Below are positions 1 through 64,000 of a DNA stretch of 64,000 nt, in pieces; position 1 is the stretch's first letter; the number at the start of each line of letters is the position of its first letter. The notes under the pieces are model-generated. The model did no database searches and had not been told where the DNA came from. It saw nothing but the letters and a program-made list of their open reading frames with translations. A program made the position numbers and the translations under genes. This DNA is from Actinomycetes bacterium (GTDB lineage: Bacteria; Actinomycetota; Thermoleophilia; Solirubrobacterales; 70-9), in contig BOKP01000004.1 of assembly GCA_016861045.1 (NCBI GenBank), forward strand, positions 186,001-250,000, in the 5' to 3' direction.

Positions 1-482
1 ATCCGGCGCTCGACTCGGACGAGCGCGGGTTCGTCGCCACCGATCCCGGCACCCGGCTCGCGGCCGGGCACGACGACGTCTACGTGCCGGGCGACGCGGG
101 CGACTTCCCGATCAAGCAGGCGTTCCTCGCGTTCCTGCAGGCGGACGCGGTCGCCAACCACATCGACGCCGGGCTGCGCGGGCGCGACTTCGACCAGCCG
201 TTCGACCCGGTGAGCATGTGCATCATGGAGATGCTCGACAAGGCGACGTTCGCCCAGGTGCCCGTCGAGGTCACCGGCGATCCCGACCGGCCGGTCCGGG
301 TGCGCCCGGACGGGAACGGCGGCTACAAGGTCGGCACCTCTCCGGTCTGGCGGCTCGGCAAGAAGATGCTCGGCTTCTCGGTGCCGATGCGCTTCTCCGC
401 CGGGGAGCCCTTCCACGCCGGCCGGGCATGGCAGGCGATGGACGTCGGCATCAAGGCGATGTCGGCGATGCTCGCCGACTGA
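1..482 (+). CDS. FAD-dependent pyridine nucleotide-disulfide-type oxidoreductase (NDH-2/SQR-like), C-terminal part
   Basis: The frame is open from the left edge (first full codon at base 3) to a TGA at 480-482, so the start lies outside the window. The visible ~159 residues contain a VYVPGDAGDFPIKQ segment. This matches the second FAD-contacting GD motif of NADH dehydrogenase II and sulfide:quinone reductase proteins, in which the Asp binds the FAD ribityl chain. It is followed by the family's usual helix (AFLAFLQADAVANHI). The C-terminal tail with a MEMLDKATF segment resembles the sulfide:quinone reductase side of the family. The redox-active cysteines are not all visible, so substrate and electron acceptor cannot be assigned. 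A membrane-peripheral role is typical of the family. Confidence 0.7.
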   Translation, partial: PALDSDERGFVATDPGTRLAAGHDDVYVPGDAGDFPIKQAFLAFLQADAVANHIDAGLRGRDFDQPFDPVSMCIMEMLDKATFAQVPVEVTGDPDRPVRVRPDGNGGYKVGTSPVWRLGKKMLGFSVPMRFSAGEPFHAGRAWQAMDVGIKAMSAMLAD

Positions 483-536
483 CGCCGCAGCCGGTCCTTC
501 GGCACGCGCCGGCGGCGCGCGGGCGCCGGGCCGCGC

Positions 537-555
537 CCGCAACAATGGGTTGCGG
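537..555 (+). promoter_or_regulatory. 7-bp inverted repeat over the start codon of the MscS gene
   Basis: CCGCAAC (537-543) and GTTGCGG (549-555) form a perfect 7-bp inverted repeat with a 5-nt spacer; its last base is the first base of the GTG start. AACAAT (541-546) inside it sits 8 nt before the GTG and could serve as a weak -10 box. The repeat could be an operator or an RNA hairpin masking the start. Confidence 0.4.
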
Positions 556-1541
556 TGAAGCGGGTCTATCGCAGAGTCCGGGACCGCGAGAGCGGCGTGC
601 GCGCGTTCGAGTCGCGGACCGAGGTCTGGCGCGAGGCCGGCCTCGGCGACGAGATCAGCCGCGGCGACGCGCGCAAGGCCCGCCGCGAGGCGGTCGTCCT
701 GGTCGTCCTGATCGTCGCCGTGATCGTCCTCTTCACGCAGCGCGAGGCGCTGCTGCCCGATGCCGGCAAGGGGCTCCGTTACGTCACCGCGGCGATCATC
801 GCGCTGCTCGGCTGGCTGCTGGCACGGACCCTCGCCAAGAGCCTCGGGCCGTCCCTGCTCCGGCGCATGGAGCCGGGGACCGCCGGCACGGTCGGGTTCC
901 TGACCAGGCTCGCGATGATCACGGTCGCGATCGTCGTCGCGCTCCGGATCGCGGGCGTCAAGCCGGAGACCCTGGCGGTCGGGGGGGCCTTCACCGCGGT
1001 CGTCCTCGGCCTCGCGGCCCAGCAGACCCTCGCCCACGTCTTCGCCGGGATGGTTCTGCTGACGACCCGGCCGTTCGTGGTCGGCGACCAGGTCAAGCTG
1101 CGCGGCGGCGCGATGTCCGGCGAGGTCGAGGGGATCGTCAGCTCGCTCGGGCTCTTCCACACGACGCTGCTCAGCGGCGGCGACCGGACGATGATCCCCA
1201 ACAACGTGATCATGCAGCTCGCGGTGATCCCGATCTCGGAGCCGGAGCGGATCGAGCTGCGGGCCCGCTTCAGCGCCGACGTCACCCCGCAGCGGCTGCA
1301 GCGGATGATCGAGAAGGCGGTCAGGGTGCCGCTCAGAAGCGCCCCCCAGGTCCAGCTCGAGGAGCTCGACGGCGACCAGGTGACGGTGATGATCACCGCC
1401 GTGCCGCTGAACCCCGCCGACGGGTCGAAGCTCGCCAGCGACGTCCTCGAGGCGGTCCGCGACACTGACCTCGACGGCAGGCCGGACGCCTACGACCTGC
1501 CGACCCCCACCGCCGAGCAGGAGCGGTCCGCCGGCCGCTGA
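555..1541 (+). CDS. MscS-family small-conductance mechanosensitive channel
   Basis: This 328-residue inner-membrane protein opens under membrane tension to release solutes during hypo-osmotic shock. Hydrophobic segments lie near residues 46-61, 75-92 and 113-131. They are followed by a pore-lining TM3-like helix at about 141-170, rich in Ala and Gly (AVGGAFTAVVLGLAAQQ), and the conserved link TRPFVVGDQV into the cytoplasmic beta domain. A soluble beta/alpha-beta vestibule follows to about residue 300. It is longer than E. coli MscS (286 residues) because of an N-terminal charged region of about 45 residues. The GTG at 555 is the only reasonable start. The next gene on the same strand begins 59 nt downstream. 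Confidence 0.9.
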   Translation: MKRVYRRVRDRESGVRAFESRTEVWREAGLGDEISRGDARKARREAVVLVVLIVAVIVLFTQREALLPDAGKGLRYVTAAIIALLGWLLARTLAKSLGPSLLRRMEPGTAGTVGFLTRLAMITVAIVVALRIAGVKPETLAVGGAFTAVVLGLAAQQTLAHVFAGMVLLTTRPFVVGDQVKLRGGAMSGEVEGIVSSLGLFHTTLLSGGDRTMIPNNVIMQLAVIPISEPERIELRARFSADVTPQRLQRMIEKAVRVPLRSAPQVQLEELDGDQVTVMITAVPLNPADGSKLASDVLEAVRDTDLDGRPDAYDLPTPTAEQERSAGR

Positions 1542-1600
1542 GCCGCCGGCCTTCGCGCCCGGAGCCGCCGCCGGCCGCCGGAGCAGACGGCGACGGTCGG

Positions 1601-2500
1601 ATGCGAAGCTGTCCGATCGGCTCCCGAGGCCTGATCGTGCTCCTCAGCGCCGCGATCGCGGTGATCGCGACGATCGGCGCGCTCGGCTCGGCCGGCGAGA
1701 CGGACCGGTCGGGCGAGTCGGGCGAGGCCTCGTCCGGCGCCGCGATCACGGAGGCTCCGACGCGGGGACGCGACGCAGATCGCCGGCGGCCCGGTCGCGC
1801 TCATCGCGCCGCCGCCCGCCGGCACGCCCGGATCGCCCGTGCGGGCCGGTGGGCCGCGGGCCGCGACGGGCGCGTCGCTTTCGCGATCGCCGGTCCCGAC
1901 GGGGAGGTCCGCGGTCGCAACGAGCATGAGCCGTTCGAGGCGGCGAGCGTCGTCAAGGCGCTGATCCTCGCCGCCGAGCTGCAGCGCGTCGCCGACGACG
2001 GCCGGGGGCTCGACCCGGGCGTCGCCGCCGAGCTGGGGCGGATGATCACGGTTTCCGACAACGGCGCCGCGTCGACCGTCTTCGCCCGGGTCGGGCCGGA
2101 GCGGCTCGACGCCATCGCCCACCGTGCCGGCCTGAGCGACTTCCGCTCATCGACGACGTGGGGCGCGAGCGAGATCAGCGCCGCCGACATGGCGGCGCTG
2201 TTCGCCGACCTCGGCCGCGTCCTCCCCGCGCGTCACGAGAGGTTCGGGCTGGGCCTGCTCGGGTCGATCGTCCCCGCTCAGCGCTGGGGGATCGCGAGGG
2301 TCGCCGCCGAGCGCGGCTGGAGCGTCCGCTTCAAGGGCGGCTGGCGCGTCGATCCGGTCGGAGCGATCGTCAACCAGGCCGCCGAGCTGCGACGGGACGG
2401 CGCCGAACGCGCGATCGCGGTCCTCACCGATCGGCAGCCGTCGATGGCCTACGGGATCGAGACGATCGAGGGGATAGCGGACCGGCTGCTCCGCGGGTGA
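1601..2500 (+). CDS. secreted or anchored class A beta-lactamase-like serine hydrolase
   Basis: The 299-residue protein starts with a hydrophobic segment at residues 10-30 (signal peptide or anchor) and a Ser/Arg-rich linker to about 85. It then has the serine beta-lactamase/DD-peptidase fold motifs: SVVK (SxxK, Ser116/Lys119), SDN at 152-154, and KGG at 245-247 in place of KTG/KSG. A class A omega loop with ExxLN (Glu166) is not evident in the STTWGASEISAADMA region. Efficient beta-lactam hydrolysis is therefore doubtful, and a peptidase or other hydrolase role outside the membrane is as likely. The start is ATG 1601, with no clear Shine-Dalgarno sequence. Confidence 0.75.
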   Translation: MRSCPIGSRGLIVLLSAAIAVIATIGALGSAGETDRSGESGEASSGAAITEAPTRGRDADRRRPGRAHRAAARRHARIARAGRWAAGRDGRVAFAIAGPDGEVRGRNEHEPFEAASVVKALILAAELQRVADDGRGLDPGVAAELGRMITVSDNGAASTVFARVGPERLDAIAHRAGLSDFRSSTTWGASEISAADMAALFADLGRVLPARHERFGLGLLGSIVPAQRWGIARVAAERGWSVRFKGGWRVDPVGAIVNQAAELRRDGAERAIAVLTDRQPSMAYGIETIEGIADRLLRG

Positions 2501-2577
2501 GCCGGTCGCGGGCGATGCGCCGCCGGTGCAAGGGCGCCGGTCGGAGCTCCGTCCCGCTCCCGGTCCGGCCCGCGAGG

Positions 2578-4199
<1,622 letters not shown>

Positions 4200-4832
4200 C
4201 TAGCCGCTGACGACGACGCGGGCCGGGCGGATCACCTGCGAGTCGACCCGGTAGCCGCGCTCGAGGGTCTCGATCACGGTGCCGCTCTCGACGCCGTCGG
4301 CGGCGCTGGTCGCGATCGCCTCGTGCTCGGAGGGGTCGAAGCGCTCGCCGACCGGATCGAAGGCGACGACCCCGGTCCGCTCGAGCGCCGCCGAGAGCTC
4401 GCGGTAGACGAGCGCGACCCCCTCGGCGAGGGCGTCGCGGGCCGACACCTCCTCGCTCGGCGCCTCGCCGTCGCCCCCCCGCCCCGACGGGTCGACGCCG
4501 GCGGCGACGAGCGCACGCTCGAGGTTGTCGAGGGCGGGAAGGACGCTGCGCGCGAGCGCGGCCCGCCCCCGCTGCTCGGCCTCGGCCACCTCGACCTTGA
4601 CGCGGCGCCGGTAGTTCTCGAAGTCGGCCCGGGCGCGCTGCGCCAGCTCGAGGTGCTCGTCGCGCTCGCGGGTGCGCTCGGCGAGCAGCGCGTCGAGATC
4701 GGTCTCGACCTCGGCCGCCGCGTCGTCGTCCGCGACGACCTCGGCGTCGACGATCTCGGGCTCGCGCTCGGACGGGGCGGCTTCGGCCGCCCCGTCCTGC
4801 TGCTCGTCGCCCGCTGCCCGCTGCTCGTCCAT
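4200..4832 (-). CDS. grpE: GrpE nucleotide exchange factor for DnaK
   Basis: This 210-residue protein has an acidic disordered N-terminus (1-45), a long dimerising coiled coil (about 45-110, including [14 protein letters not shown]) and the C-terminal beta wing ending [17 protein letters not shown], the GrpE signature. It exchanges ADP on DnaK. It is 27 nt downstream of dnaK and 9 nt upstream of dnaJ, in one operon. Its N-terminal [10 protein letters not shown] stretch copies the C-terminal tail of the neighbouring DnaK, and 25 bases are identical (4733-4757 and 4874-4898). Confidence 0.95.
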
Positions 4833-4859
4833 CGCTGACAGATCGATCCCCGCCGGGCC

Positions 4860-6749
<1,890 letters not shown>

Positions 6750-6800
6750 GGGCCCGGTTCCTTTCTGAGGACAGTATGCGCTGGTTACTGGCGAAAATCT

Positions 6801-6836
6801 AAGTGGCACGCTAGCAGATATCTCGGCGGCTGCCAA
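6801..6836 (-). promoter_or_regulatory. candidate dnaK operon promoter
   Basis: Reading the minus strand, TTGGCA (complement of 6831-6836), 17 nt, then TAGCGT (complement of 6808-6813) fits a housekeeping promoter, giving a leader of about 52 nt before the dnaK ATG. The surrounding block (6770-6825) is visibly more AT-rich than its neighbours. No good match to the HspR-binding HAIR consensus (CTTGAGT-N7-ACTCAAG) was found. Confidence 0.45.
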
Positions 6837-6967
6837 GCGGCGCGCGGTGAGGCGCCGGCGCCGCATCGGATCGGCGGCGCTAGTGTGGACGGCATCGGCG
6901 CGCGCCGAGCAGTACCGGCCGCCGCAAAGCGACCCCGGGCCGTCAGGCCCGACAGGAGACCCCGACG

Positions 6968-8137
6968 ATGCGATCCCGTGCACTGATCCTCTCGCTACTC
7001 GCGCTCGCGATGGCGGCGCTGCTCGCCCCCGCGGCCGGCGCTGCCGCCAAGGGCAAGGGCAAGAAGAACGCCCCCAAGGTCACCGTGATGACCCGCAACC
7101 TCTACCTGGGGGCGGACCTGAGCCCGGCCATCAACGCGCCGGGTCTGCCGGAGGCCTTCGACGCCGCCGGCGAGATCGTCAACGACGTCGACGCCTCCGA
7201 TTTCCCGGTCCGCGCCAAGCTCTTGGCCGCCGAGATCGCGAAGGCGAAGCCCGACCTGCTCGGCCTGCAGGAGGTCGCGCTGTGGAAGGATCAGACGCCG
7301 TCCGACCTCGGAGCGCCGCCGCTCGGAGTCGGGACGCCGGCCGACCACCTCCGCTACGACTTCCTGAAGCTGCTCCAGAAGGAGCTGAAGAAGCGCGACG
7401 CCCGTTACGAGGTCGTGTCGCTGCAGCAGGAGTTCAGCGCCGAGCTGCCGGCCGACACCGACGGCAGCGACGCCACCGGCGGCCTCTTCGGCGCCGACAT
7501 GGACGGCAGCCTGACGATGCGCGACGCGATCCTCGTCCGCAAGGGCGGCAAGGTGAGGGCCTCGAAGCCCGACAGCGGCAACTTCGAGACCCGCTACGAG
7601 CCGACGGTGGGCGGGATCCTGATCCCGGTCGATCGCGGCTGGGAGTCGGTCGAGGCGAAGGTCAAGGGCGGCAAGAGGACGAGGGGCGCCAAGTTCCGGT
7701 TCGTCAACACCCACCTCGAGGCCTTCGGCGAGCCGGCGATCCGCGAGGCGCAGGCACGCGAGCTGTTCGCCCAGGGCGGCCCGCTGAACACGAAGAAGCA
7801 GGTCGTCTTCCTCGGCGACATCAACTCCGGCGGCCCGAAGGACAAGGTCGGCACCGGCTTCACCACACCGGGCGACGAAGGCGCGTACAACGCCCTCGTC
7901 GATGACGCCGGCCTGTTCAACCTCGGCGCCCGGCAGACCTGCTGCTACCCGGACGTGTTCGAGCCGGTGATCGGCGACTACCGGTTCGATCACACCGTCG
8001 ACCACGTGATGGCCAAGCCGAAGGTCAAGCAGCTCGACGCCTACGTGACCGGAGGCGACCCGTCCGTCACCGGGCCCGGCGGCGTCGTCGCTTCCGACCA
8101 CGGCGGCGTGGTCAGCAAGCTCAGGCTCGGCAAGTAG
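6968..8137 (+). CDS. secreted endonuclease/exonuclease/phosphatase (EEP) family protein
   Basis: The 389-residue protein has a clear Sec signal peptide ([20 protein letters not shown] then PAAGA, cleavage near 24-27). The mature part has the EEP (DNase I/sphingomyelinase/inositol phosphatase) fold motifs in order: [33 protein letters not shown] and the terminal ASDHGGVV. These supply the metal-binding Glu, the Asp/Asn pair and the catalytic Asp-His. Nuclease, phosphatase and phosphodiesterase members cannot be separated by eye; an extracytoplasmic lipid or nucleotide phosphodiesterase is plausible. It is divergent from dnaK, with a 218-bp gap. A perfect palindrome 10 nt after the stop may terminate it. 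Confidence 0.85.
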
Positions 8138-8146
8138 GGACAGGCG

Positions 8147-8174
8147 GGCGGCCCCGGCGCGCGCCGGGGCCGCC
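8147..8174. terminator. 28-bp perfect GC palindrome after the EEP gene
   Basis: The 14-bp arms are centred between 8160 and 8161 (arm GGCGGCCCCGGCGC), starting 10 nt after the TAG of the secreted EEP gene. No T-run follows, so as a terminator it would be the U-less type, or a transcription-pausing hairpin. Confidence 0.5.
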
Positions 8175-8183
8175 GCGCCTCGT

Positions 8184-8301
8184 CCCGGCGGCGGGGCGGG
8201 GGCTTCGCACACCGGTCGCCCGGCCGGGGGCTCGCGCCTCAGCCCGGCGGCGGGGCGGGGGCTTCGCACACCGGTCGCCCGGCCGGGGGCTCGCGCCTCA
8301 G
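8184..8301. repeat. 59-bp exact tandem duplication
   Basis: Two adjacent identical 59-bp units (8184-8242 and 8243-8301) begin CCCGGCGGCGGGGCGGGGG and end GGGGGCTCGCGCCTCAG. A third, decayed partial unit may follow (8302-8325). The units lie in the 383-bp gap between the convergent EEP and cytochrome genes and encode nothing recognisable. Confidence 0.85.
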
Positions 8302-8520
8302 CCCCGACGCTCGGCGGGGGCTCCTCACCGTTGCCGGTCCCGAGCCGGAGCGGATTTCTTCGGAATGGCGAAGGTTCTCGCATTCGCTCGCGCGATCGGC
8401 CCGGGACGCCGATCGTGGCCCCGATCCTTCCCACGTTGCCAAGCCGGCGTCCGCCCGCCGGCACCCGGCGGGCCGCCGGCGCAGGGGCCCGCCACCACGC
8501 GATCCGCGCCGCCCGCCGCC
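8302..8520. other. remainder of gene-free stretch 8138-8520
   Basis: This rest of the 383-bp convergent intergenic region shows no coding sequence with recognisable homology. A 9-bp hairpin, GCCCGCCGG-CAC-CCGGCGGGC (8453-8473), lies 47 nt beyond the stop of the minus-strand cytochrome gene and may be its terminator. Nothing else was seen. Confidence 0.5.
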
Positions 8521-8913
8521 CTACCTGCCCGCGACGCGCGCCACGAAGTTGGCGACGACGAGGGCGTTCGCGCCCTCGAGGATGCCGGCCGGCATCGTGC
8601 CCCCGACGCCGTCCTCGATCGCCGCCAGGACGCGCTGCTCGGTCGCCTTGACGGCGGCGGCGTCGGCGGCGGGGCCGGCGGCGGCGAGACGGACGTCGAG
8701 GTCGGGCCCGACGACGCCGTCGGAGGCGCCCCGCTCGAGGGTGTGGCAGGTCCCGCAGTTGGTCTGGAAGAGCTGCCGGGCCGCCTCGTCGCTGGCTGCG
8801 ACCTTCTCCGGCGAGGACGACTCCGACCCGTCCTTGTCGAAGGCCCAGAACGGGATCACGATCACGAGCAGCAGCGCCAGCAGGCCGAACGAGATGAAGA
8901 TGCGCTTGTTCAT
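8521..8913 (-). CDS. membrane-anchored mono-heme c-type cytochrome
   Basis: The 130-residue protein has an N-terminal membrane helix (about residues 5-24) that keeps the domain on the outer face of the membrane. The CxxCH heme site is C53-G-T-C56-H57, and Met107 in the GGTMPAG loop is the expected sixth iron ligand. Size and motif spacing fit a class I cytochrome c domain that carries electrons between respiratory complexes. Start ATG 8913 follows a possible TAGTAT -10 box about 45 nt upstream on the minus strand. The next minus-strand gene upstream is nth, 71 nt away and functionally unrelated. Confidence 0.88.
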   Translation of the reverse strand: MNKRIFISFGLLALLLVIVIPFWAFDKDGSESSSPEKVAASDEAARQLFQTNCGTCHTLERGASDGVVGPDLDVRLAAAGPAADAAAVKATEQRVLAAIEDGVGGTMPAGILEGANALVVANFVARVAGR

Positions 8914-8984
8914 TCCGGTGCGGTGAGCGGGGAGGGGTCCCGTCCGGGCGCGGATACTACCCGCTGCAGGGGAGTCGATCCGGG

Positions 8985-9632
8985 CTAGGCGGCCGGCTCG
9001 ACGAGCCCGGCGCGGAGCGCGACGCACATCCGCGCCAGCGCGCACTCGCCGCAGCGCGGCCGCGGCCGGCAGATGCGCCGACCGTGCTCGATCAGGTTCA
9101 TGTGCAGCTCGTAGGCATCGCCGCGGTCGGTGATCGCGAGCATCTCGTCGTGGGCGCCCTCGAGCGAGATCGCCGGCGGAAACAGCCCGAGCCGGCCGCC
9201 GACCCGGTGGACGTGCGTGTCGACGGGGACCTCGGGGCGGTCGAGCGCGAAGATCATCACGCATGCCGCCGTCTTGCGGCCGACCCCGGGGAGCGAGGTC
9301 AAATACCCCACGGCCTCCTCGCGGGGAGCGGTCCGGAGCCAGTCGAGGTCGGCCTCGTCGCCGAGCTCGGCCAGGACCGCCTGGATCCGCGGCCCCTTCG
9401 TGTTCGCGAGCCCGCCTGGTCGGATCGCCTCGATCACCTCCTCGGCCGGCGCGTCGCGGATCGCCGCCCAGCTCGCGAAGCGGTCGCGCAGGCGCCGGTA
9501 GGCGACGTCGCGGTTGCCGTCGCTGGTGTTCTGGGAGAGGATCGTCAGGACGAGCTCGTGCACCGGGTCGCCGTGCGGGTCGTTGCGGCGGCGGCCGTAG
9601 AGCTCCCGGAGCCGGTCGCGGATGGCCCGCAC
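8985..9632 (-). CDS. nth: endonuclease III (bifunctional DNA N-glycosylase/AP lyase)
   Basis: The 215-residue base-excision repair enzyme removes oxidised pyrimidines. It has a helix-hairpin-helix LPGVGRKTA with catalytic Lys120, the Asp138 region VDTHVHR, and a C-terminal [4Fe-4S] cluster at C188-x5-C194-x2-C197-x5-C203 (E. coli has x6 in the first interval). With the GTG start at 9632, the catalytic Lys and Asp fall at the same numbers as in E. coli Nth (120 and 138), supporting this otherwise unmarked start. No earlier in-frame ATG or GTG exists after the upstream pfkB stop. Confidence 0.93.
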   Translation of the reverse strand: MRAIRDRLRELYGRRRNDPHGDPVHELVLTILSQNTSDGNRDVAYRRLRDRFASWAAIRDAPAEEVIEAIRPGGLANTKGPRIQAVLAELGDEADLDWLRTAPREEAVGYLTSLPGVGRKTAACVMIFALDRPEVPVDTHVHRVGGRLGLFPPAISLEGAHDEMLAITDRGDAYELHMNLIEHGRRICRPRPRCGECALARMCVALRAGLVEPAA

Positions 9633-9760
9633 GCGGCGCCGCGACGGCCGCCTCCAGCCCGGCGGCGGCGAGGTGCGGCGGCGTCGATCGATGTCGTCCC
9701 GCGGCCGCGACTCCGAGCCCGAGCCGGTCGCGCTCGCGTAGCCGCGCTCGCCGCCGCCGC

Positions 9761-10681
9761 TCAAGAGGGGAACGCCTCGAGGTGGGTGCAGGTCCTCGCG
9801 CCGGCCGCTGCCGCCGTCGCGAGGGCGCCCCCGGCGCGGGAGAGGTCGAAGCCGACGTCGGCGAGGCCGGCGGCGAGCGCCCCCATGAACGCGTCGCCGG
9901 CGCCGAGCGGGCTGACGACGGCGACCCGTGGCGGTCGCGCCTCGGCGGCACAGGCGCCGCGCGCGACGGCGAGCCCGGGCCCGGCGGTGACGACGGCGAG
10001 CCCGGGCCCGAGCTCGAGCAGGGCCGCCGCCGCCGCGGCCGCGTCGAGGTCGTCGGCGCCGGCGAGCAGCCGTGCCTCGTCGAGGTTGCAGCGCAGCACG
10101 GCGGCGTCGGCGGCGACCTCGAGGCAGCGCTCGCGGCAGTCGTCGATCGTGCGCCAGCGGCCGGGGCGCAGGTTCGGGTCGAACAGGACCGGGACACCGC
10201 GCCCGCCGGCGGCGGCGACGATCGCGGCGGTGACCGCGCGGCTGCGCTCGTCGACGAGCGTGTTCGAGCCGAAGACGACGGCCGCGGCGCCGGCCGCAAC
10301 CTCCTCCTCGCGTCCCGCCAGCGACGCGATCGCGTCGTCGATGCCGGCGCCGTGGATCTCGAAGCTCGGCTCGAGGTCGGGGTCGAGGCAGGCGAACGCG
10401 AACGGCGTCGGCACGCCCTCGAGCTCGCCGTAGAAGCGCAGGTCGACGCCGGCTTCGGCGAGCCGGCGGCGCAGGTAGCGGCCCCGCCCGTCGTCGCCGC
10501 AGGCGCTCGCGAGGGCGGCGGGGGCGCCGGCACGGCGGGCCGCCACCGCGACGTTGGCGAGCGCGCCGCCGGGGTGGACCTCGAACCGGCTCGCCGCGGC
10601 CGGTTCGGACACGGGGTCGGGGCAGATCAGGTCGACGAGCGCCTCGCCGAGGCAGATCAGGGGCTTGCCGGCGGCGCTCAT
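9761..10681 (-). CDS. PfkB-family sugar kinase (fructokinase/ribokinase-like)
   Basis: The 306-residue kinase begins ICLGEALVDLICPD, the PfkB N-terminal motif, and has the Gly-rich sugar-binding stretch HPGGALANVAVAARRAG. The anion-hole/catalytic motif SPLGAGDAFMG places the base at Asp263. It transfers phosphate from ATP to a sugar; the specific sugar is not evident. Start ATG 10681 is preferred over upstream ATGs because TATCCT lies 7 nt before it on the minus strand, fitting leaderless transcription. It is divergent from the dehalogenase-like gene, with only 25 bp between starts. Confidence 0.88.
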   Translation of the reverse strand: MSAAGKPLICLGEALVDLICPDPVSEPAAASRFEVHPGGALANVAVAARRAGAPAALASACGDDGRGRYLRRRLAEAGVDLRFYGELEGVPTPFAFACLDPDLEPSFEIHGAGIDDAIASLAGREEEVAAGAAAVVFGSNTLVDERSRAVTAAIVAAAGGRGVPVLFDPNLRPGRWRTIDDCRERCLEVAADAAVLRCNLDEARLLAGADDLDAAAAAAALLELGPGLAVVTAGPGLAVARGACAAEARPPRVAVVSPLGAGDAFMGALAAGLADVGFDLSRAGGALATAAAAGARTCTHLEAFPS

Positions 10682-10688
10682 CGCGGCG

Positions 10689-10698
10689 AGGATAGGTT
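10689..10698. promoter_or_regulatory. interlocked divergent -10 boxes
   Basis: AGGATAGGTT carries TATCCT on the minus strand (10694-10689; 7 nt before the pfkB-type ATG) and TAGGTT on the plus strand (10693-10698; 8 nt before ATG 10707). The two hexamers share the TA at 10693-10694, so the promoters cannot be occupied at once. Confidence 0.6.
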
Positions 10699-10706
10699 CT
10701 GGGGCC

Positions 10707-11552
10707 ATGCGCGCGCCGGTCGAGGAGCGATTCGTCGAGGTCGACGGCATCCGGCTCTTCCTCCGCGAGCGCCGCGGCGAGGGGCCGCCGATCGTCTACT
10801 TCCACGGCAACCCGACCGACTCGGGCGATTGGCTCCCGTTCATCGCCGCCTCGACGGAGCCGGCGATCGCCCTCGACCTGCCCGGCTTCGGCCGCTCCGA
10901 GCGGCCCGATCCGAGCGTCTTCGACAGCTCCGTCGGCGCCTACGGCCGGCTGCTCGCGAACGCGCTGGCCGCGCTCGCCCCCGGCGGCTACAAGCTGGTC
11001 GTCCACGACTGGGGCGTGGTCGGGCTCGTTGCCTCGCAGGCGAGGCCCGAGGCCGTTCGGGCGCTGGTCGTGATCAACGCGGTGCCGCTCAGCGCCACCT
11101 ACCGCTGGCACTTCCTGGCCCGCTGCTGGCGCCGGCGCGGGATCGGTGAGCTGCTGGCGCGACCGCGGCCGCGATGGCTGGCGAAGCGGATGATGCGGCT
11201 CGCCCGGCCCGGCAGGCGGCCGCTGCCGGGCGAGCTGGTCGAGCGGATGCTCGCCAACTGGGACGCGGGAATGGCGCGCTCGATACTGGCCCTCTACCGG
11301 TCGGCGGACGGCGACGTCCTCGCCGCCGCCGGCGACGGGCTCGCGGCGATCCGCTGCCCGGCCTTGATCCTCTGGGGCGAGCTCGACCCCTACATCGGGC
11401 CGGCCGACGGCCGGTCGTTCGAGCGCCGGATCTCCGGCGCCCGCTTCGTCACCGTCGAGCGCGCCGGCCACTGGCCGTGGATCGACCGTCCCGAGCTCGT
11501 CGACGAGGTGATCGACTTCCTGGCCGATCCCGGCGCTCCGCCGCCTGGCTAG
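10707..11552 (+). CDS. haloalkane dehalogenase-like alpha/beta hydrolase
   Basis: The 281-residue alpha/beta hydrolase has HGNPTDSGDW (residues 33-42) and nucleophile motif VVHDWGVVG with Asp101, followed by Trp102. The acid is in LWGELDPYIG and the His in AGHWPWIDRPE. An Asp nucleophile in HDWG, with Asn35 of HGNPT and Trp102 as the halide-binding pair, is the haloalkane dehalogenase arrangement; epoxide hydrolases share the Asp but usually not this pair. The real substrate is unknown. Start ATG 10707 sits 8 nt after TAGGTT. The PAP2 gene follows 17 nt after the stop. Confidence 0.82.
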   Translation: MRAPVEERFVEVDGIRLFLRERRGEGPPIVYFHGNPTDSGDWLPFIAASTEPAIALDLPGFGRSERPDPSVFDSSVGAYGRLLANALAALAPGGYKLVVHDWGVVGLVASQARPEAVRALVVINAVPLSATYRWHFLARCWRRRGIGELLARPRPRWLAKRMMRLARPGRRPLPGELVERMLANWDAGMARSILALYRSADGDVLAAAGDGLAAIRCPALILWGELDPYIGPADGRSFERRISGARFVTVERAGHWPWIDRPELVDEVIDFLADPGAPPPG

Positions 11553-11557
11553 CGGCC

Positions 11558-11563
11558 TACAAT
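11558..11563 (+). promoter_or_regulatory. -10 box for a leaderless PAP2 mRNA
   Basis: TACAAT lies 6 nt upstream of the GTG at 11570, so the transcript would start at or next to the start codon. Confidence 0.5.
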
Positions 11564-11569
11564 CGAGCC

Positions 11570-12346
11570 GTGCCCGAACCGCTCGCCGCAATCGGACGGC
11601 GGCTGCCGCGGGGTTGGCCCGACCTCCTGCTGCAGTTCGCGCTCTTCTTCGTCGCCTACCAGGCGTACCAGGTGGTTCGCGGGGTCATCGACGGCAAGAG
11701 CGACCTCGCGTTCGCCAACGCCGAGCTGATCGTCGACGCCGAGCGGTCGCTCGGCACGTTCTTCGAGCCCGGCTTGCAGCGGGCGCTCCTCGGGCACGAG
11801 TGGCTGATCGACGCCGCCAACTGGCTGTACGTGAACTCGCACTTCACGATCACGGTCGTCTTCCTCGCCTGGCTCTACCTGTTCCGCAACGAGAACTTCT
11901 ACTTCGTCCGGAACATGTTCATGGTCGCGATGGGGATCGCGCTGGTCGGCTATGCGCTGTTCCCGACGGCGCCGCCGCGCATGCTCCCGGGCGAGGGCTT
12001 CACCGACACGATCGCCACCTTCACCGCGGTCGACCAGGACAGCAACGCGGTCAGCTTCCTGGTCAACAAGTACGCGGCCGTGCCGAGCATGCACATCGGC
12101 TTCTCGTCGATGATCGCCGGGTCCGCGGTGATGCTCGTCCGCAATCCGCTCGGGCGGATGCTGTGGGCGCTCTATCCGCTGCTCGTCTTCGCGGTGATCC
12201 TCGTCACCGCCAACCACTACTGGCTCGACGCGGCCGCCGGACTGGCCGTCGCGATCTGCTCGGCCCTGGTCGCGAGCCGCGTCCTCGCCCCGGTCCGGCC
12301 CGCGCAGTGGGCGTTCCGCCCGGCGCCCGAGAGCGCCGCGATCTGA
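11570..12346 (+). CDS. PAP2-family membrane phosphatase (inositolphosphotransferase-like, PAP2_3)
   Basis: The 258-residue protein has about six membrane helices and the PAP2_3/Aur1-Ipt1-like motifs FPTAPPRMLP (131-140), PSMHIGFS (172-179) and NHYWLD (215-220). The conserved His and Asp form the phosphotransfer site, facing the outer side in relatives. GTG 11570 was chosen because TACAAT precedes it and the protein N-terminus starts there. The next two genes on the strand are a CDP-alcohol phosphotransferase and inositol-3-phosphate synthase. A role as phosphatidylinositol-phosphate phosphatase or inositol-lipid transferase is therefore inferred, not shown. Confidence 0.82.
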   Translation: MPEPLAAIGRRLPRGWPDLLLQFALFFVAYQAYQVVRGVIDGKSDLAFANAELIVDAERSLGTFFEPGLQRALLGHEWLIDAANWLYVNSHFTITVVFLAWLYLFRNENFYFVRNMFMVAMGIALVGYALFPTAPPRMLPGEGFTDTIATFTAVDQDSNAVSFLVNKYAAVPSMHIGFSSMIAGSAVMLVRNPLGRMLWALYPLLVFAVILVTANHYWLDAAAGLAVAICSALVASRVLAPVRPAQWAFRPAPESAAI

Positions 12347-12389
12347 TATGCGCCGTCCCGCGCTGACGCCGGTGGGCCGATTCCCCGGG

Positions 12390-12395
12390 TAGGTT
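12390..12395 (+). promoter_or_regulatory. -10 box for a leaderless CDP-alcohol phosphotransferase mRNA
   Basis: TAGGTT is placed 6 nt before ATG 12402. Confidence 0.5.
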
Positions 12396-12401
12396 GGGGC
12401 C

Positions 12402-13070
12402 ATGGCCGAGCCGCGACAGCGGGCGGCAGGACGCCGCCGCGCCGAACCCGAGCGAGCGGGCCGCTCCGAGCGGCCGCTCGGCGACCTGCGAGAGAACGCC
12501 CGCAACCGGTTGATCGAGTCGCGGCTGACGCCGAACGCGATCTCGATGACCGGGCTCGTCCTCAACCTCGCCGCCGCCGTCCTGATCCTCGACGACCGGT
12601 TCGTCCTCGGCGCGGTCGCATTCATCGTCGGCTCGATCATGGACACGCTCGACGGGCGCTACTCGCGGATGTCGGGGAAGGGGACGCAGTTCGGCGCCTT
12701 CCTCGACTCGACGCTGGATCGGATCGAGGAGGGGGTCGTCCTCGCCGCGATCTGCTGGCAGTTCGCCGCCGCCGGGGAGGAAGCGCTCGCCGCCGCCTGC
12801 CTGCTCGTCGTCCTCGGCTCGCTGATGGTCTCCTACACCCGGGCGCGCGCCGAGGCGCTCGGGGTCGAGTGCAAGCTCGGCATCGCGACGCGGCCGGTGC
12901 GGGTCGTGGTCCTCTCGGCGGGGCTGCTGTTCGCCGAAGGGGAGCTGATCGGCGGCGTCGACCTGCTGCCGGCGGCGATCTGGGTGATGCTGGCGCTGAC
13001 CGCCTTCACCGTCGTGCAGCGGGTATGGCACGTTCGCAGCAAGCTCATCGCCGCCGCCGGTGACGCCTGA
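12402..13070 (+). CDS. CDP-alcohol phosphatidyltransferase, probable phosphatidylinositol-phosphate synthase
   Basis: The 222-residue integral membrane enzyme carries the CDP-alcohol transferase signature D81-x2-D-G-x2-S-R-x8-G-x3-D102-x3-D106. It matches perfectly except for Ser where Ala is usual before the Arg. These Asp residues bind metal and CDP-diacylglycerol. Actinobacteria join CDP-diacylglycerol to inositol-3-phosphate to give phosphatidylinositol phosphate; the ino1 gene immediately downstream (150 bp) supports inositol phosphate as acceptor over glycerol phosphate. The N-terminal 30 residues are Arg-rich and cytoplasmic. Confidence 0.88.
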   Translation: MAEPRQRAAGRRRAEPERAGRSERPLGDLRENARNRLIESRLTPNAISMTGLVLNLAAAVLILDDRFVLGAVAFIVGSIMDTLDGRYSRMSGKGTQFGAFLDSTLDRIEEGVVLAAICWQFAAAGEEALAAACLLVVLGSLMVSYTRARAEALGVECKLGIATRPVRVVVLSAGLLFAEGELIGGVDLLPAAIWVMLALTAFTVVQRVWHVRSKLIAAAGDA

Positions 13071-13161
13071 GCCGCCGCGCCTTGCTGTAACCGGGTTGGG
13101 GGTATGGTGTTCTCACGGGTCCCGGGAACGCGCGGATTCGCTTGGGCCCGAACGGCCGAGC

Positions 13162-13224
13162 ATGACCGCGATCGACCCGAACCGGGCAGTCACCCAGACC
13201 CAGAAAGGCTTCGCTTACCGATGA
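13162..13224 (+). CDS. 20-residue leader frame coupled to inositol-3-phosphate synthase
   Basis: An ATG at 13162 opens a frame reading [20 protein letters not shown] and stops at TGA 13222-13224, overlapping the ino1 ATG as ATGA. The ino1 Shine-Dalgarno-like AGAAAGG (13202-13208) is 12 nt from its ATG, too far for strong initiation, so coupling through this frame is plausible. No strong Shine-Dalgarno sequence was seen for the leader itself. It may be a chance frame in GC-rich DNA. Confidence 0.35.
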
Positions 13225-14411
13225 GCAACAGCAACGGAGCGCACAGCGGCGGCGGCCACGCCGACGACGGCAAGGTCCGCGTCGCGATCGTCGGCGTCGG
13301 CAACTGCGCCAACTCGTTCATCCAGGGCGTCCAGTACTACAAGGACGCGGACCCCTCCGAGCAGGTGCCGGGGCTCATGCACGTCGACCTCGGCGGCTAC
13401 CACGTCTCCGACATCGAGTTCACCGCCGCCTTCGACATCGACGTCGAGAAGGTCGGCAAGGACCTCGGCGAGGCGATCTGGTCCGGTCAGAACGACACGA
13501 TCAAGTTCGCCGACGTGCCGAAGCTCGGGGTCGAGGTGCAGCGCGGGATGACCCACGACGGGCTCGGCAAGTACCTGAAGCAGAAGATCACCAAGGCCCC
13601 CGGGCCGACCGCCGACATCGTCTCGATCCTCAGGGAGACGAAGACGGACGTGCTCGTCTGCTACCTGCCGGTCGGCTCCGAGCAGGCCACCAAGTGGTAC
13701 GTCGAGCAGGCCCTGAAGGCCGGCGTCGGCTTCGTCAACTGCCTGCCGGTGTTCATCGCCCGCGAGGACTACTGGGACAAGCGCTTCGCCGATGCCGGGC
13801 TGCCGATCATCGGCGACGACATCAAGTCCCAGGTCGGGGCGACGATCGTCCACCGCCAGCTCGCCCGCCTCTTCCACGAGCGCGGCGTCGAGATGCAGCA
13901 CACCAGCCAGCTGAACGTCGGCGGCAACATGGACTTCTTCAACATGCTCGAGCGCGAGCGGCTCGACTCGAAGAAGATCTCGAAGACCAACGCCGTGACC
14001 TCGATCATGGGCACCGAGCTGGAGGACCGCGACGTCCACGTCGGCCCCTCCGACTACGTGCCGTGGCTGACCGATCGCAAGTGGGCCCACATCCGCCTCG
14101 AGGGCAAGAGCTTCGGCGACGTCCCGCTCAACGTCGAGCTCAAGCTCGAGGTCTGGGACTCGCCGAACTCGGCCGGAGTCGTGATCGACGCCGTGCGGCT
14201 GATCAAGCTGGCGCTGAACAACGGCATCGCCGGCCAGCTCGACGGCCCCTCCAGCTACCTGATGAAGTCGCCGCACACGCAGCGGCCCGACGCGGAGGCA
14301 CGCGAGCTCACCGAGGAGTTCATCGCGGCCAATGCCCGCGGCGCCGCCGCGACCCGGGCGAAGGAGGACGTCGACTCGGGTACTGCGGCCGAAGCCCGCG
14401 CCGGAAGCTGA
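13221..14411 (+). CDS. ino1: inositol-3-phosphate synthase
   Basis: The 396-residue NAD-dependent enzyme converts glucose-6-phosphate to myo-inositol-3-phosphate. The Rossmann start [18 protein letters not shown], the conserved [30 protein letters not shown] and [19 protein letters not shown] are characteristic of the actinobacterial/archaeal form. ATG 13221 starts the recognisable protein; a longer frame exists upstream but has no homology. It supplies the acceptor for the upstream CDP-alcohol phosphotransferase. A possible promoter TATGGT at 13102 gives a leader of about 110 nt. Confidence 0.95.
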
Positions 14412-14453
14412 GCCGGTCCGGCCACCGGCTCGACCGGTGACGCCGGGCCCGGG

Positions 14454-16046
14454 TCAGGCGGTGAGCTGAGGCGGCTCCTTGCCGAGGATCAGGTCGGCGC
14501 CCTTCTCGGCGATCATGATCGTCGGGGCGTTGGTGTTGCCGCGGGTGATCGTGGGCATCACCGAGGCATCGACCACGCGCAGCCCCTCGACGCCACGGAC
14601 GCGGAGCTCGGGATCGACGACCGAGCCGTCGTCGGCGCCCATCCTGCAGGTGCCGACCGGGTGGTAGAGGAGCTCGACCCGGCGGCGGGCGTCGGCGACC
14701 AGCGCCTCGTCGTCCTCGACCGACCCTCCGGGGTAGATCTCGCGCCCCGCCGCGGCGGCCAGCGGCGCCGTGGCGGCGAGCTCGCGGGCGAGCTTGATGC
14801 CCCAGACCAGGGCGTCGACGTCGGCTCGCTCGGTCAGGTGGTTGCCGACGATCGCCGGCTTCGCCGCGGGGTCGGACGAGGTCAGCGTGACCTCGCCCCG
14901 CGCCTTCGGCTCGACCAGGACCGGCCCGATCGTCATCGCGTGCCCGTCGTGCTCCTCGAAGCCATTGTCGGCGAAGTACGCGGGCGCGATGTGGAACTGG
15001 ACGTCGGGCGGGCCGTCGCCGCCGTCGGAGCGGGCGAACAGGAAGGCCTCGGCGACCGTCGAGGTCAGGGGGCCGCGGCGGCGCAGCAGGAAGTCGGCCA
15101 GCGCCGCCGGCCTCTCGGCGTCGGCGAGCGAGCCGCCGATCGTCGAGTCCCAGATGCCGACGACGTAGGGATGGTCCTGGAGGTTCGTCCCGACCGCCGG
15201 CAGGGGGACCCCCGGCTCGACCCCGACCCGACCGAGCTTGTCGGGATCGCCGATCCCCGAAAGCATCAGGAGCTGCGGCGAGCCGATCGCGCCGGCGGCG
15301 AGGATCACCTCATCGCGGGCGCGCGCGACCGCCATCGGAGTCCTGCCGGCGAGCTCGACGCCGCGGGCGCGGCCGTCGCGAAGCTCGACGCCGAGCGCGG
15401 TGGCGCCGGTGAGCACGGTCAGGTTCGGGCGCCCCGCGGCGGGGCGGAGGAACGCGTCGGCGGCGCTCCAGCGGCGCCCCCGCCTCTGGGTCACCTCGAC
15501 CCCGCAGACGCCGTTCGGCTCGCCGTCGTTGTAGTCGGGATCCGCCGGATGTCCGAGGCTCCGGGCGGCGGCGACGATCAGGTCGGTGAGCGGGCGCGGG
15601 TCCCGCGGGGCCGCGACGTCGAGCAGCCCGCCGTAGCCGTGGACGGCGCTTGCGCCCGCCTCGCGGTGCTCGGAGCGGACGAAGTAGGGGAGGACCTCGT
15701 TCCAGCCCCAGCCGGCGCAGCCGGCCTCGTCCCGCCAGCCGTCGTAGTCGGCGCGGTGGCCGCGGACGTAGAGCATCGCGTTCATCGAGCTCGAGCCGCC
15801 GATCCCCTTGCCGCGCGGCACGTAGAGCGAGCGCCCATCGCAGCCGGGCTCCGGGCCCGTCGCATAGTCCCAGTCGAGCTTCGTCCGGAACTGCTGCGCG
15901 AAGGCGGCCGGGATCTTGATCTTCGGCGAGCGGTCGGGCCCGCCGGCCTCGACCAGCAGCACCTCCGCCCCGGAATCGCTGAGCCGGTTCGCGAGCACGC
16001 ATCCGGCCGAGCCCGCCCCCACGATCACATAGTCGAAGTCGCTCAT
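14454..16046 (-). CDS. GMC-family FAD-dependent alcohol dehydrogenase (choline dehydrogenase-like)
   Basis: The 530-residue flavoprotein has FAD motif YVIVGAGSAGCVLANRLS at its start. The GMC signature RGKGIGGSSSMNAMLYVRG, a second signature GAIGSPQLLMLSGIG, and the catalytic His in YHPVGTCRMG followed by the Asn region PTITRGNTNAPTIM are present. It oxidises a primary alcohol; the substrate cannot be fixed. ATG 16046 has GAGAGGAG as Shine-Dalgarno 6 nt upstream. It converges with ino1 and diverges from the GT-PHP gene. Confidence 0.92.
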   Translation of the reverse strand: MSDFDYVIVGAGSAGCVLANRLSDSGAEVLLVEAGGPDRSPKIKIPAAFAQQFRTKLDWDYATGPEPGCDGRSLYVPRGKGIGGSSSMNAMLYVRGHRADYDGWRDEAGCAGWGWNEVLPYFVRSEHREAGASAVHGYGGLLDVAAPRDPRPLTDLIVAAARSLGHPADPDYNDGEPNGVCGVEVTQRRGRRWSAADAFLRPAAGRPNLTVLTGATALGVELRDGRARGVELAGRTPMAVARARDEVILAAGAIGSPQLLMLSGIGDPDKLGRVGVEPGVPLPAVGTNLQDHPYVVGIWDSTIGGSLADAERPAALADFLLRRRGPLTSTVAEAFLFARSDGGDGPPDVQFHIAPAYFADNGFEEHDGHAMTIGPVLVEPKARGEVTLTSSDPAAKPAIVGNHLTERADVDALVWGIKLARELAATAPLAAAAGREIYPGGSVEDDEALVADARRRVELLYHPVGTCRMGADDGSVVDPELRVRGVEGLRVVDASVMPTITRGNTNAPTIMIAEKGADLILGKEPPQLTA

Positions 16047-16194
16047 GCCCGCTCCTCTCGGCTCGCGCCCGGCCACGGGCGATCCTAGATGCTCGGCGCC
16101 GGTCCCGCGCGCATCGGCGCCGGGCCGGGAGTCGGCCGGGGCTGCCGCGATCACCGCCCGGGGCCGGGTAGCGACCGGGCCCGCCGGCCGCATC

Positions 16195-16200
16195 TATCCT
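16195..16200 (+). promoter_or_regulatory. -10 box for the GT-PHP fusion gene
   Basis: TATCCT stands 6 nt before the GTG at 16207, in the leaderless arrangement seen across the window. Confidence 0.5.
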
Positions 16201-16206
16201 GCAGCG

Positions 16207-18189
16207 GTGCCCGCGCGCGAGCGTCTGACGATCGCCCAGGTCTCGCCCTACTCCTGGGGGGGACACCACGAGGTCAACGCCTACGTGGCCGGCGCGGCGG
16301 CCGCGCTGAAGGAGCGCGGGCATCGCGTCGTCGTCGCGGCGCCGGCGGGCACCAGGGCGGACCTGCGCCGCTCCCGCGCGGCGGTCGAGCGCAGCCGCGG
16401 GGACGGCGCCGGGGTCTTCGGCTCGGGCTGGGACGGCGTCACCGCCGGTCCCGGCGGGCCGGCGGTGATCTCCGTCGGCACCGCGATCGAGCTGCCGGCC
16501 GGGGGCCGGCCGCGGCCGGCCCCCGTTTCGCTCGACATCTCGCGCTCGCTCGGGCGCCTCTTGACGGCGGTCGAGTTCGACATCGTCCACGTCCACGATC
16601 CGTTCGCCCCGAGCGCCGCGTCGGCGGCGCTGCGGCACTCGTGGTCGCTCAACGCTGCGACCTTCCACCTGCCGACCGAGCGCACGCTCTCGACCCAGCT
16701 CGCGCGCCCCCTCGTCGAGATCTTCTTCGGCCGCCTCGACGCGCGGATGGTCGCCGCGGTGAGCACCGGGGAGCTGCTCGAGCGGTTCTTCCCCGGAAGC
16801 TACGAGGTCGTGCCCCCGGCCGCCGTCGTCGGCAGCGCCGATCAGGCGCCAGGAGCTTCGCCCCGGATCGTCCACTGCGCCCGCGAGGAACGTGGAGCGC
16901 TGCGGATCTTCCTGCGGGCCCTGCGCCGGTTGCCGCTCGATCTCGAGTGGCGGGCCGACGTCTGGATCGAGGACCCCGCGGTGCAGACGCCGCGGCTCAA
17001 CAGCCGCCTCCGCGAGCGGGTCCGGGTCCTCCGTCCCGAGCACATCGAGGCCGAGGACGTGATCGCCGGCGCCGACGTGCTCGTCGCCGCCTCGGGCGGG
17101 CCGCAGCCGGCGCCGAGCGCGATCTACGCGGCCTTCGCCGCCGGCGCCGTCCCGGTCGCTTCCCGGATCGGCGTCTACGAGGACCTCGTCGACGCCGAGG
17201 AGGGCGAGCGCGGCCTCGTCTTCCCGGCCGGCGACTCGCAGACGCTGGCGGGCCAGGTCGAGCGCCTGATCCGCGACGAGGCCCTGCGACGGCGGCTCGC
17301 GGAGGCGGGCGCCCGGGCGGCCCGCGACTTCGGCGACGTCGCCGACGAGCTCGAGGCGGTCTATGGGCAGATCGTGGCCCGCCGTCACGATCCCGCCGGG
17401 GATCCCGCGATCCGCCGCCGCGTCGGGCGGCGGCGGACGATCGACTGCGACCTGCACATGCACACGGATCACTCCAACGACTGCGCGACCCCGGTCGAGG
17501 TGCTGATCGAGACCGCCAAGGACCGCGGCATGGGGGCGATCGCGATCACCGACCACAACGAGATCTCGGGGGCGCTGGCCGCCCGCGAGATCGCTGCCCG
17601 CGACGGCGGCATCGAGGTGATCGTCGGCGAGGAGGTGAAGACGGCGGAGCAGGGCGAGGTGATCGGCCTCTTCATTGAGGAGAAGATCGAGCGCGGGATG
17701 ACGATGGCCGAGACGATCGCCGAGATCCGCCGCCAGGGCGGCCTCGTCTACGTCCCGCACCCTTTCGATCGGCTGCACTCGGTGCCCGACTACGAGCACC
17801 TGCTCGACATCGTCGAGGACATCGACGTCCTCGAGGTCTTCAACCCGCGGGTCGCGTTCAGCGCCTTCAACGAAGAGGCGGAGCGGTTTGCGGCCAAGTA
17901 CCGGATCGTCCCGGGCGCCGGGTCCGACGGCCACGTCGCGCAGGCGCTCGGCAGCGTCCGCATCCGCCTCCACGGCTTCGATGGCCCCGACGAGTTCCTC
18001 GAGTCGATGCGGAGCGCCGACATCGTCCGCAAGCACAAGAACCTCGTCTACGTGCAGGCGCTGAAGTGGATGCAGGCGGCGAGCGGGCAGGCCGGCGGCC
18101 GCAAGGAGGTCGCCGACCCGCGCCCGGTCCGGGGCGGCCTGCGGTCGGAGCAGCGCCGGCGCCGGGCTCTGACCCGCGGCAAGAGTTGA
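16207..18189 (+). CDS. glycosyltransferase (GT4-like) fused to a PHP phosphoesterase domain
   Basis: This is one uninterrupted 660-residue frame. Residues 7-395 form a GT-B glycosyltransferase: the N-terminal SPYSWGGHHEVNAYVAGAAA loop, FDIVHVHDP at 124-132, donor-site region ending YAAFAAGAVPVASRIGVYEDLV. Residues 411-610 are a PHP metal-dependent phosphoesterase with DLHMHTDHS (415-423), AITDHNE (446-452), VPHPFD (516-521) and GSDGH (572-576), which supply the metal ligands. A basic tail follows. The pair could add a sugar and trim a phosphate in one envelope pathway, but the substrate is unknown. It is soluble, with no signal peptide. The next gene starts 66 nt downstream. Confidence 0.85.
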   Translation: MPARERLTIAQVSPYSWGGHHEVNAYVAGAAAALKERGHRVVVAAPAGTRADLRRSRAAVERSRGDGAGVFGSGWDGVTAGPGGPAVISVGTAIELPAGGRPRPAPVSLDISRSLGRLLTAVEFDIVHVHDPFAPSAASAALRHSWSLNAATFHLPTERTLSTQLARPLVEIFFGRLDARMVAAVSTGELLERFFPGSYEVVPPAAVVGSADQAPGASPRIVHCAREERGALRIFLRALRRLPLDLEWRADVWIEDPAVQTPRLNSRLRERVRVLRPEHIEAEDVIAGADVLVAASGGPQPAPSAIYAAFAAGAVPVASRIGVYEDLVDAEEGERGLVFPAGDSQTLAGQVERLIRDEALRRRLAEAGARAARDFGDVADELEAVYGQIVARRHDPAGDPAIRRRVGRRRTIDCDLHMHTDHSNDCATPVEVLIETAKDRGMGAIAITDHNEISGALAAREIAARDGGIEVIVGEEVKTAEQGEVIGLFIEEKIERGMTMAETIAEIRRQGGLVYVPHPFDRLHSVPDYEHLLDIVEDIDVLEVFNPRVAFSAFNEEAERFAAKYRIVPGAGSDGHVAQALGSVRIRLHGFDGPDEFLESMRSADIVRKHKNLVYVQALKWMQAASGQAGGRKEVADPRPVRGGLRSEQRRRRALTRGKS

Positions 18190-18255
18190 TTCAGGGGCCA
18201 TAACGCCGTGCAACCGAAAGGAGAGGACCGGGCGCCGTCAAAGGAGTCGCCCGCC

Positions 18256-18861
18256 GTGCCGATCACCGAGGACGAGATCAAGGAGAAGTACCTCGAGCGC
18301 GCGATCCGCGAGCTCAACCAGCTCACCCACGAGCTGCAGGACTGCCGCGACTGCCCGCGCGGCAGCCTGATGCCGGTGCTCGGCTCGGGCCATCCCCAGG
18401 CCGACGTGATGCTGCTCAAGCACGCTCCGAGCGCCGCCGAGATCGAGGAGGGCGTCGCCTTCTACGGCCGCTCGGGCACGGCGGTGATGAAGTCGCTGAA
18501 GCGGCTCGGGATCGATCCGCTCGTCGTCTACGGCACGCTCTGTGTCAAGTGCCCGCTCTCGGACCCGGCGCTGGCGGGACCGAGTTGCGTCGCCCGCCTC
18601 GTCCGCGAGGTGGCGATCGTCGAGCCGCGCTGCATCGTCGTCATGGGCGAGCCGGCGCTCGAGTGCCTGAACGACGTCGAGATCCCGCTCGCGGTCCCGC
18701 TCGAGGCGCGCCCGGGCGAGATCCAGGCGATGACGCCGACCATCGACGCCATCTACACGCCCGACATCGATGCCTCGCTCGACGCGGAGGGGCCCAAGCG
18801 GGACTTCTGGCGCGCGTTCCGCGCGGTCGGCGACTGGTACGGGGATCTCCCTCCCTACTGA
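18256..18861 (+). CDS. divergent uracil-DNA glycosylase superfamily protein, probably Fe-S
   Basis: With the start at GTG 18256 (AAAGGAG 9 nt upstream) the protein has 201 residues; an earlier GTG at 18208 is possible. CRDCPRG near the start, then TLCVKCPL and a later SCVARL, resemble the four-Cys [4Fe-4S] layout of family 4/5 UDGs, and IVEPRCIVVMGEPALECL fits that fold. However, the catalytic motif GEAPG reads KHAPS, and the second motif HPS reads TPD (IYTPDID). Ordinary uracil excision is therefore doubtful. It may be a UDG-fold protein with another role. Confidence 0.65.
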   Translation: MPITEDEIKEKYLERAIRELNQLTHELQDCRDCPRGSLMPVLGSGHPQADVMLLKHAPSAAEIEEGVAFYGRSGTAVMKSLKRLGIDPLVVYGTLCVKCPLSDPALAGPSCVARLVREVAIVEPRCIVVMGEPALECLNDVEIPLAVPLEARPGEIQAMTPTIDAIYTPDIDASLDAEGPKRDFWRAFRAVGDWYGDLPPY

Positions 18862-18892
18862 TCGGATCGCCGGCGCGGAGCCGTTGCGCCGC

Positions 18893-18898
18893 TACATT
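18893..18898 (+). promoter_or_regulatory. -10 box before a small membrane protein gene
   Basis: TACATT lies 9 nt before ATG 18908, leaving a leader of at most a few bases. Confidence 0.45.
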
Positions 18899-18907
18899 GG
18901 GCCATCC

Positions 18908-19333
18908 ATGCGAGCCGCCGTCGGCCAAGTGATCTCCTTCGCGGCGACGATCGTCGCCGCGATCATCATCGGCTTCGGGGTCCCCCTCGCATGGGTCTGG
19001 ATCGGCTCGCAGCTTCAGTCGGGGTCGGGGGCGAGCACGGTCAACTTCTCGGTCGCGATGGTGATCCTGTTCGGGATCATCATCACCTACGTCCTCCTCC
19101 TCTATCTCGCCGGCATCGTCCTCGCCCTCTTCGGCCCGCGCGAGGGAGCCGGCTCGTCGCAACCTCGGACGCGGATGCCGTGGATGCGCGGCATGACCGA
19201 CACCCGCGAGCTCAAGCGCGGTCCGACGATGGGCGCCATCGAGCGCCTCTTCGTCGTGACCACGATGATCGTCACCGTCGCCTTCTGGCTCTGGTTCGCC
19301 TTCCTGGCCGGCAGCCCGCTTCCGAATCAGTAG
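18908..19333 (+). CDS. small membrane protein of unknown function
   Basis: The product is not recognised. The 141-residue protein has three predicted membrane helices: about 8-33 (with GFGVPLAWVW), 46-74 (VAMVILFGIIITYVLLLYL) and 115-136. Between the second and third lies a basic cytoplasmic or external loop with RTRMPWMRGMTDTRELKRG. Start ATG 18908 is supported by the TACATT box. It lies 46 nt after the UDG-like gene but with its own likely promoter, so the two are not clearly an operon. Confidence 0.7.
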   Translation: MRAAVGQVISFAATIVAAIIIGFGVPLAWVWIGSQLQSGSGASTVNFSVAMVILFGIIITYVLLLYLAGIVLALFGPREGAGSSQPRTRMPWMRGMTDTRELKRGPTMGAIERLFVVTTMIVTVAFWLWFAFLAGSPLPNQ

Positions 19334-19406
19334 GAAGAACCGCCCCGGCGGAGATCGCCCGGGCTTCGCCCGTCCGCTTCCGCCGGGATCGCCGGCATCG
19401 CTGACC

Positions 19407-19439
19407 CTGGGTCAACCGTGAATCGCGGTCCTCGGACCC
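19407..19439. repeat. decayed copy of the 44-bp intergenic repeat
   Basis: CTGGGTCAA opens it, CGCGGTC lies in the middle and GGACCCG closes it, as in the 44-bp family at 47409, 47481 and 53681, but about 10 bp are missing. It lies between the convergent ends of the membrane protein and LLM genes. An overlapping hairpin, GAATCGCGG / CCGCGATTC (19420-19451), could act as terminator. Confidence 0.4.
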
Positions 19440-19559
19440 GATCCGCGATTCGCCTGCCGGGTGGCGTCGGCCCTCCCGCATTCGGATCGCCGACTCCCTC
19501 ATTCGCGCAGGCGCCCCGGCAACGGGTAGGGCCCGGCGCGAGCCGACCGGCCCGAGCGG

Positions 19560-20345
19560 CTACCGCGGAGCCGCGGCCGTTGCCACCCGGTCCATCGCCT
19601 CCACCGTCGCGCTGGCGAGGGCGCGGACGACGACCGTGTCGAGGGCCGTGTAGGCGGCGAGCAGGCCGTCGGCCGAGCCGGGGTCCTCCGCGGCGACGCC
19701 GACCGTTCCCGGTGGCCGGCCGAGGCGCTCGAACTGGCGCCGGTAGCCGTCGTGGAGGTCGCGGTAGAAGCCCTCCTCCTTGGCCAGCCTGGTCGCGGCG
19801 TCGGCGCCGACGGCGGTGCGGACGTATCCGTACACGGCCGGCGTCTCGCGCCCGGCCGCGGCGGCGCCGGCCTCGACGTGGGCCCGCGCCGCGGTCGCGT
19901 GATCGGGCGTCATCCAGTTGAAGAAGGCGCCGTCGTAGGCGCCGCCCGCGAGGGCGCACATCCTCGGCCCCATCGCGGCGAGGATCAGCCTGACGCCGGG
20001 GATCGCCGCGCGGAGCTCGTCGTGGGCCGCCTTCATCGCCGTCAGCGGCCGCTGCGAGAAGCCGGCGCCGACGCCGACGAGCAGGCGCGAGCGGTCGAGG
20101 CCGAGCGTCTCGATCCGCTCGTCGATCGCGGCGGGCTCGTGACGGTCGAGGGCGAGGACCGCGACTCCGAGCTGGAGCGCGGGCGATCCGGCGGCGAAGG
20201 CGGCGAGCGTCTCGAGCCCGCTCGCCGCCGGGTGGTCGTTCGCCCAGATCGAGGTGTAGCCGAGCTCCTCGCAGCGCGCCGCCAGCGGCGTCGCGACCTC
20301 GGGGTCGAGGCCGGCGGCGACGCCGAACCCGCGCCCGCCGCTCAC
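19560..20345 (-). CDS. LLM-class (luciferase-like) oxidoreductase, probably F420-dependent
   Basis: The 261-residue TIM-barrel flavin/F420 enzyme has ELGYTSIWANDHP near the start, LLVGVGAGFS and the helix after it, and LILAAMGPRMCALAGGAYDGAFFNW, matching the family's A-x-G-P cofactor-phosphate loop. Actinobacterial members of this short type generally use F420; the substrate is unknown. The GTG at 20345 overlaps the stop of the upstream RNA methyltransferase as GTGA, so the two are translationally coupled. Confidence 0.8.
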   Translation of the reverse strand: MSGGRGFGVAAGLDPEVATPLAARCEELGYTSIWANDHPAASGLETLAAFAAGSPALQLGVAVLALDRHEPAAIDERIETLGLDRSRLLVGVGAGFSQRPLTAMKAAHDELRAAIPGVRLILAAMGPRMCALAGGAYDGAFFNWMTPDHATAARAHVEAGAAAAGRETPAVYGYVRTAVGADAATRLAKEEGFYRDLHDGYRRQFERLGRPPGTVGVAAEDPGSADGLLAAYTALDTVVVRALASATVEAMDRVATAAAPR

Positions 20346-21697
20346 CGCCTCACCCGTTCGAGCAGCGCGACGCACTCGATGTGCGGTGTCTGCGGGAACA
20401 TGTCGACCGGTCGCACGCGCGCCAGCCTATATCCGGCGTCGACGATCTGCCTCGCGTTGGGGGCCAGCGTCGTCGGGTTGCAGGAGACGTAGACGATCCG
20501 CCCGGCATCGCACTCGAGGACGCGGCGGACGATCTTGGCCGAGAGGCCGGCCCGCGGCGGGTCGACCACCACCGCGTCCGGCTTTCCCGCCCGCTCGAGC
20601 AGCGGCCCGATGCCGAGCCGGGCGTCGGCGGCGAGAAAGCGGGCGTTGTCGATCCCGTTGGCGGCCGCGTTGGCCTCGGCGTCGGCGATCGCCTCGGGCA
20701 CGTTCTCGAGGCCCCAGACCTCGCCGGCGTCGGCGGCCATGCCGAGCCCGATCGTGCCGATGCCGCAGTAGAGGTCGAAGAGCCGCTCGCCCGAATCGAG
20801 CGCCGCGAGCTCGCGGGCGATCGCGTAGAGCCGTTCGGCGGTCTCGGTGTTGGTCTGCAGGAACGCGCCCGGCGAGACCCGCAGCTCGAGATCGCCGAGC
20901 CGTTCGCGCAGGAACTCCTCCCCGAGCGCGCCCGTCGGCCCGCAGGTGCCGCCGGAGGGCCCGGTGACGATCGTGTGCAGGTCGACGGGAGGTCGCGGGA
21001 TCTCCGCGGTCGCGGTGACGAGCCGCGTCTGCACCTGGGCGGTGCGGCGGCCGTCGCGGACGACCAGGTTGCGGAGGACGCCGCCGCCCGCGCCGTTGAA
21101 GGCCGCCAGCCCCGCGTCGCGAGCCCAGTCACGGACGGCGTTGCGGGCGGCGTTGTTCGCCTCCGATGCGAGCAGGCAGTCGTCGACGTCGACGATCCGG
21201 TCCCAGCGGCCGCGGGCGTGAAAGCCCAGCAGCGGCCCGGCCCGGTCGGCATCCTCGGGCGGCCCGAACGAGTACTCGAGCTTGTTCCGGTACCGCCACC
21301 GCTCGACCGCGGGCACGATCGGCTCGACCTCGGCCCGGTCGAAGGATCCGAGCCGCTCGAGCGCCTCGGCGACCTGCGCCTGCTTCTCCGCGAGCTGGCG
21401 CTCGTAGGGAAGGCCCTGCCAGGCGGCGCCCGGACAGGGCTGGCCGCCGTGGATGCAGCGGTCCGGGACGCGCTCGCCGCCGGGCTCGACGAGCTCGACG
21501 ATCGAGGCCTCCGCCCAGGACCGCTTCGACTTGCCGACGCGGGCGCGGACCCGGTCGCCGGGCAGCCCGCCGGGAATGAAGACGACGAAGCCGGACCCGG
21601 TCCGGGCGACGCCGCGCCCGCCCTGGGCGAGCGATTCGACGCGGAGCTCGAGCTCGGTGCCGCGGCGCGGCCGCGTCTGCGCCTCCGCCGCGCTCAG
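20342..21697 (-). CDS. TRAM-domain 23S rRNA/tRNA uracil-C5 methyltransferase (RlmD/TrmA family)
   Basis: A 451-residue SAM-dependent RNA methyltransferase. An N-terminal TRAM RNA-binding domain lies at about 12-70 (VESLAQGGRGVARTGSGFVV), then a degenerate cluster site CIHGGQPCPGAAW. The SAM motif LFDLYCGIGTIGLG is near 305-319, followed by VVDPPRAGL and the catalytic Cys406 in VSCNPTTLA. The TRAM part has no ATG, GTG or TTG in frame; the only candidate is CTG 21697, which overlaps the upstream stop as CTGA. A GTG at 21316 would delete the TRAM domain. Two of the usual four Fe-S cysteines are missing. Confidence 0.85.
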   Translation of the reverse strand: MSAAEAQTRPRRGTELELRVESLAQGGRGVARTGSGFVVFIPGGLPGDRVRARVGKSKRSWAEASIVELVEPGGERVPDRCIHGGQPCPGAAWQGLPYERQLAEKQAQVAEALERLGSFDRAEVEPIVPAVERWRYRNKLEYSFGPPEDADRAGPLLGFHARGRWDRIVDVDDCLLASEANNAARNAVRDWARDAGLAAFNGAGGGVLRNLVVRDGRRTAQVQTRLVTATAEIPRPPVDLHTIVTGPSGGTCGPTGALGEEFLRERLGDLELRVSPGAFLQTNTETAERLYAIARELAALDSGERLFDLYCGIGTIGLGMAADAGEVWGLENVPEAIADAEANAAANGIDNARFLAADARLGIGPLLERAGKPDAVVVDPPRAGLSAKIVRRVLECDAGRIVYVSCNPTTLAPNARQIVDAGYRLARVRPVDMFPQTPHIECVALLERVRR

Positions 21698-22266
21698 GCG
21701 AGCGCCTTGTCGATCTTGCCGAGGACGCTCTTGCGACCCTTGCCGCTCTGCTCGTGCGCCCGCACCTTGCGGAGCTCGGCCTTCGTCAGGTCACCGAGGC
21801 GCCTGTTGATCTGGGCGGCCGTGAGCTCGTCGTAGCCGGTGATCGGGAAGCTCGGGCCGACGCCGGCCCGGCGCCGGACCGTGTCGACGCGGGCGAGCGG
21901 CTCGTCGGCGGCGTCACGGGCACCGCGTGCGACCTTGCCGGCCTTCCCCTTGACCTGGCGCCGTGCCTTGCCGGCGCCGCGCTCGACCCGCCTGCGCGCC
22001 TCGTCGAGCAGCGACTCGAGCTCGCGGGCGAGCTCGCGGGACTGCCGGCGCCCGCGCGCGACCAGCTTCGAGACGAGCTCGTTGGCGTCGTCGCGGGTCA
22101 TGCGCCCGCGCCGGACGGCATCGTCGACGATCTCCTGGATCCGTTCGCGGGGCAGCGTGATGCTGCGCTCGAGCGCGTCGCGGAACGCCTCGACGCTCTT
22201 GTCGGGACGCTCGGCCGAACGCGAGGCCTTCGGGCGCCGGGTGCTCGTCTTGCGGGTGGTGGCCAT
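21694..22266 (-). CDS. phasin-like/PHA-regulator-type coiled-coil protein
   Basis: The 190-residue protein has a Lys/Arg/Ser/Thr-rich N-terminus. It then has a helical region (about 23-90) with RERIQEIVDDAVRRGRMTRDDANELVSKLV, typical of PhaF/PhaI-like polyhydroxyalkanoate granule proteins. A basic Ala/Lys segment follows. The C-terminal module contains YDELTAAQINRRLGDLTKAEL and ends RKSVLGKIDKALA, a small helical motif common in actinobacterial proteins of this kind. Function is inferred only by resemblance. ATG 22266 has GAAGGGAAG just upstream. Its stop overlaps the presumed CTG start of the RNA methyltransferase. Confidence 0.65.
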   Translation of the reverse strand: MATTRKTSTRRPKASRSAERPDKSVEAFRDALERSITLPRERIQEIVDDAVRRGRMTRDDANELVSKLVARGRRQSRELARELESLLDEARRRVERGAGKARRQVKGKAGKVARGARDAADEPLARVDTVRRRAGVGPSFPITGYDELTAAQINRRLGDLTKAELRKVRAHEQSGKGRKSVLGKIDKALA

Positions 22267-22352
22267 GGGGCTTCCCTTCGTCGCTGCTCTGACCCGTCGA
22301 AATATGGCAGCGCCCCGGATCCGCCGCATCCGTGGTGGCCCGGGGGTGGTGG

Positions 22353-23195
22353 TCAGCCCCCGGCGCCCGGGCCGAACAGGGCTTCGACCGGGGCGTGGTC
22401 GGAGAGGCGGACCGGGAGCCGGCGCCCGACGCGGTCGAACCCGGTCGGGTCCGGCACCTCGCGGCGCTCGGGCGCCCACTGCGCCGCCGGCTCGATGATC
22501 TCGAGCCCGCTGACGAGAAGGTGGTCGATGGCCCGGTCGCCGGTCGGCGCCCGCAGCCCGTGCTCGGACTCGAGATGCTCGAAGACGCGGCGGCTGAGCG
22601 CCGGGCGCAGGTTGAAGTCCCCGCCGAGGATGAGCGGCGATCCAGCGGCGAAGCCGGAGGCGATCCGGCCCGCCTCGACCAGCTCGCCCTCGGCCCGGGC
22701 GCGGTCGGCGCTCGCGTGCAGGTTGGCGACGCAGAGCCCGTCGTCGAGCCGGGTCAGCGCCATCACCCGCCGCTCGGGGCGAAGCGCGAGTCGGAAGCTG
22801 CGGCGCTCGCCGATCCCGGTCGCGCCGCGGACCAGCGTCAGGTTCGAGCCGCCCTCCCAGGAGGCGATCAGGTCCGGGTTGCGGTTGGCGACCAGTGCCT
22901 GGGCGCGCCCGAGGCGGGGCAGGTTGCGGCTCGTCGGCGCCAGGTGCGGGTCGGCTGCGCAGGCTGTGGCGAGGCGCTCGGCCCAGCGTGGCGGGCACTC
23001 CTGAAGCAGCGCGACGTCCCAGTCGGCGCCGGCGATCACGGACTCGAACCGGGGCCGCAGGTCGACGTTCACCTGGGCGTGGGAGGCGCCGCGCTCGGTC
23101 CGGCCGAGCAGCCGCGACCGCCAGGTGAGAAGCTCGGGCTCGGGCGGGTGGTCGCGCCCGTGGAACAGGTTCCAGCTCAGGGCGCGGACCGCCAT
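22353..23195 (-). CDS. cytoplasmic EEP-family (endonuclease/exonuclease/phosphatase) protein
   Basis: The 280-residue protein has EEP motifs in order: LSWNLFHGRDHPP, ALLQECPPRW (metal-binding Glu), CVANLHAS, LILGGDFNLRP (Asp/Asn) and IDHLLVSG with terminal LSDHAPVEA. No signal peptide is present, unlike the EEP protein at 6968. Activity could be nuclease or phosphatase. ATG 23195 is preceded 8 nt upstream on the minus strand by GATAAT, a near-consensus -10 box. It diverges from argF with 98 bp between starts. Confidence 0.82.
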   Translation of the reverse strand: MAVRALSWNLFHGRDHPPEPELLTWRSRLLGRTERGASHAQVNVDLRPRFESVIAGADWDVALLQECPPRWAERLATACAADPHLAPTSRNLPRLGRAQALVANRNPDLIASWEGGSNLTLVRGATGIGERRSFRLALRPERRVMALTRLDDGLCVANLHASADRARAEGELVEAGRIASGFAAGSPLILGGDFNLRPALSRRVFEHLESEHGLRAPTGDRAIDHLLVSGLEIIEPAAQWAPERREVPDPTGFDRVGRRLPVRLSDHAPVEALFGPGAGG

Positions 23196-23293
23196 CGCCG
23201 GCGATTATCGGAGCGCTCGCGGCGGCAGCGGGCGACCGCGCGCCGCCGGGCCCGCGCGCCGCGGCGGCGCTGCGGGTAACGTGGCGCGCTTCG

Positions 23294-24178
23294 ATGGCAG
23301 GCGGCGAGCGCGGCGACTTCATCACCGGCGAGGAGGTCCTCGACCGGCTCGACGGCCTGCTCGATCGCGCCGCCGAGATGAAGGCGGGGCGACCGGGCGT
23401 CGGAGCCGGCGTCCTCACGGGGCGCTCGGTCGCGCTGGTGTTCGAGCAGCCGTCGACGCGGACCCGGGTATCGCTCGAGGTCGGGGTCAGCGAGCTCGGC
23501 GGCACGCCGATCGTCCTCCCCGGGGACGAGCTGCAGCTCACGCGCGGGGAGTCGATCGGCGACCTCGGGCGGGTGCTCTCCCGCTACGTCGACGCGATCG
23601 CGTTCCGCAGCGGCTCCGACGACCGGCTCGCGGAGCTGGTCGCCGCCGCCGAGGTCCCGGTGGTCAACGCGCTGACGCCGCGCCACCACCCCTGCCAGAC
23701 GCTCGCCGACCTGCTCACCCTGCGCGAGCGCTTCGGCGAGCTCGACGGCCTCCGCGTCGCCTTCGTCGGCGACGGCAACAACGTCGCCCGCTCGCTCGCC
23801 CGGCTCGGAGGGGCCGCCGGGCTCGACGTCGTCGTCTCCTCGCCTCCCGGGTTCGAGCTCGAGGCCGACGCCGGCGCCGAGCTCGTCGCCGACCCGCATG
23901 AGGCGGTCGCCGGCGCCGACGCCATCTACGCCGACGTCTGGCTCAGCATGGCCGACGAGGACGCCGCGGCCAAGCGCGACGCCCTCGCTCCCTACCGGGT
24001 CGACGCCGATCTGCTCGCCGCCGCCTCCGACCGTGCGATCGTCCTCCACTGCCTCCCCGCCCATCCCGGCGAGGAGATCACCGCCGACGTCCTCTACGGC
24101 CCCCGCTCGCTCGTCTTCGACCAGGCCGAGAACCGCCTGCACGCCCAGAAGGCCCTGCTGGAGCTGCTGCTCGGCTAA
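23294..24178 (+). CDS. argF: ornithine carbamoyltransferase
   Basis: This 294-residue enzyme makes citrulline from ornithine and carbamoyl phosphate in arginine synthesis. The carbamoyl-phosphate motif FEQPSTRTR (STRTR at 54-58), HPCQ at 132-135 and HCLPAH at 252-257 identify ornithine rather than aspartate carbamoyltransferase. DVWLSMADE supplies the ornithine-binding SMG-like loop, with Ala for Gly. No other arg genes are next to it. A TAACGT box at 23277 leaves a 5-nt leader. Its stop interlocks (CTAA) with the stop of the convergent downstream gene. Confidence 0.93.
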   Translation: MAGGERGDFITGEEVLDRLDGLLDRAAEMKAGRPGVGAGVLTGRSVALVFEQPSTRTRVSLEVGVSELGGTPIVLPGDELQLTRGESIGDLGRVLSRYVDAIAFRSGSDDRLAELVAAAEVPVVNALTPRHHPCQTLADLLTLRERFGELDGLRVAFVGDGNNVARSLARLGGAAGLDVVVSSPPGFELEADAGAELVADPHEAVAGADAIYADVWLSMADEDAAAKRDALAPYRVDADLLAAASDRAIVLHCLPAHPGEEITADVLYGPRSLVFDQAENRLHAQKALLELLLG

Positions 24179-24873
24179 CCCACCTTCGGCCGTCGCGGCT
24201 TGCGAAGCGGACCGTCGAGCCACTCGGGGCCGTCGATCCCGGCGTACTCCTGGATCGCGCCATAGATGTGCTGGACGATCGGCGTGCTTCTCTTCACCCT
24301 GATCGTGCAGACACCGTTCGGCAGCTTGTTCCGCTTTCGCCCGCTGGTGGAGGTCGGGAAGTGGTTGGCCATGTGCTTCCGGGCGCTGGACGGCGGCAGT
24401 CCGAGGAGATCCAGCCAGACAGACTCGATCTCGTCGGTCGACCGCCCGTTGGTCGTGTAGGCGTTGATCGAGAACGTCATCCGGTCTGGAGTGACCGCGA
24501 AGCACACGCGCATGAACCGGCAGAACATGAGGCACATCGCCTGGTCGGAGTTCGAGAGCACCGCCGAGTTCCGCCCCTTCGTGCCCTCCGCCCAATAGAG
24601 CATGCAGCCGGCGACGTGGAGCGGATCTCCCAGCCTTGCTCGCGCCCGGCCCTCCTCCTGGTAGCCGCGCCTCAGCACCCGGTTGCGGTCGCTCCATTGC
24701 GTACCGCGGGTGGCTCCGGCGCGAGTCAGGTTCGCGGCGCGCTGCTCGGGCGTGAGCTCGATGTCCCTGGTCCAGATGCTGACCGAGGAGATCGACACCC
24801 CGAGCGCCTCGGCGATCCGCCGCACCGGCGTTCCGGCTGCGCGCATTCGTCGCGCCTCGCGGAACTCGTGCAC
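24175..24873 (-). CDS. helix-turn-helix protein with LAGLIDADG-like (homing-endonuclease-type) domain
   Basis: The 232-residue protein is not firmly assigned. Residues 5-38 form a Hin-like helix-turn-helix (FREARRMRAAG, then IAEALGVSISSVSIWTRD). The C-terminal 150 residues contain LYWAEGTKGR (92-101), LSNSD (107-110), FWS-like ESVWLDLLGLPPSSARKH and a late NGVCTIRVKRSTPIVQHIYGAI. That order resembles the LAGLIDADG-fold orphan proteins common in actinobacteria, with an acidic residue in the WAEG position. GTG 24873 is the only in-frame start. A perfect LexA-type box overlaps its promoter, and tRNA-Glu lies next door. Confidence 0.6.
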   Translation of the reverse strand: MHEFREARRMRAAGTPVRRIAEALGVSISSVSIWTRDIELTPEQRAANLTRAGATRGTQWSDRNRVLRRGYQEEGRARARLGDPLHVAGCMLYWAEGTKGRNSAVLSNSDQAMCLMFCRFMRVCFAVTPDRMTFSINAYTTNGRSTDEIESVWLDLLGLPPSSARKHMANHFPTSTSGRKRNKLPNGVCTIRVKRSTPIVQHIYGAIQEYAGIDGPEWLDGPLRKPRRPKVG

Positions 24874-24894
24874 GAGCCTGGCGAGCGAGTGGTA

Positions 24895-24908
24895 CGAACA
24901 TACGTTCG
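24895..24908. promoter_or_regulatory. perfect LexA/SOS box (CGAAC-N4-GTTCG)
   Basis: CGAACATACGTTCG matches the actinobacterial/Bacillus LexA consensus CGAACRNRYGTTCG on both strands. It directly follows a minus-strand -10 box TATAGT (complement of 24909-24914), with TTCGAT 17 nt further up (complement of 24932-24937). LexA bound here would block transcription of the minus-strand gene at 24873. Confidence 0.8.
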
Positions 24909-24954
24909 ACTATAGGCTCATGGACGGACGGATCGAAGCGGGGTGGGTGAACGC

Positions 24955-24960
24955 CTAGAC
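24955..24960 (+). promoter_or_regulatory. -10 box of tRNA-Glu (and probably lgt)
   Basis: TAGACT lies 12 nt before the mature 5' end of tRNA-Glu. Confidence 0.45.
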
Positions 24961-24972
24961 TGCCCCTCGCGC

Positions 24973-25044
24973 GGCCCCGTCGTCTAGTGGTGAAGACTCC
25001 GGACTTTCGATCCGGGAACGGGGGTTCGATTCCCCCCGGGGCTA
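24973..25044 (+). tRNA. tRNA-Glu (anticodon TTC)
   Basis: A full cloverleaf is visible: acceptor GGCCCCG paired with CGGGGCT (one G-U pair), D arm, anticodon stem CCGGA/TCCGG with loop CTTTCGA (anticodon TTC), T arm GGGGG-TTCGATT-CCCCC, discriminator A. The 3' CCA is not encoded. The lgt start codon lies 15 nt downstream. Confidence 0.96.
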
Positions 25045-25059
25045 TCTCGCCGTCACTGC

Positions 25060-25830
25060 ATGTATCCAGAGATCAACATCGGGCCCATCACCCTGCAGAC
25101 GTTCGGGCTGATGTTCGGGCTCGGCTTCATCGCCGCCGGCCTGGTCGTCGGCCGCCGCTTCAGGGAGCTCGGCAAGCCGCCGGACTGGGCCTACGAGATG
25201 GCGTTCGCGGCGCTCGTCGGCGGGCTCGTCGGATCGCGCGTCTACTTCCTGATCGAGAACTGGGACGAGGTCAGCGACGACCTGCTCGGCAACCTGTTCA
25301 GCGGCTCCGGGCTGGTCTGGTACGGCGGCGCGATCGGCGGCGCGATCGCCGTGCTCGCGTGGGCCTGGTGGCGGGGCATCTTCACCCTGCTCCTGGCCGA
25401 CGTCGCCGCGGTGCCGCTGATGATCGGCTACGCGATCGGCCGCGTCGGCTGTCAGCTCTCCGGCGACGGCGACTACGGCCGGCCCTGGGATGGCCCGTGG
25501 GCGATGGCATACCCGGACGGGACCATCCCGACCGACACGCCCGTCCACCCGACGCCGATCTACGAGACCCTGTTCATGGGCACGGCCGCGCTCGTCCTCT
25601 GGCGCCTTCGCGACCGCTTCCGGCCCGGGATCCTGTTCGCGCTCTACCTGATCGTCGCCGGCTTCGAGCGGTTCATGATCGAGTTCGTCCGCCGCAACCC
25701 GGACGCCGCCCTCGGGCTCACCCAGGCCCAGCTCACCAGCGTCGCGATGGTCCTCGCCGGCGCCGGCTGGATCGCGGTCGTCGCCGCCCGCGGCCAGCTC
25801 CGCGAGCCGACCCCGCCGCGCTTCGCCTGA
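25060..25830 (+). CDS. lgt: prolipoprotein diacylglyceryl transferase
   Basis: The 256-residue multi-spanning membrane enzyme attaches diacylglycerol to the lipobox Cys of prolipoproteins. The Lgt signature appears as AIGRVGCQLSGDGDYGRPW, a known variant of GRxGNFxNGE, and HPTPIYETL follows with the conserved His region. About seven hydrophobic helices are seen. ATG 25060 follows the tRNA-Glu 3' end by 15 nt, with no Shine-Dalgarno sequence or separate promoter between, so it is probably co-transcribed with the tRNA. Confidence 0.92.
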   Translation: MYPEINIGPITLQTFGLMFGLGFIAAGLVVGRRFRELGKPPDWAYEMAFAALVGGLVGSRVYFLIENWDEVSDDLLGNLFSGSGLVWYGGAIGGAIAVLAWAWWRGIFTLLLADVAAVPLMIGYAIGRVGCQLSGDGDYGRPWDGPWAMAYPDGTIPTDTPVHPTPIYETLFMGTAALVLWRLRDRFRPGILFALYLIVAGFERFMIEFVRRNPDAALGLTQAQLTSVAMVLAGAGWIAVVAARGQLREPTPPRFA

Positions 25831-25845
25831 TCCCGCCGGCCGGCA

Positions 25846-26598
25846 TCAGCTCGACCGGGTGAGGCCGCCGTCGATCGGGATCACGGTCCCGGTGATGTAG
25901 GCGGCTCGCTCCGAGCAGAGGAAGGCGACGAGGTCGCCGTACTCCTCCGGTCGCCCGAGCCGGGCCGCCGGGACGTCGGATCGAGCGGCCTCCTCGGCCG
26001 CCTCGAGCGAGCCGGAGAGCTCGGCCAGCCGCTCGGTCGCGAACCGGCCGGTGGCGACGGTGTTCACGGTGATCCCGTCGGCGGCGACCTCGCGCGCGAG
26101 CGTCCCCAGCAGCCCGACCGCCGCCGCCCGGTTGGCGTTCGAGAGCGTCAGCCCCCCGATCGGCTCGCGGACCGAGGTCGAGGCCACGTTGACGATCCGG
26201 CCCCAGCCGCGCTCGCGCATCCCGGGCACGCAGGCCCGCGCCAGCAGCAGCGGCGCGAGCACCAGCGAGCGGTAGGCCGCGAGCCACTGCCCGGGGTCCG
26301 CATCCAGCGCCGCCCCGGGCGGCGGCCCGCCCGTGTTGAGGACGAGGACCTCGACCGGCCCCAGCGCCTCCTCGACCCGGCCCGGCAGCGCCGCGACCGC
26401 CTCCTCCTCGCCGGTGTCGACCGCCAGCGCCGTCGTCGCGGTCGCGATCCCCCGCGCGACCACGGCCAGCGACCTCTCCGACCGTGCCGCCAGCGCCACC
26501 CGCGCACCCTCCCGCCCGAGCGCCTCGGCGATCGCCCGGCCGAGCCCGCGGCTCGCGCCGACGACGAGCGCCACCCGTCGGTCGAGCCCCAGCTCCAT
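25846..26598 (-). CDS. SDR-family oxidoreductase with atypical active site (FabG-like)
   Basis: The 250-residue short-chain dehydrogenase has cofactor motif VVGASRGLGRAIAEAL (TGxxxGxG type), LNTGGPPPG in place of NNAG, and NVASTSVREPIGG with the catalytic Ser. The usual YxxxK is replaced by SNANR (LTLSNANRAA), so the Tyr and Lys of the standard triad are absent. The C-terminal YITGTVIPIDGGLTRS is normal. Several SDR subgroups have this S-N-x-x-R version, whose chemistry is unclear. ATG 26598 lies 8 nt after a minus-strand TAGGGT. Confidence 0.82.
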   Translation of the reverse strand: MELGLDRRVALVVGASRGLGRAIAEALGREGARVALAARSERSLAVVARGIATATTALAVDTGEEEAVAALPGRVEEALGPVEVLVLNTGGPPPGAALDADPGQWLAAYRSLVLAPLLLARACVPGMRERGWGRIVNVASTSVREPIGGLTLSNANRAAAVGLLGTLAREVAADGITVNTVATGRFATERLAELSGSLEAAEEAARSDVPAARLGRPEEYGDLVAFLCSERAAYITGTVIPIDGGLTRSS

Positions 26599-26709
26599 CG
26601 GCGCCGACCCTACCGCTCCCCCTCCCGCCGAAACCCGATAGCGTCGGGCATCCGTTCGGCATCGCCGTCGTGCGGCGGGTCGGGATCAATCGAGCGAGGG
26701 GGTGCACCG

Positions 26710-27804
26710 ATGCGCACCGCAGGGACCGCGATCGTGATGGCGACCGTCGCTGCTCTGGCGCTGCTGACCGCCGCTGCGGCGGACGCGTACGTCTACTGGG
26801 CCAGCTCCGGCGGGGGCAAGGCGATCGCCAGAGCCAACCCAGACGGCACCGGCGTCGATCGCGCCTTCATCACTGGGGTCGGAAATCCCCAGGGCCTGGC
26901 TACGGATCGGTCGCACATCTACTGGGCGAACCTGGCCGCCGACACGATCGGCCGCGCGCGGATCGACGGCACCGACGTCCGCCCCTCGTTCATCGTCGGG
27001 GCGGCCGAACCGAAGGGGGTCGCGGTCGACGGCAGCCACATCTACTGGGCCAACCTCGGCACCGACTCGATCGCGAGGGCCAACCTCGACGGGACCGACG
27101 TCCGGCACCGCTTCATCGACGCCGTCTCCTATCCCCAGGGCGTCGCCGTGACCGCCGACCACCTCTACTGGTCGGAGACCCGGTCCACCATCGGCCGGGC
27201 GTCGCTGGACGGTTCCGGGATCGATCGCGCCTTCGTGACCGGCGCGGGCTCGCCCGACCTCATGGCCACCTACGATGGATACCTCTACTGGTCGAACCAG
27301 CGCGGGGGCTCGATCGGGCGCGCGCCGTTGACGGGGGGCCTCGTCGACCAGGGCTTCATCACCGGCGCGGCGAAGCCCCTGGGAGTCGCGGTCGACGGCA
27401 GCGGGATCTACTGGGCCAACAACGGCACCGGGACGATCGGGCGCGCGGGCCTCGACGGCTCGCAGGTCGCGCCGGGCTTCATCCCGCAGGCCCGGGCTCC
27501 GATCGGGATCGCGGTCGACGCGGGCGTGGACCAGTTGCCGCCGCAGACGCGGATCACCAAGGGAGCCCGCAAGCGGACGACCTCCCGCCGGGCCAGGTTC
27601 GGGTTCAGCTCGTCCGAGGCGGGGTCGGAGTTCCAGTGCCGGCTCGACCGGAAGGCGTGGAGGTACTGCGTCTCGCCACGGACGCTCAGGCGCCTCCGGG
27701 TCGGCAGGCACACGTTCAGGGTGCGTGCGATCGACGCGAGCGGCAACGTCGATCCGACCCCCGCCAAGGACAGGTTCAGGGTGATCGCCGGGGCTCGACG
27801 CTGA
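26710..27804 (+). CDS. secreted YWTD-type beta-propeller protein with C-terminal Ig-like domain
   Basis: The 364-residue protein has a signal peptide (1-26). About six repeats of roughly 42 residues follow, each with an [VI]YWxx motif (VYWASSGG, IYWANLAA, IYWANLGT, LYWSETR, LYWSNQRG, IYWANNGT) and IxRAxxDGT, as in LDL-receptor-like YWTD propellers. The last ~80 residues (FQCRLDRKAWRYCVSP, then GRHTFRVRAIDASGNVDPTP) form a common actinobacterial extracellular Ig-like domain with two Cys. It probably acts outside the cell as a binding protein; no catalytic motif is seen. GAGGGGG precedes ATG 26710. Confidence 0.85.
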   Translation: MRTAGTAIVMATVAALALLTAAAADAYVYWASSGGGKAIARANPDGTGVDRAFITGVGNPQGLATDRSHIYWANLAADTIGRARIDGTDVRPSFIVGAAEPKGVAVDGSHIYWANLGTDSIARANLDGTDVRHRFIDAVSYPQGVAVTADHLYWSETRSTIGRASLDGSGIDRAFVTGAGSPDLMATYDGYLYWSNQRGGSIGRAPLTGGLVDQGFITGAAKPLGVAVDGSGIYWANNGTGTIGRAGLDGSQVAPGFIPQARAPIGIAVDAGVDQLPPQTRITKGARKRTTSRRARFGFSSSEAGSEFQCRLDRKAWRYCVSPRTLRRLRVGRHTFRVRAIDASGNVDPTPAKDRFRVIAGARR

Positions 27805-27897
27805 AGCCGTCGGCCGCGGACCGGCAGCTTCCGGGCCTGCCGGCCGACAGCCCCGGACACGCCGGGTCGGCCCGGCGGGCTGCGATACTGAGCCCCC

Positions 27898-27970
27898 GGG
27901 CGGTTAGCTCAGTTGGGAGAGCGCCTGCCTTACAAGCAGGAGGTCGCAGGTTCGAGACCCGCACCGCCCA
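27898..27970 (+). tRNA. tRNA-Val (anticodon TAC)
   Basis: Acceptor GGGCGGT pairs with ACCGCCC. The anticodon stem CCTGC/GCAGG encloses loop CTTACAA (anticodon TAC), the T arm is GCAGG-TTCGAGA-CCCGC-like, and the discriminator is A. The CCA is not encoded. GATACT at 27884 may belong to its promoter. Confidence 0.96.
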
Positions 27971-28038
27971 TGGCGCTCGCCCGGGCCGGCGATCGCCGGC
28001 CACCGATCGGACGCCCGCCGCGGCATAGACTCCGGCGC

Positions 28039-28419
28039 GTGACCACGTTCTGGCAGGCGGTGCTCTACGTGCACCTGCTCGCGATGGCGTTCTTCCTCGG
28101 CGGGCAGCTCGTCGTCGCGCTGGCGCTGGTTCCGGTCGAGCGCGCCAACCCCGATCGCGAGCGGCTGCGCGCGGTCGCGCGCCGGTTCGGGATCGGCTCG
28201 GCGCTCGCGCTCGCGGTGCTGCTTCTCACCGGGATCGCGATGGCCGAGCGCTTCTCGATGTGGGGCTCGGGGACGCTGCGGCTGAAGCTGGTCTTGGTCG
28301 GGGCCCTGATCGCCCTGACCCTGATCCACCTCAGGTTCCCGCGCGCCCATGCCCTGCAGGGACTGATCCTGGTGCTGACGCTGGTCGTCGTCTGGCTCGG
28401 GCTCGACCTCGCCGTCTAG
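28039..28419 (+). CDS. small four-helix membrane protein (CopD/DUF2269-like)
   Basis: The 126-residue protein has four hydrophobic segments (about 7-28, 51-69, 80-98, 104-124). The first carries YVHLLAMAFFLGGQL, a His-containing motif shared with CopD-type and related putative redox membrane proteins. Function is unknown. GTG 28039 lies 7 nt after TAGACT (28026-28031), supporting this start and leaderless expression. The stop codon shares its CTAG with the stop of the convergent TreT-like gene. Confidence 0.7.
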   Translation: MTTFWQAVLYVHLLAMAFFLGGQLVVALALVPVERANPDRERLRAVARRFGIGSALALAVLLLTGIAMAERFSMWGSGTLRLKLVLVGALIALTLIHLRFPRAHALQGLILVLTLVVVWLGLDLAV

Positions 28420-29858
28420 GCCTTCGCGCGCTTGGCGAGGAGCGCTCGCAGGAACTCCAGGTACTGCATCAGGTGGCGGGTGCCGAGGAAGTCGGACTCG
28501 ATTCGGCGGCGCGCCGCGAGGCCGATCCGGAGCCGCAGCGCCTCGTCGTCGATCAGCCGCCGCACCGCGCGCCCGAAGGCCTCGAGATCGGCCGGGTCGG
28601 GCAGGAGGATGCCGCTGACGCCGCTTTCGATCTGATCCTGGATGCCGCCACGGGCGCTGGCGACGACCGGCTTCGCCTTCCACATCGCCTCGGCGACGGT
28701 CAGGCCGAAGCCCTCCGCGAGGCTCTTCTGGACGACGATCTCGGAGCGGCGCTGGATCGCGTTCACCATCGCCGCGTTCTCCTCGACGTCGTCCATCGGC
28801 AGGCAGGCGATATGCGTGCGGGCCCGGACCTCGGGGCCGAGCGCCTCGCGCGCCTCGAGCACCTCGGCGAGCACGTCGGCGCCCTCGGGATCGTCGGCCA
28901 CCGCCGCCGCCGCCGGCCCCGCCAGCAGCAGGTGGGGATCGCCGCCGTCGAGCTGCCCGGCGAACCCGCGCAGGACCCCGACCGGATCCTTGAGCCGGTC
29001 CCAGCGCGAGACCTGGGTCGCCAGCGGCGCGCCGTCCGGGATCGGCATCTCCTGGGTGATCTCGGCGCCGCGGAGGACCCGGCCGGCGCTGCCGTCGTGG
29101 CGGATGAAGCCGCCGCCGCCGCGGTCGTCGCCGGCGATCAGCCCGACCCGGGTCAGGATCGCGTCGATCGCCTCGAACCCGAGCTCCTGGTTCTTCGGCG
29201 AGAAGACGTCGATCGAGGGCGGGACGATCCAGACCCGGTCGCGGTCGATCCCCTCCCAGACGAAGCTGTCGCGGGAGAAGACGTAGGCGTCGGCGCGCTG
29301 CACGTAGGGGCGGAGGAAGGACCAGGCGCCGCGGGCGAGCTCGTTGGGCTCGTCGATGCCGACGTGGCAGCGCCAGACGACCGCCGCCCCGGTCTCGCGC
29401 AGGGCCTCGACCATGCCCGCTGTCTGCGGGTCGTGCAGGAACACCACGTCGTGCTCGTCGACGAGCTCCGCGACCGCGGCCGACGCCGGCGCCAGCGTCG
29501 ACTCGTAGAGCTCGCGCTCGTCCGGGCCGAGCTTGCCGCCGTCCCCGGCCGACCCGTGCAGGAGGTTGTGGATCCGCTTCGTCACCGCGAAGAATCCGGG
29601 CTCGCCGCCGATCACGCCCCAGCGGGCGTCGAGCCCGATCCCGCGCACGTAGGCGAGCAGCGACTGCAGGAGCTCGGCGACGCCGCCCCCGCGGGCGGTC
29701 GAGTTGATGTGCCAGATCGACCTGCCCGCGAACAGGGAGCGACCGTCGCGGATCCCGAGGTCGACCTCCTCGAAGCGCTCGCCGAGGATCGCCCGGAACC
29801 GCTCCGGGTCCATCGAGCCGACGTGGATCTCCTCGAACGGGCTCACGATCGCGGCCAC
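28416..29858 (-). CDS. TreT/trehalose-phosphorylase-like GT4 glycosyltransferase
   Basis: The 480-residue GT-B enzyme has SIWHINSTARGGGVAELL near residue 47, the signature of trehalose synthases of the TreT type and related phosphorylases. VFLHDPQTAGMV, WRCHVGIDEPN, QVSRWDRLKDPVGVL and the donor-binding EGFGLTVAEAMWKAKPVVAS with E-x7-E follow. TreT joins NDP-glucose and glucose to trehalose; sucrose-type or phosphorylase activity cannot be excluded. Starts at GTG 29858, GTG 29846 or ATG 29813 are all possible. The hydrolase gene ends 37 nt upstream in the same direction, suggesting an operon. Confidence 0.83.
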   Translation of the reverse strand: MAAIVSPFEEIHVGSMDPERFRAILGERFEEVDLGIRDGRSLFAGRSIWHINSTARGGGVAELLQSLLAYVRGIGLDARWGVIGGEPGFFAVTKRIHNLLHGSAGDGGKLGPDERELYESTLAPASAAVAELVDEHDVVFLHDPQTAGMVEALRETGAAVVWRCHVGIDEPNELARGAWSFLRPYVQRADAYVFSRDSFVWEGIDRDRVWIVPPSIDVFSPKNQELGFEAIDAILTRVGLIAGDDRGGGGFIRHDGSAGRVLRGAEITQEMPIPDGAPLATQVSRWDRLKDPVGVLRGFAGQLDGGDPHLLLAGPAAAAVADDPEGADVLAEVLEAREALGPEVRARTHIACLPMDDVEENAAMVNAIQRRSEIVVQKSLAEGFGLTVAEAMWKAKPVVASARGGIQDQIESGVSGILLPDPADLEAFGRAVRRLIDDEALRLRIGLAARRRIESDFLGTRHLMQYLEFLRALLAKRAKA

Positions 29859-29895
29859 TTGCGCCGCTCCGCGCGCCCGCCCGATGCCGGCGGGC

Positions 29896-30771
29896 TCATC
29901 GCCCGGCCGCCTCCGCGACGACGACGGCCATCCGCGCCGGATCCTCGATCTGCGGGTAATGGCCGAGGCCGGGGAGCTCGGTGACCGGCACGCCGGGGTG
30001 AAGCTCGCGCAGCGCGTCGAGGACGGCGGTCGTGGCGACCGGATCCTCGAGCCCCCACGCGAGCTGCAGGCCCGCCCAGTCGCGGATCGCGCCGTGCCAG
30101 CGGCCGGCGTGCTCGACGCGCTCGTCCATGTAGCCGACGAGGCGGTGGCCGAGCGTGCGGCCGCCGTCGTGGCAGACGAGCGACCACTGGTCGGCGGCCT
30201 CCTCGGGGCCGAGCGGATGGCCGGCGGAGAAGACCGAGCCGAGCTGGTGCCCGAAGACGAGCCGGTTCGTGAGCCGCGCCGCGAGCGGGCCGAGCGGGCT
30301 TCGGAGCACCTTCTGCGCCGGGGTCGGGCTCGCCTTCTCGAGGACGATGCTGCCGTTGAACAGCAGGACCCCGGCCGGCGCCCAGCCGAGCTCGCCCTCG
30401 AGGTCGCGGGCCATCAGCTCGGTCGCGACCGAGGTGCCCATGTCGTGCGCGACGACGAAGACCGGACCGTCCCCGCCGTGGCGGCGGACCAGCTCGGTCG
30501 TGAGGTCGGCCTGCCAGCCGAGCCCGTAGCGGTGCCCGCACGGCTTGTCGGAGAGGCCGAAGCCGAGGAAGTCGAAGGCGAGAACGGCCCGCCCCCGCAG
30601 CTCGTCGAGCATCGCCCGCCAGTCGTAGGAGCTCGAAGGGAAGCCGTGCAGTAGCAGGAGCAGCGGCCCGTCGCCGTCGCGGCGGAAGACATGGATCCCG
30701 TGGCCGCGGAAATGCTCGCGCTCGCCGCGCTCCAGCCACCGTCGGACCCGATCTGTGAGCGCCGCGCTCAT
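29896..30771 (-). CDS. alpha/beta hydrolase with Asp nucleophile (epoxide hydrolase/dehalogenase-like)
   Basis: The 291-residue alpha/beta hydrolase has oxyanion loop LLHGFPSSSYDW and nucleophile motif VVAHDMGTSVA, where Asp replaces the esterase Ser. WGLEDPVA supplies the acid region and GLGHYPQIEDP the His. An Asp nucleophile indicates an epoxide hydrolase or dehalogenase-type mechanism. HDMG rather than HDWG removes the Trp that binds halide, favouring epoxide hydrolase or a non-catalytic MEST-like role. ATG 30771 follows TAGCAT by 16 nt on the minus strand. The TreT-like gene follows it. Confidence 0.8.
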   Translation of the reverse strand: MSAALTDRVRRWLERGEREHFRGHGIHVFRRDGDGPLLLLLHGFPSSSYDWRAMLDELRGRAVLAFDFLGFGLSDKPCGHRYGLGWQADLTTELVRRHGGDGPVFVVAHDMGTSVATELMARDLEGELGWAPAGVLLFNGSIVLEKASPTPAQKVLRSPLGPLAARLTNRLVFGHQLGSVFSAGHPLGPEEAADQWSLVCHDGGRTLGHRLVGYMDERVEHAGRWHGAIRDWAGLQLAWGLEDPVATTAVLDALRELHPGVPVTELPGLGHYPQIEDPARMAVVVAEAAGR

Positions 30772-30790
30772 CCGCCCTGTCGCGCGGATG

Positions 30791-32914
30791 CTAACGGGCG
30801 GTGGTGGCGGCGGAGACGCCCTCGTCGAGGGTGGGGGGCGCGAGCGGGCCCGGGGGGCCGATCAGATAGCCCTGGACGTAATCGACGCCGAGCTCGCGGA
30901 GCAGCTCGAGCGCGCGCGGGCTCTCGACGCCCTCGGCGACCGTCTTGATCCCGAAGTTGGCGGCGACCGCGATGATCGAGCGCACGACCCTTGCGTCGGT
31001 CTCGTCCTCGCCGAGGTTGCGGATGAACCCGGCGTCGATCTTCAGCGTGGTCACCGGCAGGTGCTTGAGGTAGGTGAAGCAGCCGTAGCCGGTGCCGAAG
31101 TCGTCGAGCGCCACGCCGCAGCCGAGGTCGGTGAGGCTCGTGACGAGCTCGCGGGCGGCCTCGAGGTTCTCGGCCGCCGCGGTCTCGGTGATCTCGAAGA
31201 CGAAGTTGGCCGCGGGGGTGCCGGCGAGGATCGCCCGCTCGACCGCGCCGACGAGCTCCGGGGTCGCAAGGCTCCGGGCCGACAGGTTGATCGCTACCGG
31301 CTCGTGCCGGGCCAGCTCGGAGCCGCGGTCGATCGCCCAGCGATCGATCGCGGCGATCAGCTCGCTGCGCTCCGCGTGGGGCAGGAACCGGTCGGGGCCG
31401 ATCGTCTCCCCGCCCTCCTTCATTCGCAGCAGCAGCTCGTGATGGTGGACGGTGCCGGTGCGGACATCGGCGATCGGCTGCGCCCAGAACTCGAGTCGGC
31501 CCTCGGCGAGCGCGGCCTTGGTCCGCTCCCGCCACAGCCGGCCCTCGCGCTCGCGGCGCTCGACCGCCTCGAGCCGGTGGCGGTCGGTGATGTCGCGGGC
31601 CGCGGTCGTGACCCCGACGACCGCCCCCGAGAGGTCGCGGACCGGGATCGCGTGGATCGAGACGTCGATCGCGATGCCGCTCCGGGTGACGCGCTTCGTC
31701 TCGAACGTGACCGGCTCGCCGGCGCGGACCCGGGCCAGCACCATCGCGATCTCGCCGACCCGATCGCGCGGGACGGTCAGCTCGCTCAGCGGGTGCCCGA
31801 TCGCGTCGGCGGCGGAGAAGCCGTAGAGCCGCTCGGCGCCCGGGCTCCAGCCCGAGACCGTGCCCTCGAGGTCGGAGGTCAGCATCGCGTCGCCGGAGCA
31901 GTCGACGATCGAGGCGAGCTCGTCGAGCTCGAGCTCACGCCGCCTGCGGTCGCGCTCGAGGACGACGAGCTGCGCGCAGCACGCCGCGAGCGTCGTCGCG
32001 GCGAGCACGATGGTCACCCCGTCGACGCGTGAGAAGTGGTCGACGACGAGGATCGCCACCGCGAGCAGGATCGCCGCGATCACGAGCCCGCGAAGGAGCG
32101 CGCGCTCGCCCCGCGGGCCCACCGGGGTCGGCGCCGTCGTCCGGAAGGCCGAGCCGGCGGCGATCAGGACCGCCGAGATCGGCCAGAGCGCGTCGCCGAG
32201 GTCACGGCCGACGTAGACGTCGTTGGCGACCGCGACGGCGTAGACGGAGTCGGCCAGCGCCAGGGCCACGAACCCGGCGCCGACGAGCAGGAGCGACGGC
32301 TCCGGCCGCCAGTCGCGGGCTGCCAGCGCGAGCACCAGGCTGATCAGGAGGAAGAGGTCGAGCAGCGGATAGGCGAGCGTGACGGCGACCGCCGCCGCTC
32401 CCCCCGCCGCTCCTTCGACCACCTCGTCGTAGACCAGCCACGACCAGATCGTCGCGATCCCGAGGATCGAGATGAGCAGCGCGGGCGACAGCGCGGCCCG
32501 GCTTCGAAACTGCCCGCTGATGATCCACATGCCGGCGATCAGCCCCGCGTACTGGAGGATGTAGAGGCCGTCCGAGGGGGACGGGTACGGGATCGGGCCC
32601 GGGCCCGCGTAGGCGATCACGAACCAGAGGTCGCCGGCGGCCCAGGCGGCCATCCCGAAGCCGATCGCGAGCCACGCCCGGCGCGACTCGCGGTGACGCC
32701 GGGACCGGTAGAGCACCGCGGCCGCCGCGAGCGCGATCACGAGCGCGTAGGTCAGGTCGTTGAGCTCGCGGTCGAGCTGCCGGGAGCCGACCTGCGCCAC
32801 GGCCGTCGCCAGGTGGACCGCGAGCACCGCGGCGATGAGGGCGGCGAAGGCGGCGGTCGCGCTCGACGCGATCAGCCGGGTGCGGTTCTGTGGGTCGCGA
32901 TCGTCCAAGCCCAT
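30791..32914 (-). CDS. membrane PAS-EAL cyclic-di-GMP phosphodiesterase
   Basis: The 707-residue signalling protein starts (ATG 32914) with nine or ten membrane helices to about residue 330. A PAS domain follows (ASIVDCSGDAMLTSDLEG to VGVTTAARDITDR), then a C-terminal EAL domain without GGDEF. Catalytic and metal residues appear intact: HHELLLRM, AINLSARSL, FEITETAA, VALDDFGTGYG, TLKIDAGF, KTVAEGVES. The last motif reads QGYLIGPP instead of QGYLFSRP. It should hydrolyse c-di-GMP in response to a membrane or PAS input. An alternative start at 33007 would extend the N-terminus. Confidence 0.9.
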   Translation of the reverse strand: MGLDDRDPQNRTRLIASSATAAFAALIAAVLAVHLATAVAQVGSRQLDRELNDLTYALVIALAAAAVLYRSRRHRESRRAWLAIGFGMAAWAAGDLWFVIAYAGPGPIPYPSPSDGLYILQYAGLIAGMWIISGQFRSRAALSPALLISILGIATIWSWLVYDEVVEGAAGGAAAVAVTLAYPLLDLFLLISLVLALAARDWRPEPSLLLVGAGFVALALADSVYAVAVANDVYVGRDLGDALWPISAVLIAAGSAFRTTAPTPVGPRGERALLRGLVIAAILLAVAILVVDHFSRVDGVTIVLAATTLAACCAQLVVLERDRRRRELELDELASIVDCSGDAMLTSDLEGTVSGWSPGAERLYGFSAADAIGHPLSELTVPRDRVGEIAMVLARVRAGEPVTFETKRVTRSGIAIDVSIHAIPVRDLSGAVVGVTTAARDITDRHRLEAVERREREGRLWRERTKAALAEGRLEFWAQPIADVRTGTVHHHELLLRMKEGGETIGPDRFLPHAERSELIAAIDRWAIDRGSELARHEPVAINLSARSLATPELVGAVERAILAGTPAANFVFEITETAAAENLEAARELVTSLTDLGCGVALDDFGTGYGCFTYLKHLPVTTLKIDAGFIRNLGEDETDARVVRSIIAVAANFGIKTVAEGVESPRALELLRELGVDYVQGYLIGPPGPLAPPTLDEGVSAATTAR

Positions 32915-33024
32915 CCTCGGGTCGCGGGCCGCCCGTCGGGTCGGGCCGATGACGGATCCTCGTACGGATGATCGACGCGCCCGCCCGGTCGCTTGAGCGG
33001 CGGCCACGGGTACCCTGGCCCACG

Positions 33025-33624
33025 ATGGGCAAGGTGTTCGACGAGATCTCCGATCATCTGCGCGGCTGGATCGGCCGCCAGGCGCTGTTCTTCGTCGCGA
33101 CCGCGCCCCTGGACGGCGAGGGTCACGTCAACGTCTCGCCGAAGGGGCCGGTCGGCTCGCTCGCGGTGCTCGGCCCGCGGCGGATCGCCTACCTCGACGT
33201 CAACGGCAGCGGCAGCGAGACGATCGCGCACCTGCGCGAGAACGGGCGCATCTGCGTGATGCTCTGCGCGTTCGAGGGACCACCGCGGATCGTCCGGCTC
33301 CACGGCCGCGGGGAGGCGATCCAGCTCGGCGACCCGCGCTTCGACGAGCTGCTTGCCGCGGCCGAGTTCGAGGATCCCTCGATCCCCGAGGCGCGGCGCT
33401 CGATCGTCGACGTGGAGGTGACCCGGATCAGCGACTCGTGCGGCTACGGGGTGCCGCTGATGAGCTTCGACGGCCTTCGCGAGCATCACCCGCTGCTGTC
33501 GGCGAAGCGGATCCGGACGATGGGGCTCGACGACTACCGCTCTTACCAGCGCGAGCGCGGCGCCCGCAGCATCGACGGCCTGCCGGCGCAGGAGCCGCTC
33601 GCCGACGCCGAGCGCCCGGCGTAG
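33025..33624 (+). CDS. pyridoxamine 5'-phosphate oxidase-family flavin protein
   Basis: The 199-residue split-barrel protein has FFVATAPLDGEGHVNVSPKGP, the FMN-binding start of the putative PNPOx group, followed by RIAYLDVNGSGSETIAHLRENGR and ICVMLCAFEGPPRIVRLHGRG. It probably binds FMN or F420. True pyridoxamine phosphate oxidation is unlikely because the C-terminal PNPOx dimerisation domain is absent. ATG 33025 is 8 nt after TACCCT (33011-33016). It is divergent from the EAL gene. Confidence 0.82.
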   Translation: MGKVFDEISDHLRGWIGRQALFFVATAPLDGEGHVNVSPKGPVGSLAVLGPRRIAYLDVNGSGSETIAHLRENGRICVMLCAFEGPPRIVRLHGRGEAIQLGDPRFDELLAAAEFEDPSIPEARRSIVDVEVTRISDSCGYGVPLMSFDGLREHHPLLSAKRIRTMGLDDYRSYQRERGARSIDGLPAQEPLADAERPA

Positions 33625-33640
33625 GTCCGCGCGCCGCGGC

Positions 33641-34468
33641 TCAGGCCGCGACCGGCGCGCTCGCCTCGAGCAGCAGCCGCGCGACGAGGCCGGGGTCGTC
33701 CCAGTTCGGCGTGTGGCCGATCCCGGCGACCCGCAGGTACCGCGATCCCGGCGGCCGCCGCTCGGGCCGGGGCGCGGCGACGAGCCGGTCGAGATCGCCC
33801 CAGACGATCGTCGTCGGCGCGGTCACCTCGTCGGGGTCCTCGCAGACGTAGCGGCGCATCTCGGCGTTCGCGGCCACATAGCCGGGAGCGTCGATCCACG
33901 CCGCGATCATCGCCCGACCGGCGTCGGCCGGCACCCGCTCGGGGCGGCCGATGCTCGAGCGCAGCATCGCCCTCCGCAGCGGCGTGAAGGCCGCCATCGC
34001 CATCACCGCGGGTCGCAGGCGTCGCGCCCAGCGGTGGGCGTCCCGGCGCCGCGGGCCGAGCGGTCGCCGCCAGAGCCCGGCCGGCGAGATCAGGCAGAGG
34101 GATTCCGCGTGCCCCGCCTTCGCCATCTCGACCGCCACCCAGCCGCCGAGCGAGTTGCCGGCGATGTGGGGGCGCGCGACGCCGAGCTCGGCGCAGAGGT
34201 CGGCCAGCGCCGCCGCGAGCGCCCACGGAGTCGGGCTCGCCGCGAGCTCGGGGCTCGCTCCGAAGCCGGGCAGGTCGACGGCGATCACGTCGCGGTGCGG
34301 CGTCAGGGCTTCGAGCTGCGGGCGCCAGATCGCCCGCGTGGCGCCGAGGCCGTGGACGAGCAGGAGCGGCGGCCCCTCCCCGATCCGCTCGTAGGCGATC
34401 CCCGCGGCCCTCCGCGGCTGCGGCTCAGCCACCGATGGCACCGGCTCGGCGTCCCACGACCGCATCAT
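33641..34468 (-). CDS. alpha/beta hydrolase (Ser nucleophile)
   Basis: The 275-residue hydrolase has oxyanion loop LLVHGLGATRAIW, nucleophile AGNSLGGWVA (Ser) and IVWGDLDRLV with the acid. The terminal GIGHTPNWDDP holds the His. The triad is complete; the substrate is unknown. Relatives include meta-cleavage hydrolases and non-specific esterases. Two consecutive ATGs (34468 and 34465) can serve as start. Only 10 bp separate it from the divergent membrane glycosyltransferase gene, so the minus-strand promoter must lie inside that gene. Confidence 0.8.
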   Translation of the reverse strand: MMRSWDAEPVPSVAEPQPRRAAGIAYERIGEGPPLLLVHGLGATRAIWRPQLEALTPHRDVIAVDLPGFGASPELAASPTPWALAAALADLCAELGVARPHIAGNSLGGWVAVEMAKAGHAESLCLISPAGLWRRPLGPRRRDAHRWARRLRPAVMAMAAFTPLRRAMLRSSIGRPERVPADAGRAMIAAWIDAPGYVAANAEMRRYVCEDPDEVTAPTTIVWGDLDRLVAAPRPERRPPGSRYLRVAGIGHTPNWDDPGLVARLLLEASAPVAA

Positions 34469-34471
34469 TAT
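34466..34471 (+). promoter_or_regulatory. -10-like box for the GT-C membrane protein gene
   Basis: CATTAT lies 7 nt before GTG 34479 and overlaps the start codons of the divergent hydrolase gene. Confidence 0.35.
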
Positions 34472-34478
34472 TGCCGCC

Positions 34479-36152
34479 GTGAGAACGCGGCTATCGATGC
34501 TCGCCGCCGCCGCGGCGCTCGCCTCGGCGCTGGCTCCGGGAGCGGCCGCCGCCGACCCCGCCCATGAGCCGCCGTTCGGCCCCGAGCCGCCGCCGACCCT
34601 GACCCCGGTGCACGCGCTCGATCGCTCTCCGCCCGGCTTCGCGCTGACCGGGGCCGAGGTCGTCGCGATCGCCGACGGCATCGCCACGGTCCGCGCCGAG
34701 CGCGCCGAGAGCCCGGGGATGCGGCCGCGGGTGGTGACCCGCGGCGACGGCCGCTGGCAGGTCGACTACCGGGCGGGCGGCGTCGCCGTCGCCGAGGTCG
34801 TGATCGACGACCCGTCCGGTGCCGTGGTCGAGGCGTGGCGCGATCAGCAGGTCGAGGTCAAGCTCGCCCGCGGCTACGAGGGCGCGGTCGCCGGAAACGT
34901 CAGCGAAGCCTGGATCTGGATCCCGCTCTGCGTCCTCTTCGCGCTGCCGTTCGTCGACCCGCGGCGACCCCTCCGCCTCCTCCATCTCGACCTCCTCGTG
35001 CTCCTCTCGTTCTCGATCTCGCTCCTGTTCTTCAACAAGGGCGAGATCGCCTGGTCGGTCCCGCTCGTCTATCCCGCCCTCGGCTACCTGTTCGCGCGGA
35101 TGCTGATCGCCGGGCTGTGGCCACGGACCCGGCCCGGGGCCTTGATCCCGTGGCTGCCGGTGCGCTGGCTGGTGGTCGCCGGCGTCGTGCTCCTCGCCTT
35201 CCGGGTCGTCCTCAACGTGGTCGACTCGCAGGTGATCGACATCGGCTTCGCCAACGTCGTCGGCGCCGACCGGATCGTCTCCGGAGAGGGAGTCTACGAC
35301 GGGTCCTTCACGCCGCTGATCGACCGCGGCGACTCCTACGGGCCGCTCAGCTACATCGCCTACGTTCCGTTCGAGCTGATCTTCCCCTGGGGCGGCGGCC
35401 TCGAGGAGCTCCCGGCCGCCCACGCCGCCGCGATCTTCTTCGATCTCATGGTGGTCGGGCTGCTCTACGCGGTCGGTCGCCGGCTCCGCGCCGCAGCGGA
35501 GGGCCGCGACCTCGGGATCGCGCTCGCCTTCGCCTGGCTCGCCTGCCCCTTCACGCTCTACGCGCTCGACGCCAACGGCGGCAACGACGCGCTCGTCGCC
35601 GGTCTGCTCGTGGCGGCCCTCCTCGTCTTCGCCTCGCCGCTCGCGCGCGGGTTCGCGGTCGGGCTCGCGGCCGCGGTCAAGTTCGGGCCGCTCGCCCTGG
35701 CGCCGCTGTTCGCCGCCGGCGACGGCGAGCGGCGGCTGCGCTCGACCGCGGTCTTCACCGCCGCCCTGGCGGCGGTTGCGGCGGCGACGCTGCTGCCGCT
35801 TCTCCCCGACGGCGGCCTCGGCGAGCTCTACGACCGCACCTTCGGCTACCAGGCCTCGCGCGGCTCCCCGTTCAGCGTCTGGGGTCTCGAGCCGTCGCTC
35901 GGCCGGCTTCAGGACCTCGCTCGCGCGTTCGCGGTCGTGCTCGGGCTCGCCCTGTTCCTGGTTCCCCGGCGCCGCACCGTCCTGCAGGCGGCGGCGCTCG
36001 GCGCGGCGGTCCTGATCGCAACCCAGGTCGGCTCGACCCACTGGTTCTACTTCTTCATCCTCTGGTGGGCGCCCTACGTGCTCGTCAACGCGTTCGCGAC
36101 CCAGGAGCGGATCGTGCCGCGGGCCGGCGCCGGTCCAAGCCGCCGGAGCTGA
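34479..36152 (+). CDS. polytopic membrane protein, GT-C/GT87-like glycosyltransferase
   Basis: The 557-residue protein has a signal-like N-terminus (1-25), an outside domain of about 110 residues (with GRWQVDYRAGGVAVAEVV), then about ten to eleven membrane helices. SYGPLSYIAYVPFELIFPW, after an aromatic/charged loop starting GVYDGSFTP, and the later ANGGNDALVAGLLVAALL and AAAVKFGPLALAPLFA are typical of polyprenol-phosphate-dependent GT-C (GT87-type) mannosyltransferases. The actual sugar and acceptor are unknown. It probably builds envelope glycans or glycolipids outside the membrane. Confidence 0.7.
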   Translation: MRTRLSMLAAAAALASALAPGAAAADPAHEPPFGPEPPPTLTPVHALDRSPPGFALTGAEVVAIADGIATVRAERAESPGMRPRVVTRGDGRWQVDYRAGGVAVAEVVIDDPSGAVVEAWRDQQVEVKLARGYEGAVAGNVSEAWIWIPLCVLFALPFVDPRRPLRLLHLDLLVLLSFSISLLFFNKGEIAWSVPLVYPALGYLFARMLIAGLWPRTRPGALIPWLPVRWLVVAGVVLLAFRVVLNVVDSQVIDIGFANVVGADRIVSGEGVYDGSFTPLIDRGDSYGPLSYIAYVPFELIFPWGGGLEELPAAHAAAIFFDLMVVGLLYAVGRRLRAAAEGRDLGIALAFAWLACPFTLYALDANGGNDALVAGLLVAALLVFASPLARGFAVGLAAAVKFGPLALAPLFAAGDGERRLRSTAVFTAALAAVAAATLLPLLPDGGLGELYDRTFGYQASRGSPFSVWGLEPSLGRLQDLARAFAVVLGLALFLVPRRRTVLQAAALGAAVLIATQVGSTHWFYFFILWWAPYVLVNAFATQERIVPRAGAGPSRRS

Positions 36153-36174
36153 GGGCCCGGCGCGCTCGGCCGTC

Positions 36175-37020
36175 TCAGGCGATCGTCGTGCGCAGCTCGC
36201 CGAGCTCTGGCGAGCTCGTGACGAGCTCGTCGCCCGGCCTGAGCCAGACGCGCGGCTCGCGGGCGCCGCCGACTCCGGCCGGCGTCCCGGTCGAGACGAT
36301 GTCGCCGGGGACGAGGGTCATCAGCGTCGACAGGTGGGCGAGGAGCTCGACGACCCCGAAGATCAGCTCCGCGGTCGTCGATTCCTGCATGCGCTCGCCG
36401 TTCAGGTCGAGGGCGATGCCGATCGCCTCCGGCCCGGCCGGCAGCTCGTCGGCGGTGACGAGCGCCGGCCCGCACGGCGCCGATCCGTCGAAGACCTTCC
36501 CCGGCATCCACTGCGGCGTCTGGAACTGCAGGTCGCGGGCCGAGAGGTCGTTGAGCAGCGTGAAGCCGGCGACGTGGTCGAGCGCGGCCGCGGGAGCGAC
36601 GTCCCTCGCCGTCCGGCCGACGACGAACGCGACCTCGGCCTCGTAGTCGACCTTGCGGCTCGACGCCGGCAGCCGCACCGTCGCGTCGTCGGCGGCGAGG
36701 GCGTTCGCGTACTTGGCGAAGAACGTGGGCACCGCCGGCGGCTCGAGCCGCCCCTCGGCGGCGTGGTCGCGGTAGTTGAGGCCGATGCAGACGATCTTCT
36801 CCGGATCGGGGACGGGAGGGAGAAGCTCGACCGCGGCCAGCGGCAGCCCCGCCCCGCCGGCGCTCGCCGCCTCGAGCCGGGCCAGCACGTCCGCCTCCAG
36901 CAGCCCGCGAACCGTCGTCGGGGCGTCGCCGCCGAGCGCGTCGCCGGCGTCGACGACGGCTCCGCCGGCGAGCACCCCGGCCCGCGGCCCGCGCTCGGTG
37001 CGGTAGCTGATCAGGCGCAT
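36175..37020 (-). CDS. fumarylacetoacetate hydrolase (FAH)-family protein
   Basis: The 281-residue protein has KIVCIGLNYRDHAAEGR, PTFFAKYANALAADDATV, VDYEAEVAFVVGRTARDV (metal-binding Glu residues) and FTLLNDLSARDLQF, followed by GKVFDGSAPCGPALV. This order defines FAH-type metal-dependent hydrolases/decarboxylases acting on 2-oxo acids, such as 2-hydroxyhepta-2,4-diene-1,7-dioate isomerase and acylpyruvase. The substrate is not determined. ATG 37020 lies 7 nt after TAGGCT on the minus strand. The tRNA-Asp gene lies divergently beyond it. Confidence 0.92.
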   Translation of the reverse strand: MRLISYRTERGPRAGVLAGGAVVDAGDALGGDAPTTVRGLLEADVLARLEAASAGGAGLPLAAVELLPPVPDPEKIVCIGLNYRDHAAEGRLEPPAVPTFFAKYANALAADDATVRLPASSRKVDYEAEVAFVVGRTARDVAPAAALDHVAGFTLLNDLSARDLQFQTPQWMPGKVFDGSAPCGPALVTADELPAGPEAIGIALDLNGERMQESTTAELIFGVVELLAHLSTLMTLVPGDIVSTGTPAGVGGAREPRVWLRPGDELVTSSPELGELRTTIA

Positions 37021-37027
37021 GCGGCCA

Positions 37028-37033
37028 AGCCTA
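37028..37033 (-). promoter_or_regulatory. -10 box for the leaderless FAH gene
   Basis: TAGGCT, read on the minus strand, is 7 nt before ATG 37020. Confidence 0.5.
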
Positions 37034-37090
37034 GCCCGCCCGCCGTGCCATAATCGCCGCTCCCGGATCCGGCGTCGGATCCGGAACCGC

Positions 37091-37164
<74 letters not shown>

Positions 37165-37286
37165 TCCTCGCGCGCGGGCGCTTTCGCGGGCCGGGGTGGC
37201 GGGCGGCGGAGCTTCCGACCCGGCCCCGCCGCCTGCCGGCCCTCCGCGAGCCCGCGCCGGCGGCCGCGCCGGGCGGGCGGCGCGGG

Positions 37287-37292
37287 TAGATT
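37287..37292 (+). promoter_or_regulatory. -10 box for the leaderless SDR gene
   Basis: TAGATT lies 6 nt before ATG 37299. Confidence 0.5.
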
Positions 37293-37298
37293 CTCCGC

Positions 37299-38339
37299 AT
37301 GGCCGATCCCGCCGGCAGGACCGTGCTGATGACCGGGGGTTCGGGGTATCTCGGGGGCTGGTGCATCGCCGCGCTGCTCGAGCGCGGTTACACGGTCCGG
37401 ACGACGATCCGCGACCTCGCCCGCGAGGGGCACGTGCGGAGCCAGGTCGAGGCGGCCGGGGTCGACGCCGGCGGGCGGCTGACGGTGCTCGCGGCGGACC
37501 TGATGGACGACGCCGGCTGGGCCGAGGCCGTCGCCGGCTGCGACTGCGTGCTGCACACCGCCTCGCCGTTTCCCCCGGCCCAGCCGAAGGACCCGGACGA
37601 GCTCATCGTCCCCGCCCGCGACGGCGCCCTGCGCGTGATCGGGGCGGCGCTCGACGCCGGCGTCGGGCGGATCGTGATGACCTCGTCGGTCGCGGCGATC
37701 CGCGGCAGCCAGCCGGCGCTCGGGGGCGGCGCCTACACCGAGCGCGACTGGACCGACGGCGATGACGCCGGCCTTCTGCCCTACACGAGGTCGAAGGCGA
37801 TCGCCGAGCGCGAGGCCTGGAAGCTGGTTGCCGAGGCGGGCGCCGAGGAGCGGCTCGCCGTCGTCAACCCGGGCGCGATCATCGGCCCGGCGCTGAGCGA
37901 CGACGTCTCGTTCTCGCTTCAGGTCGTCGAGCGGCTGCTCGGCGGGATGCCGGCCCTGCCCCGGATCGGCTTCTGCTTCGTCGACGTCCGCGACGTCGCC
38001 GACCTCCACCTGCGCGCGATGGAGGGGGACGCCGCGGCCGGCCGGCGGTTCATCGCGGCCGACCGCTGGATGTGGATGGCCGACGTCGCGCGGGTGCTGC
38101 AGGATCGCCTCGGCGAGCGCGCCCGCAAGGTGACGACCCGCGTCGCCCCGGATCTCCTGATCCGGGTGCTGGGGCGGTTCGACCCGAGCGTCCGCACCGT
38201 CGTCCCCGCGCTCGGCGAGAGCTACGAGGTCTCGAGCGCCCGCGCCCGCCGGGAGCTCGGCTGGAGCCCGCGCCCGCTCGAGGAGTCGATCGCCGAGACC
38301 GGCGAGAGCCTGATCGCGCACGGCGTCGTCAAGGCCTGA
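37299..38339 (+). CDS. NAD(P)-dependent epimerase/reductase (extended SDR, dihydroflavonol-reductase-like)
   Basis: The 346-residue extended SDR has cofactor motif VLMTGGSGYLGGWCIAALL, HTASPFPP, the active-site Ser in IVMTSSVAAIRG, and YTRSK providing the Tyr-x3-Lys pair. VVNPGAIIGPAL and FVDVRDVADLHLRAM follow. It resembles NADPH-dependent dihydroflavonol-4-reductase-type aldehyde/ketone reductases more than sugar epimerases. The substrate is unknown. TAGATT 6 nt before the ATG supports the start. It converges with the downstream membrane protein gene, 5 bp between stops. Confidence 0.87.
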   Translation: MADPAGRTVLMTGGSGYLGGWCIAALLERGYTVRTTIRDLAREGHVRSQVEAAGVDAGGRLTVLAADLMDDAGWAEAVAGCDCVLHTASPFPPAQPKDPDELIVPARDGALRVIGAALDAGVGRIVMTSSVAAIRGSQPALGGGAYTERDWTDGDDAGLLPYTRSKAIAEREAWKLVAEAGAEERLAVVNPGAIIGPALSDDVSFSLQVVERLLGGMPALPRIGFCFVDVRDVADLHLRAMEGDAAAGRRFIAADRWMWMADVARVLQDRLGERARKVTTRVAPDLLIRVLGRFDPSVRTVVPALGESYEVSSARARRELGWSPRPLEESIAETGESLIAHGVVKA

Positions 38340-38344
38340 TCCGG

Positions 38345-39427
38345 TCAGGCCGGGGCCGTCTCCGCCGGCGCCGGAGCGCGCGTGCCGCCCCGATCCCGCT
38401 CGTGGCGGGCCAGGCTCCGGACCGTGACGAGCAGGAGGATGTCGATGCCGAGGCCGAAGACGGCGCCGAACTGGGACTCGACGAAGAGGAAGACCTGGGT
38501 GATGAAGAGCGAGACGAGGAGGCCGCGGGCGAGCCACTCGTAGCCGTCCACGCGGCGTCCGCGGCGGAGCCGGAGCAGCCCGACGACGACGAACGCCGCG
38601 GCGACGCCCGAGGAGGCCGCGATCGCGCTGCCGAGGAAGGTCCCGTTCTGCTCGAGGGTCGCCGACCGGACCTCCGGATCGGCGAGCGCGAGTGCGAAGA
38701 CGAGCAGGTTGAGCAGCGTCGCGACCGCCCAGAGGGCGAAGAGCACGACGATCGACCGCTCGAACCAGCGCTTCGAGGTCAGCTCGACGTAGCGGCGGTT
38801 GATCCGCTCGCCGAGCAGCGAGAAGCGCGAGCGCCGGGCTGCGGGGATGGCGTCGATCCGATCGATCATCTCGCGCAGCGGCGCGACCATCGGGTTCTTG
38901 GGATCGACGCCGTCGAGAAGGGCGCTCGCGCGCTCGCGGTCACGGGCGTCGAAGCTGCCGTGGGTGGCGCCGCCGAGCCGCTCGATCGCGTTCCGGAGCA
39001 GGTCGGACTCCGACAGCGTCCGGGTCCGCTGCAGGTGCCGGCCCGTCATGAAGAGGACGACGAAGACGATGTAGATGATTCCCGCCGCCGGCTGGAAGAA
39101 GTAGTCGTTGTCCTCGGTGATGAACTTGCCGAGCTCGTCGATGAAGAACCCGAACCCGATGCCGCCGAGGATCGCGGCCGGCACCCGGGCGCGGCGCCCG
39201 AGCAGGGTCAGCATGATCCCGATCGAGATCACCATGAACACACCGCCCCAGAGCAGGTGGGCGATGTGGAGCCCGCTGCCGCCGAGCTGCGGGTAGTTGG
39301 TCAGCCAGAGCTGGGTGCGGATGACGAGGACCATCGCCACCGCCGAGACGAAGAACGCCTCGTGGAGCTGGCCCATGTCGGCGTTCGTGGGCAGGTTGCG
39401 GAGCGGGTTCAGCCGATGCAGGTCCAT
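38345..39427 (-). CDS. polytopic membrane protein of unknown function
   Basis: This protein is not recognised. The 360-residue protein has six to seven membrane segments in two groups: about 25-45, 53-75, 85-100 and 110-130, then 225-248, 265-285 and 300-325. A soluble loop of about 90 residues (140-220) lies between. A striking conserved-looking stretch GFGFFIDELGKFITEDNDYFF (83-103, broken here only for length) combines membrane and acidic residues. The tail is Arg/Ala/Pro-rich. No enzyme motif was seen. ATG 39427 is preceded by TCTAAT 15 nt upstream on the minus strand. Confidence 0.7.
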   Translation of the reverse strand: MDLHRLNPLRNLPTNADMGQLHEAFFVSAVAMVLVIRTQLWLTNYPQLGGSGLHIAHLLWGGVFMVISIGIMLTLLGRRARVPAAILGGIGFGFFIDELGKFITEDNDYFFQPAAGIIYIVFVVLFMTGRHLQRTRTLSESDLLRNAIERLGGATHGSFDARDRERASALLDGVDPKNPMVAPLREMIDRIDAIPAARRSRFSLLGERINRRYVELTSKRWFERSIVVLFALWAVATLLNLLVFALALADPEVRSATLEQNGTFLGSAIAASSGVAAAFVVVGLLRLRRGRRVDGYEWLARGLLVSLFITQVFLFVESQFGAVFGLGIDILLLVTVRSLARHERDRGGTRAPAPAETAPA

Positions 39428-39487
39428 CGCGTTCCGCCGGCGATTAGATCACCGGGCCGGGCGGAATCGGCCCGCCGACCGCGAAGA

Positions 39488-39519
39488 CGAAACGACACCC
39501 CGCGAGGGGTGTCGTTTCG
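39488..39519. terminator. 14-bp perfect hairpin with GCGA tetraloop
   Basis: CGAAACGACACCCC, loop GCGA, GGGGTGTCGTTTCG. It lies 166 nt beyond the stop of the five-gene minus-strand operon (ends 39686) and 60 nt upstream of the next gene's ATG, so it is the likely operon terminator. On the plus strand it is followed by a C/T-only tract (TTCTCCTCCTCCCC). The rest of 39428-39685 has no recognisable gene. Confidence 0.7.
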
Positions 39520-39685
39520 TTCTCCTCCTCCCCTCCCCGAGTACGGGGACCACCCGAAGTCCTATTCCGGACGAGCGTGAGGACGGTCACGCCGGGACTG
39601 CAACCGTACCCGATTTCCCGCCGCTTCGTGCCGATCGACACAGAGAGGGTCGCAAGCAGGGGTTTTCCCCGCGCCGGCCCGACCG

Positions 39686-40753
39686 TCAGGCCCAGCGGAA
39701 GCCGGTCGGCGCCGGGACCGGGTCCATGGGCGAGGCCGGCAGCCCCGAGGGGACGGCCGGGTCGTTGTAGCCGGAGGGGGCGGTGTCGTTCGGCGTGTCG
39801 GGATGAAACAGCGAGGCCAGGTACTGGATCTGGCCGCGGCCGACCTCGACCTCGCCCTGGCCGCCGCCGTAGATCGCGATGCCGTTCGCCTCGCAGTGCT
39901 CGTAGACGGAGAACAGCTCCCGGATCGACCCGAATCGCGAGGGCTTCGAGTTGATCGCCCTCGGGGTCCACTCGAGCGCCTCGACGTCGGCCAGCGAGTG
40001 CAGCGGCGCGTCCCAGGTGACGCGGTCCGCGAGCGGCTCGAGCAGCGGTCGGGTCTCGCCGTTGACGTCGGGATCCTCGAGATAGGCCTCGGGAAAGGCC
40101 GCGGCGACCTGGCCGTAGAGCTCGGGGTCGGTCTCGACGTCGACCGGGGTGCCCCGGTAGTGGCCCTTGAGGTCGAGGACGCGAACGGTCGCCAGCTCGC
40201 CGATCTCCGCGATCAGCTCAGGGGTCCAGTCGTTCTCGGGGTCGAGCTTGAAGGCGAGCCCGGGGTACTTGGCGAGCCGCTTCCTGATCGGCTCGGTGCT
40301 CGATCCCGCCTCGTCGCCGAACGCCGTCAGCCGGGTCGAGCAGACGAACGTGAGCGGCTGCGGCTCGCGCCCGACCGCCTCGTGCAGGGAGAGCCCGCTC
40401 TGCCGCAGCGCCAGGTCGAGCGCCGCGCTCTCGAACGCCCAGCGGCGGTAGTGGCGCGAGGCCTCCATCGCGGGCGCGGCGGCCCCGAACAGGTCGAGCT
40501 CGCCGACGAGCGCGCAGAGCTCCCCCAGCGTGCCGGCTCCGGTCAGGTCGTGGACGGCGCCGACGTCGCGGTGGGCGATGTGGTCGAGGACGTCGTAGAC
40601 CACGTCCTCGCCGATGCCCTCCTCGCCGCCGCCACGCAGGTGGACCAGCGTCGAGGGTCGGGTGAACGACCCGTACTCGCGGTCGTGGCCCGTGAGCTCG
40701 TAGCCCTCGATCGCGATCGGCAGCGACTCGATCCGTTCCCACAGCTCACCCAT
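39686..40753 (-). CDS. enolase-superfamily enzyme (mandelate racemase/muconate lactonising-like)
   Basis: The 355-residue protein has a capping N-terminal domain and a TIM barrel with FKLDPENDW (acid-base Lys region), VLDLKGHYRG, AYLEDPDVN (metal Glu/Asp), VTWDAPLHSLADVEAL (metal Asp) and AINSKPSRFGS (second catalytic Lys). These fit the MLE/dipeptide-epimerase side of the enolase superfamily, which abstracts a proton alpha to a carboxylate. The specific reaction is unknown. Its ATG overlaps the APC permease stop by 8 nt, so it is the last gene of the putative arginine/polyamine operon. Confidence 0.78.
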   Translation of the reverse strand: MGELWERIESLPIAIEGYELTGHDREYGSFTRPSTLVHLRGGGEEGIGEDVVYDVLDHIAHRDVGAVHDLTGAGTLGELCALVGELDLFGAAAPAMEASRHYRRWAFESAALDLALRQSGLSLHEAVGREPQPLTFVCSTRLTAFGDEAGSSTEPIRKRLAKYPGLAFKLDPENDWTPELIAEIGELATVRVLDLKGHYRGTPVDVETDPELYGQVAAAFPEAYLEDPDVNGETRPLLEPLADRVTWDAPLHSLADVEALEWTPRAINSKPSRFGSIRELFSVYEHCEANGIAIYGGGQGEVEVGRGQIQYLASLFHPDTPNDTAPSGYNDPAVPSGLPASPMDPVPAPTGFRWA

Positions 40754-42092
40754 CCGTTCCTCCCTTCCCGCCGCTTCCGTCCGGAACCCGGTGCCCGCCC
40801 AGCCGCGCCAGCGCCCAGAGCGCCGCGCCGAGGATGAGCAGCAATCCCGCCCGCAGGAAGGTCTCGGCGTCGTTGTCGATGATCAGGACGACGCAGATTA
40901 CGGCCCCGAGGATCGGCGCCGGGGCCGGGGCCCGGAAGTGATCGTGGCCGACCCCGTCGCGGCGGAGCACGAGCACGGCGACGTTGACGGTGGTGAACGC
41001 GCAGAGCAGGAGCAGGACGGTGGTGTCGGCGAGCGCCGCGAGGTCTCCGGTCGAGACGAGGATCAGCGCCAGCGCGGTGGTGAAGGCGATCGCGACGATC
41101 GGCGTTCGCCGCCGGGGCAGGATGCGGCCGAGCGACGCCGGGACGATTCCCTCCTCAGACATCCCGTAGACCAGTCGCGAGGCCATGATCATGTTGATCA
41201 GGGCTCCGTTGGCGAGCGCGAACATCGTGATCGCGGCGAAGAGGTCGGGATCGACCGCGAGCGGCCCCCGCTCGCCGACGAGCACGAGCGGCGCGGTCGA
41301 CGCCGCCAGCTCGGCCGTCGGGACGGCGGCGGAGGCGACGAAAGTGACGAGCAGGTAGATCGCTCCGGCGATCGCGAGGCCGCCGAAGAGGACGCGCGGG
41401 TAGGTGCGCGCGGGGTCTTTGACCTCCTCGGCGATGTTGACCGAGTCCTCGAAGCCGATCAGCGCGTAGAAGGCGAGCCCGGCGCCGGAGATGATCGCGA
41501 ACAGCGGCGTCACCCCCGCCTCGAACTCGAGGTTCCGGCCGACGTCGGCGCCGGGGCCGCCGAGTGCGGCGATCCCGATCGCGGCGACGAGCAGCAGGCC
41601 GCCGACCTCGACCACCGTCAGCGTCGCGTTGACCCGCACCGACTCGGAGATCCCACGGGCGTTGACCGCGGCGACGACGAGCAGGAAGGCGATCGCGACC
41701 GGGACGACCGCGACGTCGACGAACTCCCCGAGCGCGTCACCGGCGAAGCCGCGGGCGAGGGTGCTCGCGGATGTGATCCCCGACGCCATCACCGCGAAGG
41801 CGACCATGAAGGTGAGAAACGGGCGGCCGAAGGCCTTGTTCGCGTAGAGCGCGGCGCCGGCCGCGCGCGGGTACTTGGAGACGAGCTCGGCGTAGGAGCA
41901 GGCGGTCAGCGCGGCGAGCAGGAAGGCGGCGGCGAAGGCGGTCCAGATCGCGCCCCCGACCTCGCCCCCGACCTGGCCGACCAGCGCGTAGATGCCGCCG
42001 CCGAGCATGTCGCCGACGACGAAGAGCAGCAGCATCGCCGGCCCGACCCGGCGGGCCAGCGCCGCGGCCCGCCCGCCCGCCGCGCTCATCAC
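40746..42092 (-). CDS. APC-family amino acid/polyamine permease
   Basis: The 448-residue transporter has about twelve membrane helices. The TM1 motif LLFVVGDMLGGGIYALVG and SYAELVSKYPRAAGAALY of TM2-3 are typical APC features, and FYALIGFEDSVNIAEEVKDPARTYPRVL is the conserved TM6-loop region. It probably imports or exchanges an amino acid or polyamine by proton or substrate antiport. It lies 61 nt downstream of the carbamoylase gene and overlaps the enolase-superfamily gene, consistent with one operon. Confidence 0.9.
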   Translation of the reverse strand: MMSAAGGRAAALARRVGPAMLLLFVVGDMLGGGIYALVGQVGGEVGGAIWTAFAAAFLLAALTACSYAELVSKYPRAAGAALYANKAFGRPFLTFMVAFAVMASGITSASTLARGFAGDALGEFVDVAVVPVAIAFLLVVAAVNARGISESVRVNATLTVVEVGGLLLVAAIGIAALGGPGADVGRNLEFEAGVTPLFAIISGAGLAFYALIGFEDSVNIAEEVKDPARTYPRVLFGGLAIAGAIYLLVTFVASAAVPTAELAASTAPLVLVGERGPLAVDPDLFAAITMFALANGALINMIMASRLVYGMSEEGIVPASLGRILPRRRTPIVAIAFTTALALILVSTGDLAALADTTVLLLLCAFTTVNVAVLVLRRDGVGHDHFRAPAPAPILGAVICVVLIIDNDAETFLRAGLLLILGAALWALARLGGHRVPDGSGGKGGTDG

Positions 42093-42153
42093 GCGCGCCC
42101 CCCACCCCCGGCGAGGTCGGCGAAACGCGCGCCGAAGGCGGGGCTCGAAGCGC

Positions 42154-43419
42154 TCACGAGCGCGCAGCGGCCAGGACCGCCCCGGCGAGCTCGCCGAAGG
42201 CCGCGATCGCGGCGGCCAGGTCCTCGTCGGTGCTGCGCTCGTCGGGCGCGTGGCTGATGCCGCCGACCGATGCCGCGAAGACCATCGCGACGGGGATCAC
42301 CCGCGCGAGCTCGGCGGCGTCGTGGAGGGCGCCGCTCGCGATCGCCGCCGCCCGGCCGCCGGCCGCCGCCGCGGCGGCCTCGGCGCGGGCGACGAGCGCG
42401 TCGTCGAAGGGGATCGGCTCGATCCGCCAGATCGGACGCTCCGAATGCGAGCAGGAGCGCCCGCCGGCGGTGACCGCCGCCGCCGCGCGCGTCTCCTCGA
42501 GCATCGCCGCGAGCTCGCCGGCCTCGGGGTGGCGGAGGTCGACCGCGACCGCGGCGCGGCCGGCGACGGCGGTGATGATCCCCGGATCGAGGTCGATCCG
42601 GCCGGTGGTGCCGACGCCGCCGTGGGCGCGGGCGATCCGCTCGACCGCGAGCGCCAGCTCGGCGGCGGCGAGGCCGGCGTCGCGGCGGCGCCCCATCGGC
42701 GTCGTCCCGGCGTGCGCGGCATGGCCCTCGAAGTCGATCCGGAGCCGCTCGACGCCGGCGCAGCCGGAGACGGCCGCGCAGCTCGATCCCTCGGCCGCGA
42801 GCACCGGGCCCTGCTCGATGTGGAGCTCGAGGTAGGCGCCGATCCCGCCCAGCCGCCGCCGCGCCTCCGGGGCGCGGCCGAGCTCGACGCCGGCGGCCGC
42901 GAGCACGGAGCCGATCGTCCGCCCGTCGGCGTCGACGAGCCCCTCGAGCGCGGCGGGCTCGAGCGTCCCCGCGAGCGCCGAGCTGCCGAACAGGCTGCGG
43001 CCGAAGCGCGACCCCTCCTCGTCGGCGAAGTCGATCAGGACAAGGTCCCGGGGCGGGGGGTCCGTGGCCGAGGCCCAGGCGCGCAGGACGCCGAGCCCGG
43101 CGATCACCCCGAGCGCCCCGTCGAGCGGACCGCCGGCGGGGACCGAGTCGAGGTGGGAGCCGACCGCCAGCGCCGGGGCGTCGCGGTCGGCCCCGGGCAG
43201 GCGGGCCCAGAGGTTGCCGGCCTCGTCGACCTCGACGTCCTCGACACCGATCTCGCCGAGGCGCTCGCGCAGGAGCCCGCGCGATGCCTGCCACTCCTCC
43301 GTCCAGCAGACGCGCCGGGCGCCGCCCGGGCCGCCGGTCAGCTCGGCGAGGGCGTCGAGGTCGGCCAGCACCCGGGCGGCGTCGATCGCCGGCGGCCCGG
43401 GAGCGGCCGGGTCGCTCAC
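42154..43419 (-). CDS. M20-family N-carbamoyl-amino acid amidohydrolase-like enzyme
   Basis: The 421-residue metalloenzyme has VGSHLDSVPAGGPLDGALG (metal His/Asp), FADEEGSRFG (catalytic Glu pair), ELHIEQGPVL (metal His region) and GHAAHAGTTPMGRRRDAGLAAAE (dimerisation/substrate loop). This matches the N-carbamoyl-L-amino acid hydrolase/allantoate amidohydrolase/beta-ureidopropionase group. It cleaves a ureido group to an amine, CO2 and ammonia. GTG 43419 overlaps the upstream stop as GTGA. Beside a decarboxylase and a deiminase it may hydrolyse N-carbamoylputrescine or a citrulline-like ureide, which is inferred. Confidence 0.85.
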   Translation of the reverse strand: MSDPAAPGPPAIDAARVLADLDALAELTGGPGGARRVCWTEEWQASRGLLRERLGEIGVEDVEVDEAGNLWARLPGADRDAPALAVGSHLDSVPAGGPLDGALGVIAGLGVLRAWASATDPPPRDLVLIDFADEEGSRFGRSLFGSSALAGTLEPAALEGLVDADGRTIGSVLAAAGVELGRAPEARRRLGGIGAYLELHIEQGPVLAAEGSSCAAVSGCAGVERLRIDFEGHAAHAGTTPMGRRRDAGLAAAELALAVERIARAHGGVGTTGRIDLDPGIITAVAGRAAVAVDLRHPEAGELAAMLEETRAAAAVTAGGRSCSHSERPIWRIEPIPFDDALVARAEAAAAAAGGRAAAIASGALHDAAELARVIPVAMVFAASVGGISHAPDERSTDEDLAAAIAAFGELAGAVLAAARS

Positions 43420-44318
43420 CCGACGCGCTCCCGGCGCAGCGCCTGGCCGAGGCAGTGGGCGCCGCCGCCGCCGAGCGTGAACATGCTCAGGTCGGGGTCG
43501 TAGACCTCGATGCCGCGGGCGCGGAGCTGCTCGTTGAGGCTCTTCGAGTACTCGCTCGAGAGCGCCCGGTCGTCGCCGAGCGAGATCGCGTTGACGCCGA
43601 GCGCGAACGCCTCGGCGACCGGCACCTCGAGGATCTCGAAGCCGGCGTCGCGGAGCCAGCGCACGAGACCGGCGCCGGCGACGTCGACGCAGACGGCCGC
43701 CAGCTTCGGCCCGAGGATCGACACGAGCACGTCGATGTGGACGAACTGGCTCGGGATCATCTCGATCCGGACCTCCCAGCCGAGCTCCTCCATCCAGCCC
43801 GCGAGCTGCCGTGCCGCCGGCGCCTCGGTCCGCTCCTCGCCGTTGCCGATCAGCATCCGGCCGGGCTCGACGATGATCACGTCGCCGCCCTCGAGCGCGG
43901 CCGCGGTGATCATCTTGAAGATCGGGATCCCGGCCTCCCGGTAGAAGCGGATCACCGGCGCGTACTCGCCGCGGCGCCACTGCTGGTGGAGCTGGGTGAC
44001 GATGGCGCCATCCGGGGTCGCCACGCTCGAGTCGCGCGCGAACACCTGGTAGGGGAGGGCGGGGTCGGGCTCGAGGAAGTGGCAGCGGACGCCGGCGCTC
44101 TCGTAGGCGGCGACCATCTCGGCGTGCTGGGCGATCGCGTCGGCGCCGCTGAACGATCGTCCCTCGGCCAGGGTCGCCTTCGAGATCGCGCTGGTCGGCA
44201 GCCAGCGGAAGTTGGCGGGAGGGCCGAGAAGGACGTCGTGGAGGCGCCCGTACTCGGAGTCGGCGCCCCAGGGGATCGCCTCCCGGCCGGAGCTCGTTCG
44301 ATCGCGGTCCCCGCTCAT
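43416..44318 (-). CDS. amidinotransferase-superfamily deiminase (DDAH/arginine deiminase-like)
   Basis: The 300-residue pentein-fold enzyme has FARDSSV (Asp96), ALEGGDVI (Glu143/Asp146), QFVHIDVLVSIL (His194) and the nucleophile Cys289 in GGGGAHCLGQA. This is the catalytic set of dimethylarginine dimethylaminohydrolase, arginine deiminase and relatives, which convert a guanidine to a ureide plus amine or ammonia. Substrate (arginine, methylated arginine or agmatine) cannot be read from sequence. ATGA overlap with the decarboxylase above and GTGA overlap with the carbamoylase below show tight coupling. Confidence 0.87.
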   Translation of the reverse strand: MSGDRDRTSSGREAIPWGADSEYGRLHDVLLGPPANFRWLPTSAISKATLAEGRSFSGADAIAQHAEMVAAYESAGVRCHFLEPDPALPYQVFARDSSVATPDGAIVTQLHQQWRRGEYAPVIRFYREAGIPIFKMITAAALEGGDVIIVEPGRMLIGNGEERTEAPAARQLAGWMEELGWEVRIEMIPSQFVHIDVLVSILGPKLAAVCVDVAGAGLVRWLRDAGFEILEVPVAEAFALGVNAISLGDDRALSSEYSKSLNEQLRARGIEVYDPDLSMFTLGGGGAHCLGQALRRERVG

Positions 44319-45799
44319 TCGATCACCACCCTCACCGTCTCGAGCGTGCGGTCGCTGGCGCCGCGGACCTGGCCGCCGTGGGCGATCGAGTCCGCGATGA
44401 AGTCGAGGGTGGCGCGGCTGAGGCGCTCGCCGGGGAGCACGTTCGGCACCCCCGGCGGGTAGGCGGCGAGCGACTCAGCGGCGATCCGGCCCTCGGCCGC
44501 GTCGAAGGCGACGGTCTCCTGGGGCCCGAGGAACGCCTGCCGGGGAGTCATCTCGGTCGGGCCCCAGGGCGGCAGCGGGGCGAACGGCTCCCGCTTCCCG
44601 TCGGGGTCGTCGTGAAGCTCGGCCGAGGCGGCGCGGAGGCCGGCGAGGAGCCGGCCGCCGGTCTCGGCGACGTTCTCGCCGATCCCGAAGACGGCGACGA
44701 CGACGTTCGCCGAGTAGAGCTCGAACCAGATGTCATGGCGCTCCCGCAGGAAGCGGGCGATCCGGTTGCCGGTGACGCCGGTGCCGCGGACGTCGATCGA
44801 GACCCGGAGCGGATCCCAGGCGTGGACGCTGTCGGACTTCGTGATCTCCTCGCCGAGGACGTCGAGGCCGGGGATCTCGCGGATCTCACGGCGCAGCTCG
44901 CGCAGCGAGCCGATCGTCTCGGCCAAGAGCGCCCCGCCGAGCGTCGCGTTGTGGCGTCTGGCCGCGTCGAGCGAGGCACCCAGAAGCGAGTTCGGGCTCG
45001 TCGACTCGACCAGGGTCACCGAGCGGTCGACGAGGGCCTCGTCGACGCGACCGCGGGGATGCGCCGCGTCGGCGCCGACGTGGAGGATCGCCGACTGGGT
45101 CATGCTGCCGCCGAGCTTGTGGACCGAGCTGAGGACGACGTCGGCGCCGCATTCGAGCGCATTCGAGGGCAGCAGGTCGGAGAAGGCGAGGTGGGCGCCC
45201 CAGGACTCGTCGACGACGAGCGGGACGTCGTGGGCATGGGCGACGGCGGCGAGGCCGGCGACATCGGCGACGGCGCCGAAGTAGGTCGGCGAGACGATGA
45301 AGGCGGCGACCGCGTCCGGTCGCTCCGCCAGCGCCCGATCGAGCATCGCCGGCATCACGCAATGGGCGACGCCGAGGTCGTCGTCGATCTCCGGCGCGAC
45401 GAACAGCGGCCGCAGCCCGCTGAGGACGAGCCCGTCGATGACCGAGGAATGGACGTTGCGCTGGACGACGGCGTCGGTGCCGAGGTGGGCGAGCGCCATG
45501 CAGATCGCGTGGTTGCCGCCGGACGCGCCGTTGAGCAGGAACCAGCTCCGGCGGGCCCCCCAGGCCTCCGCCGCGAGCCGCTGCGCCTGTTGAAAGGGGA
45601 TCTCGAGCGGGTCGGCGCCGACGTCGATCCCCTCGATCCCGGAGGGGATGTCGAGTCGCAGCGCGACGTCGCCGATCGCCGCCCGCAGCCCGGGGTCGGC
45701 GCCGGCCCCGCCCTTGTGGCCGGGGATGTTGAAGCGGCCGGGGTCGGTGCTCGCGTACCTGACGAGCGCGTCGAGGTAGGGGGTCTCGGACTGGTCCAT
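44315..45799 (-). CDS. fold-type I Orn/Lys/Arg decarboxylase
   Basis: The 494-residue PLP enzyme opens RFNIPGHKGGAGADPGL, the hallmark of the Orn/Lys/Arg decarboxylase family. FLLNGASGGNHA binds phosphate, VVDESWGAH supplies Asp197/His203, and SSVHKLGGSMTQSA has the PLP Lys228. A C-terminal domain ends with AAYPPGVPNVLPGERL, again family-typical. Whether it prefers arginine, lysine or ornithine is unknown. ATG 45799 was chosen over GTG 45808 because TACGGT lies 7 nt before the ATG on the minus strand. It is first gene of a five-gene operon. Confidence 0.92.
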   Translation of the reverse strand: MDQSETPYLDALVRYASTDPGRFNIPGHKGGAGADPGLRAAIGDVALRLDIPSGIEGIDVGADPLEIPFQQAQRLAAEAWGARRSWFLLNGASGGNHAICMALAHLGTDAVVQRNVHSSVIDGLVLSGLRPLFVAPEIDDDLGVAHCVMPAMLDRALAERPDAVAAFIVSPTYFGAVADVAGLAAVAHAHDVPLVVDESWGAHLAFSDLLPSNALECGADVVLSSVHKLGGSMTQSAILHVGADAAHPRGRVDEALVDRSVTLVESTSPNSLLGASLDAARRHNATLGGALLAETIGSLRELRREIREIPGLDVLGEEITKSDSVHAWDPLRVSIDVRGTGVTGNRIARFLRERHDIWFELYSANVVVAVFGIGENVAETGGRLLAGLRAASAELHDDPDGKREPFAPLPPWGPTEMTPRQAFLGPQETVAFDAAEGRIAAESLAAYPPGVPNVLPGERLSRATLDFIADSIAHGGQVRGASDRTLETVRVVIE

Positions 45800-45806
45800 C
45801 GCGACC

Positions 45807-45812
45807 ACCGTA
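45807..45812 (-). promoter_or_regulatory. -10 box of the decarboxylase operon
   Basis: TACGGT on the minus strand, 7 nt before ATG 45799, would give a leaderless five-gene mRNA. Confidence 0.5.
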
Positions 45813-45941
45813 TTACCCGCTCGCCGTTTCGGACGCGAGGGGTCGCCGCGCCCCGCGGCCCGACCGCGCCCGGCGCGGCCCCGCGCGGCCCCGCGGGGAC
45901 CGATCCCGCGGATCGATCATCTACCCTTGCGGCGTCGCCCC

Positions 45942-46055
45942 GTGATTGACGACGACCTACCTCGAAGTACCGGGCTCCAGGTTCCCCGCCGGGTGCCGGC
46001 GGGTTTGGGCCGCCGCGAGCGGAGGTCGCGTGCGGGCGGCGGTGAGCGGCGATGA
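45942..46055 (+). CDS. 37-residue leader frame coupled to the CNNM/CorC gene
   Basis: A GTG at 45942, 14 nt after a TACCCT box (45922-45927), opens a frame that ends in TGA at 46053-46055, overlapping the downstream ATG as ATGA. The product is Arg/Gly-rich with no recognisable domain. A hairpin CCCGCCGG-GTG-CCGGCGGG followed by TTT (45985-46006) lies in the middle and could act as an attenuator. It could be a chance frame. Confidence 0.3.
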   Translation: MIDDDLPRSTGLQVPRRVPAGLGRRERRSRAGGGERR

Positions 46056-47377
46056 CCGAGGTCCTCCTCCTTCTCGTCGTCGCCCTGCTCGTCCTCATCA
46101 ACGGGTACTTCGTCGCCGCCGAGTTCGCGGTCGTCCGCTCGCGCCCGTCGCGCCTGCAGCAGCTCGCCGACGGCGGCGACAAGCGCGCCCGCGTCGCGCT
46201 CGAGCAGCTCGACCGGGTCGATGAGTACGTGGCCACATCGCAGGTCGGGATCACGCTCGCCTCGCTGGCGATCGGGTTCCTCGGCGAGCCCGCGATCGCC
46301 TCGCTGATCGAGCCCGTCCTCGAGGGCTGGGTCGGGCACGCGGCGGCGCTCGCCATCGCGATCGTGATCGCCTACGTGATCGTCACCCTCTGGCACGTCA
46401 TCCTCGGCGAGCAGGGGCCGAAGATGGTCGGCATCGCCCGTGCCGAGAGCCTGCTGATGCTGATCGGCAGGTCGATGCAGTTCTTCCGGGTCGCCTTCGC
46501 CCCGCTGATCGCGATGACCAACCCGCCCGCCCGCTGGCTCGTCGAGAAGGTCCTGAGGATCCCGATCGTGCCCGGGGACGAGACCTCGCCCGAGGAGCTC
46601 CGCATCCTGATCAGCCGCGGCAGGGAGCGCGGCGGGCTGCAGGAGAGCGAGGCCGGGATGCTGGGCGGCGTCTTCCACCTGCACGAGCAGGAGGCGCGCG
46701 AGGTGATGACCCCGATCCCGGCGGTGACCGCGGTCGACTCCGACGACACCGTCGAGGATGCCCTGCGGCGCTGCGTCGCCAGCGGCCACACCCGGCTGGT
46801 CGTGATCGAGGACGACAACCCGGACCGGGTCCGCGGCATCGTCCACAACAACTCGCTCGTGCGCCTGATGATGAGCGCCGGGCCCGACGCGTCGATCGAG
46901 TCGGCGATCCGCGACGCGCCGATCGTCCCCGAGACGAAGCCGCTCGACGACCTGCTCGCCGAGCTGCAGCGCCAGCGCAGCTCGATCGCGATCGTCGTCG
47001 ACGAGTACGGGCGGACGGCCGGGATCGCCACGGTCGAGGACATCCTCGAGGAGGTCGTCGGCGAGATCGAGGACGAGACCGATCCGCGCGGCGCCGAGGT
47101 CCGGCGGCTCGCCGACGGCGACTGGTACGTGCGCGGGCACGTCTCGCTCGGCGATCTCGAGGACGCCGACATCGAGCTGCCGGTCGACACCGACGCCTAC
47201 AACTCGATCGGCGGCTACGTCTTCAGCGAGCTCGGCCGCCTGCCCGTGCGCGGCGACTCGATCCGCGCCGGCGGCTACACGATCCGGGTCGAGTCGGTGC
47301 GCGAGAACCGGATCGTGGCCCTGCGGATCCACCCCGAGCCGGGCCCCGCGGCCGCGGCCACCCGCGGCGACGACTGA
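46052..47377 (+). CDS. CNNM/CorC (hemolysin TlyC-type) membrane protein with CBS pair
   Basis: The 441-residue protein has a DUF21/CNNM membrane domain (1-190) with INGYFVAAEFAVVRSR, SQVGITLASLAIGFLGEP and LGEQGPKMVGIARAE. A CBS pair follows at about 205-330 (REVMTPIPAVTAVDSDDTVEDAL; SSIAIVVDEYGRTAGIATVEDILEEVVGEI). A CorC_HlyC domain (350-430) ends it. Relatives export or sense Mg2+ or Co2+; hemolysin is a historical name. It is divergent from the decarboxylase operon with a 252-bp gap that holds its long leader. Confidence 0.92.
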   Translation: MTEVLLLLVVALLVLINGYFVAAEFAVVRSRPSRLQQLADGGDKRARVALEQLDRVDEYVATSQVGITLASLAIGFLGEPAIASLIEPVLEGWVGHAAALAIAIVIAYVIVTLWHVILGEQGPKMVGIARAESLLMLIGRSMQFFRVAFAPLIAMTNPPARWLVEKVLRIPIVPGDETSPEELRILISRGRERGGLQESEAGMLGGVFHLHEQEAREVMTPIPAVTAVDSDDTVEDALRRCVASGHTRLVVIEDDNPDRVRGIVHNNSLVRLMMSAGPDASIESAIRDAPIVPETKPLDDLLAELQRQRSSIAIVVDEYGRTAGIATVEDILEEVVGEIEDETDPRGAEVRRLADGDWYVRGHVSLGDLEDADIELPVDTDAYNSIGGYVFSELGRLPVRGDSIRAGGYTIRVESVRENRIVALRIHPEPGPAAAATRGDD

Positions 47378-47408
47378 CGCCGCGGGGTGCCCGCGGCCGC
47401 CGCGACCA

Positions 47409-47452
47409 CTGGGTCGTCTCACCGTCGCATGGCGCGGTCGAAATGACCCGCG
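47409..47452. repeat. 44-bp intergenic repeat, copy B
   Basis: It starts CTGGGTCGTCTCACC and ends ATGACCCGCG, aligning without gaps to copies at 47481 and 53681. The left inverted end is good; the right end has two changes. It lies between the convergent CNNM and 3-hydroxyacyl-CoA dehydrogenase genes. Confidence 0.75.
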
Positions 47453-47480
47453 CTGTGGGCGCGAAAGGCTGGGCCCGCAC

Positions 47481-47524
47481 CTGGGTCGTCTCACCACCAG
47501 ATAGCAGGGTCAGGATTACCCAGG
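47481..47524. repeat. 44-bp intergenic repeat, copy C
   Basis: It starts CTGGGTCGTCTCACC, has CAGAT at the same internal place as copy A, and ends ATTACCCAGG. It shares its first 15 bases with copy B, 72 bp upstream. Same convergent intergenic region. Confidence 0.75.
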
Positions 47525-47567
47525 CAGGTCGGCACTCGAGGACGCCGGAGCCGCGCCTCCCGGGCGC

Positions 47568-48395
47568 TCAGTACTCGTAGAAGCCGGCGCCGCTCTTGCG
47601 GCCGAGCCTGCCGGCGGCGACGAGCTCGCGGAGGCGGGCCGGCGGCGCGTGGTCCTCGCGGCCGCCGGCGGCGTGGAGCTTCTCGCCGATCGCGACGGCG
47701 ACGTCGAGGCCGACGAAGTCGAGCAGCCGCAGCGGCCCCATCGGCTGGTTGGCGCCCTTCGACATGCAGGCGTCGATCTCGGCCGGCTCGAGGCCGAGCT
47801 CGTCGAGCAGCCGCACCGCGTCGAACAGGTAGGGGAAGAGGAGGCGGTTGACGACGAACCCGGCCTCGTCCGGCACCTCGACGACGTGCTTGCGAAGGGC
47901 GCCGCAGAACGCCCGGGCGCGCCCGCCGACCGCGGCGGGAAGCGATCCCGGCAGGCAGAGCTCGATCAGTTCCATTCGCGGCACCGGGTTGAACACGTGC
48001 AGGCCGTAGAACCGCCCGCCGACGCCGGCGCGCCCGCCGAGCTCGACGATCCCGAGCGAGGAGGTGGTGGTCGCCAGGTCGGCCTCCGGGGCGGCCTCGC
48101 CGAGGGTGGCGATGAGCGCCGCCTTCGCATCGGCGTCCTCGACGATCGCCTCGACGACGAGGTCGCAGCGGGCGAGGTCGGCGGGGTCGGTCGTGAGCCG
48201 GACCCGCGAGGCGTCACCGCCTTCGACCTTCGCGCAGAGGCGCTCGAGCTCCTCCTCGGCGGACCAGGCCGAGGAGTCGGAGCGAGCGAGCAGGCGCACC
48301 GGGCCGAGGGTCGTGATCGAGGCGGCGAGGCCGAGCGCGATCGCGCCGCTGCCGGCGACCGCAGGTCGCTCGTAGCCGTGGTCGGTGGGGCTCAC
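47568..48395 (-). CDS. 3-hydroxyacyl-CoA dehydrogenase (single-domain, FadB2/Hbd-like)
   Basis: The 275-residue NAD-dependent enzyme has N-terminal AVAGSGAIALGLAASI (GxGxxA, last Gly replaced by Ala) and DLVVEAIVEDADAKAALI. FYGLHVFNPVPRMELIEL carries the catalytic His, and VVNRLLFPYLFDAVRLLDEL and NQPMGPLRLLDFVGLDV follow, as in 3-hydroxybutyryl-CoA dehydrogenases. The N-terminal Rossmann half appears shortened compared with about 285-290 residues. GTG 48395 overlaps the MMPL stop as GTGA, so the two are translated together. Confidence 0.87.
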   Translation of the reverse strand: MSPTDHGYERPAVAGSGAIALGLAASITTLGPVRLLARSDSSAWSAEEELERLCAKVEGGDASRVRLTTDPADLARCDLVVEAIVEDADAKAALIATLGEAAPEADLATTTSSLGIVELGGRAGVGGRFYGLHVFNPVPRMELIELCLPGSLPAAVGGRARAFCGALRKHVVEVPDEAGFVVNRLLFPYLFDAVRLLDELGLEPAEIDACMSKGANQPMGPLRLLDFVGLDVAVAIGEKLHAAGGREDHAPPARLRELVAAGRLGRKSGAGFYEY

Positions 48396-50509
48396 CGCCG
48401 CGCCTCCGCCGGCTCGGCGCCGCGCGGGGCGGCGGGACGGGGGTTCGCTCGCGCCAGCTCCGAGGGCCACCAGGCCCGCCCGCCGAGGTCGAGCGCGAGC
48501 GCCGGCACGAGGATCGAGCGGACCACGAAGGTGTCGAGGAGGACGCCGAATGCGACCACGAATCCGATCTCCGTGAGGAAGACGAGCGGCAGGACGGCGA
48601 GGGTGGAGAACGTGCCCGCGAGGACGATCCCGGCCGAGGTGATCACGGCGCCCGTCACCGCGAGCCCGCGGAGGACGCCCTCGCGCGGTCCGCTGCGGTG
48701 GGTCTCCTCGCGCACCCTCGCCATCAGGAAGATGTTGTAGTCGACGCCGAGCGCGACGAGGAATATGAACGCGAACAGCGGCATCGCGGGGTCGCTGCCG
48801 GCGAACCCGAAGACGACGTCGAAGACGACGTAGCCGACGCCGAGCGCGGCGGCGAACGAGAGGATCACGGTCGCGATCAGGACGAGCGGGGCGACGAGGG
48901 CCCGCAGCAGGACGATCAGGATCGCGAGCACGACCGCGAGCGCGATCGGCGGGATCAGCTTCGAGTCCTTCGCGGCGGCGACCCGGAGGTCGCGCTCGAT
49001 CGCGCTCGGGCCGCCGAAGAGCACGTCCTCGCCTCCGGCCTCCCTGACGACCCTGCGCAGCGCCGGTATCCGGTCGTAGGTCGACGTCGCGTAGGGATCG
49101 TCGGCGAGCGTGACCTGCAGGAGCTGCCCGGGCGGTCCATCGGGGCCGGGCCGGACCCTCGCGACCGAGGCCTGGCGCTCGAGCGCATCGGCGACGGCCG
49201 CCGCCCGAGCCGGGTCCGGCACGATCGCGTAGGCGGGGGCGCTGGCGCCGGCCGGGAACGAGCGCTCGAGCAGCTTCTGGCCCTCGACCGACTCGACGTC
49301 GTTGCGGAAGTTGCTCGTCTGGGTCAGGCCGGTGTCCAGGTTGAGCCAGCCGAGCGCCATCGCGAGCAGGACGACGGTGGTGACGACCCAGACCCGCCGC
49401 GGGGCGGCGGCGATCCGCTCGCCGATCCGGCGCCAGGCGCCGTGGGTCTCGTCCGCCTTGCGGTCGCCGACGTGCGGGATGAACGGCCAGAACGCCCAGC
49501 GGCCCGCGATCACGAGCGTCGCCGGCAGGACCGTGAGCATCGAGACCATCGCGATCGCGATCCCGGTCGCCCCGACCGGCCCGAGGCCCGCGGTGCCCTC
49601 GACCTCGGCGAGCATCAGGCAGAGCAGGGCCGCGATCACGGTCAGCCCCGAGGCGATGATCGCCGGCCCGGCCCGCCGCAGCGCCTCGGCCATCGCCCGG
49701 TGCCTGTCCTCGTGGATCCGCAGCTCCTCGCGGTAACGGGCGACGAGCAGCAGCGCGTAGTCGGTGCCGGCGCCGAAGACGAGGACGGGGAGGATGCTCG
49801 CCGACTGGCCGTTCACGGTCACCCCGATCTCGGTCAACCCGTAGCCGACGCCGCGGGTGGCCAGCTCCGCGAGCCCGACCGCGAACAGCGGGAAGAACCA
49901 GAAGATCGGGCTCCGGTAGACGATCAGGAGCAGGACGAAGACGATCCCGGCCGTCGCGAGCAGCAGCGTGCTGTTGATCGACTCGAAGACGTTGACCGCG
50001 TCGGCGGCGAACCCGGCGCCGCCGGTGACGGCGGTCTCGACCCCGGGCCGGGCGCTCGATTCGACCTGGCCACGGGCGAGGTCGACCGGGTCGAGCAGCG
50101 TCTCCGCCTTGCCGTTGGCGCGAATCGTCGCCTCAAGCACGGCGGTGCTGCCGTCATCGGATACGACCGGAGGACCGTAGGGCTCCGTCCGCGGCGGCAG
50201 CTCCCGGTTGAGCGCCGCGCGGTCGGCCGCGACCCGCTCGAGGTCGGCTGCGGTGAGCTCGGCGTCGGCCCTCCGATAGACGATCACGAGCGGCAGCAGC
50301 TCGTCGCCCTGGATCTCCTCGGCTGCGGCGAGAGCCCTGGTCGACTCGGCGTCGCCGGGGAGGAAGGACGAGGATTCGTTGTCCTGGGCGTCGTCGAACT
50401 TGGCCGGCAGGTCCCCGGCGCCGATCGCGAACGCGACCAGGAGCCAGACGCCGAGGAAGAGCCACTTGAGGCGGGGGCCGGCGGGGAGTGTCAGCGGGCT
50501 CCGACGCAC
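48392..50509 (-). CDS. MMPL-family RND lipid/drug transporter
   Basis: The 705-residue protein has twelve membrane helices in two halves, each with a large extracellular loop. Conserved GTDYALLLVARYREE (TM4-like, first half) and GVDYNIFLMARVREE (second half) hold the proton-relay Asp-Tyr pairs of MMPL proteins. Actinobacterial members export envelope lipids. It may be tied to lipid metabolism given the coupled hydroxyacyl-CoA dehydrogenase and the divergent thiolase. Start GTG 50509; no Shine-Dalgarno sequence is evident. Confidence 0.9.
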   Translation of the reverse strand: MRRSPLTLPAGPRLKWLFLGVWLLVAFAIGAGDLPAKFDDAQDNESSSFLPGDAESTRALAAAEEIQGDELLPLVIVYRRADAELTAADLERVAADRAALNRELPPRTEPYGPPVVSDDGSTAVLEATIRANGKAETLLDPVDLARGQVESSARPGVETAVTGGAGFAADAVNVFESINSTLLLATAGIVFVLLLIVYRSPIFWFFPLFAVGLAELATRGVGYGLTEIGVTVNGQSASILPVLVFGAGTDYALLLVARYREELRIHEDRHRAMAEALRRAGPAIIASGLTVIAALLCLMLAEVEGTAGLGPVGATGIAIAMVSMLTVLPATLVIAGRWAFWPFIPHVGDRKADETHGAWRRIGERIAAAPRRVWVVTTVVLLAMALGWLNLDTGLTQTSNFRNDVESVEGQKLLERSFPAGASAPAYAIVPDPARAAAVADALERQASVARVRPGPDGPPGQLLQVTLADDPYATSTYDRIPALRRVVREAGGEDVLFGGPSAIERDLRVAAAKDSKLIPPIALAVVLAILIVLLRALVAPLVLIATVILSFAAALGVGYVVFDVVFGFAGSDPAMPLFAFIFLVALGVDYNIFLMARVREETHRSGPREGVLRGLAVTGAVITSAGIVLAGTFSTLAVLPLVFLTEIGFVVAFGVLLDTFVVRSILVPALALDLGGRAWWPSELARANPRPAAPRGAEPAEARR

Positions 50510-50619
50510 GCGGGCGGCGAGTCTGTCACAGGCGCGGGCGGGCGCGCCGGGCCCGGGGGCGACGGGCGCGATCGTCTAACGTCCGCCTCGCTCAACCCGG
50601 GAGAAAGGCGGTCGGCGAG

Positions 50620-51798
50620 ATGGCGGTAGCGAGCTTCGGAGGACGTGAGGTGGTGATCGTCGAGGCGGCGCGCCTGCCCGTCGGCCGCGGCCACGAGGAG
50701 AAGGGCTACTACAAGGACACCCATCCCTCGACGCTGCTCGCGAAGGTCTACTCGGAGCTCGTCGGCCGCGCCGGCATCGATCCGACCGAGATCGGAGACG
50801 TGATCTGCGGCTGCGTGCAGCAGTTCGGCGAGCAGGGGATGAACATCGGCCGCAACGCCTGGCTCGAGGCGGGGCTGCCGGTCGAGGTCCCGGCGACGAC
50901 CGTCGACCGCCAGTGCGGGTCCGCCCAGCAGGGCATCAACTTCGCCGCGGCGCTGATCGCCTCCGGGGTCCACGACGTCGCGATCGGCGGCGGGGTCGAG
51001 CACATGGGCCACATCTCCTTCGCCGACGGCTTCGAGGTGATGAGGGAGCACGGCGCCGCCTTCACCCCGGAGCTGCTCGCGCGCTTCGATCTCGTCAACC
51101 AGGGGCTCTCGGCCGAGATGATCGCCGAGAAGTGGGAGATCCCCCGCTCCGAGCTCGACGAGCTCGGAGTCCGCTCCCAGCAGCTCGCCGCCCGCGCGAC
51201 CGAGGAGGGCCGCTTCGAACGCGAGATCATCCCCTTCCAGGTCAACGGCGACACCTACGTCACCGACCAGGGGATCCGGGCCGACACCAACATCGAGGCC
51301 TTGAGCAGGCTCAAGCCGGCGTTCAAGGAGGACGGCCGGATCACCGCGGGGAACAGCTCCCAGGTGTCCGACGGCGCCGCCGCCGTCCTGCTGGCGAGCC
51401 GCGAGAAGGCCGACGAGCTTGGCCTCGAGCCGCGGGCGCGAATCGTCGACCAGACGACCGTCGGCGTCGATCCGGTGATCATGCTCACCGGACCGATCCC
51501 GGCGACCCGGAAGCTGCTCGAGCGCAACGGGATGACCGTCGACGACGTCGACCTGTTCGAGGTCAATGAGGCCTTCGCTTCGGTGCTGGCCGCCTGGCAG
51601 CGCGAGCTCGAGCCCGACATGGACCGGGTCAACGTCAACGGCGGAGCGATCGCGCTCGGACACCCGCTCGGCTCGACCGGCGCCCGGCTGATGACCACGC
51701 TGCTGCACGAGCTCGAGCGCGGCGACGGGGAGGTCGGCCTCGTGACGATGTGCTGTGGCGGCGGCCTCGGCACCGGAACCCTGATCCAGCGGGTCTAG
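50620..51798 (+). CDS. thiolase (acetyl-CoA acetyltransferase-type)
   Basis: The 392-residue enzyme has the acyl-enzyme Cys in VDRQCGSAQQGIN, NEAFASVLAAW, the GGAIALGHPLGSTGAR His motif and the second Cys in TMCCGGGLGTG. It degrades or condenses beta-ketoacyl-CoA. TAACGT at 50577 and GGGAGAAAGG at 50599-50608 form a promoter and Shine-Dalgarno before ATG 50620. It is divergent from the MMPL/hydroxyacyl-CoA dehydrogenase pair, fitting a fatty-acid theme. Confidence 0.95.
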   Translation: MAVASFGGREVVIVEAARLPVGRGHEEKGYYKDTHPSTLLAKVYSELVGRAGIDPTEIGDVICGCVQQFGEQGMNIGRNAWLEAGLPVEVPATTVDRQCGSAQQGINFAAALIASGVHDVAIGGGVEHMGHISFADGFEVMREHGAAFTPELLARFDLVNQGLSAEMIAEKWEIPRSELDELGVRSQQLAARATEEGRFEREIIPFQVNGDTYVTDQGIRADTNIEALSRLKPAFKEDGRITAGNSSQVSDGAAAVLLASREKADELGLEPRARIVDQTTVGVDPVIMLTGPIPATRKLLERNGMTVDDVDLFEVNEAFASVLAAWQRELEPDMDRVNVNGGAIALGHPLGSTGARLMTTLLHELERGDGEVGLVTMCCGGGLGTGTLIQRV

Positions 51799-51941
51799 CG
51801 GGCCGCCCTAGCGACGCTGCTCTCGCGGGCGTCGGCGGGGGTCCCCGGGGAGCGGGCAGAGGGTGCTCCCGGGGGTGGCCCCGGCGCGGCCGTGGCGGGC
51901 CGGCGGGCGGCGTGGGCGTGCCGGCCCCGGCGGGTCGGGCC

Positions 51942-52205
51942 CTATGGCCCGGCCGGGTCCGGCGGCCTCGGGCCGGGCCCGCGGGGGTCGCCGCTTTGGC
52001 GGGCGAGGTCGTTGAGACGGGCGATCTGGCGCTCGCCCTCGACCCGGGCCGGGTCGTCGGTCGGGAGGCGCTCGATCAGTGCCGCGATCCGGTTGCGGGT
52101 CTGCTGGGCGAAGTGCGGCGTCGAGGGGGCGACGAGGGCGCGGATCTCGTCGACGGTCGGCCGTCGGGCGGGGTCACGGAGGTCGGGGCGCTCGGCTTCG
52201 CTCAT
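51942..52205 (-). CDS. small helical protein of unknown function
   Basis: The 87-residue protein is not recognised. It is mostly charged and helical (RNRIAALIERLPTDDPARVE, then RQIARLNDLARQSGD) with a Pro/Gly tail and no membrane segment. Support for being a real gene is the minus-strand box TACCCT 6 nt before ATG 52205 and its position 25 nt after the cell-wall-binding gene on the same strand. Confidence 0.55.
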   Translation of the reverse strand: MSEAERPDLRDPARRPTVDEIRALVAPSTPHFAQQTRNRIAALIERLPTDDPARVEGERQIARLNDLARQSGDPRGPGPRPPDPAGP

Positions 52206-52230
52206 CGCCTCAGGGTATCCGCGCCGCCGC

Positions 52231-53604
52231 TCAGCCGCCCTGGCCGCCCGATCCGGTGGTCGTCGTCGTTGTCGTCTCCGGCGTCGTGGTCGTCGGCGCC
52301 GCGCCGCCGCCGAGGTCGCCGAGGTCGGGCAGCGTCGCCGTCCCCTCCGCCGGCGGCGGCGCTGCCGTGTCGGGCGGCGTCGTCGCGGTGCTCACCGGGG
52401 CCAGCTTGGTGAGCTGGTCGACCTGTGCCTGGAACGGGACCGAGATCGCGGCGGCGTCGCCGATGATCCAGGTGTGGTTGAAGACCGCGCGAGTCGGATC
52501 GTCCTCGAAGCCGGGCTGGATGTCGCTGAGGAAGCTCTGGAGCGCCGGCGGCACCGTCGCCGCGTCGTCGGTGAGCAGCAGCGGCCCGGGGCTGCCGCCG
52601 GTCGATGCGAGCGGCGCTGCCGCGACCGCGTCCAGCGGGCGGTCGATGTTGGCGATCGCGAAGCCGTGGCCGGGGTCGTTGATGTTCCAGCCGAAGCCGC
52701 CGCTGGTGAAGCGGGCGAACGCGATCGCGTTGTCGACCGGGTCCTCGGCGCCGACCCGGGTGGCGCCGTTGAGCTTCTTCAGCGCCGCGTCGGAGATCGC
52801 CGACTCCGGACCGAGGACGAAGACCGGGGTGTCGGGGTGGCGCTTCAGCACCCGCTTGGTCCCGGCCGGGACCTCCTCGCCGTCGGCGAAGACGATCGGA
52901 TCGCCCGAGCGCGCCGCCCAGGCTGCCGCCGGCATCGCCAGGCCGGGGGCGGTCGAGCTGACCACGAGGATGTGCGCCGGGTGCTTCTCGCCGGTGAGCT
53001 CGGCTCGCTCGAGGTCGACCGCATCGGCGATGTCGGCGGGATCGGTGCCCTCGATCGGCGTCGTCTTCATCTCTTCGAGCGCGGCGACGCCGCCGACCAC
53101 GAACGCCTGCGTCCCGTCCGCCTCCTCGAGCCCCGGCAGCGCGAGCGCCGTCAACGCGTCGCCGGTGGCCGGGGGAACCCCGTCCGGGGTGCTGAGCAGC
53201 ACCGGGGTCCCGACCGGGTCGGCGACCAGCGGCGTCGCCGCCAGCGCCTGCTGCCAGTCGTCGGCCGGCGCCAGCACGACGGCGGAGGTGCCGCCGACCC
53301 CGCCCTGGGTCGGGTAGGTGGCGAGGGCGACGGAGGCGGCAACCTCGATCGCGTCGGCGCCGCCGACGCGGGTCGTGTTCCGGGTCGCCTGCTCGGGGAA
53401 GCCCGCGACGGGCGGGCCCGGCTCGGTGGCCGGCGGCAGCTCGACCGCCGCCGGGGCGGGAGCATCGCCGCCGCCGTCGTCGAAGGCCAGGTAGCCGGCC
53501 GCGAAGCCGAGGCCGGCGACGGCGATCACGGCGATCACGGCGCCGACCCGCCGGGCGCCGTCCGACCACAGGGAGGGCGGGAGGGGGGATGGAAGCGAAG
53601 GCAT
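52231..53604 (-). CDS. membrane-anchored cell wall-binding repeat 2 (CWB2) protein
   Basis: The 457-residue protein has a short cytoplasmic N-terminus and one membrane helix (about 20-40). It then has an outside region with CWB2-type repeats: TTRVGGADAIEVAASVAL with AFVVGGVAALE, HPAHILVVSS with VFVLGPESAIS, and ATRVGAEDPVDNAIAFA. A Pro/Thr-rich tail ends it. CWB2 domains bind cell wall polymer in clostridial S-layer proteins. Here it is probably a cell wall-attached surface protein. ATG 53604 has AAGACT 8 nt upstream on the minus strand. Confidence 0.82.
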   Translation of the reverse strand: MPSLPSPLPPSLWSDGARRVGAVIAVIAVAGLGFAAGYLAFDDGGGDAPAPAAVELPPATEPGPPVAGFPEQATRNTTRVGGADAIEVAASVALATYPTQGGVGGTSAVVLAPADDWQQALAATPLVADPVGTPVLLSTPDGVPPATGDALTALALPGLEEADGTQAFVVGGVAALEEMKTTPIEGTDPADIADAVDLERAELTGEKHPAHILVVSSTAPGLAMPAAAWAARSGDPIVFADGEEVPAGTKRVLKRHPDTPVFVLGPESAISDAALKKLNGATRVGAEDPVDNAIAFARFTSGGFGWNINDPGHGFAIANIDRPLDAVAAAPLASTGGSPGPLLLTDDAATVPPALQSFLSDIQPGFEDDPTRAVFNHTWIIGDAAAISVPFQAQVDQLTKLAPVSTATTPPDTAAPPPAEGTATLPDLGDLGGGAAPTTTTPETTTTTTTGSGGQGG

Positions 53605-53680
53605 CCGGCGGCAGTCTTGCGCAATCGGCGCCCGCCGTACGTCGGTGCCGGCGCTCCCGTCGGCGCCCGCCCGCCCCGGC

Positions 53681-53724
53681 CTGGGTCATTCCGGCCCCAG
53701 ATACCGCGGTTCAGATGACCCAGG
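53681..53724. repeat. 44-bp intergenic repeat, copy A
   Basis: It has perfect inverted ends CTGGGTCAT and ATGACCCAG (plus G), and internal CAGAT and CGCGGTT at the same offsets as copies B and C. It lies in the 234-bp gap between the divergent CWB2 and acyl-CoA dehydrogenase genes. Confidence 0.8.
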
Positions 53725-53769
53725 TGTTCGGGCGGGGCCGGACTCCGCGGCGGCGCCCGCCTCGCGCGG

Positions 53770-53793
53770 TAGACTGGTTGACTGACCAGTCAA
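53770..53793 (+). promoter_or_regulatory. acyl-CoA dehydrogenase promoter with TetR-type operator
   Basis: TAGACT (53770-53775) is a likely -10 box. Directly after it, TTGACTG-AC-CAGTCAA (53778-53793) is a perfect 7-bp inverted repeat covering the expected transcription start. Such palindromes are typical of TetR-family repressors of fatty-acid genes. No TetR gene is in the window. Confidence 0.65.
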
Positions 53794-53838
53794 TCAGGCC
53801 GCGCCGCGGACGGGCCGCCCGGCCGGGAGGGATCAGCA

Positions 53839-55146
53839 ATGAACTTCGCGCTCAACGACGAGCAACTCGCCTTCAAGGAGCGCTGCCGGCGCTTCGCCCG
53901 CGAGGTGATCCGGCCCGCCGCGCCGATCCACGACGCTGACGAGAGCGTGCCCTGGGAGGTGATGCGCCAAGCCCGGGCGCAGGGGATGAGCGGCCTCGCC
54001 CTGCTCGAGCGCACGGCCGCCGACCCCGACGGGCAGCTCGGCCTGATCCACGCCGAGGAGCTGCACTGGGGCTGCGCCGGGATCGCGCTCGCGATCAACG
54101 GCTCCGGCCTCGCGGCCGCCGGTGTCGCCGCCTCCGGAACGCCCGACCAGATCGCCGAGTGGGTGCCGCGGTGCCTCGGCGTCGGCGACGAGCTCAAGCT
54201 CGGGGCCTACGCCGTGACCGAGCCGCAGGCCGGCTCCGACGTCAAGAGCCTGCGCACGACCGCGCGCCGCGACGGCGACGAGTGGGTCCTGAACGGGACC
54301 AAGGTCTTCATCACCAACGGCGGCATCGCCGATGTCAACGTCGTCGTCGCCACCGTCGACCCCGAGCTCGGCCATCGCGGGCAGGCCTCGTTCGTCGTGC
54401 CGAAGGACACCCCGGGACTGCGGATGGGCAAGAAGGAGAGCAAGCTCGGGATCCGCGCCTCGCAGACGGCGGAGTTGGTGCTCGAGGACTGCCGGATCCC
54501 GGTCGAGCATCTGCTCGGCGGCCTCGACAAGCTCGAGCGCAAGCTCGAGCGGGCCCGCGCGGGCGAGAGCAGCGGCCGCGCATCGAACGCGCTCGCGACC
54601 TTCGAGCTGACCCGTCCGATCGTCGGCATCTCGGCGATCGGGATCGCGCAGGCCGCCTACGAGTGGACGCTCGAGCACCTGCTCGGCGAGGGAGCGGTGG
54701 CCGATCCGATCGAGGGGCTCCTGGACGAGAGCTCGACCGCGGGCCGGCCGGCGCTCGAGCGCCAGCACGTCCAGCAGGTCCTCGCCGACGTCGCGACCGA
54801 GATCGACGCCGCCCGGCTGCTCTGCCAGCGCGCCGCCTGGATGGGCCGCAACGGCATCCCGCTCGCCGGCGGGCAGGGCTCGATGTCGAAGCTCAAGGCG
54901 GGCGACGTGACGATGTGGGCGACGACGCGGCTGATCGACCTCGTCGGGCCGGCCGCGGCCTCCTCGCCGCTGGAGAAGTGGTTCCGCGACGCGAAGATCT
55001 TCCAGCTCTTCGAGGGCACGGCCCAAGTCCAGCGACAGGTGATCTCGCGGATGCAGGCCGCCGAGTACCGCGAGCGCCTCGCCGAGGCCGCCGCTTCCGT
55101 CGCGAGCGCCGAGCGCGACGCGGCCCGCGAGCCCGCGCTCGCCTGA
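53839..55146 (+). CDS. acyl-CoA dehydrogenase
   Basis: The 435-residue FAD enzyme has AYAVTEPQAGSDVKSLRTTA, EWVLNGTKVFITNGG and KLGIRASQTAELVLEDCRIP, the family signatures. The catalytic Glu region reads FQLFEGTAQVQRQVISRM. The N-terminal helical domain starts MNFALNDEQLAFKERCRRFA. An insert near 235-300 (RARAGESSGRASN, then GLLDESSTAG) is longer than usual. The Shine-Dalgarno GGGAGGGATC lies just upstream of ATG 53839. It is regulated through the palindrome at 53778. Substrate chain length is not known. Confidence 0.94.
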   Translation: MNFALNDEQLAFKERCRRFAREVIRPAAPIHDADESVPWEVMRQARAQGMSGLALLERTAADPDGQLGLIHAEELHWGCAGIALAINGSGLAAAGVAASGTPDQIAEWVPRCLGVGDELKLGAYAVTEPQAGSDVKSLRTTARRDGDEWVLNGTKVFITNGGIADVNVVVATVDPELGHRGQASFVVPKDTPGLRMGKKESKLGIRASQTAELVLEDCRIPVEHLLGGLDKLERKLERARAGESSGRASNALATFELTRPIVGISAIGIAQAAYEWTLEHLLGEGAVADPIEGLLDESSTAGRPALERQHVQQVLADVATEIDAARLLCQRAAWMGRNGIPLAGGQGSMSKLKAGDVTMWATTRLIDLVGPAAASSPLEKWFRDAKIFQLFEGTAQVQRQVISRMQAAEYRERLAEAAASVASAERDAAREPALA

Positions 55147-55183
55147 GCGACGCCGCTCAGACCGGGCCGCGGCGGGGCCGGCC

Positions 55184-55247
55184 CTGCAAGTGCGGTTGCG
55201 CGCTGCAAAGCCGGTTGCAGGCGCCCCGAAAAGCGTTAAGAAACGCT
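55184..55247 (+). promoter_or_regulatory. double 16-bp direct repeat and hairpin upstream of the M23 gene
   Basis: CTGCAA-GTG-CGGTTGC (55184-55199) and CTGCAA-AGC-CGGTTGC (55203-55218) are 19 bp apart, near two helical turns. The second is also a CTGCAA/TTGCAG inverted repeat. AGCGTT-AAGA-AACGCT (55232-55247) follows, then TACATT at 55269. These look like tandem regulator sites. Confidence 0.45.
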
Positions 55248-55292
55248 CACAAACGGTCCCGACGCTGCTACATTGGCGCCCGCTCCGACTCG

Positions 55293-56459
55293 ATGGCCGG
55301 GACCTCCACTGACATGCGATCGGGCCCGCGCCCGGGCCTGGCGGCGCTCGCCGTCGCGCTCGTCGCGCTCTCCGTCGGCCTGGCGCTGGTCGCCCGTGCG
55401 CCGGCCGACCTCCAGGGCAGGCTCGACGCCAAGCAGGAGGAGCTCGCGCGGGCGAAGGAGAAGAAGGGGGTGCTGACGACCGAGATCTCGCGCTACGAGA
55501 GCCGGATCGAGCAGCTCACCGGTGAGGTTGCGGCGCTGCGCACGCGCGAGGCGGCGGTGCAGCAGGACCTCGACCGGGCGGAAGCGGAGCTGGCGGCAGC
55601 GCAGCACGACCTGCGGATCCTGCGCGAGCGGCTCGCCCGCTCGATCGACGCCCTCGAGGAGCGCCTCGTCGCGATCTACAAGTCCGACGATCCGAACGCG
55701 GTCTCGATCGTCCTCCAATCCGACGGCTTCGACGACGCGCTCGGCCGCTACGAGTACCTGCAGCGGATCCAGGAGCGCAACTCCGAGATCGTCGGTCGCG
55801 TGCGCGAGCTGCGCGACGAGACCGCGGCGGCTGTCGAGCGGGTCCGCGCGACACGCGACGCGATCGCCGCCAAGAAGGCCGAGCTCGTCCGCACCCGGCA
55901 GGCGCTCGAGGCGCGCGAGGCCGAGCTCGACGCCGCCCGGGCCCGCAGCGCCCGGGCCCTGACGCGCGTCGACGGCCACGTCGATCGCCTCGAGGGCGAC
56001 GTCAGCGACATCCAGGGGAAGATCCAGGAGCAGCTCGCCGCGGCGAGCGGGATCCAGCCGCTGCCGGCGGGACCGATCCAGGGCGGCTCCTCCGGCTTCA
56101 TCTGGCCGGTCAACGGCTCGGTCGTCTCCGGCTTCGGGATGCGCTGGGGGCGGATGCACAACGGCGTCGACATCGCCGTCTCGGCCGGCACGCCGATCCG
56201 CGCCGCCAAGGACGGAACGATCGCCTTCGCGCAGTCGGAGGCAGAGAGCGGCGGCTACGGCAACTTCACGTGCATCGACCACGGCGGCGGGCTGTCGACC
56301 TGCTACGCGCACCAGTCGAGCTTCGCGATCACCTCGGGGTCGGTCCGGCAGGGTGACGTGATCGGCTACGTCGGCTGCACCGGGCACTGCTTCGGCGACC
56401 ACCTCCACTTCGAGGTCCGGATCAACGGCGCCGCCGTCGATCCGATGGGCTACCTGTAG
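55293..56459 (+). CDS. EnvC-like coiled-coil M23 family metallopeptidase
   Basis: The 388-residue protein has a signal or anchor helix at about 18-35 and a long coiled coil (40-240) similar to EnvC/RipA-type activators. A C-terminal M23 (LytM) domain follows with MHNGVDIAV (HxxxD), YAHQSSFAI and GDHLHFEVRING (HxH). All zinc ligands are present, so it may cut peptidoglycan cross-links itself rather than only activate amidases. It probably acts in cell separation. ATG 55293 or 55314 could be the start. It converges with the downstream hydrolase gene, 37 bp between stops. Confidence 0.9.
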   Translation: MAGTSTDMRSGPRPGLAALAVALVALSVGLALVARAPADLQGRLDAKQEELARAKEKKGVLTTEISRYESRIEQLTGEVAALRTREAAVQQDLDRAEAELAAAQHDLRILRERLARSIDALEERLVAIYKSDDPNAVSIVLQSDGFDDALGRYEYLQRIQERNSEIVGRVRELRDETAAAVERVRATRDAIAAKKAELVRTRQALEAREAELDAARARSARALTRVDGHVDRLEGDVSDIQGKIQEQLAAASGIQPLPAGPIQGGSSGFIWPVNGSVVSGFGMRWGRMHNGVDIAVSAGTPIRAAKDGTIAFAQSEAESGGYGNFTCIDHGGGLSTCYAHQSSFAITSGSVRQGDVIGYVGCTGHCFGDHLHFEVRINGAAVDPMGYL

Positions 56460-56496
56460 GCGTTCGATTCCTGGGCCCCGGGCCCGGGCGGCACGC

Positions 56497-57213
56497 TCAG
56501 GCGCTGCCGAGCTCGCGTTCGAGCCAGCCGATCGCGGTCGCCTGCAGCTCCGGGTCGTGCTGGACCGACCGGTGATGGCCGCCGGGGACGACGAGGAGCC
56601 GGCGCGGGTCGCCCGCCCGCCCGTGGAGCTCCTCCGACCACTCGCTCGGGACCTGCTCGTCGCCGCGGGCATGGAGCAGGAACAGCGGCTTCGGCGCCAC
56701 TCGCGCGACCGCCTCGCGGAGGTCGTGCTCGCCGAGCCAGGCGGCGAGCGCCGCGACGTCGGCGCGCATCTCGAGCCGCCCGCCGCGCAGCGCGGCCCGG
56801 AGCCCGGCCTCGGTCGCCGGGCAGATCGCGATCACCCCGGCGATCGCGGGCTCGGCCGCGGCGGCATGGATCGCGAGATAGCCGCCCATGCTGGAGCCGC
56901 GGACGCAGACGCGGCCGGCGTCGACGCCGTCGACGGCGGCCAGGAACCTCGCCATCCGGCCGACGTCCCCCGACGCCGCCGGCGTCATCGCGTCCGCGCT
57001 CTCGCCGTGGCCGCGCTGGTCGTAGCCGATCGCCGCCCAGCCGCTCGCCGCGCAGAGGCGTCCGAAGTCGGCGTGGCTCTCCTTCGCCGAGCCGGCGCCG
57101 TGGACGATCACCATCCCGGGCCAGGGCGGATCGCGGTCGGGCAGCCACAGCCACCAGGGGCGGCCGGCGTGGACGCCGGCGCGATCCGGGGGATCGGGGG
57201 TTGGCAGCCGCAC
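56497..57213 (-). CDS. alpha/beta hydrolase (dienelactone hydrolase/acylpeptidase-like)
   Basis: The 238-residue protein has oxyanion region MVIVHGAGSAKESH, IGYDQRGHGES and nucleophile VRGSSMGGYLA (Ser). LLHARGDEQVPSEW supplies the acid and PGGHHRSVQHDPEL the His. Substrate unknown; the GSSMGG pattern suits carboxylesterase or peptidase-type members. GTG 57213 is preceded 9 nt upstream on the minus strand by TAGGTT. It diverges from lysA with 98 bp between starts. Confidence 0.8.
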   Translation of the reverse strand: MRLPTPDPPDRAGVHAGRPWWLWLPDRDPPWPGMVIVHGAGSAKESHADFGRLCAASGWAAIGYDQRGHGESADAMTPAASGDVGRMARFLAAVDGVDAGRVCVRGSSMGGYLAIHAAAAEPAIAGVIAICPATEAGLRAALRGGRLEMRADVAALAAWLGEHDLREAVARVAPKPLFLLHARGDEQVPSEWSEELHGRAGDPRRLLVVPGGHHRSVQHDPELQATAIGWLERELGSA

Positions 57214-57222
57214 CGCCGGCCA

Positions 57223-57228
57223 AACCTA
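57223..57228 (-). promoter_or_regulatory. -10 box for the 57213 hydrolase gene
   Basis: TAGGTT on the minus strand, 9 nt before GTG 57213. Confidence 0.45.
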
Positions 57229-57311
57229 GAGCGTCGGCCGCGAGCCCGCGCGCGGCGGCCCGCAATCGATCGTCCGCGGCCCGTGGCGGCTTCCGTGTGA
57301 GAATGGCGACC

Positions 57312-58622
57312 ATGTCCCGAACCAGCGTGACGACCGGCGATCCGGTGACCGGGTCCTCCGCCTATCCGCTCGGCAGCTCGGTCGGCCCCGACGGCCACGT
57401 CATCGTCGGCGGTTGCGACCTGGTCGCGGTCGCGCGCGAGTTCGGCACCCCGGCCTACGTATACGCGCCCGCGGACATCCGCTCCCGCGCGCGCGCCTAC
57501 CTCGGGGCGCTGCGGGCGCGGGGGATCGACTCCGAGGTGCTGTTCGCGAGCAAGGCGGCGCCGCTGACAGCGATCTATCGGGTCTGCCGCGAGGAGGGCC
57601 TGAGCGTCGACGTCGCCTCCGGCGGCGAGCTGCACATGGCGCTCGCCGCCGGGTTCGAGCCGGCGCGGATCTACATGCACGGCAACAACAAGTCGGCGGC
57701 TGAGCTGCGGATGGCGTTCGCGGCCGGGATCGGCTGCATCGTCGTCGACTCGCTCGACGAGATCGAGAGCGCCGACTGGCTCGCCGACCGCGAGCAGGAC
57801 GTGCTGATCCGGCTCACGCCGGGCGTCGCCGCCCCGACCCACGCGTTCGTTCGAACCGGCGAGATCGACTCGAAGTTCGGCTTCGCGATCGACGGCGGTC
57901 AGGCCGACGAGGCGGTCGCGGCCGTGGGTCGCTCGCGCAACCTCAGGCTGGCCGGCTTCCACGCCCACCTCGGATCCCAGATCTACGAGCTCGACACCTA
58001 CGTCCGGGCGATCGAGGTCCTGGCAGCATTCTGCGCCCCGCACGAGCCGCGGGTGATGAACGTCGGCGGCGGCCTCGGGATCGCCTACACGTCCGGCGAT
58101 CGGCCGCCGTCGATCGCCGAGTACGTGGACCTCAAGGTCGACGCGCTGACTCGCTGCTTCGACCCGCTCCCGAGGATCCTGCTCGAGCCCGGCCGCTCGC
58201 TCGTCGGCAACGCCGGGGTCACGCTCTACACGATCGGCACGGTGAAGGAGATCCCGGGCGTCCGCACCTACGTCGCGGTCGACGGCGGCATGTCCGACAA
58301 CCTGCGCCCGATGCTCTACGGCTCCGAGTACGAGGCGTTGATCGCCTCGCGCGCCGACCGTCCGGCGAGCGTGACGACGACGGTCGCCGGCAAGCACTGC
58401 GAGTCCGGCGACATCCTCGTCCGCGACGTCGGGCTCGCCGAACCGCGCCCGGGCGACATCCTGGTCACCCCCGCGACCGGCGCATACGGTTACGCGATGG
58501 CCAGCAACTACAACGGCATCCCGCGGCCGCCGGTCGTCTTCTGCGACCGTGGCCGCGCCACCGCGGTGGTCCGCCGCGAGACCTACGCCGATCTGACCGC
58601 GCGCGACGTCGACGATGGCTGA
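57312..58622 (+). CDS. lysA: diaminopimelate decarboxylase
   Basis: The 436-residue fold-type III PLP enzyme makes lysine from meso-diaminopimelate. VLFASKAAPLTAIYR carries the PLP Lys, followed by VDVASGGELHMAL, GFHAHLGSQI (His/Ser), NVGGGLGIAY, ILLEPGRSLVGNAG and the active-site Cys in GKHCESGDIL. GAYGYAMASNYNG closes it. An ATG 9 nt earlier (57303) is also in frame; GAGAAT lies 7 nt before 57312. It overlaps the homoserine dehydrogenase start by 8 nt, making a lysA-hom-thrC operon. Confidence 0.95.
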   Translation: MSRTSVTTGDPVTGSSAYPLGSSVGPDGHVIVGGCDLVAVAREFGTPAYVYAPADIRSRARAYLGALRARGIDSEVLFASKAAPLTAIYRVCREEGLSVDVASGGELHMALAAGFEPARIYMHGNNKSAAELRMAFAAGIGCIVVDSLDEIESADWLADREQDVLIRLTPGVAAPTHAFVRTGEIDSKFGFAIDGGQADEAVAAVGRSRNLRLAGFHAHLGSQIYELDTYVRAIEVLAAFCAPHEPRVMNVGGGLGIAYTSGDRPPSIAEYVDLKVDALTRCFDPLPRILLEPGRSLVGNAGVTLYTIGTVKEIPGVRTYVAVDGGMSDNLRPMLYGSEYEALIASRADRPASVTTTVAGKHCESGDILVRDVGLAEPRPGDILVTPATGAYGYAMASNYNGIPRPPVVFCDRGRATAVVRRETYADLTARDVDDG

Positions 58623-59844
58623 GGTGCCGGTGACGCGGATCGGCCTGCTCGGCCGGGGCACGGTCGGCGGTGCGTTCCTCGACCTCGTGGCCGAGCGCGC
58701 CGTGGCCGTGGCGGCCGCCTCCGGGTTCCGGCCCGAGGTCGGCGGCGTGCTGCGGCGGGGCGAGGGCGACTTCGACCAGATCCTCGCCGACTCCGACCTG
58801 ATCGTCGAGCTGATCGGCGGCATCGACCCCGCGCGCGACTACGTGCTGCGGGCGCTGCGCGCCGGCAAGCCCGTCGTCACGGCGAACAAGCAGCTCGTCG
58901 CCCAGTGCGGCGACGAGCTCTTCGAGGCCGCCCGCGGCGCCGGCGTTCAGATCCGCTACGAGGCGGCGGTCGCCGGCGCGGTGCCGGTGATCCGCGTCGT
59001 CCAGGAAGGCCACGGCGTGCTGCCGGTCGAGCGGGTCTCGGGGATCGTCAACGGCACCACCAACTTCATCCTCAGCGAGATGGCCGGCACCGGTGCCCCC
59101 TTCGCCGAGGTCCTCGCCCGCGCCCAGGAGCTCGGCTACGCCGAGGCCGACCCGACCGAGGACGTCAGCGGCGCCGACGCCGCCGCGAAGATGGCGATCC
59201 TCGCCCGGCTCGCGTTCGACACCCGGGTCGGCCTCGGGGACGTCAGCTACGAGGGCATCACCGAGATCCGTCCCGACGACCTCGCCTACGCGAAGGAGCT
59301 GGGCCTGTCCCTGAAGCTCCTCGGCGTCGCCGAGAAGCACGGTGGCGCGATCAGCGTCCGCGTCTTCCCCTGCTTCCTCTACCGCGGCCATCCGCTGGCG
59401 CCGGTCGAGGGCCCGTTCAACGCGGTCACGATCGAGGGGCCGACGATCAGCGAGATCACGATCTCGGGACCGGGCGCGGGCGGCATCGAGACCGCCTCGG
59501 CGGTGCTCGCCGACGTCTCCTCGATCCTCGCCGGGGAGGCGCCCGTTCACCTCGCCGATCGGCGCCTGGAGATCCTCGACGATCTCGAGTCGTCCTTCTA
59601 CCTGCACCTGGAGGTTGCCGACGAGCCCGGGGTGCTGGCCCGGATTGCCGACGTGATCGGTCGCAACGGGATCTCGGTGAAGAGCGTCGTCCAGCGTGGC
59701 ACCGGCCGCGAGGCGAGCCTCGTCATGGTCACCCACCGCGCCGCCGAGCGCGACTTCTACGCCGCCCTCGAGCAGATCTCCCGACTCGATTTCCTCGGCG
59801 CCGCGCCGCGCGCGATCCGTGTGATCGAGAAGGAGTACTCGTGA
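58615..59844 (+). CDS. hom: homoserine dehydrogenase
   Basis: The 409-residue NAD(P)-dependent enzyme reduces aspartate semialdehyde to homoserine. [15 protein letters not shown] is the cofactor loop, [13 protein letters not shown] and the catalytic region [14 protein letters not shown] with [13 protein letters not shown] follow, and [20 protein letters not shown] is the hallmark. The C-terminal ACT domain ([20 protein letters not shown]) suggests feedback by threonine. It is coupled to lysA by an 8-nt overlap and to thrC by GTGA. No SD is required. Confidence 0.96.
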
Positions 59845-60875
59845 GTGGCATCGTCGCGCGCTACCGCGAGCGGCTGCCGATCGGCCCCGGCGACCCCGTC
59901 GTCACGCTCGACGAGGGAGGCACGCCCCTGCTGCCGGCTCCGCGCCTGTCGGAGCGGCTCGGCGCCAGCGTCCACCTGAAGGTCGAGGGGGCGAACCCGA
60001 CCGGCTCGTTCAAGGACCGCGGGATGACGGTCGCGGTCTCACGGGCGGTCGCGGAGGGGGCCGAGGCCGTGATCTGCGCCTCGACCGGAAACACCGCCGC
60101 CAGCGCCGCCGCCTACGCGGCCCGGGCCGGGCTGCGCGGCGTCGTGATCGTCCCCGAGGGCAAGATCGCGATCGGGAAGCTCGCGCAGGCGCTGATGCAC
60201 GGCGCCCGGGTGATCGCCCTGCGGGGTAACTTCGATGACGCCCTGCGGATCGTCCGCGAGCTCGCCGACCGGCACCCGATCGAGCTCGTCAACTCGCTCA
60301 ACCCGCACCGGATCGAGGGGCAGAAGACGGCCGCGTTCGAGATCTGCGACGACCTCGGCGCGGCCCCGGACGCGCTCGCGATCCCGGTCGGCAACGCCGG
60401 CAACGTGACCGCGTACAGGCGCGGGTTCGACGAGTACGGGGCCCTGCCGATGCTGCTCGGCTTCCAGGCGGCGGGGGCCGCGCCCCTGGTCGCCGGCCAT
60501 CCGATCGCCGAGCCGGAGACGGTCGCATCGGCGATCCGGATCGGCAACCCGGCGCGCTGGGAGGAGGCGATGGACGCCGTCACCTCCTCGCGCGGGCGGA
60601 TCGCCGCCGTCGACGACGAGCAGATCCTCGACGCCTACCGCCTCCTGGCCGCCGGCGAGGGCGTGTTCTGCGAGCCCGCGTCGGCCGCGTCGGTCGCCGG
60701 CCTGCTCGCTCACGGGCTGCCGGAGATGGCGGGCGGCGGCAGGCCCGAGACGGTCGTCTGCGTGTTGACGGGGCACGGGCTCAAGGATCCCGACACCGCG
60801 CTCGGCAAGGCGCCGGCGGTGACCGGCTGCGAGCCCGATCCCGAGGCCGTGGAGCGGATCGTGTTCGCGGACTGA
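59841..60875 (+). CDS. thrC: threonine synthase
   Basis: The 344-residue PLP enzyme turns phosphohomoserine into threonine. [14 protein letters not shown] contains the PLP Lys, [18 protein letters not shown] the phosphate/substrate loop and [10 protein letters not shown] the cofactor phosphate loop. [15 protein letters not shown] is the family C-terminal motif. This is the short bacterial form without the N-terminal extension. GTG 59841 overlaps the hom stop. A homoserine kinase gene (thrB) is not seen after it, so phosphohomoserine must be made by an enzyme encoded elsewhere. Confidence 0.96.
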
Positions 60876-60963
60876 CCGGCGCCGTCCGGCCCGTCAAGGG
60901 CGCGCGGCGGTCGGCCGATACGGAGATGACGAAGATGCTTCGACGGGAGGAGGTTGGAACCGG

Positions 60964-62748
60964 ATGACGGTCGTGGACGCGCTCGAGATCGCGCTCGTGG
61001 CCGCGGTCACGGCGGCGGTCGTCGCGATCCTGCTGGCCGGCCGCAACCGCCGGCGCGAGCGCCGCCACCGCGAGTTGCTGGCGCAGCTGCCGAACACGAC
61101 GGTGGTGCTCCTCGGGCCGGATCTGCGGGTCCGCCTAGCGTTCGGCGCCGGCGAGCTCGTCGAGGGCGTGCCGATCGTCGGCAGGCACGTCACCGAGATC
61201 CTGCCCGACTCGGTCGCGACCGCGAACCTGATCGACAGCTACCGGGCGGCCCTGGCGGGCGAGGAGCGTGCCTTCGAGTACACGAGCCAGCTCAGCGACA
61301 CGACCTACGCGGCGCGGACGGCGCCGCTGCGTGACCGGGGCGAGATCGTCGGCGTCGTCGCGGCGTTCGAGGACCTCGGCGTCCGCCGCGAGCTCTCGCA
61401 GCGGGCGGCGCAGCGCCAGGTGATCCTCGATCTGATGAATGAGGCCTACGTCTCGACCGACGCGGCCGGCAACGTCACCGGCTGGAACCGTGCCGCGAAG
61501 GAGATGTTCGGATGGACCGCCGAGGAGGCGGTCGGCCGGCCCGTCGCCGAGCTGATCGTCCCCGAGGAGGACCGGGACGGGTTCTCGACGATGGTCTCGC
61601 GAACGTGGCCGGGGGTGTCGGGCGAGGGGCGGTTCGACATCCGGGCCGAGCGCAACGGACGTCACAAGGACGGGCGCGTCTTCCCGCTCGAGCTCGCGGT
61701 GACGATCGCCGAGATCGACGGCGAGACGGTCGCCCACGGCCTCATGCACGACATCACCGACCGCAAGCGGGCCGAGCGCGAGCTGCAGGAGAACGTCAGC
61801 GATCTGGCGGCGCTGGCCGAGGCGGTCGGCGACCTCGCCCGCAGCAACCTGGCGAGCGAGGCGCGTGCGGCGATCTGCCGCGCCGTCGTCAAGATCGCCG
61901 GCGCCGACGCCGCCGGGCTGATGGAGCCCGACCCGTCCGGCACCGGGTTGCGGACGACCGCATCGGAGGGCGTCGAGATCGTCGGCGACTTCGTCAGCTT
62001 CACCGCGACGGCGGGCGCCGTGCGCGCGTTCGGCAACCGCGAGCCGTACTTCACCGCCGACGTCGCCTCCGACCGCACCGTGCGGCAGGCGTTCTACGGC
62101 GGCCTCGGGCTGGTCTCCGTCTACTGGGTGCCGATCCTGCAGTCGAGCGACGCGCTCGGGGTGATGATGATCGGCTGGCGGCTGCCGGTCGCCGCTCCGT
62201 CGCCCCGGGTCGAGCGGCTGGTGCGGCTGCTCGCCGCCGAGGCCGCGGTCGCGATCGAGCGCGCGGCCCTGCTCGACCGGCTCGAGCGGATGGCGCACAC
62301 CGACGACCTCACCGGGCTGGTCAACCGCCGCGCCTGGGACCGGGCGCTCGAGCGCGAGCTGGCAAGGGCGCGGCGCGAGCAGGAGCCGCTCGCCGTCGCG
62401 ATGCTCGACCTCGACCGGTTCAAGAGCTACAACGATCGCCACGGCCACCAGGCCGGCGACCGCGTCCTCCGCGAGGCGGCGAGCGCGTGGCGCGCGGTCC
62501 TTCGCGAGAGCGACCTGCTCGCCCGCTACGGCGGCGAGGAGTTCGCGGTGGCGTTTCCGGGCTGCGACCTCGACCGGGCGGAGGACCTCGTCGACCGCCT
62601 CCGCCGGGCGACGCCGGCCGGGCAGTCCTGCTCCGCCGGCCTCGCCTGCTGGGACGGCGACGAGACGGCCGACCAGCTGCTCGGCCGGGCCGACTCGGCC
62701 CTCTATGACGCCAAGCAGGCCGGCCGCGACCGGACGGTGGTGGCGTAG
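60964..62748 (+). CDS. PAS-GAF diguanylate cyclase (GGDEF)
   Basis: The 594-residue protein has one membrane helix (about 5-25), a PAS-like region (38-140), a PAS domain (150-270, with NRAAKEMFGWTAEEAVGRPV and HDITDRKRAE), a GAF domain (about 290-435) and a GGDEF domain (440-590). The active site is GGEEF, preceded by RESD five residues upstream, an intact inhibitory I-site. It should make c-di-GMP with product feedback. GGGAGGAGG (60945-60953) is an excellent Shine-Dalgarno sequence 10 nt before ATG 60964. Confidence 0.95.
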   Translation: MTVVDALEIALVAAVTAAVVAILLAGRNRRRERRHRELLAQLPNTTVVLLGPDLRVRLAFGAGELVEGVPIVGRHVTEILPDSVATANLIDSYRAALAGEERAFEYTSQLSDTTYAARTAPLRDRGEIVGVVAAFEDLGVRRELSQRAAQRQVILDLMNEAYVSTDAAGNVTGWNRAAKEMFGWTAEEAVGRPVAELIVPEEDRDGFSTMVSRTWPGVSGEGRFDIRAERNGRHKDGRVFPLELAVTIAEIDGETVAHGLMHDITDRKRAERELQENVSDLAALAEAVGDLARSNLASEARAAICRAVVKIAGADAAGLMEPDPSGTGLRTTASEGVEIVGDFVSFTATAGAVRAFGNREPYFTADVASDRTVRQAFYGGLGLVSVYWVPILQSSDALGVMMIGWRLPVAAPSPRVERLVRLLAAEAAVAIERAALLDRLERMAHTDDLTGLVNRRAWDRALERELARARREQEPLAVAMLDLDRFKSYNDRHGHQAGDRVLREAASAWRAVLRESDLLARYGGEEFAVAFPGCDLDRAEDLVDRLRRATPAGQSCSAGLACWDGDETADQLLGRADSALYDAKQAGRDRTVVA

Positions 62749-62870
62749 GGAGCGCTCACGCCCTCGCGGCGGTCGCCGCCCGGCCCCGCGGCCCGGTTCG
62801 GGCACGGATCCGTCGCGGTCCTCCACTTCCGGGTGCTGATCGGTGACGGCGGCGGCGCTTTGCTGCGGCC

Positions 62871-63548
62871 ATGGCTTCGTCGCGGGATCTGGGAGCGGTG
62901 CTGCTGGGCCTTCTCGCCCCTCCGCGCTGCCTGTCGTGCCGCGCGCCGCTCGTCCGGGCGGCGGCGGGTCCGGGGCTCTGCGGACCCTGCGCGGCCGCGG
63001 TCGAGCGATCGTCCCCCGTCGCCTTTCGCGCCGACGCGATCGACGGCGGCATCGCGCCGCTCCCCTACGAGGGCACCGGGCGCCGGCTCGTTGCGGCGCT
63101 CAAGTTCGGGCGGCTGGCGGTGGTCGCCGAGCTCGGCGCGACGCTGATCGCCGATCGGGCGCCGGCCGGGTGGCTGGAGGCGACGATCGTGCCGGTCCCG
63201 GCGGCGCCTCTCCGCGCGCGCCGGCGCGGGCTCGACCCCGCCTGGGAGCTGGCGTCGGCGCTGGTCGGGCAGACCGGCGCAGCGGCGGCCCCGGCGCTGC
63301 GCCGGCGCGACCGCCGGCACCAGCGCGGCCGCTCCCGGGCCGAGCGGCTGGCCCGCCCGCCGGTCGTCGACGCCGTCGCGGACGCCCCCCGGCGGGCGCT
63401 GCTGATCGACGACGTCGTCACGACCGGAGCGACGATCGACGCCTGCGCGCGGGCGCTCCGCCTCGCCGGCAGCGTCGAGGTGCGCGCCCTGGCGCTCGCC
63501 GCGGTGCCGCCGCGGCGAGCGGTTGGCGATCGAGAGCCCGCCCCATAG
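62871..63548 (+). CDS. ComF-family phosphoribosyltransferase-like protein
   Basis: The 225-residue protein has a zinc-binding N-terminus (C20-x2-C23 and C37-x2-C40) and an ALKFGRLAVVAELG segment. VPVPAAPLRARRRGLDPAWELA and the PRPP-binding ALLIDDVVTTGAT (176-188) follow. ComF proteins act in DNA uptake in competent bacteria, but actinobacterial homologues are of unproven function. ATG 62871. The hibernation factor gene follows 38 nt later with its own TAGGAT box. Confidence 0.9.
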   Translation: MASSRDLGAVLLGLLAPPRCLSCRAPLVRAAAGPGLCGPCAAAVERSSPVAFRADAIDGGIAPLPYEGTGRRLVAALKFGRLAVVAELGATLIADRAPAGWLEATIVPVPAAPLRARRRGLDPAWELASALVGQTGAAAAPALRRRDRRHQRGRSRAERLARPPVVDAVADAPRRALLIDDVVTTGATIDACARALRLAGSVEVRALALAAVPPRRAVGDREPAP

Positions 63549-63551
63549 GAT
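63546..63551 (+). promoter_or_regulatory. -10 box for the hibernation factor gene
   Basis: TAGGAT lies about 35 nt before the GTG at 63587, which has GAGGAGG as Shine-Dalgarno sequence. Confidence 0.4.
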
Positions 63552-63586
63552 TGTCGGGCCCGGGGAAGGCGATGTGAGGAGGCACC

Positions 63587-63934
63587 GTGCAGATCGAGAT
63601 CGTCGGTCGCGGATTCGAGGTCGATGAGGAGACGCGCGAGAGCGTCCGCAAGCGCTTCGACCGGGTCGATCGCCAGGTCTTCGAGCATGCCCGTCTCGAG
63701 GTCGTGCTCCGCGAGGAGTCGAACCCGGCGATCGCCGACAAGTACGTCGCCGAGGCGACGCTGGGCCTGAAGCGCGTGACGCTCCACGCGGAGGAGCGCT
63801 CGCTGACGATGGACCACTCGATCAAGGAGGTCGCGCTCGACATCCGGCGCCAGGTCAAGCGGCACCGCGAGCAGCGTCGCAAGCGCTCGCTGAGGCGGCG
63901 CCTCGCCTCCCGGGCGCGCGGCCGCGAAGCCTGA
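63587..63934 (+). CDS. hpf: ribosome hibernation promoting factor, short form (HPF/RaiA)
   Basis: The 115-residue protein starts MQIEIVGRGFEVDEETRESV and has the beta-alpha-beta-beta-beta-alpha HPF/YfiA fold, with LEVVLREESN and KYVAEATLGLKRVTLHAEERS. A second basic helix (LDIRRQVKRHREQRRKRSL) ends in an Arg-rich tail. It binds the 30S subunit in resting cells. The C-terminal dimerisation domain of long actinobacterial HPF (over 200 residues) is missing, and the frame ends cleanly at TGA. GTG 63587 has GAGGAGG 5 nt upstream. Confidence 0.9.
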   Translation: MQIEIVGRGFEVDEETRESVRKRFDRVDRQVFEHARLEVVLREESNPAIADKYVAEATLGLKRVTLHAEERSLTMDHSIKEVALDIRRQVKRHREQRRKRSLRRRLASRARGREA

Positions 63935-64000
63935 GCCCGGCGCCCGGCGCGCGGCGGCGGGCCGGTGGCGAGGCGCCCGGGAGGCGGCCTGGCGTTCTGT

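What the first reader, a model, noticed from the sequence alone, without database searches (positions are those of the whole stretch)
10681..10707. Interlocked -10 boxes drive a divergent pair
The kinase and dehalogenase-like genes start 25 bp apart, and their -10 hexamers (TATCCT minus, TAGGTT plus) share two bases in AGGATAGGTT. RNA polymerase cannot open both at once, which forces mutually exclusive initiation, a built-in switch without a regulator.
Basis: partly seen in the sequence, partly recalled or inferred. Interest (0 to 1): 0.5.

Follow-up and report, generated by a model that had tools for sequence, protein, structure and literature searches.

The report
Shared two-way promoter between two genes
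Two neighbouring soil-bacterium genes that point away from each other appear to share one tiny overlapping promoter, a compact arrangement that related bacteria often keep, but nothing shows that it works as a built-in on/off switch.

Summary
The start codons are 25 bp apart and AGGATAGGTT (10689-10698) holds a minus TATCCT and a plus TAGGTT sharing the central TA. The hexamers lie 7 and 8 nt from their ATGs, where this genome places leaderless-type -10 boxes (spacers 6-9 nt: 55 sites in 402 called genes, against 1.4 per position background). The kinase/hydrolase divergon recurs in 21 distinct loci of the order: 13 of 21 keep the same interlock (A-NNN-TA-NNN-T) with different letters, 6 carry two separate leaderless-type -10s, 2 have only the hydrolase box. 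In 120 genomes the layout occurs 535 times against 233 for an AT control; of 30 loci inspected from each, 17 versus 1 lie between two coding divergent genes. Best read as a bidirectional promoter of the Warman/Grainger kind (23-bp geometry) serving two leaderless genes. The "switch without a regulator" is not supported: exclusion without feedback only divides initiations, published basal activities are too low for competition (PMC12825309), and related pairs do without the interlock. No transcript start has been mapped here. New variant of a known kind; modest interest.

The parts
9761..10681 (-). PfkB-family sugar kinase gene, ATG at 10681
   Evidence: translation; PF00294 E 3.6e-41
10707..11552 (+). 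alpha/beta hydrolase gene (dehalogenase-like by weak similarity), ATG at 10707
   Evidence: translation; PF12697 E 1.1e-18; NCBIfam dehalogenase models below cut-off
10682..10706 (.). whole 25-bp intergenic region
10689..10694 (-). minus -10 hexamer TATCCT, 7 nt before the kinase ATG
   Evidence: spacing class; TATCCT or TATTCT in same-genus relatives
10693..10698 (+). plus -10 hexamer TAGGTT, 8 nt before the hydrolase ATG
   Evidence: unchanged in both same-genus relatives
10693..10694 (.). TA dinucleotide shared by the two hexamers (positions -12/-11 of each)
   Evidence: arithmetic
10681..10681 (-). predicted leaderless TSS of the kinase (8 bp downstream of its -10)
   Evidence: inference from spacing; not mapped
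10707..10707 (+). predicted leaderless TSS of the hydrolase (9 bp downstream of its -10)
   Evidence: inference from spacing; not mapped

Best explanation
AGGATAGGTT is a bidirectional core promoter. The housekeeping RNA polymerase recognises it in either orientation through two -10 hexamers that share their -12/-11 TA, with no recognisable -35. Each orientation yields a transcript that starts at or within a base or two of the start codon, so both mRNAs are leaderless and the 25-bp gap is close to the smallest that can hold two such promoters. At ordinary activity the two directions fire largely independently, at rates set by each half; only strong activation of one side would depress the other. 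Shown here: sequence, spacing class, conservation, recurrence between divergent genes. Inferred: actual TSSs, sigma factor, activity in both directions, degree of competition.
For: Leaderless-type spacing: TANNNT at 6, 7, 8, 9 nt before called starts 14, 19, 12 and 10 times in 402 genes, background 1.41 per position. Conservation: both same-genus relatives keep the interlock; in a 15-bp core (CGAGGATAGGTTCTG in the window) 14 of 15 columns are invariant in three genomes, whereas four-fold degenerate sites of the flanking genes are 52-63% identical. Across 21 distinct kinase/hydrolase divergons 13 have the interlock with start-to-start gaps of 24-29 bp, in versions AGGATAGGTT, AGAATAGGTT, AGGCTATCKT, AGGGTATCTT, ACGTTAACCT, ACGGTATCTT and AGGCTAGTGT; only the A-NNN-TA-NNN-T frame is constant; 19 of 21 have leaderless-type -10s on both sides. 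Recurrence: 535 against 233 AT-control matches in 120 genomes; 17/30 against 1/30 loci between two coding divergent genes, Fisher p 8e-6; the single control case (L186) itself contains ACGATAGGTT, an interlock. Literature: 23-bp TSS separation is one of the common bidirectional classes (PMC12825309, section read), and the 7-bp rule gives 23 bp here. TANNNT without -35 is the main promoter type in M. tuberculosis and closely juxtaposed divergent promoters are called common there (PMC3898074, passages).
Against: No TSS, RNA-seq or reporter data for this organism. In this genome alone the layout is not more frequent than the AT control (4 against 4), and ANNNTANNNT is below the shuffle mean in the window. 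If TSSs are exactly the ATG A's, they are 26 bp apart, just outside the 7-25 bp working definition quoted in PMC10268837. In 464 kb of this contig it is the only one of 61 called divergent pairs with the interlock at leaderless spacing on both sides. 2 of 21 homologous pairs show a leaderless-type -10 only on the hydrolase side.
Confidence: 0.8

Rival explanations
1. One reading: the interlock is a regulator-free switch that forces the cell to express either the kinase or the hydrolase.
For: The hexamers overlap, so simultaneous open complexes are implausible; PMC12825309 states that steric constraints prevent simultaneous binding.
Against: All five E. coli cases tested had too little basal activity for competition. 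A one-site competition model with invented rates gives about 0.99 of the solo rate against a weak competitor and 0.17 for a weak promoter against a very strong one, with no second stable state. 8 of 21 homologous pairs lack the interlock at leaderless spacing. No functional reason for exclusive expression of these two enzymes was found.
Confidence: 0.06
2. Compaction only: two leaderless genes have been pushed together to the minimum gap, and the shared TA is the cheapest way to fit two -10 boxes, because an existing TANNNT needs only one further A, four bases upstream of its T, to carry the opposite box. No regulatory role follows. (Compatible with the best explanation; it denies only a regulatory function.)
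For: Start-to-start gaps of interlocked homologues are 24-29 bp, near the minimum, and homologues with longer gaps have separate -10s. Interlocked and separate forms sit next to each other in the tree (L019/L055, L081/L080), so they interconvert. The 18-bp overlap class also occurs between divergent genes (12 of 30).
Against: It does not explain why the 23-bp layout is about four times commoner than the 18-bp one, which needs the same number of fixed letters (about 303 against 74 extrapolated real pairs, rough).
Confidence: 0.55
3. Only one direction uses this element; the other gene is transcribed from a promoter inside the partner's coding region, with a leader, and the second hexamer is chance.
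For: TANNNT also occurs by chance (background 1.4 per position in 402 starts); plus-strand GAGG lies 15 nt before the hydrolase ATG.
Against: Both hexamers are kept in the two same-genus relatives and in 13 of 21 homologues at 6-10 nt from both starts. No purine-rich ribosome site precedes the kinase ATG (read), and the GAGG of the plus strand is absent from versions such as ACGTTAACCT and ACGGTATCTT.
Confidence: 0.1
4. Chance word in an intergenic gap.
For: ANNNTANNNT is not enriched in the window or, by raw count of the full layout, in the genome.
Against: Conservation of a 15-bp core amid 52-63% silent-site identity, repeated interlock in 13 of 21 homologues, 17/30 against 1/30.
Confidence: 0.03

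Closest known systems
Prokaryotic bidirectional promoters (Warman, Grainger and colleagues; PMC12825309, PMC10268837; Warman 2021 seen only as a reference)
   Same: One short pseudo-symmetrical element with -10 hexamers overlapping on opposite strands; 7-bp-rule TSS separation of 23 bp, one of the three common classes; lies between divergent genes.
   Different: Both products are predicted leaderless, the element is essentially the whole intergenic region, and in this order the 23-bp form appears commoner than the 18-bp form that predominates in E. coli. No TSS data here.
Leaderless TANNNT promoters of Actinobacteria (PMC3898074, PMC4633059, PMC3160421)
   Same: TANNNT without recognisable -35 at 6-9 nt before ATG/GTG.
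   Different: In the passages I saw they are described one gene at a time; here two share bases.
Closely juxtaposed divergent leaderless pairs in M. tuberculosis, e.g. prpD (Rv1130) / Rv1129c (figure legend in PMC3898074)
   Same: Divergent genes, both leaderless.
   Different: That pair is reported as upregulated together in starvation; its -10 geometry was not examined here.

Membership tests
Bidirectional promoter (Warman/Grainger) | -10 elements overlap or coincide on opposite strands | tested here: met
   TATCCT and TAGGTT share T10693/A10694; conserved in 13 of 21 homologues
Bidirectional promoter (Warman/Grainger) | divergent TSS pair 7-25 bp apart | not testable with these tools
   TSSs not mapped; 23 bp by the 7-bp rule, 26 bp if both starts are the A of the ATG
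Bidirectional promoter (Warman/Grainger) | transcription in both directions from the element | not testable with these tools
   needs TSS mapping or reporters
Leaderless actinobacterial gene (both genes) | TANNNT about 6-9 nt before the start codon | tested here: met
   7 and 8 nt; genome peak at 6-9 nt
Leaderless actinobacterial gene (both genes) | mRNA 5' end at the start codon | not testable with these tools
   no RNA data
Leaderless actinobacterial gene (both genes) | no Shine-Dalgarno site at normal spacing | tested here: inconclusive
   none before the kinase; GAGG 15 nt and GGGG 2 nt before the hydrolase ATG (read, no scoring)
Regulator-free mutually exclusive switch | interlock required for the gene pair | tested here: not met
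   8 of 21 homologous divergons lack it at leaderless spacing
Regulator-free mutually exclusive switch | anticorrelated or bistable expression | not testable with these tools
   needs single-cell dual reporters

The most novel reading that the evidence does not exclude
Leaderless-rich actinobacteria of this order have a recurrent, selected class of fused divergons in which a 10-bp A-NNN-TA-NNN-T element is the entire promoter of two leaderless genes, with the 23-bp geometry preferred over the 18-bp one that predominates in E. coli, and polymerase competition on the shared TA couples the two genes' output or noise.
Probability: 0.2. Interest if true: 0.55.

Novelty: new variant of a known kind. 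Interest (0 to 1): 0.35.

Why it matters
Leaderless start sites fix the promoter a few bases before the start codon, so divergent leaderless pairs offer a sequence-only way to find bidirectional promoters in genomes with no RNA data. The conserved frame with changing letters gives a natural set of variants for testing whether sharing a -10 affects the expression ratio or noise. If the 23-bp preference holds, the geometry of bidirectional promoters depends on the translation-start mode of the organism.

Tried and rejected
Switch model: rejected as an inference (see rivals). Consensus sigma-70 scan of 9500-12000: none found, as expected for -10-only promoters. ANNNTANNNT enrichment in the window: not enriched (3 against 7.3). 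Whole-genome layout count: equal to the AT control (4 and 4); only the coding context of the hits separated them. Abutting hexamers (ANNNTATANNNT): 26 sites in 120 genomes (summed by eye), 13 of 24 loci inspected between two coding divergent genes, so abutting -10s also exist. The 18-bp layout: 185 sites, 105 for the backwards control, 12 of 30 loci between coding pairs; so the interlock is the commonest but not the only compact layout. Some TA-pattern hits look like LexA boxes (e.g. L159), which inflates the 535. Tree of the 21 pairs: interlocked and separate forms are intermixed; a deep node has support 0.07 and several others are below 0.8, so the ancestral state is not decided. Literature searches for leaderless bidirectional promoters returned no paper describing this exact layout in their listings; that is not proof of absence, since Warman 2021 was not held and only listings were seen for most hits. 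Limits: gene calls are my own codon-usage caller trained on this contig and applied to other genomes; the 30 inspected loci per pattern are the first place of the first genomes listed, not a random sample; L148 and L155 are the same gene pair by their first residues.

Full report
What is there. The window lies on a 2.70-Mb genome; its own GC is about 73%. Named records that hold relatives of the hydrolase are mostly deposited as Solirubrobacterales, Solirubrobacteraceae or Actinomycetota. At 10681 a PfkB-family kinase starts on the minus strand and at 10707 an alpha/beta hydrolase starts on the plus strand, with 25 bp between. AGGATAGGTT at 10689-10698 contains TATCCT (minus) and TAGGTT (plus) sharing TA. 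'Dehalogenase-like' is a weak label: the haloalkane dehalogenase models match well below their cut-offs.

Are these -10 boxes? I called 402 genes in 464 kb of the same contig (window plus 400 kb) with a simple codon-usage caller. TANNNT ends 6, 7, 8 or 9 nt before a start 14, 19, 12 and 10 times, against a mean of 1.41 per position at 16-44 nt. This is the leaderless signature known from M. tuberculosis, where TANNNT without a conserved -35 dominates (PMC3898074, passages seen) and, in mycobacteria, an ATG or GTG at the 5' end suffices for translation (PMC4633059, passages seen). A survey abstract puts leaderless genes above twenty percent in Actinobacteria (PMC3160421, abstract). The two boxes here sit 7 and 8 nt from their starts, inside the peak.

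Is it conserved? The divergent kinase/hydrolase pair was found in 36 loci (of 82 loci holding a hydrolase match), 21 after removal of duplicate loci. A script that allows any in-frame start and 5-10 nt spacing found the interlock in 13 of 21, two separate leaderless-type boxes in 6 of 21, and a box on the hydrolase side only in 2 of 21; in one of those two (L035) the interlock is present but the kinase start lies farther away. The middle letters change freely between lineages while A, TA and T stay in place. Between the window and its two same-genus relatives 14 of 15 core columns are invariant although four-fold degenerate sites of the two genes are only 52-63% identical. Interlocked and separate forms are intermixed in a tree of the 21 pairs, with sister pairs that differ.

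Is it a class? In this genome the full layout (start-like triplet, 6-9 nt, ANNNTANNNT, 6-9 nt, start-like triplet) occurs at 4 places, as does a control with AT in the middle. But 3 of 4 lie between two coding divergent ORFs, against 0 of 4 for the control. In 120 genomes of the order at least 90% complete, with ATG on both sides, there are 535 sites against 233 for the control; TA exceeds AT in 81 genomes and falls below in 22. Of the 30 loci inspected for each, 17 and 1 lie between two coding divergent genes, and the one control case itself contains an interlock. An 18-bp overlap layout (185 sites, 12 of 30 inspected) and abutting boxes (26 sites, 13 of 24 inspected) also occur. The interlock is thus one of several compact layouts and by this rough count the most frequent, about four times the 18-bp one. 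In the 464 kb it is rare: 1 of 61 called divergent pairs.

How it probably works. Bidirectional promoters are known across prokaryotes; in E. coli TSS separations of 18, 10 and 23 bp are common, and opposing polymerases cannot bind together (PMC12825309, section read). With the usual 7 bp from -10 to TSS this site gives 23 bp; if both TSSs are the A of the ATG it gives 26 bp, just beyond the 7-25 bp working definition (PMC10268837, passage seen). I therefore read the element as a bidirectional core promoter of the 23-bp type serving two leaderless genes.

Why not a switch. Exclusion at one site only divides initiations. A minimal competition model with invented rates gives almost no interference at low activity and strong interference only when the competitor is very strong; it has a single steady state. 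[quoted passage not shown]). In M. tuberculosis a divergent leaderless pair, prpD/Rv1129c, is upregulated together in starvation (figure legend). And 8 of 21 homologous pairs here do without the interlock at leaderless spacing. From general knowledge of polymerase footprints (recalled), separate divergent -10 boxes 20-45 bp apart would also clash, so exclusive binding is not special to the interlock.

Standing. The mechanism is a known kind, in a leaderless form. The regulatory claim is untested and unlikely as stated. The decisive experiment is TSS mapping plus a dual reporter with box-specific changes.

Noticed in passing
window 24895-24908: CGAACATACGTTCG resembles an actinobacterial LexA (SOS) box (consensus recalled), upstream of an HTH-like ORF (24873-24175, minus) and shortly before tRNA-Glu (24973). 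Such boxes also match ANNNTANNNT and contaminate the pattern counts.
   Followed up: partly
window 11559-14411: Downstream of the hydrolase, TACAAT lies 6 nt before a GTG at 11571 (another leaderless-type start) of a membrane-protein ORF; then ORFs that look like a CDP-alcohol phosphatidyltransferase (12402-13070) and an inositol-3-phosphate synthase (13104-14411); names by eye, no family search.
   Followed up: no
L127 (G000:C1:807591-807621) and L128 (G000:C1:1022278-1022311): Two more interlocked pairs in the same genome: AGTCTATGCT between a nucleotide-binding oxidoreductase-like gene and a 142-aa ORF (the same ten letters are listed in G002, G012 and G019), and ACGCTACCCT between a sigma-factor-like gene and an FAD amine-oxidase-like gene (names by eye).
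   Followed up: partly
L035 (divergent kinase/hydrolase pair): The interlock AGGCTATCGT is kept but the kinase start is about 43 nt away, with an inserted GC-rich inverted repeat (by eye); the kinase would have a leader there.
   Followed up: no
G029, control column: The backwards control pattern occurs 90 times in one genome (0-4 in the others), suggesting a dispersed repeat family.
   Followed up: no
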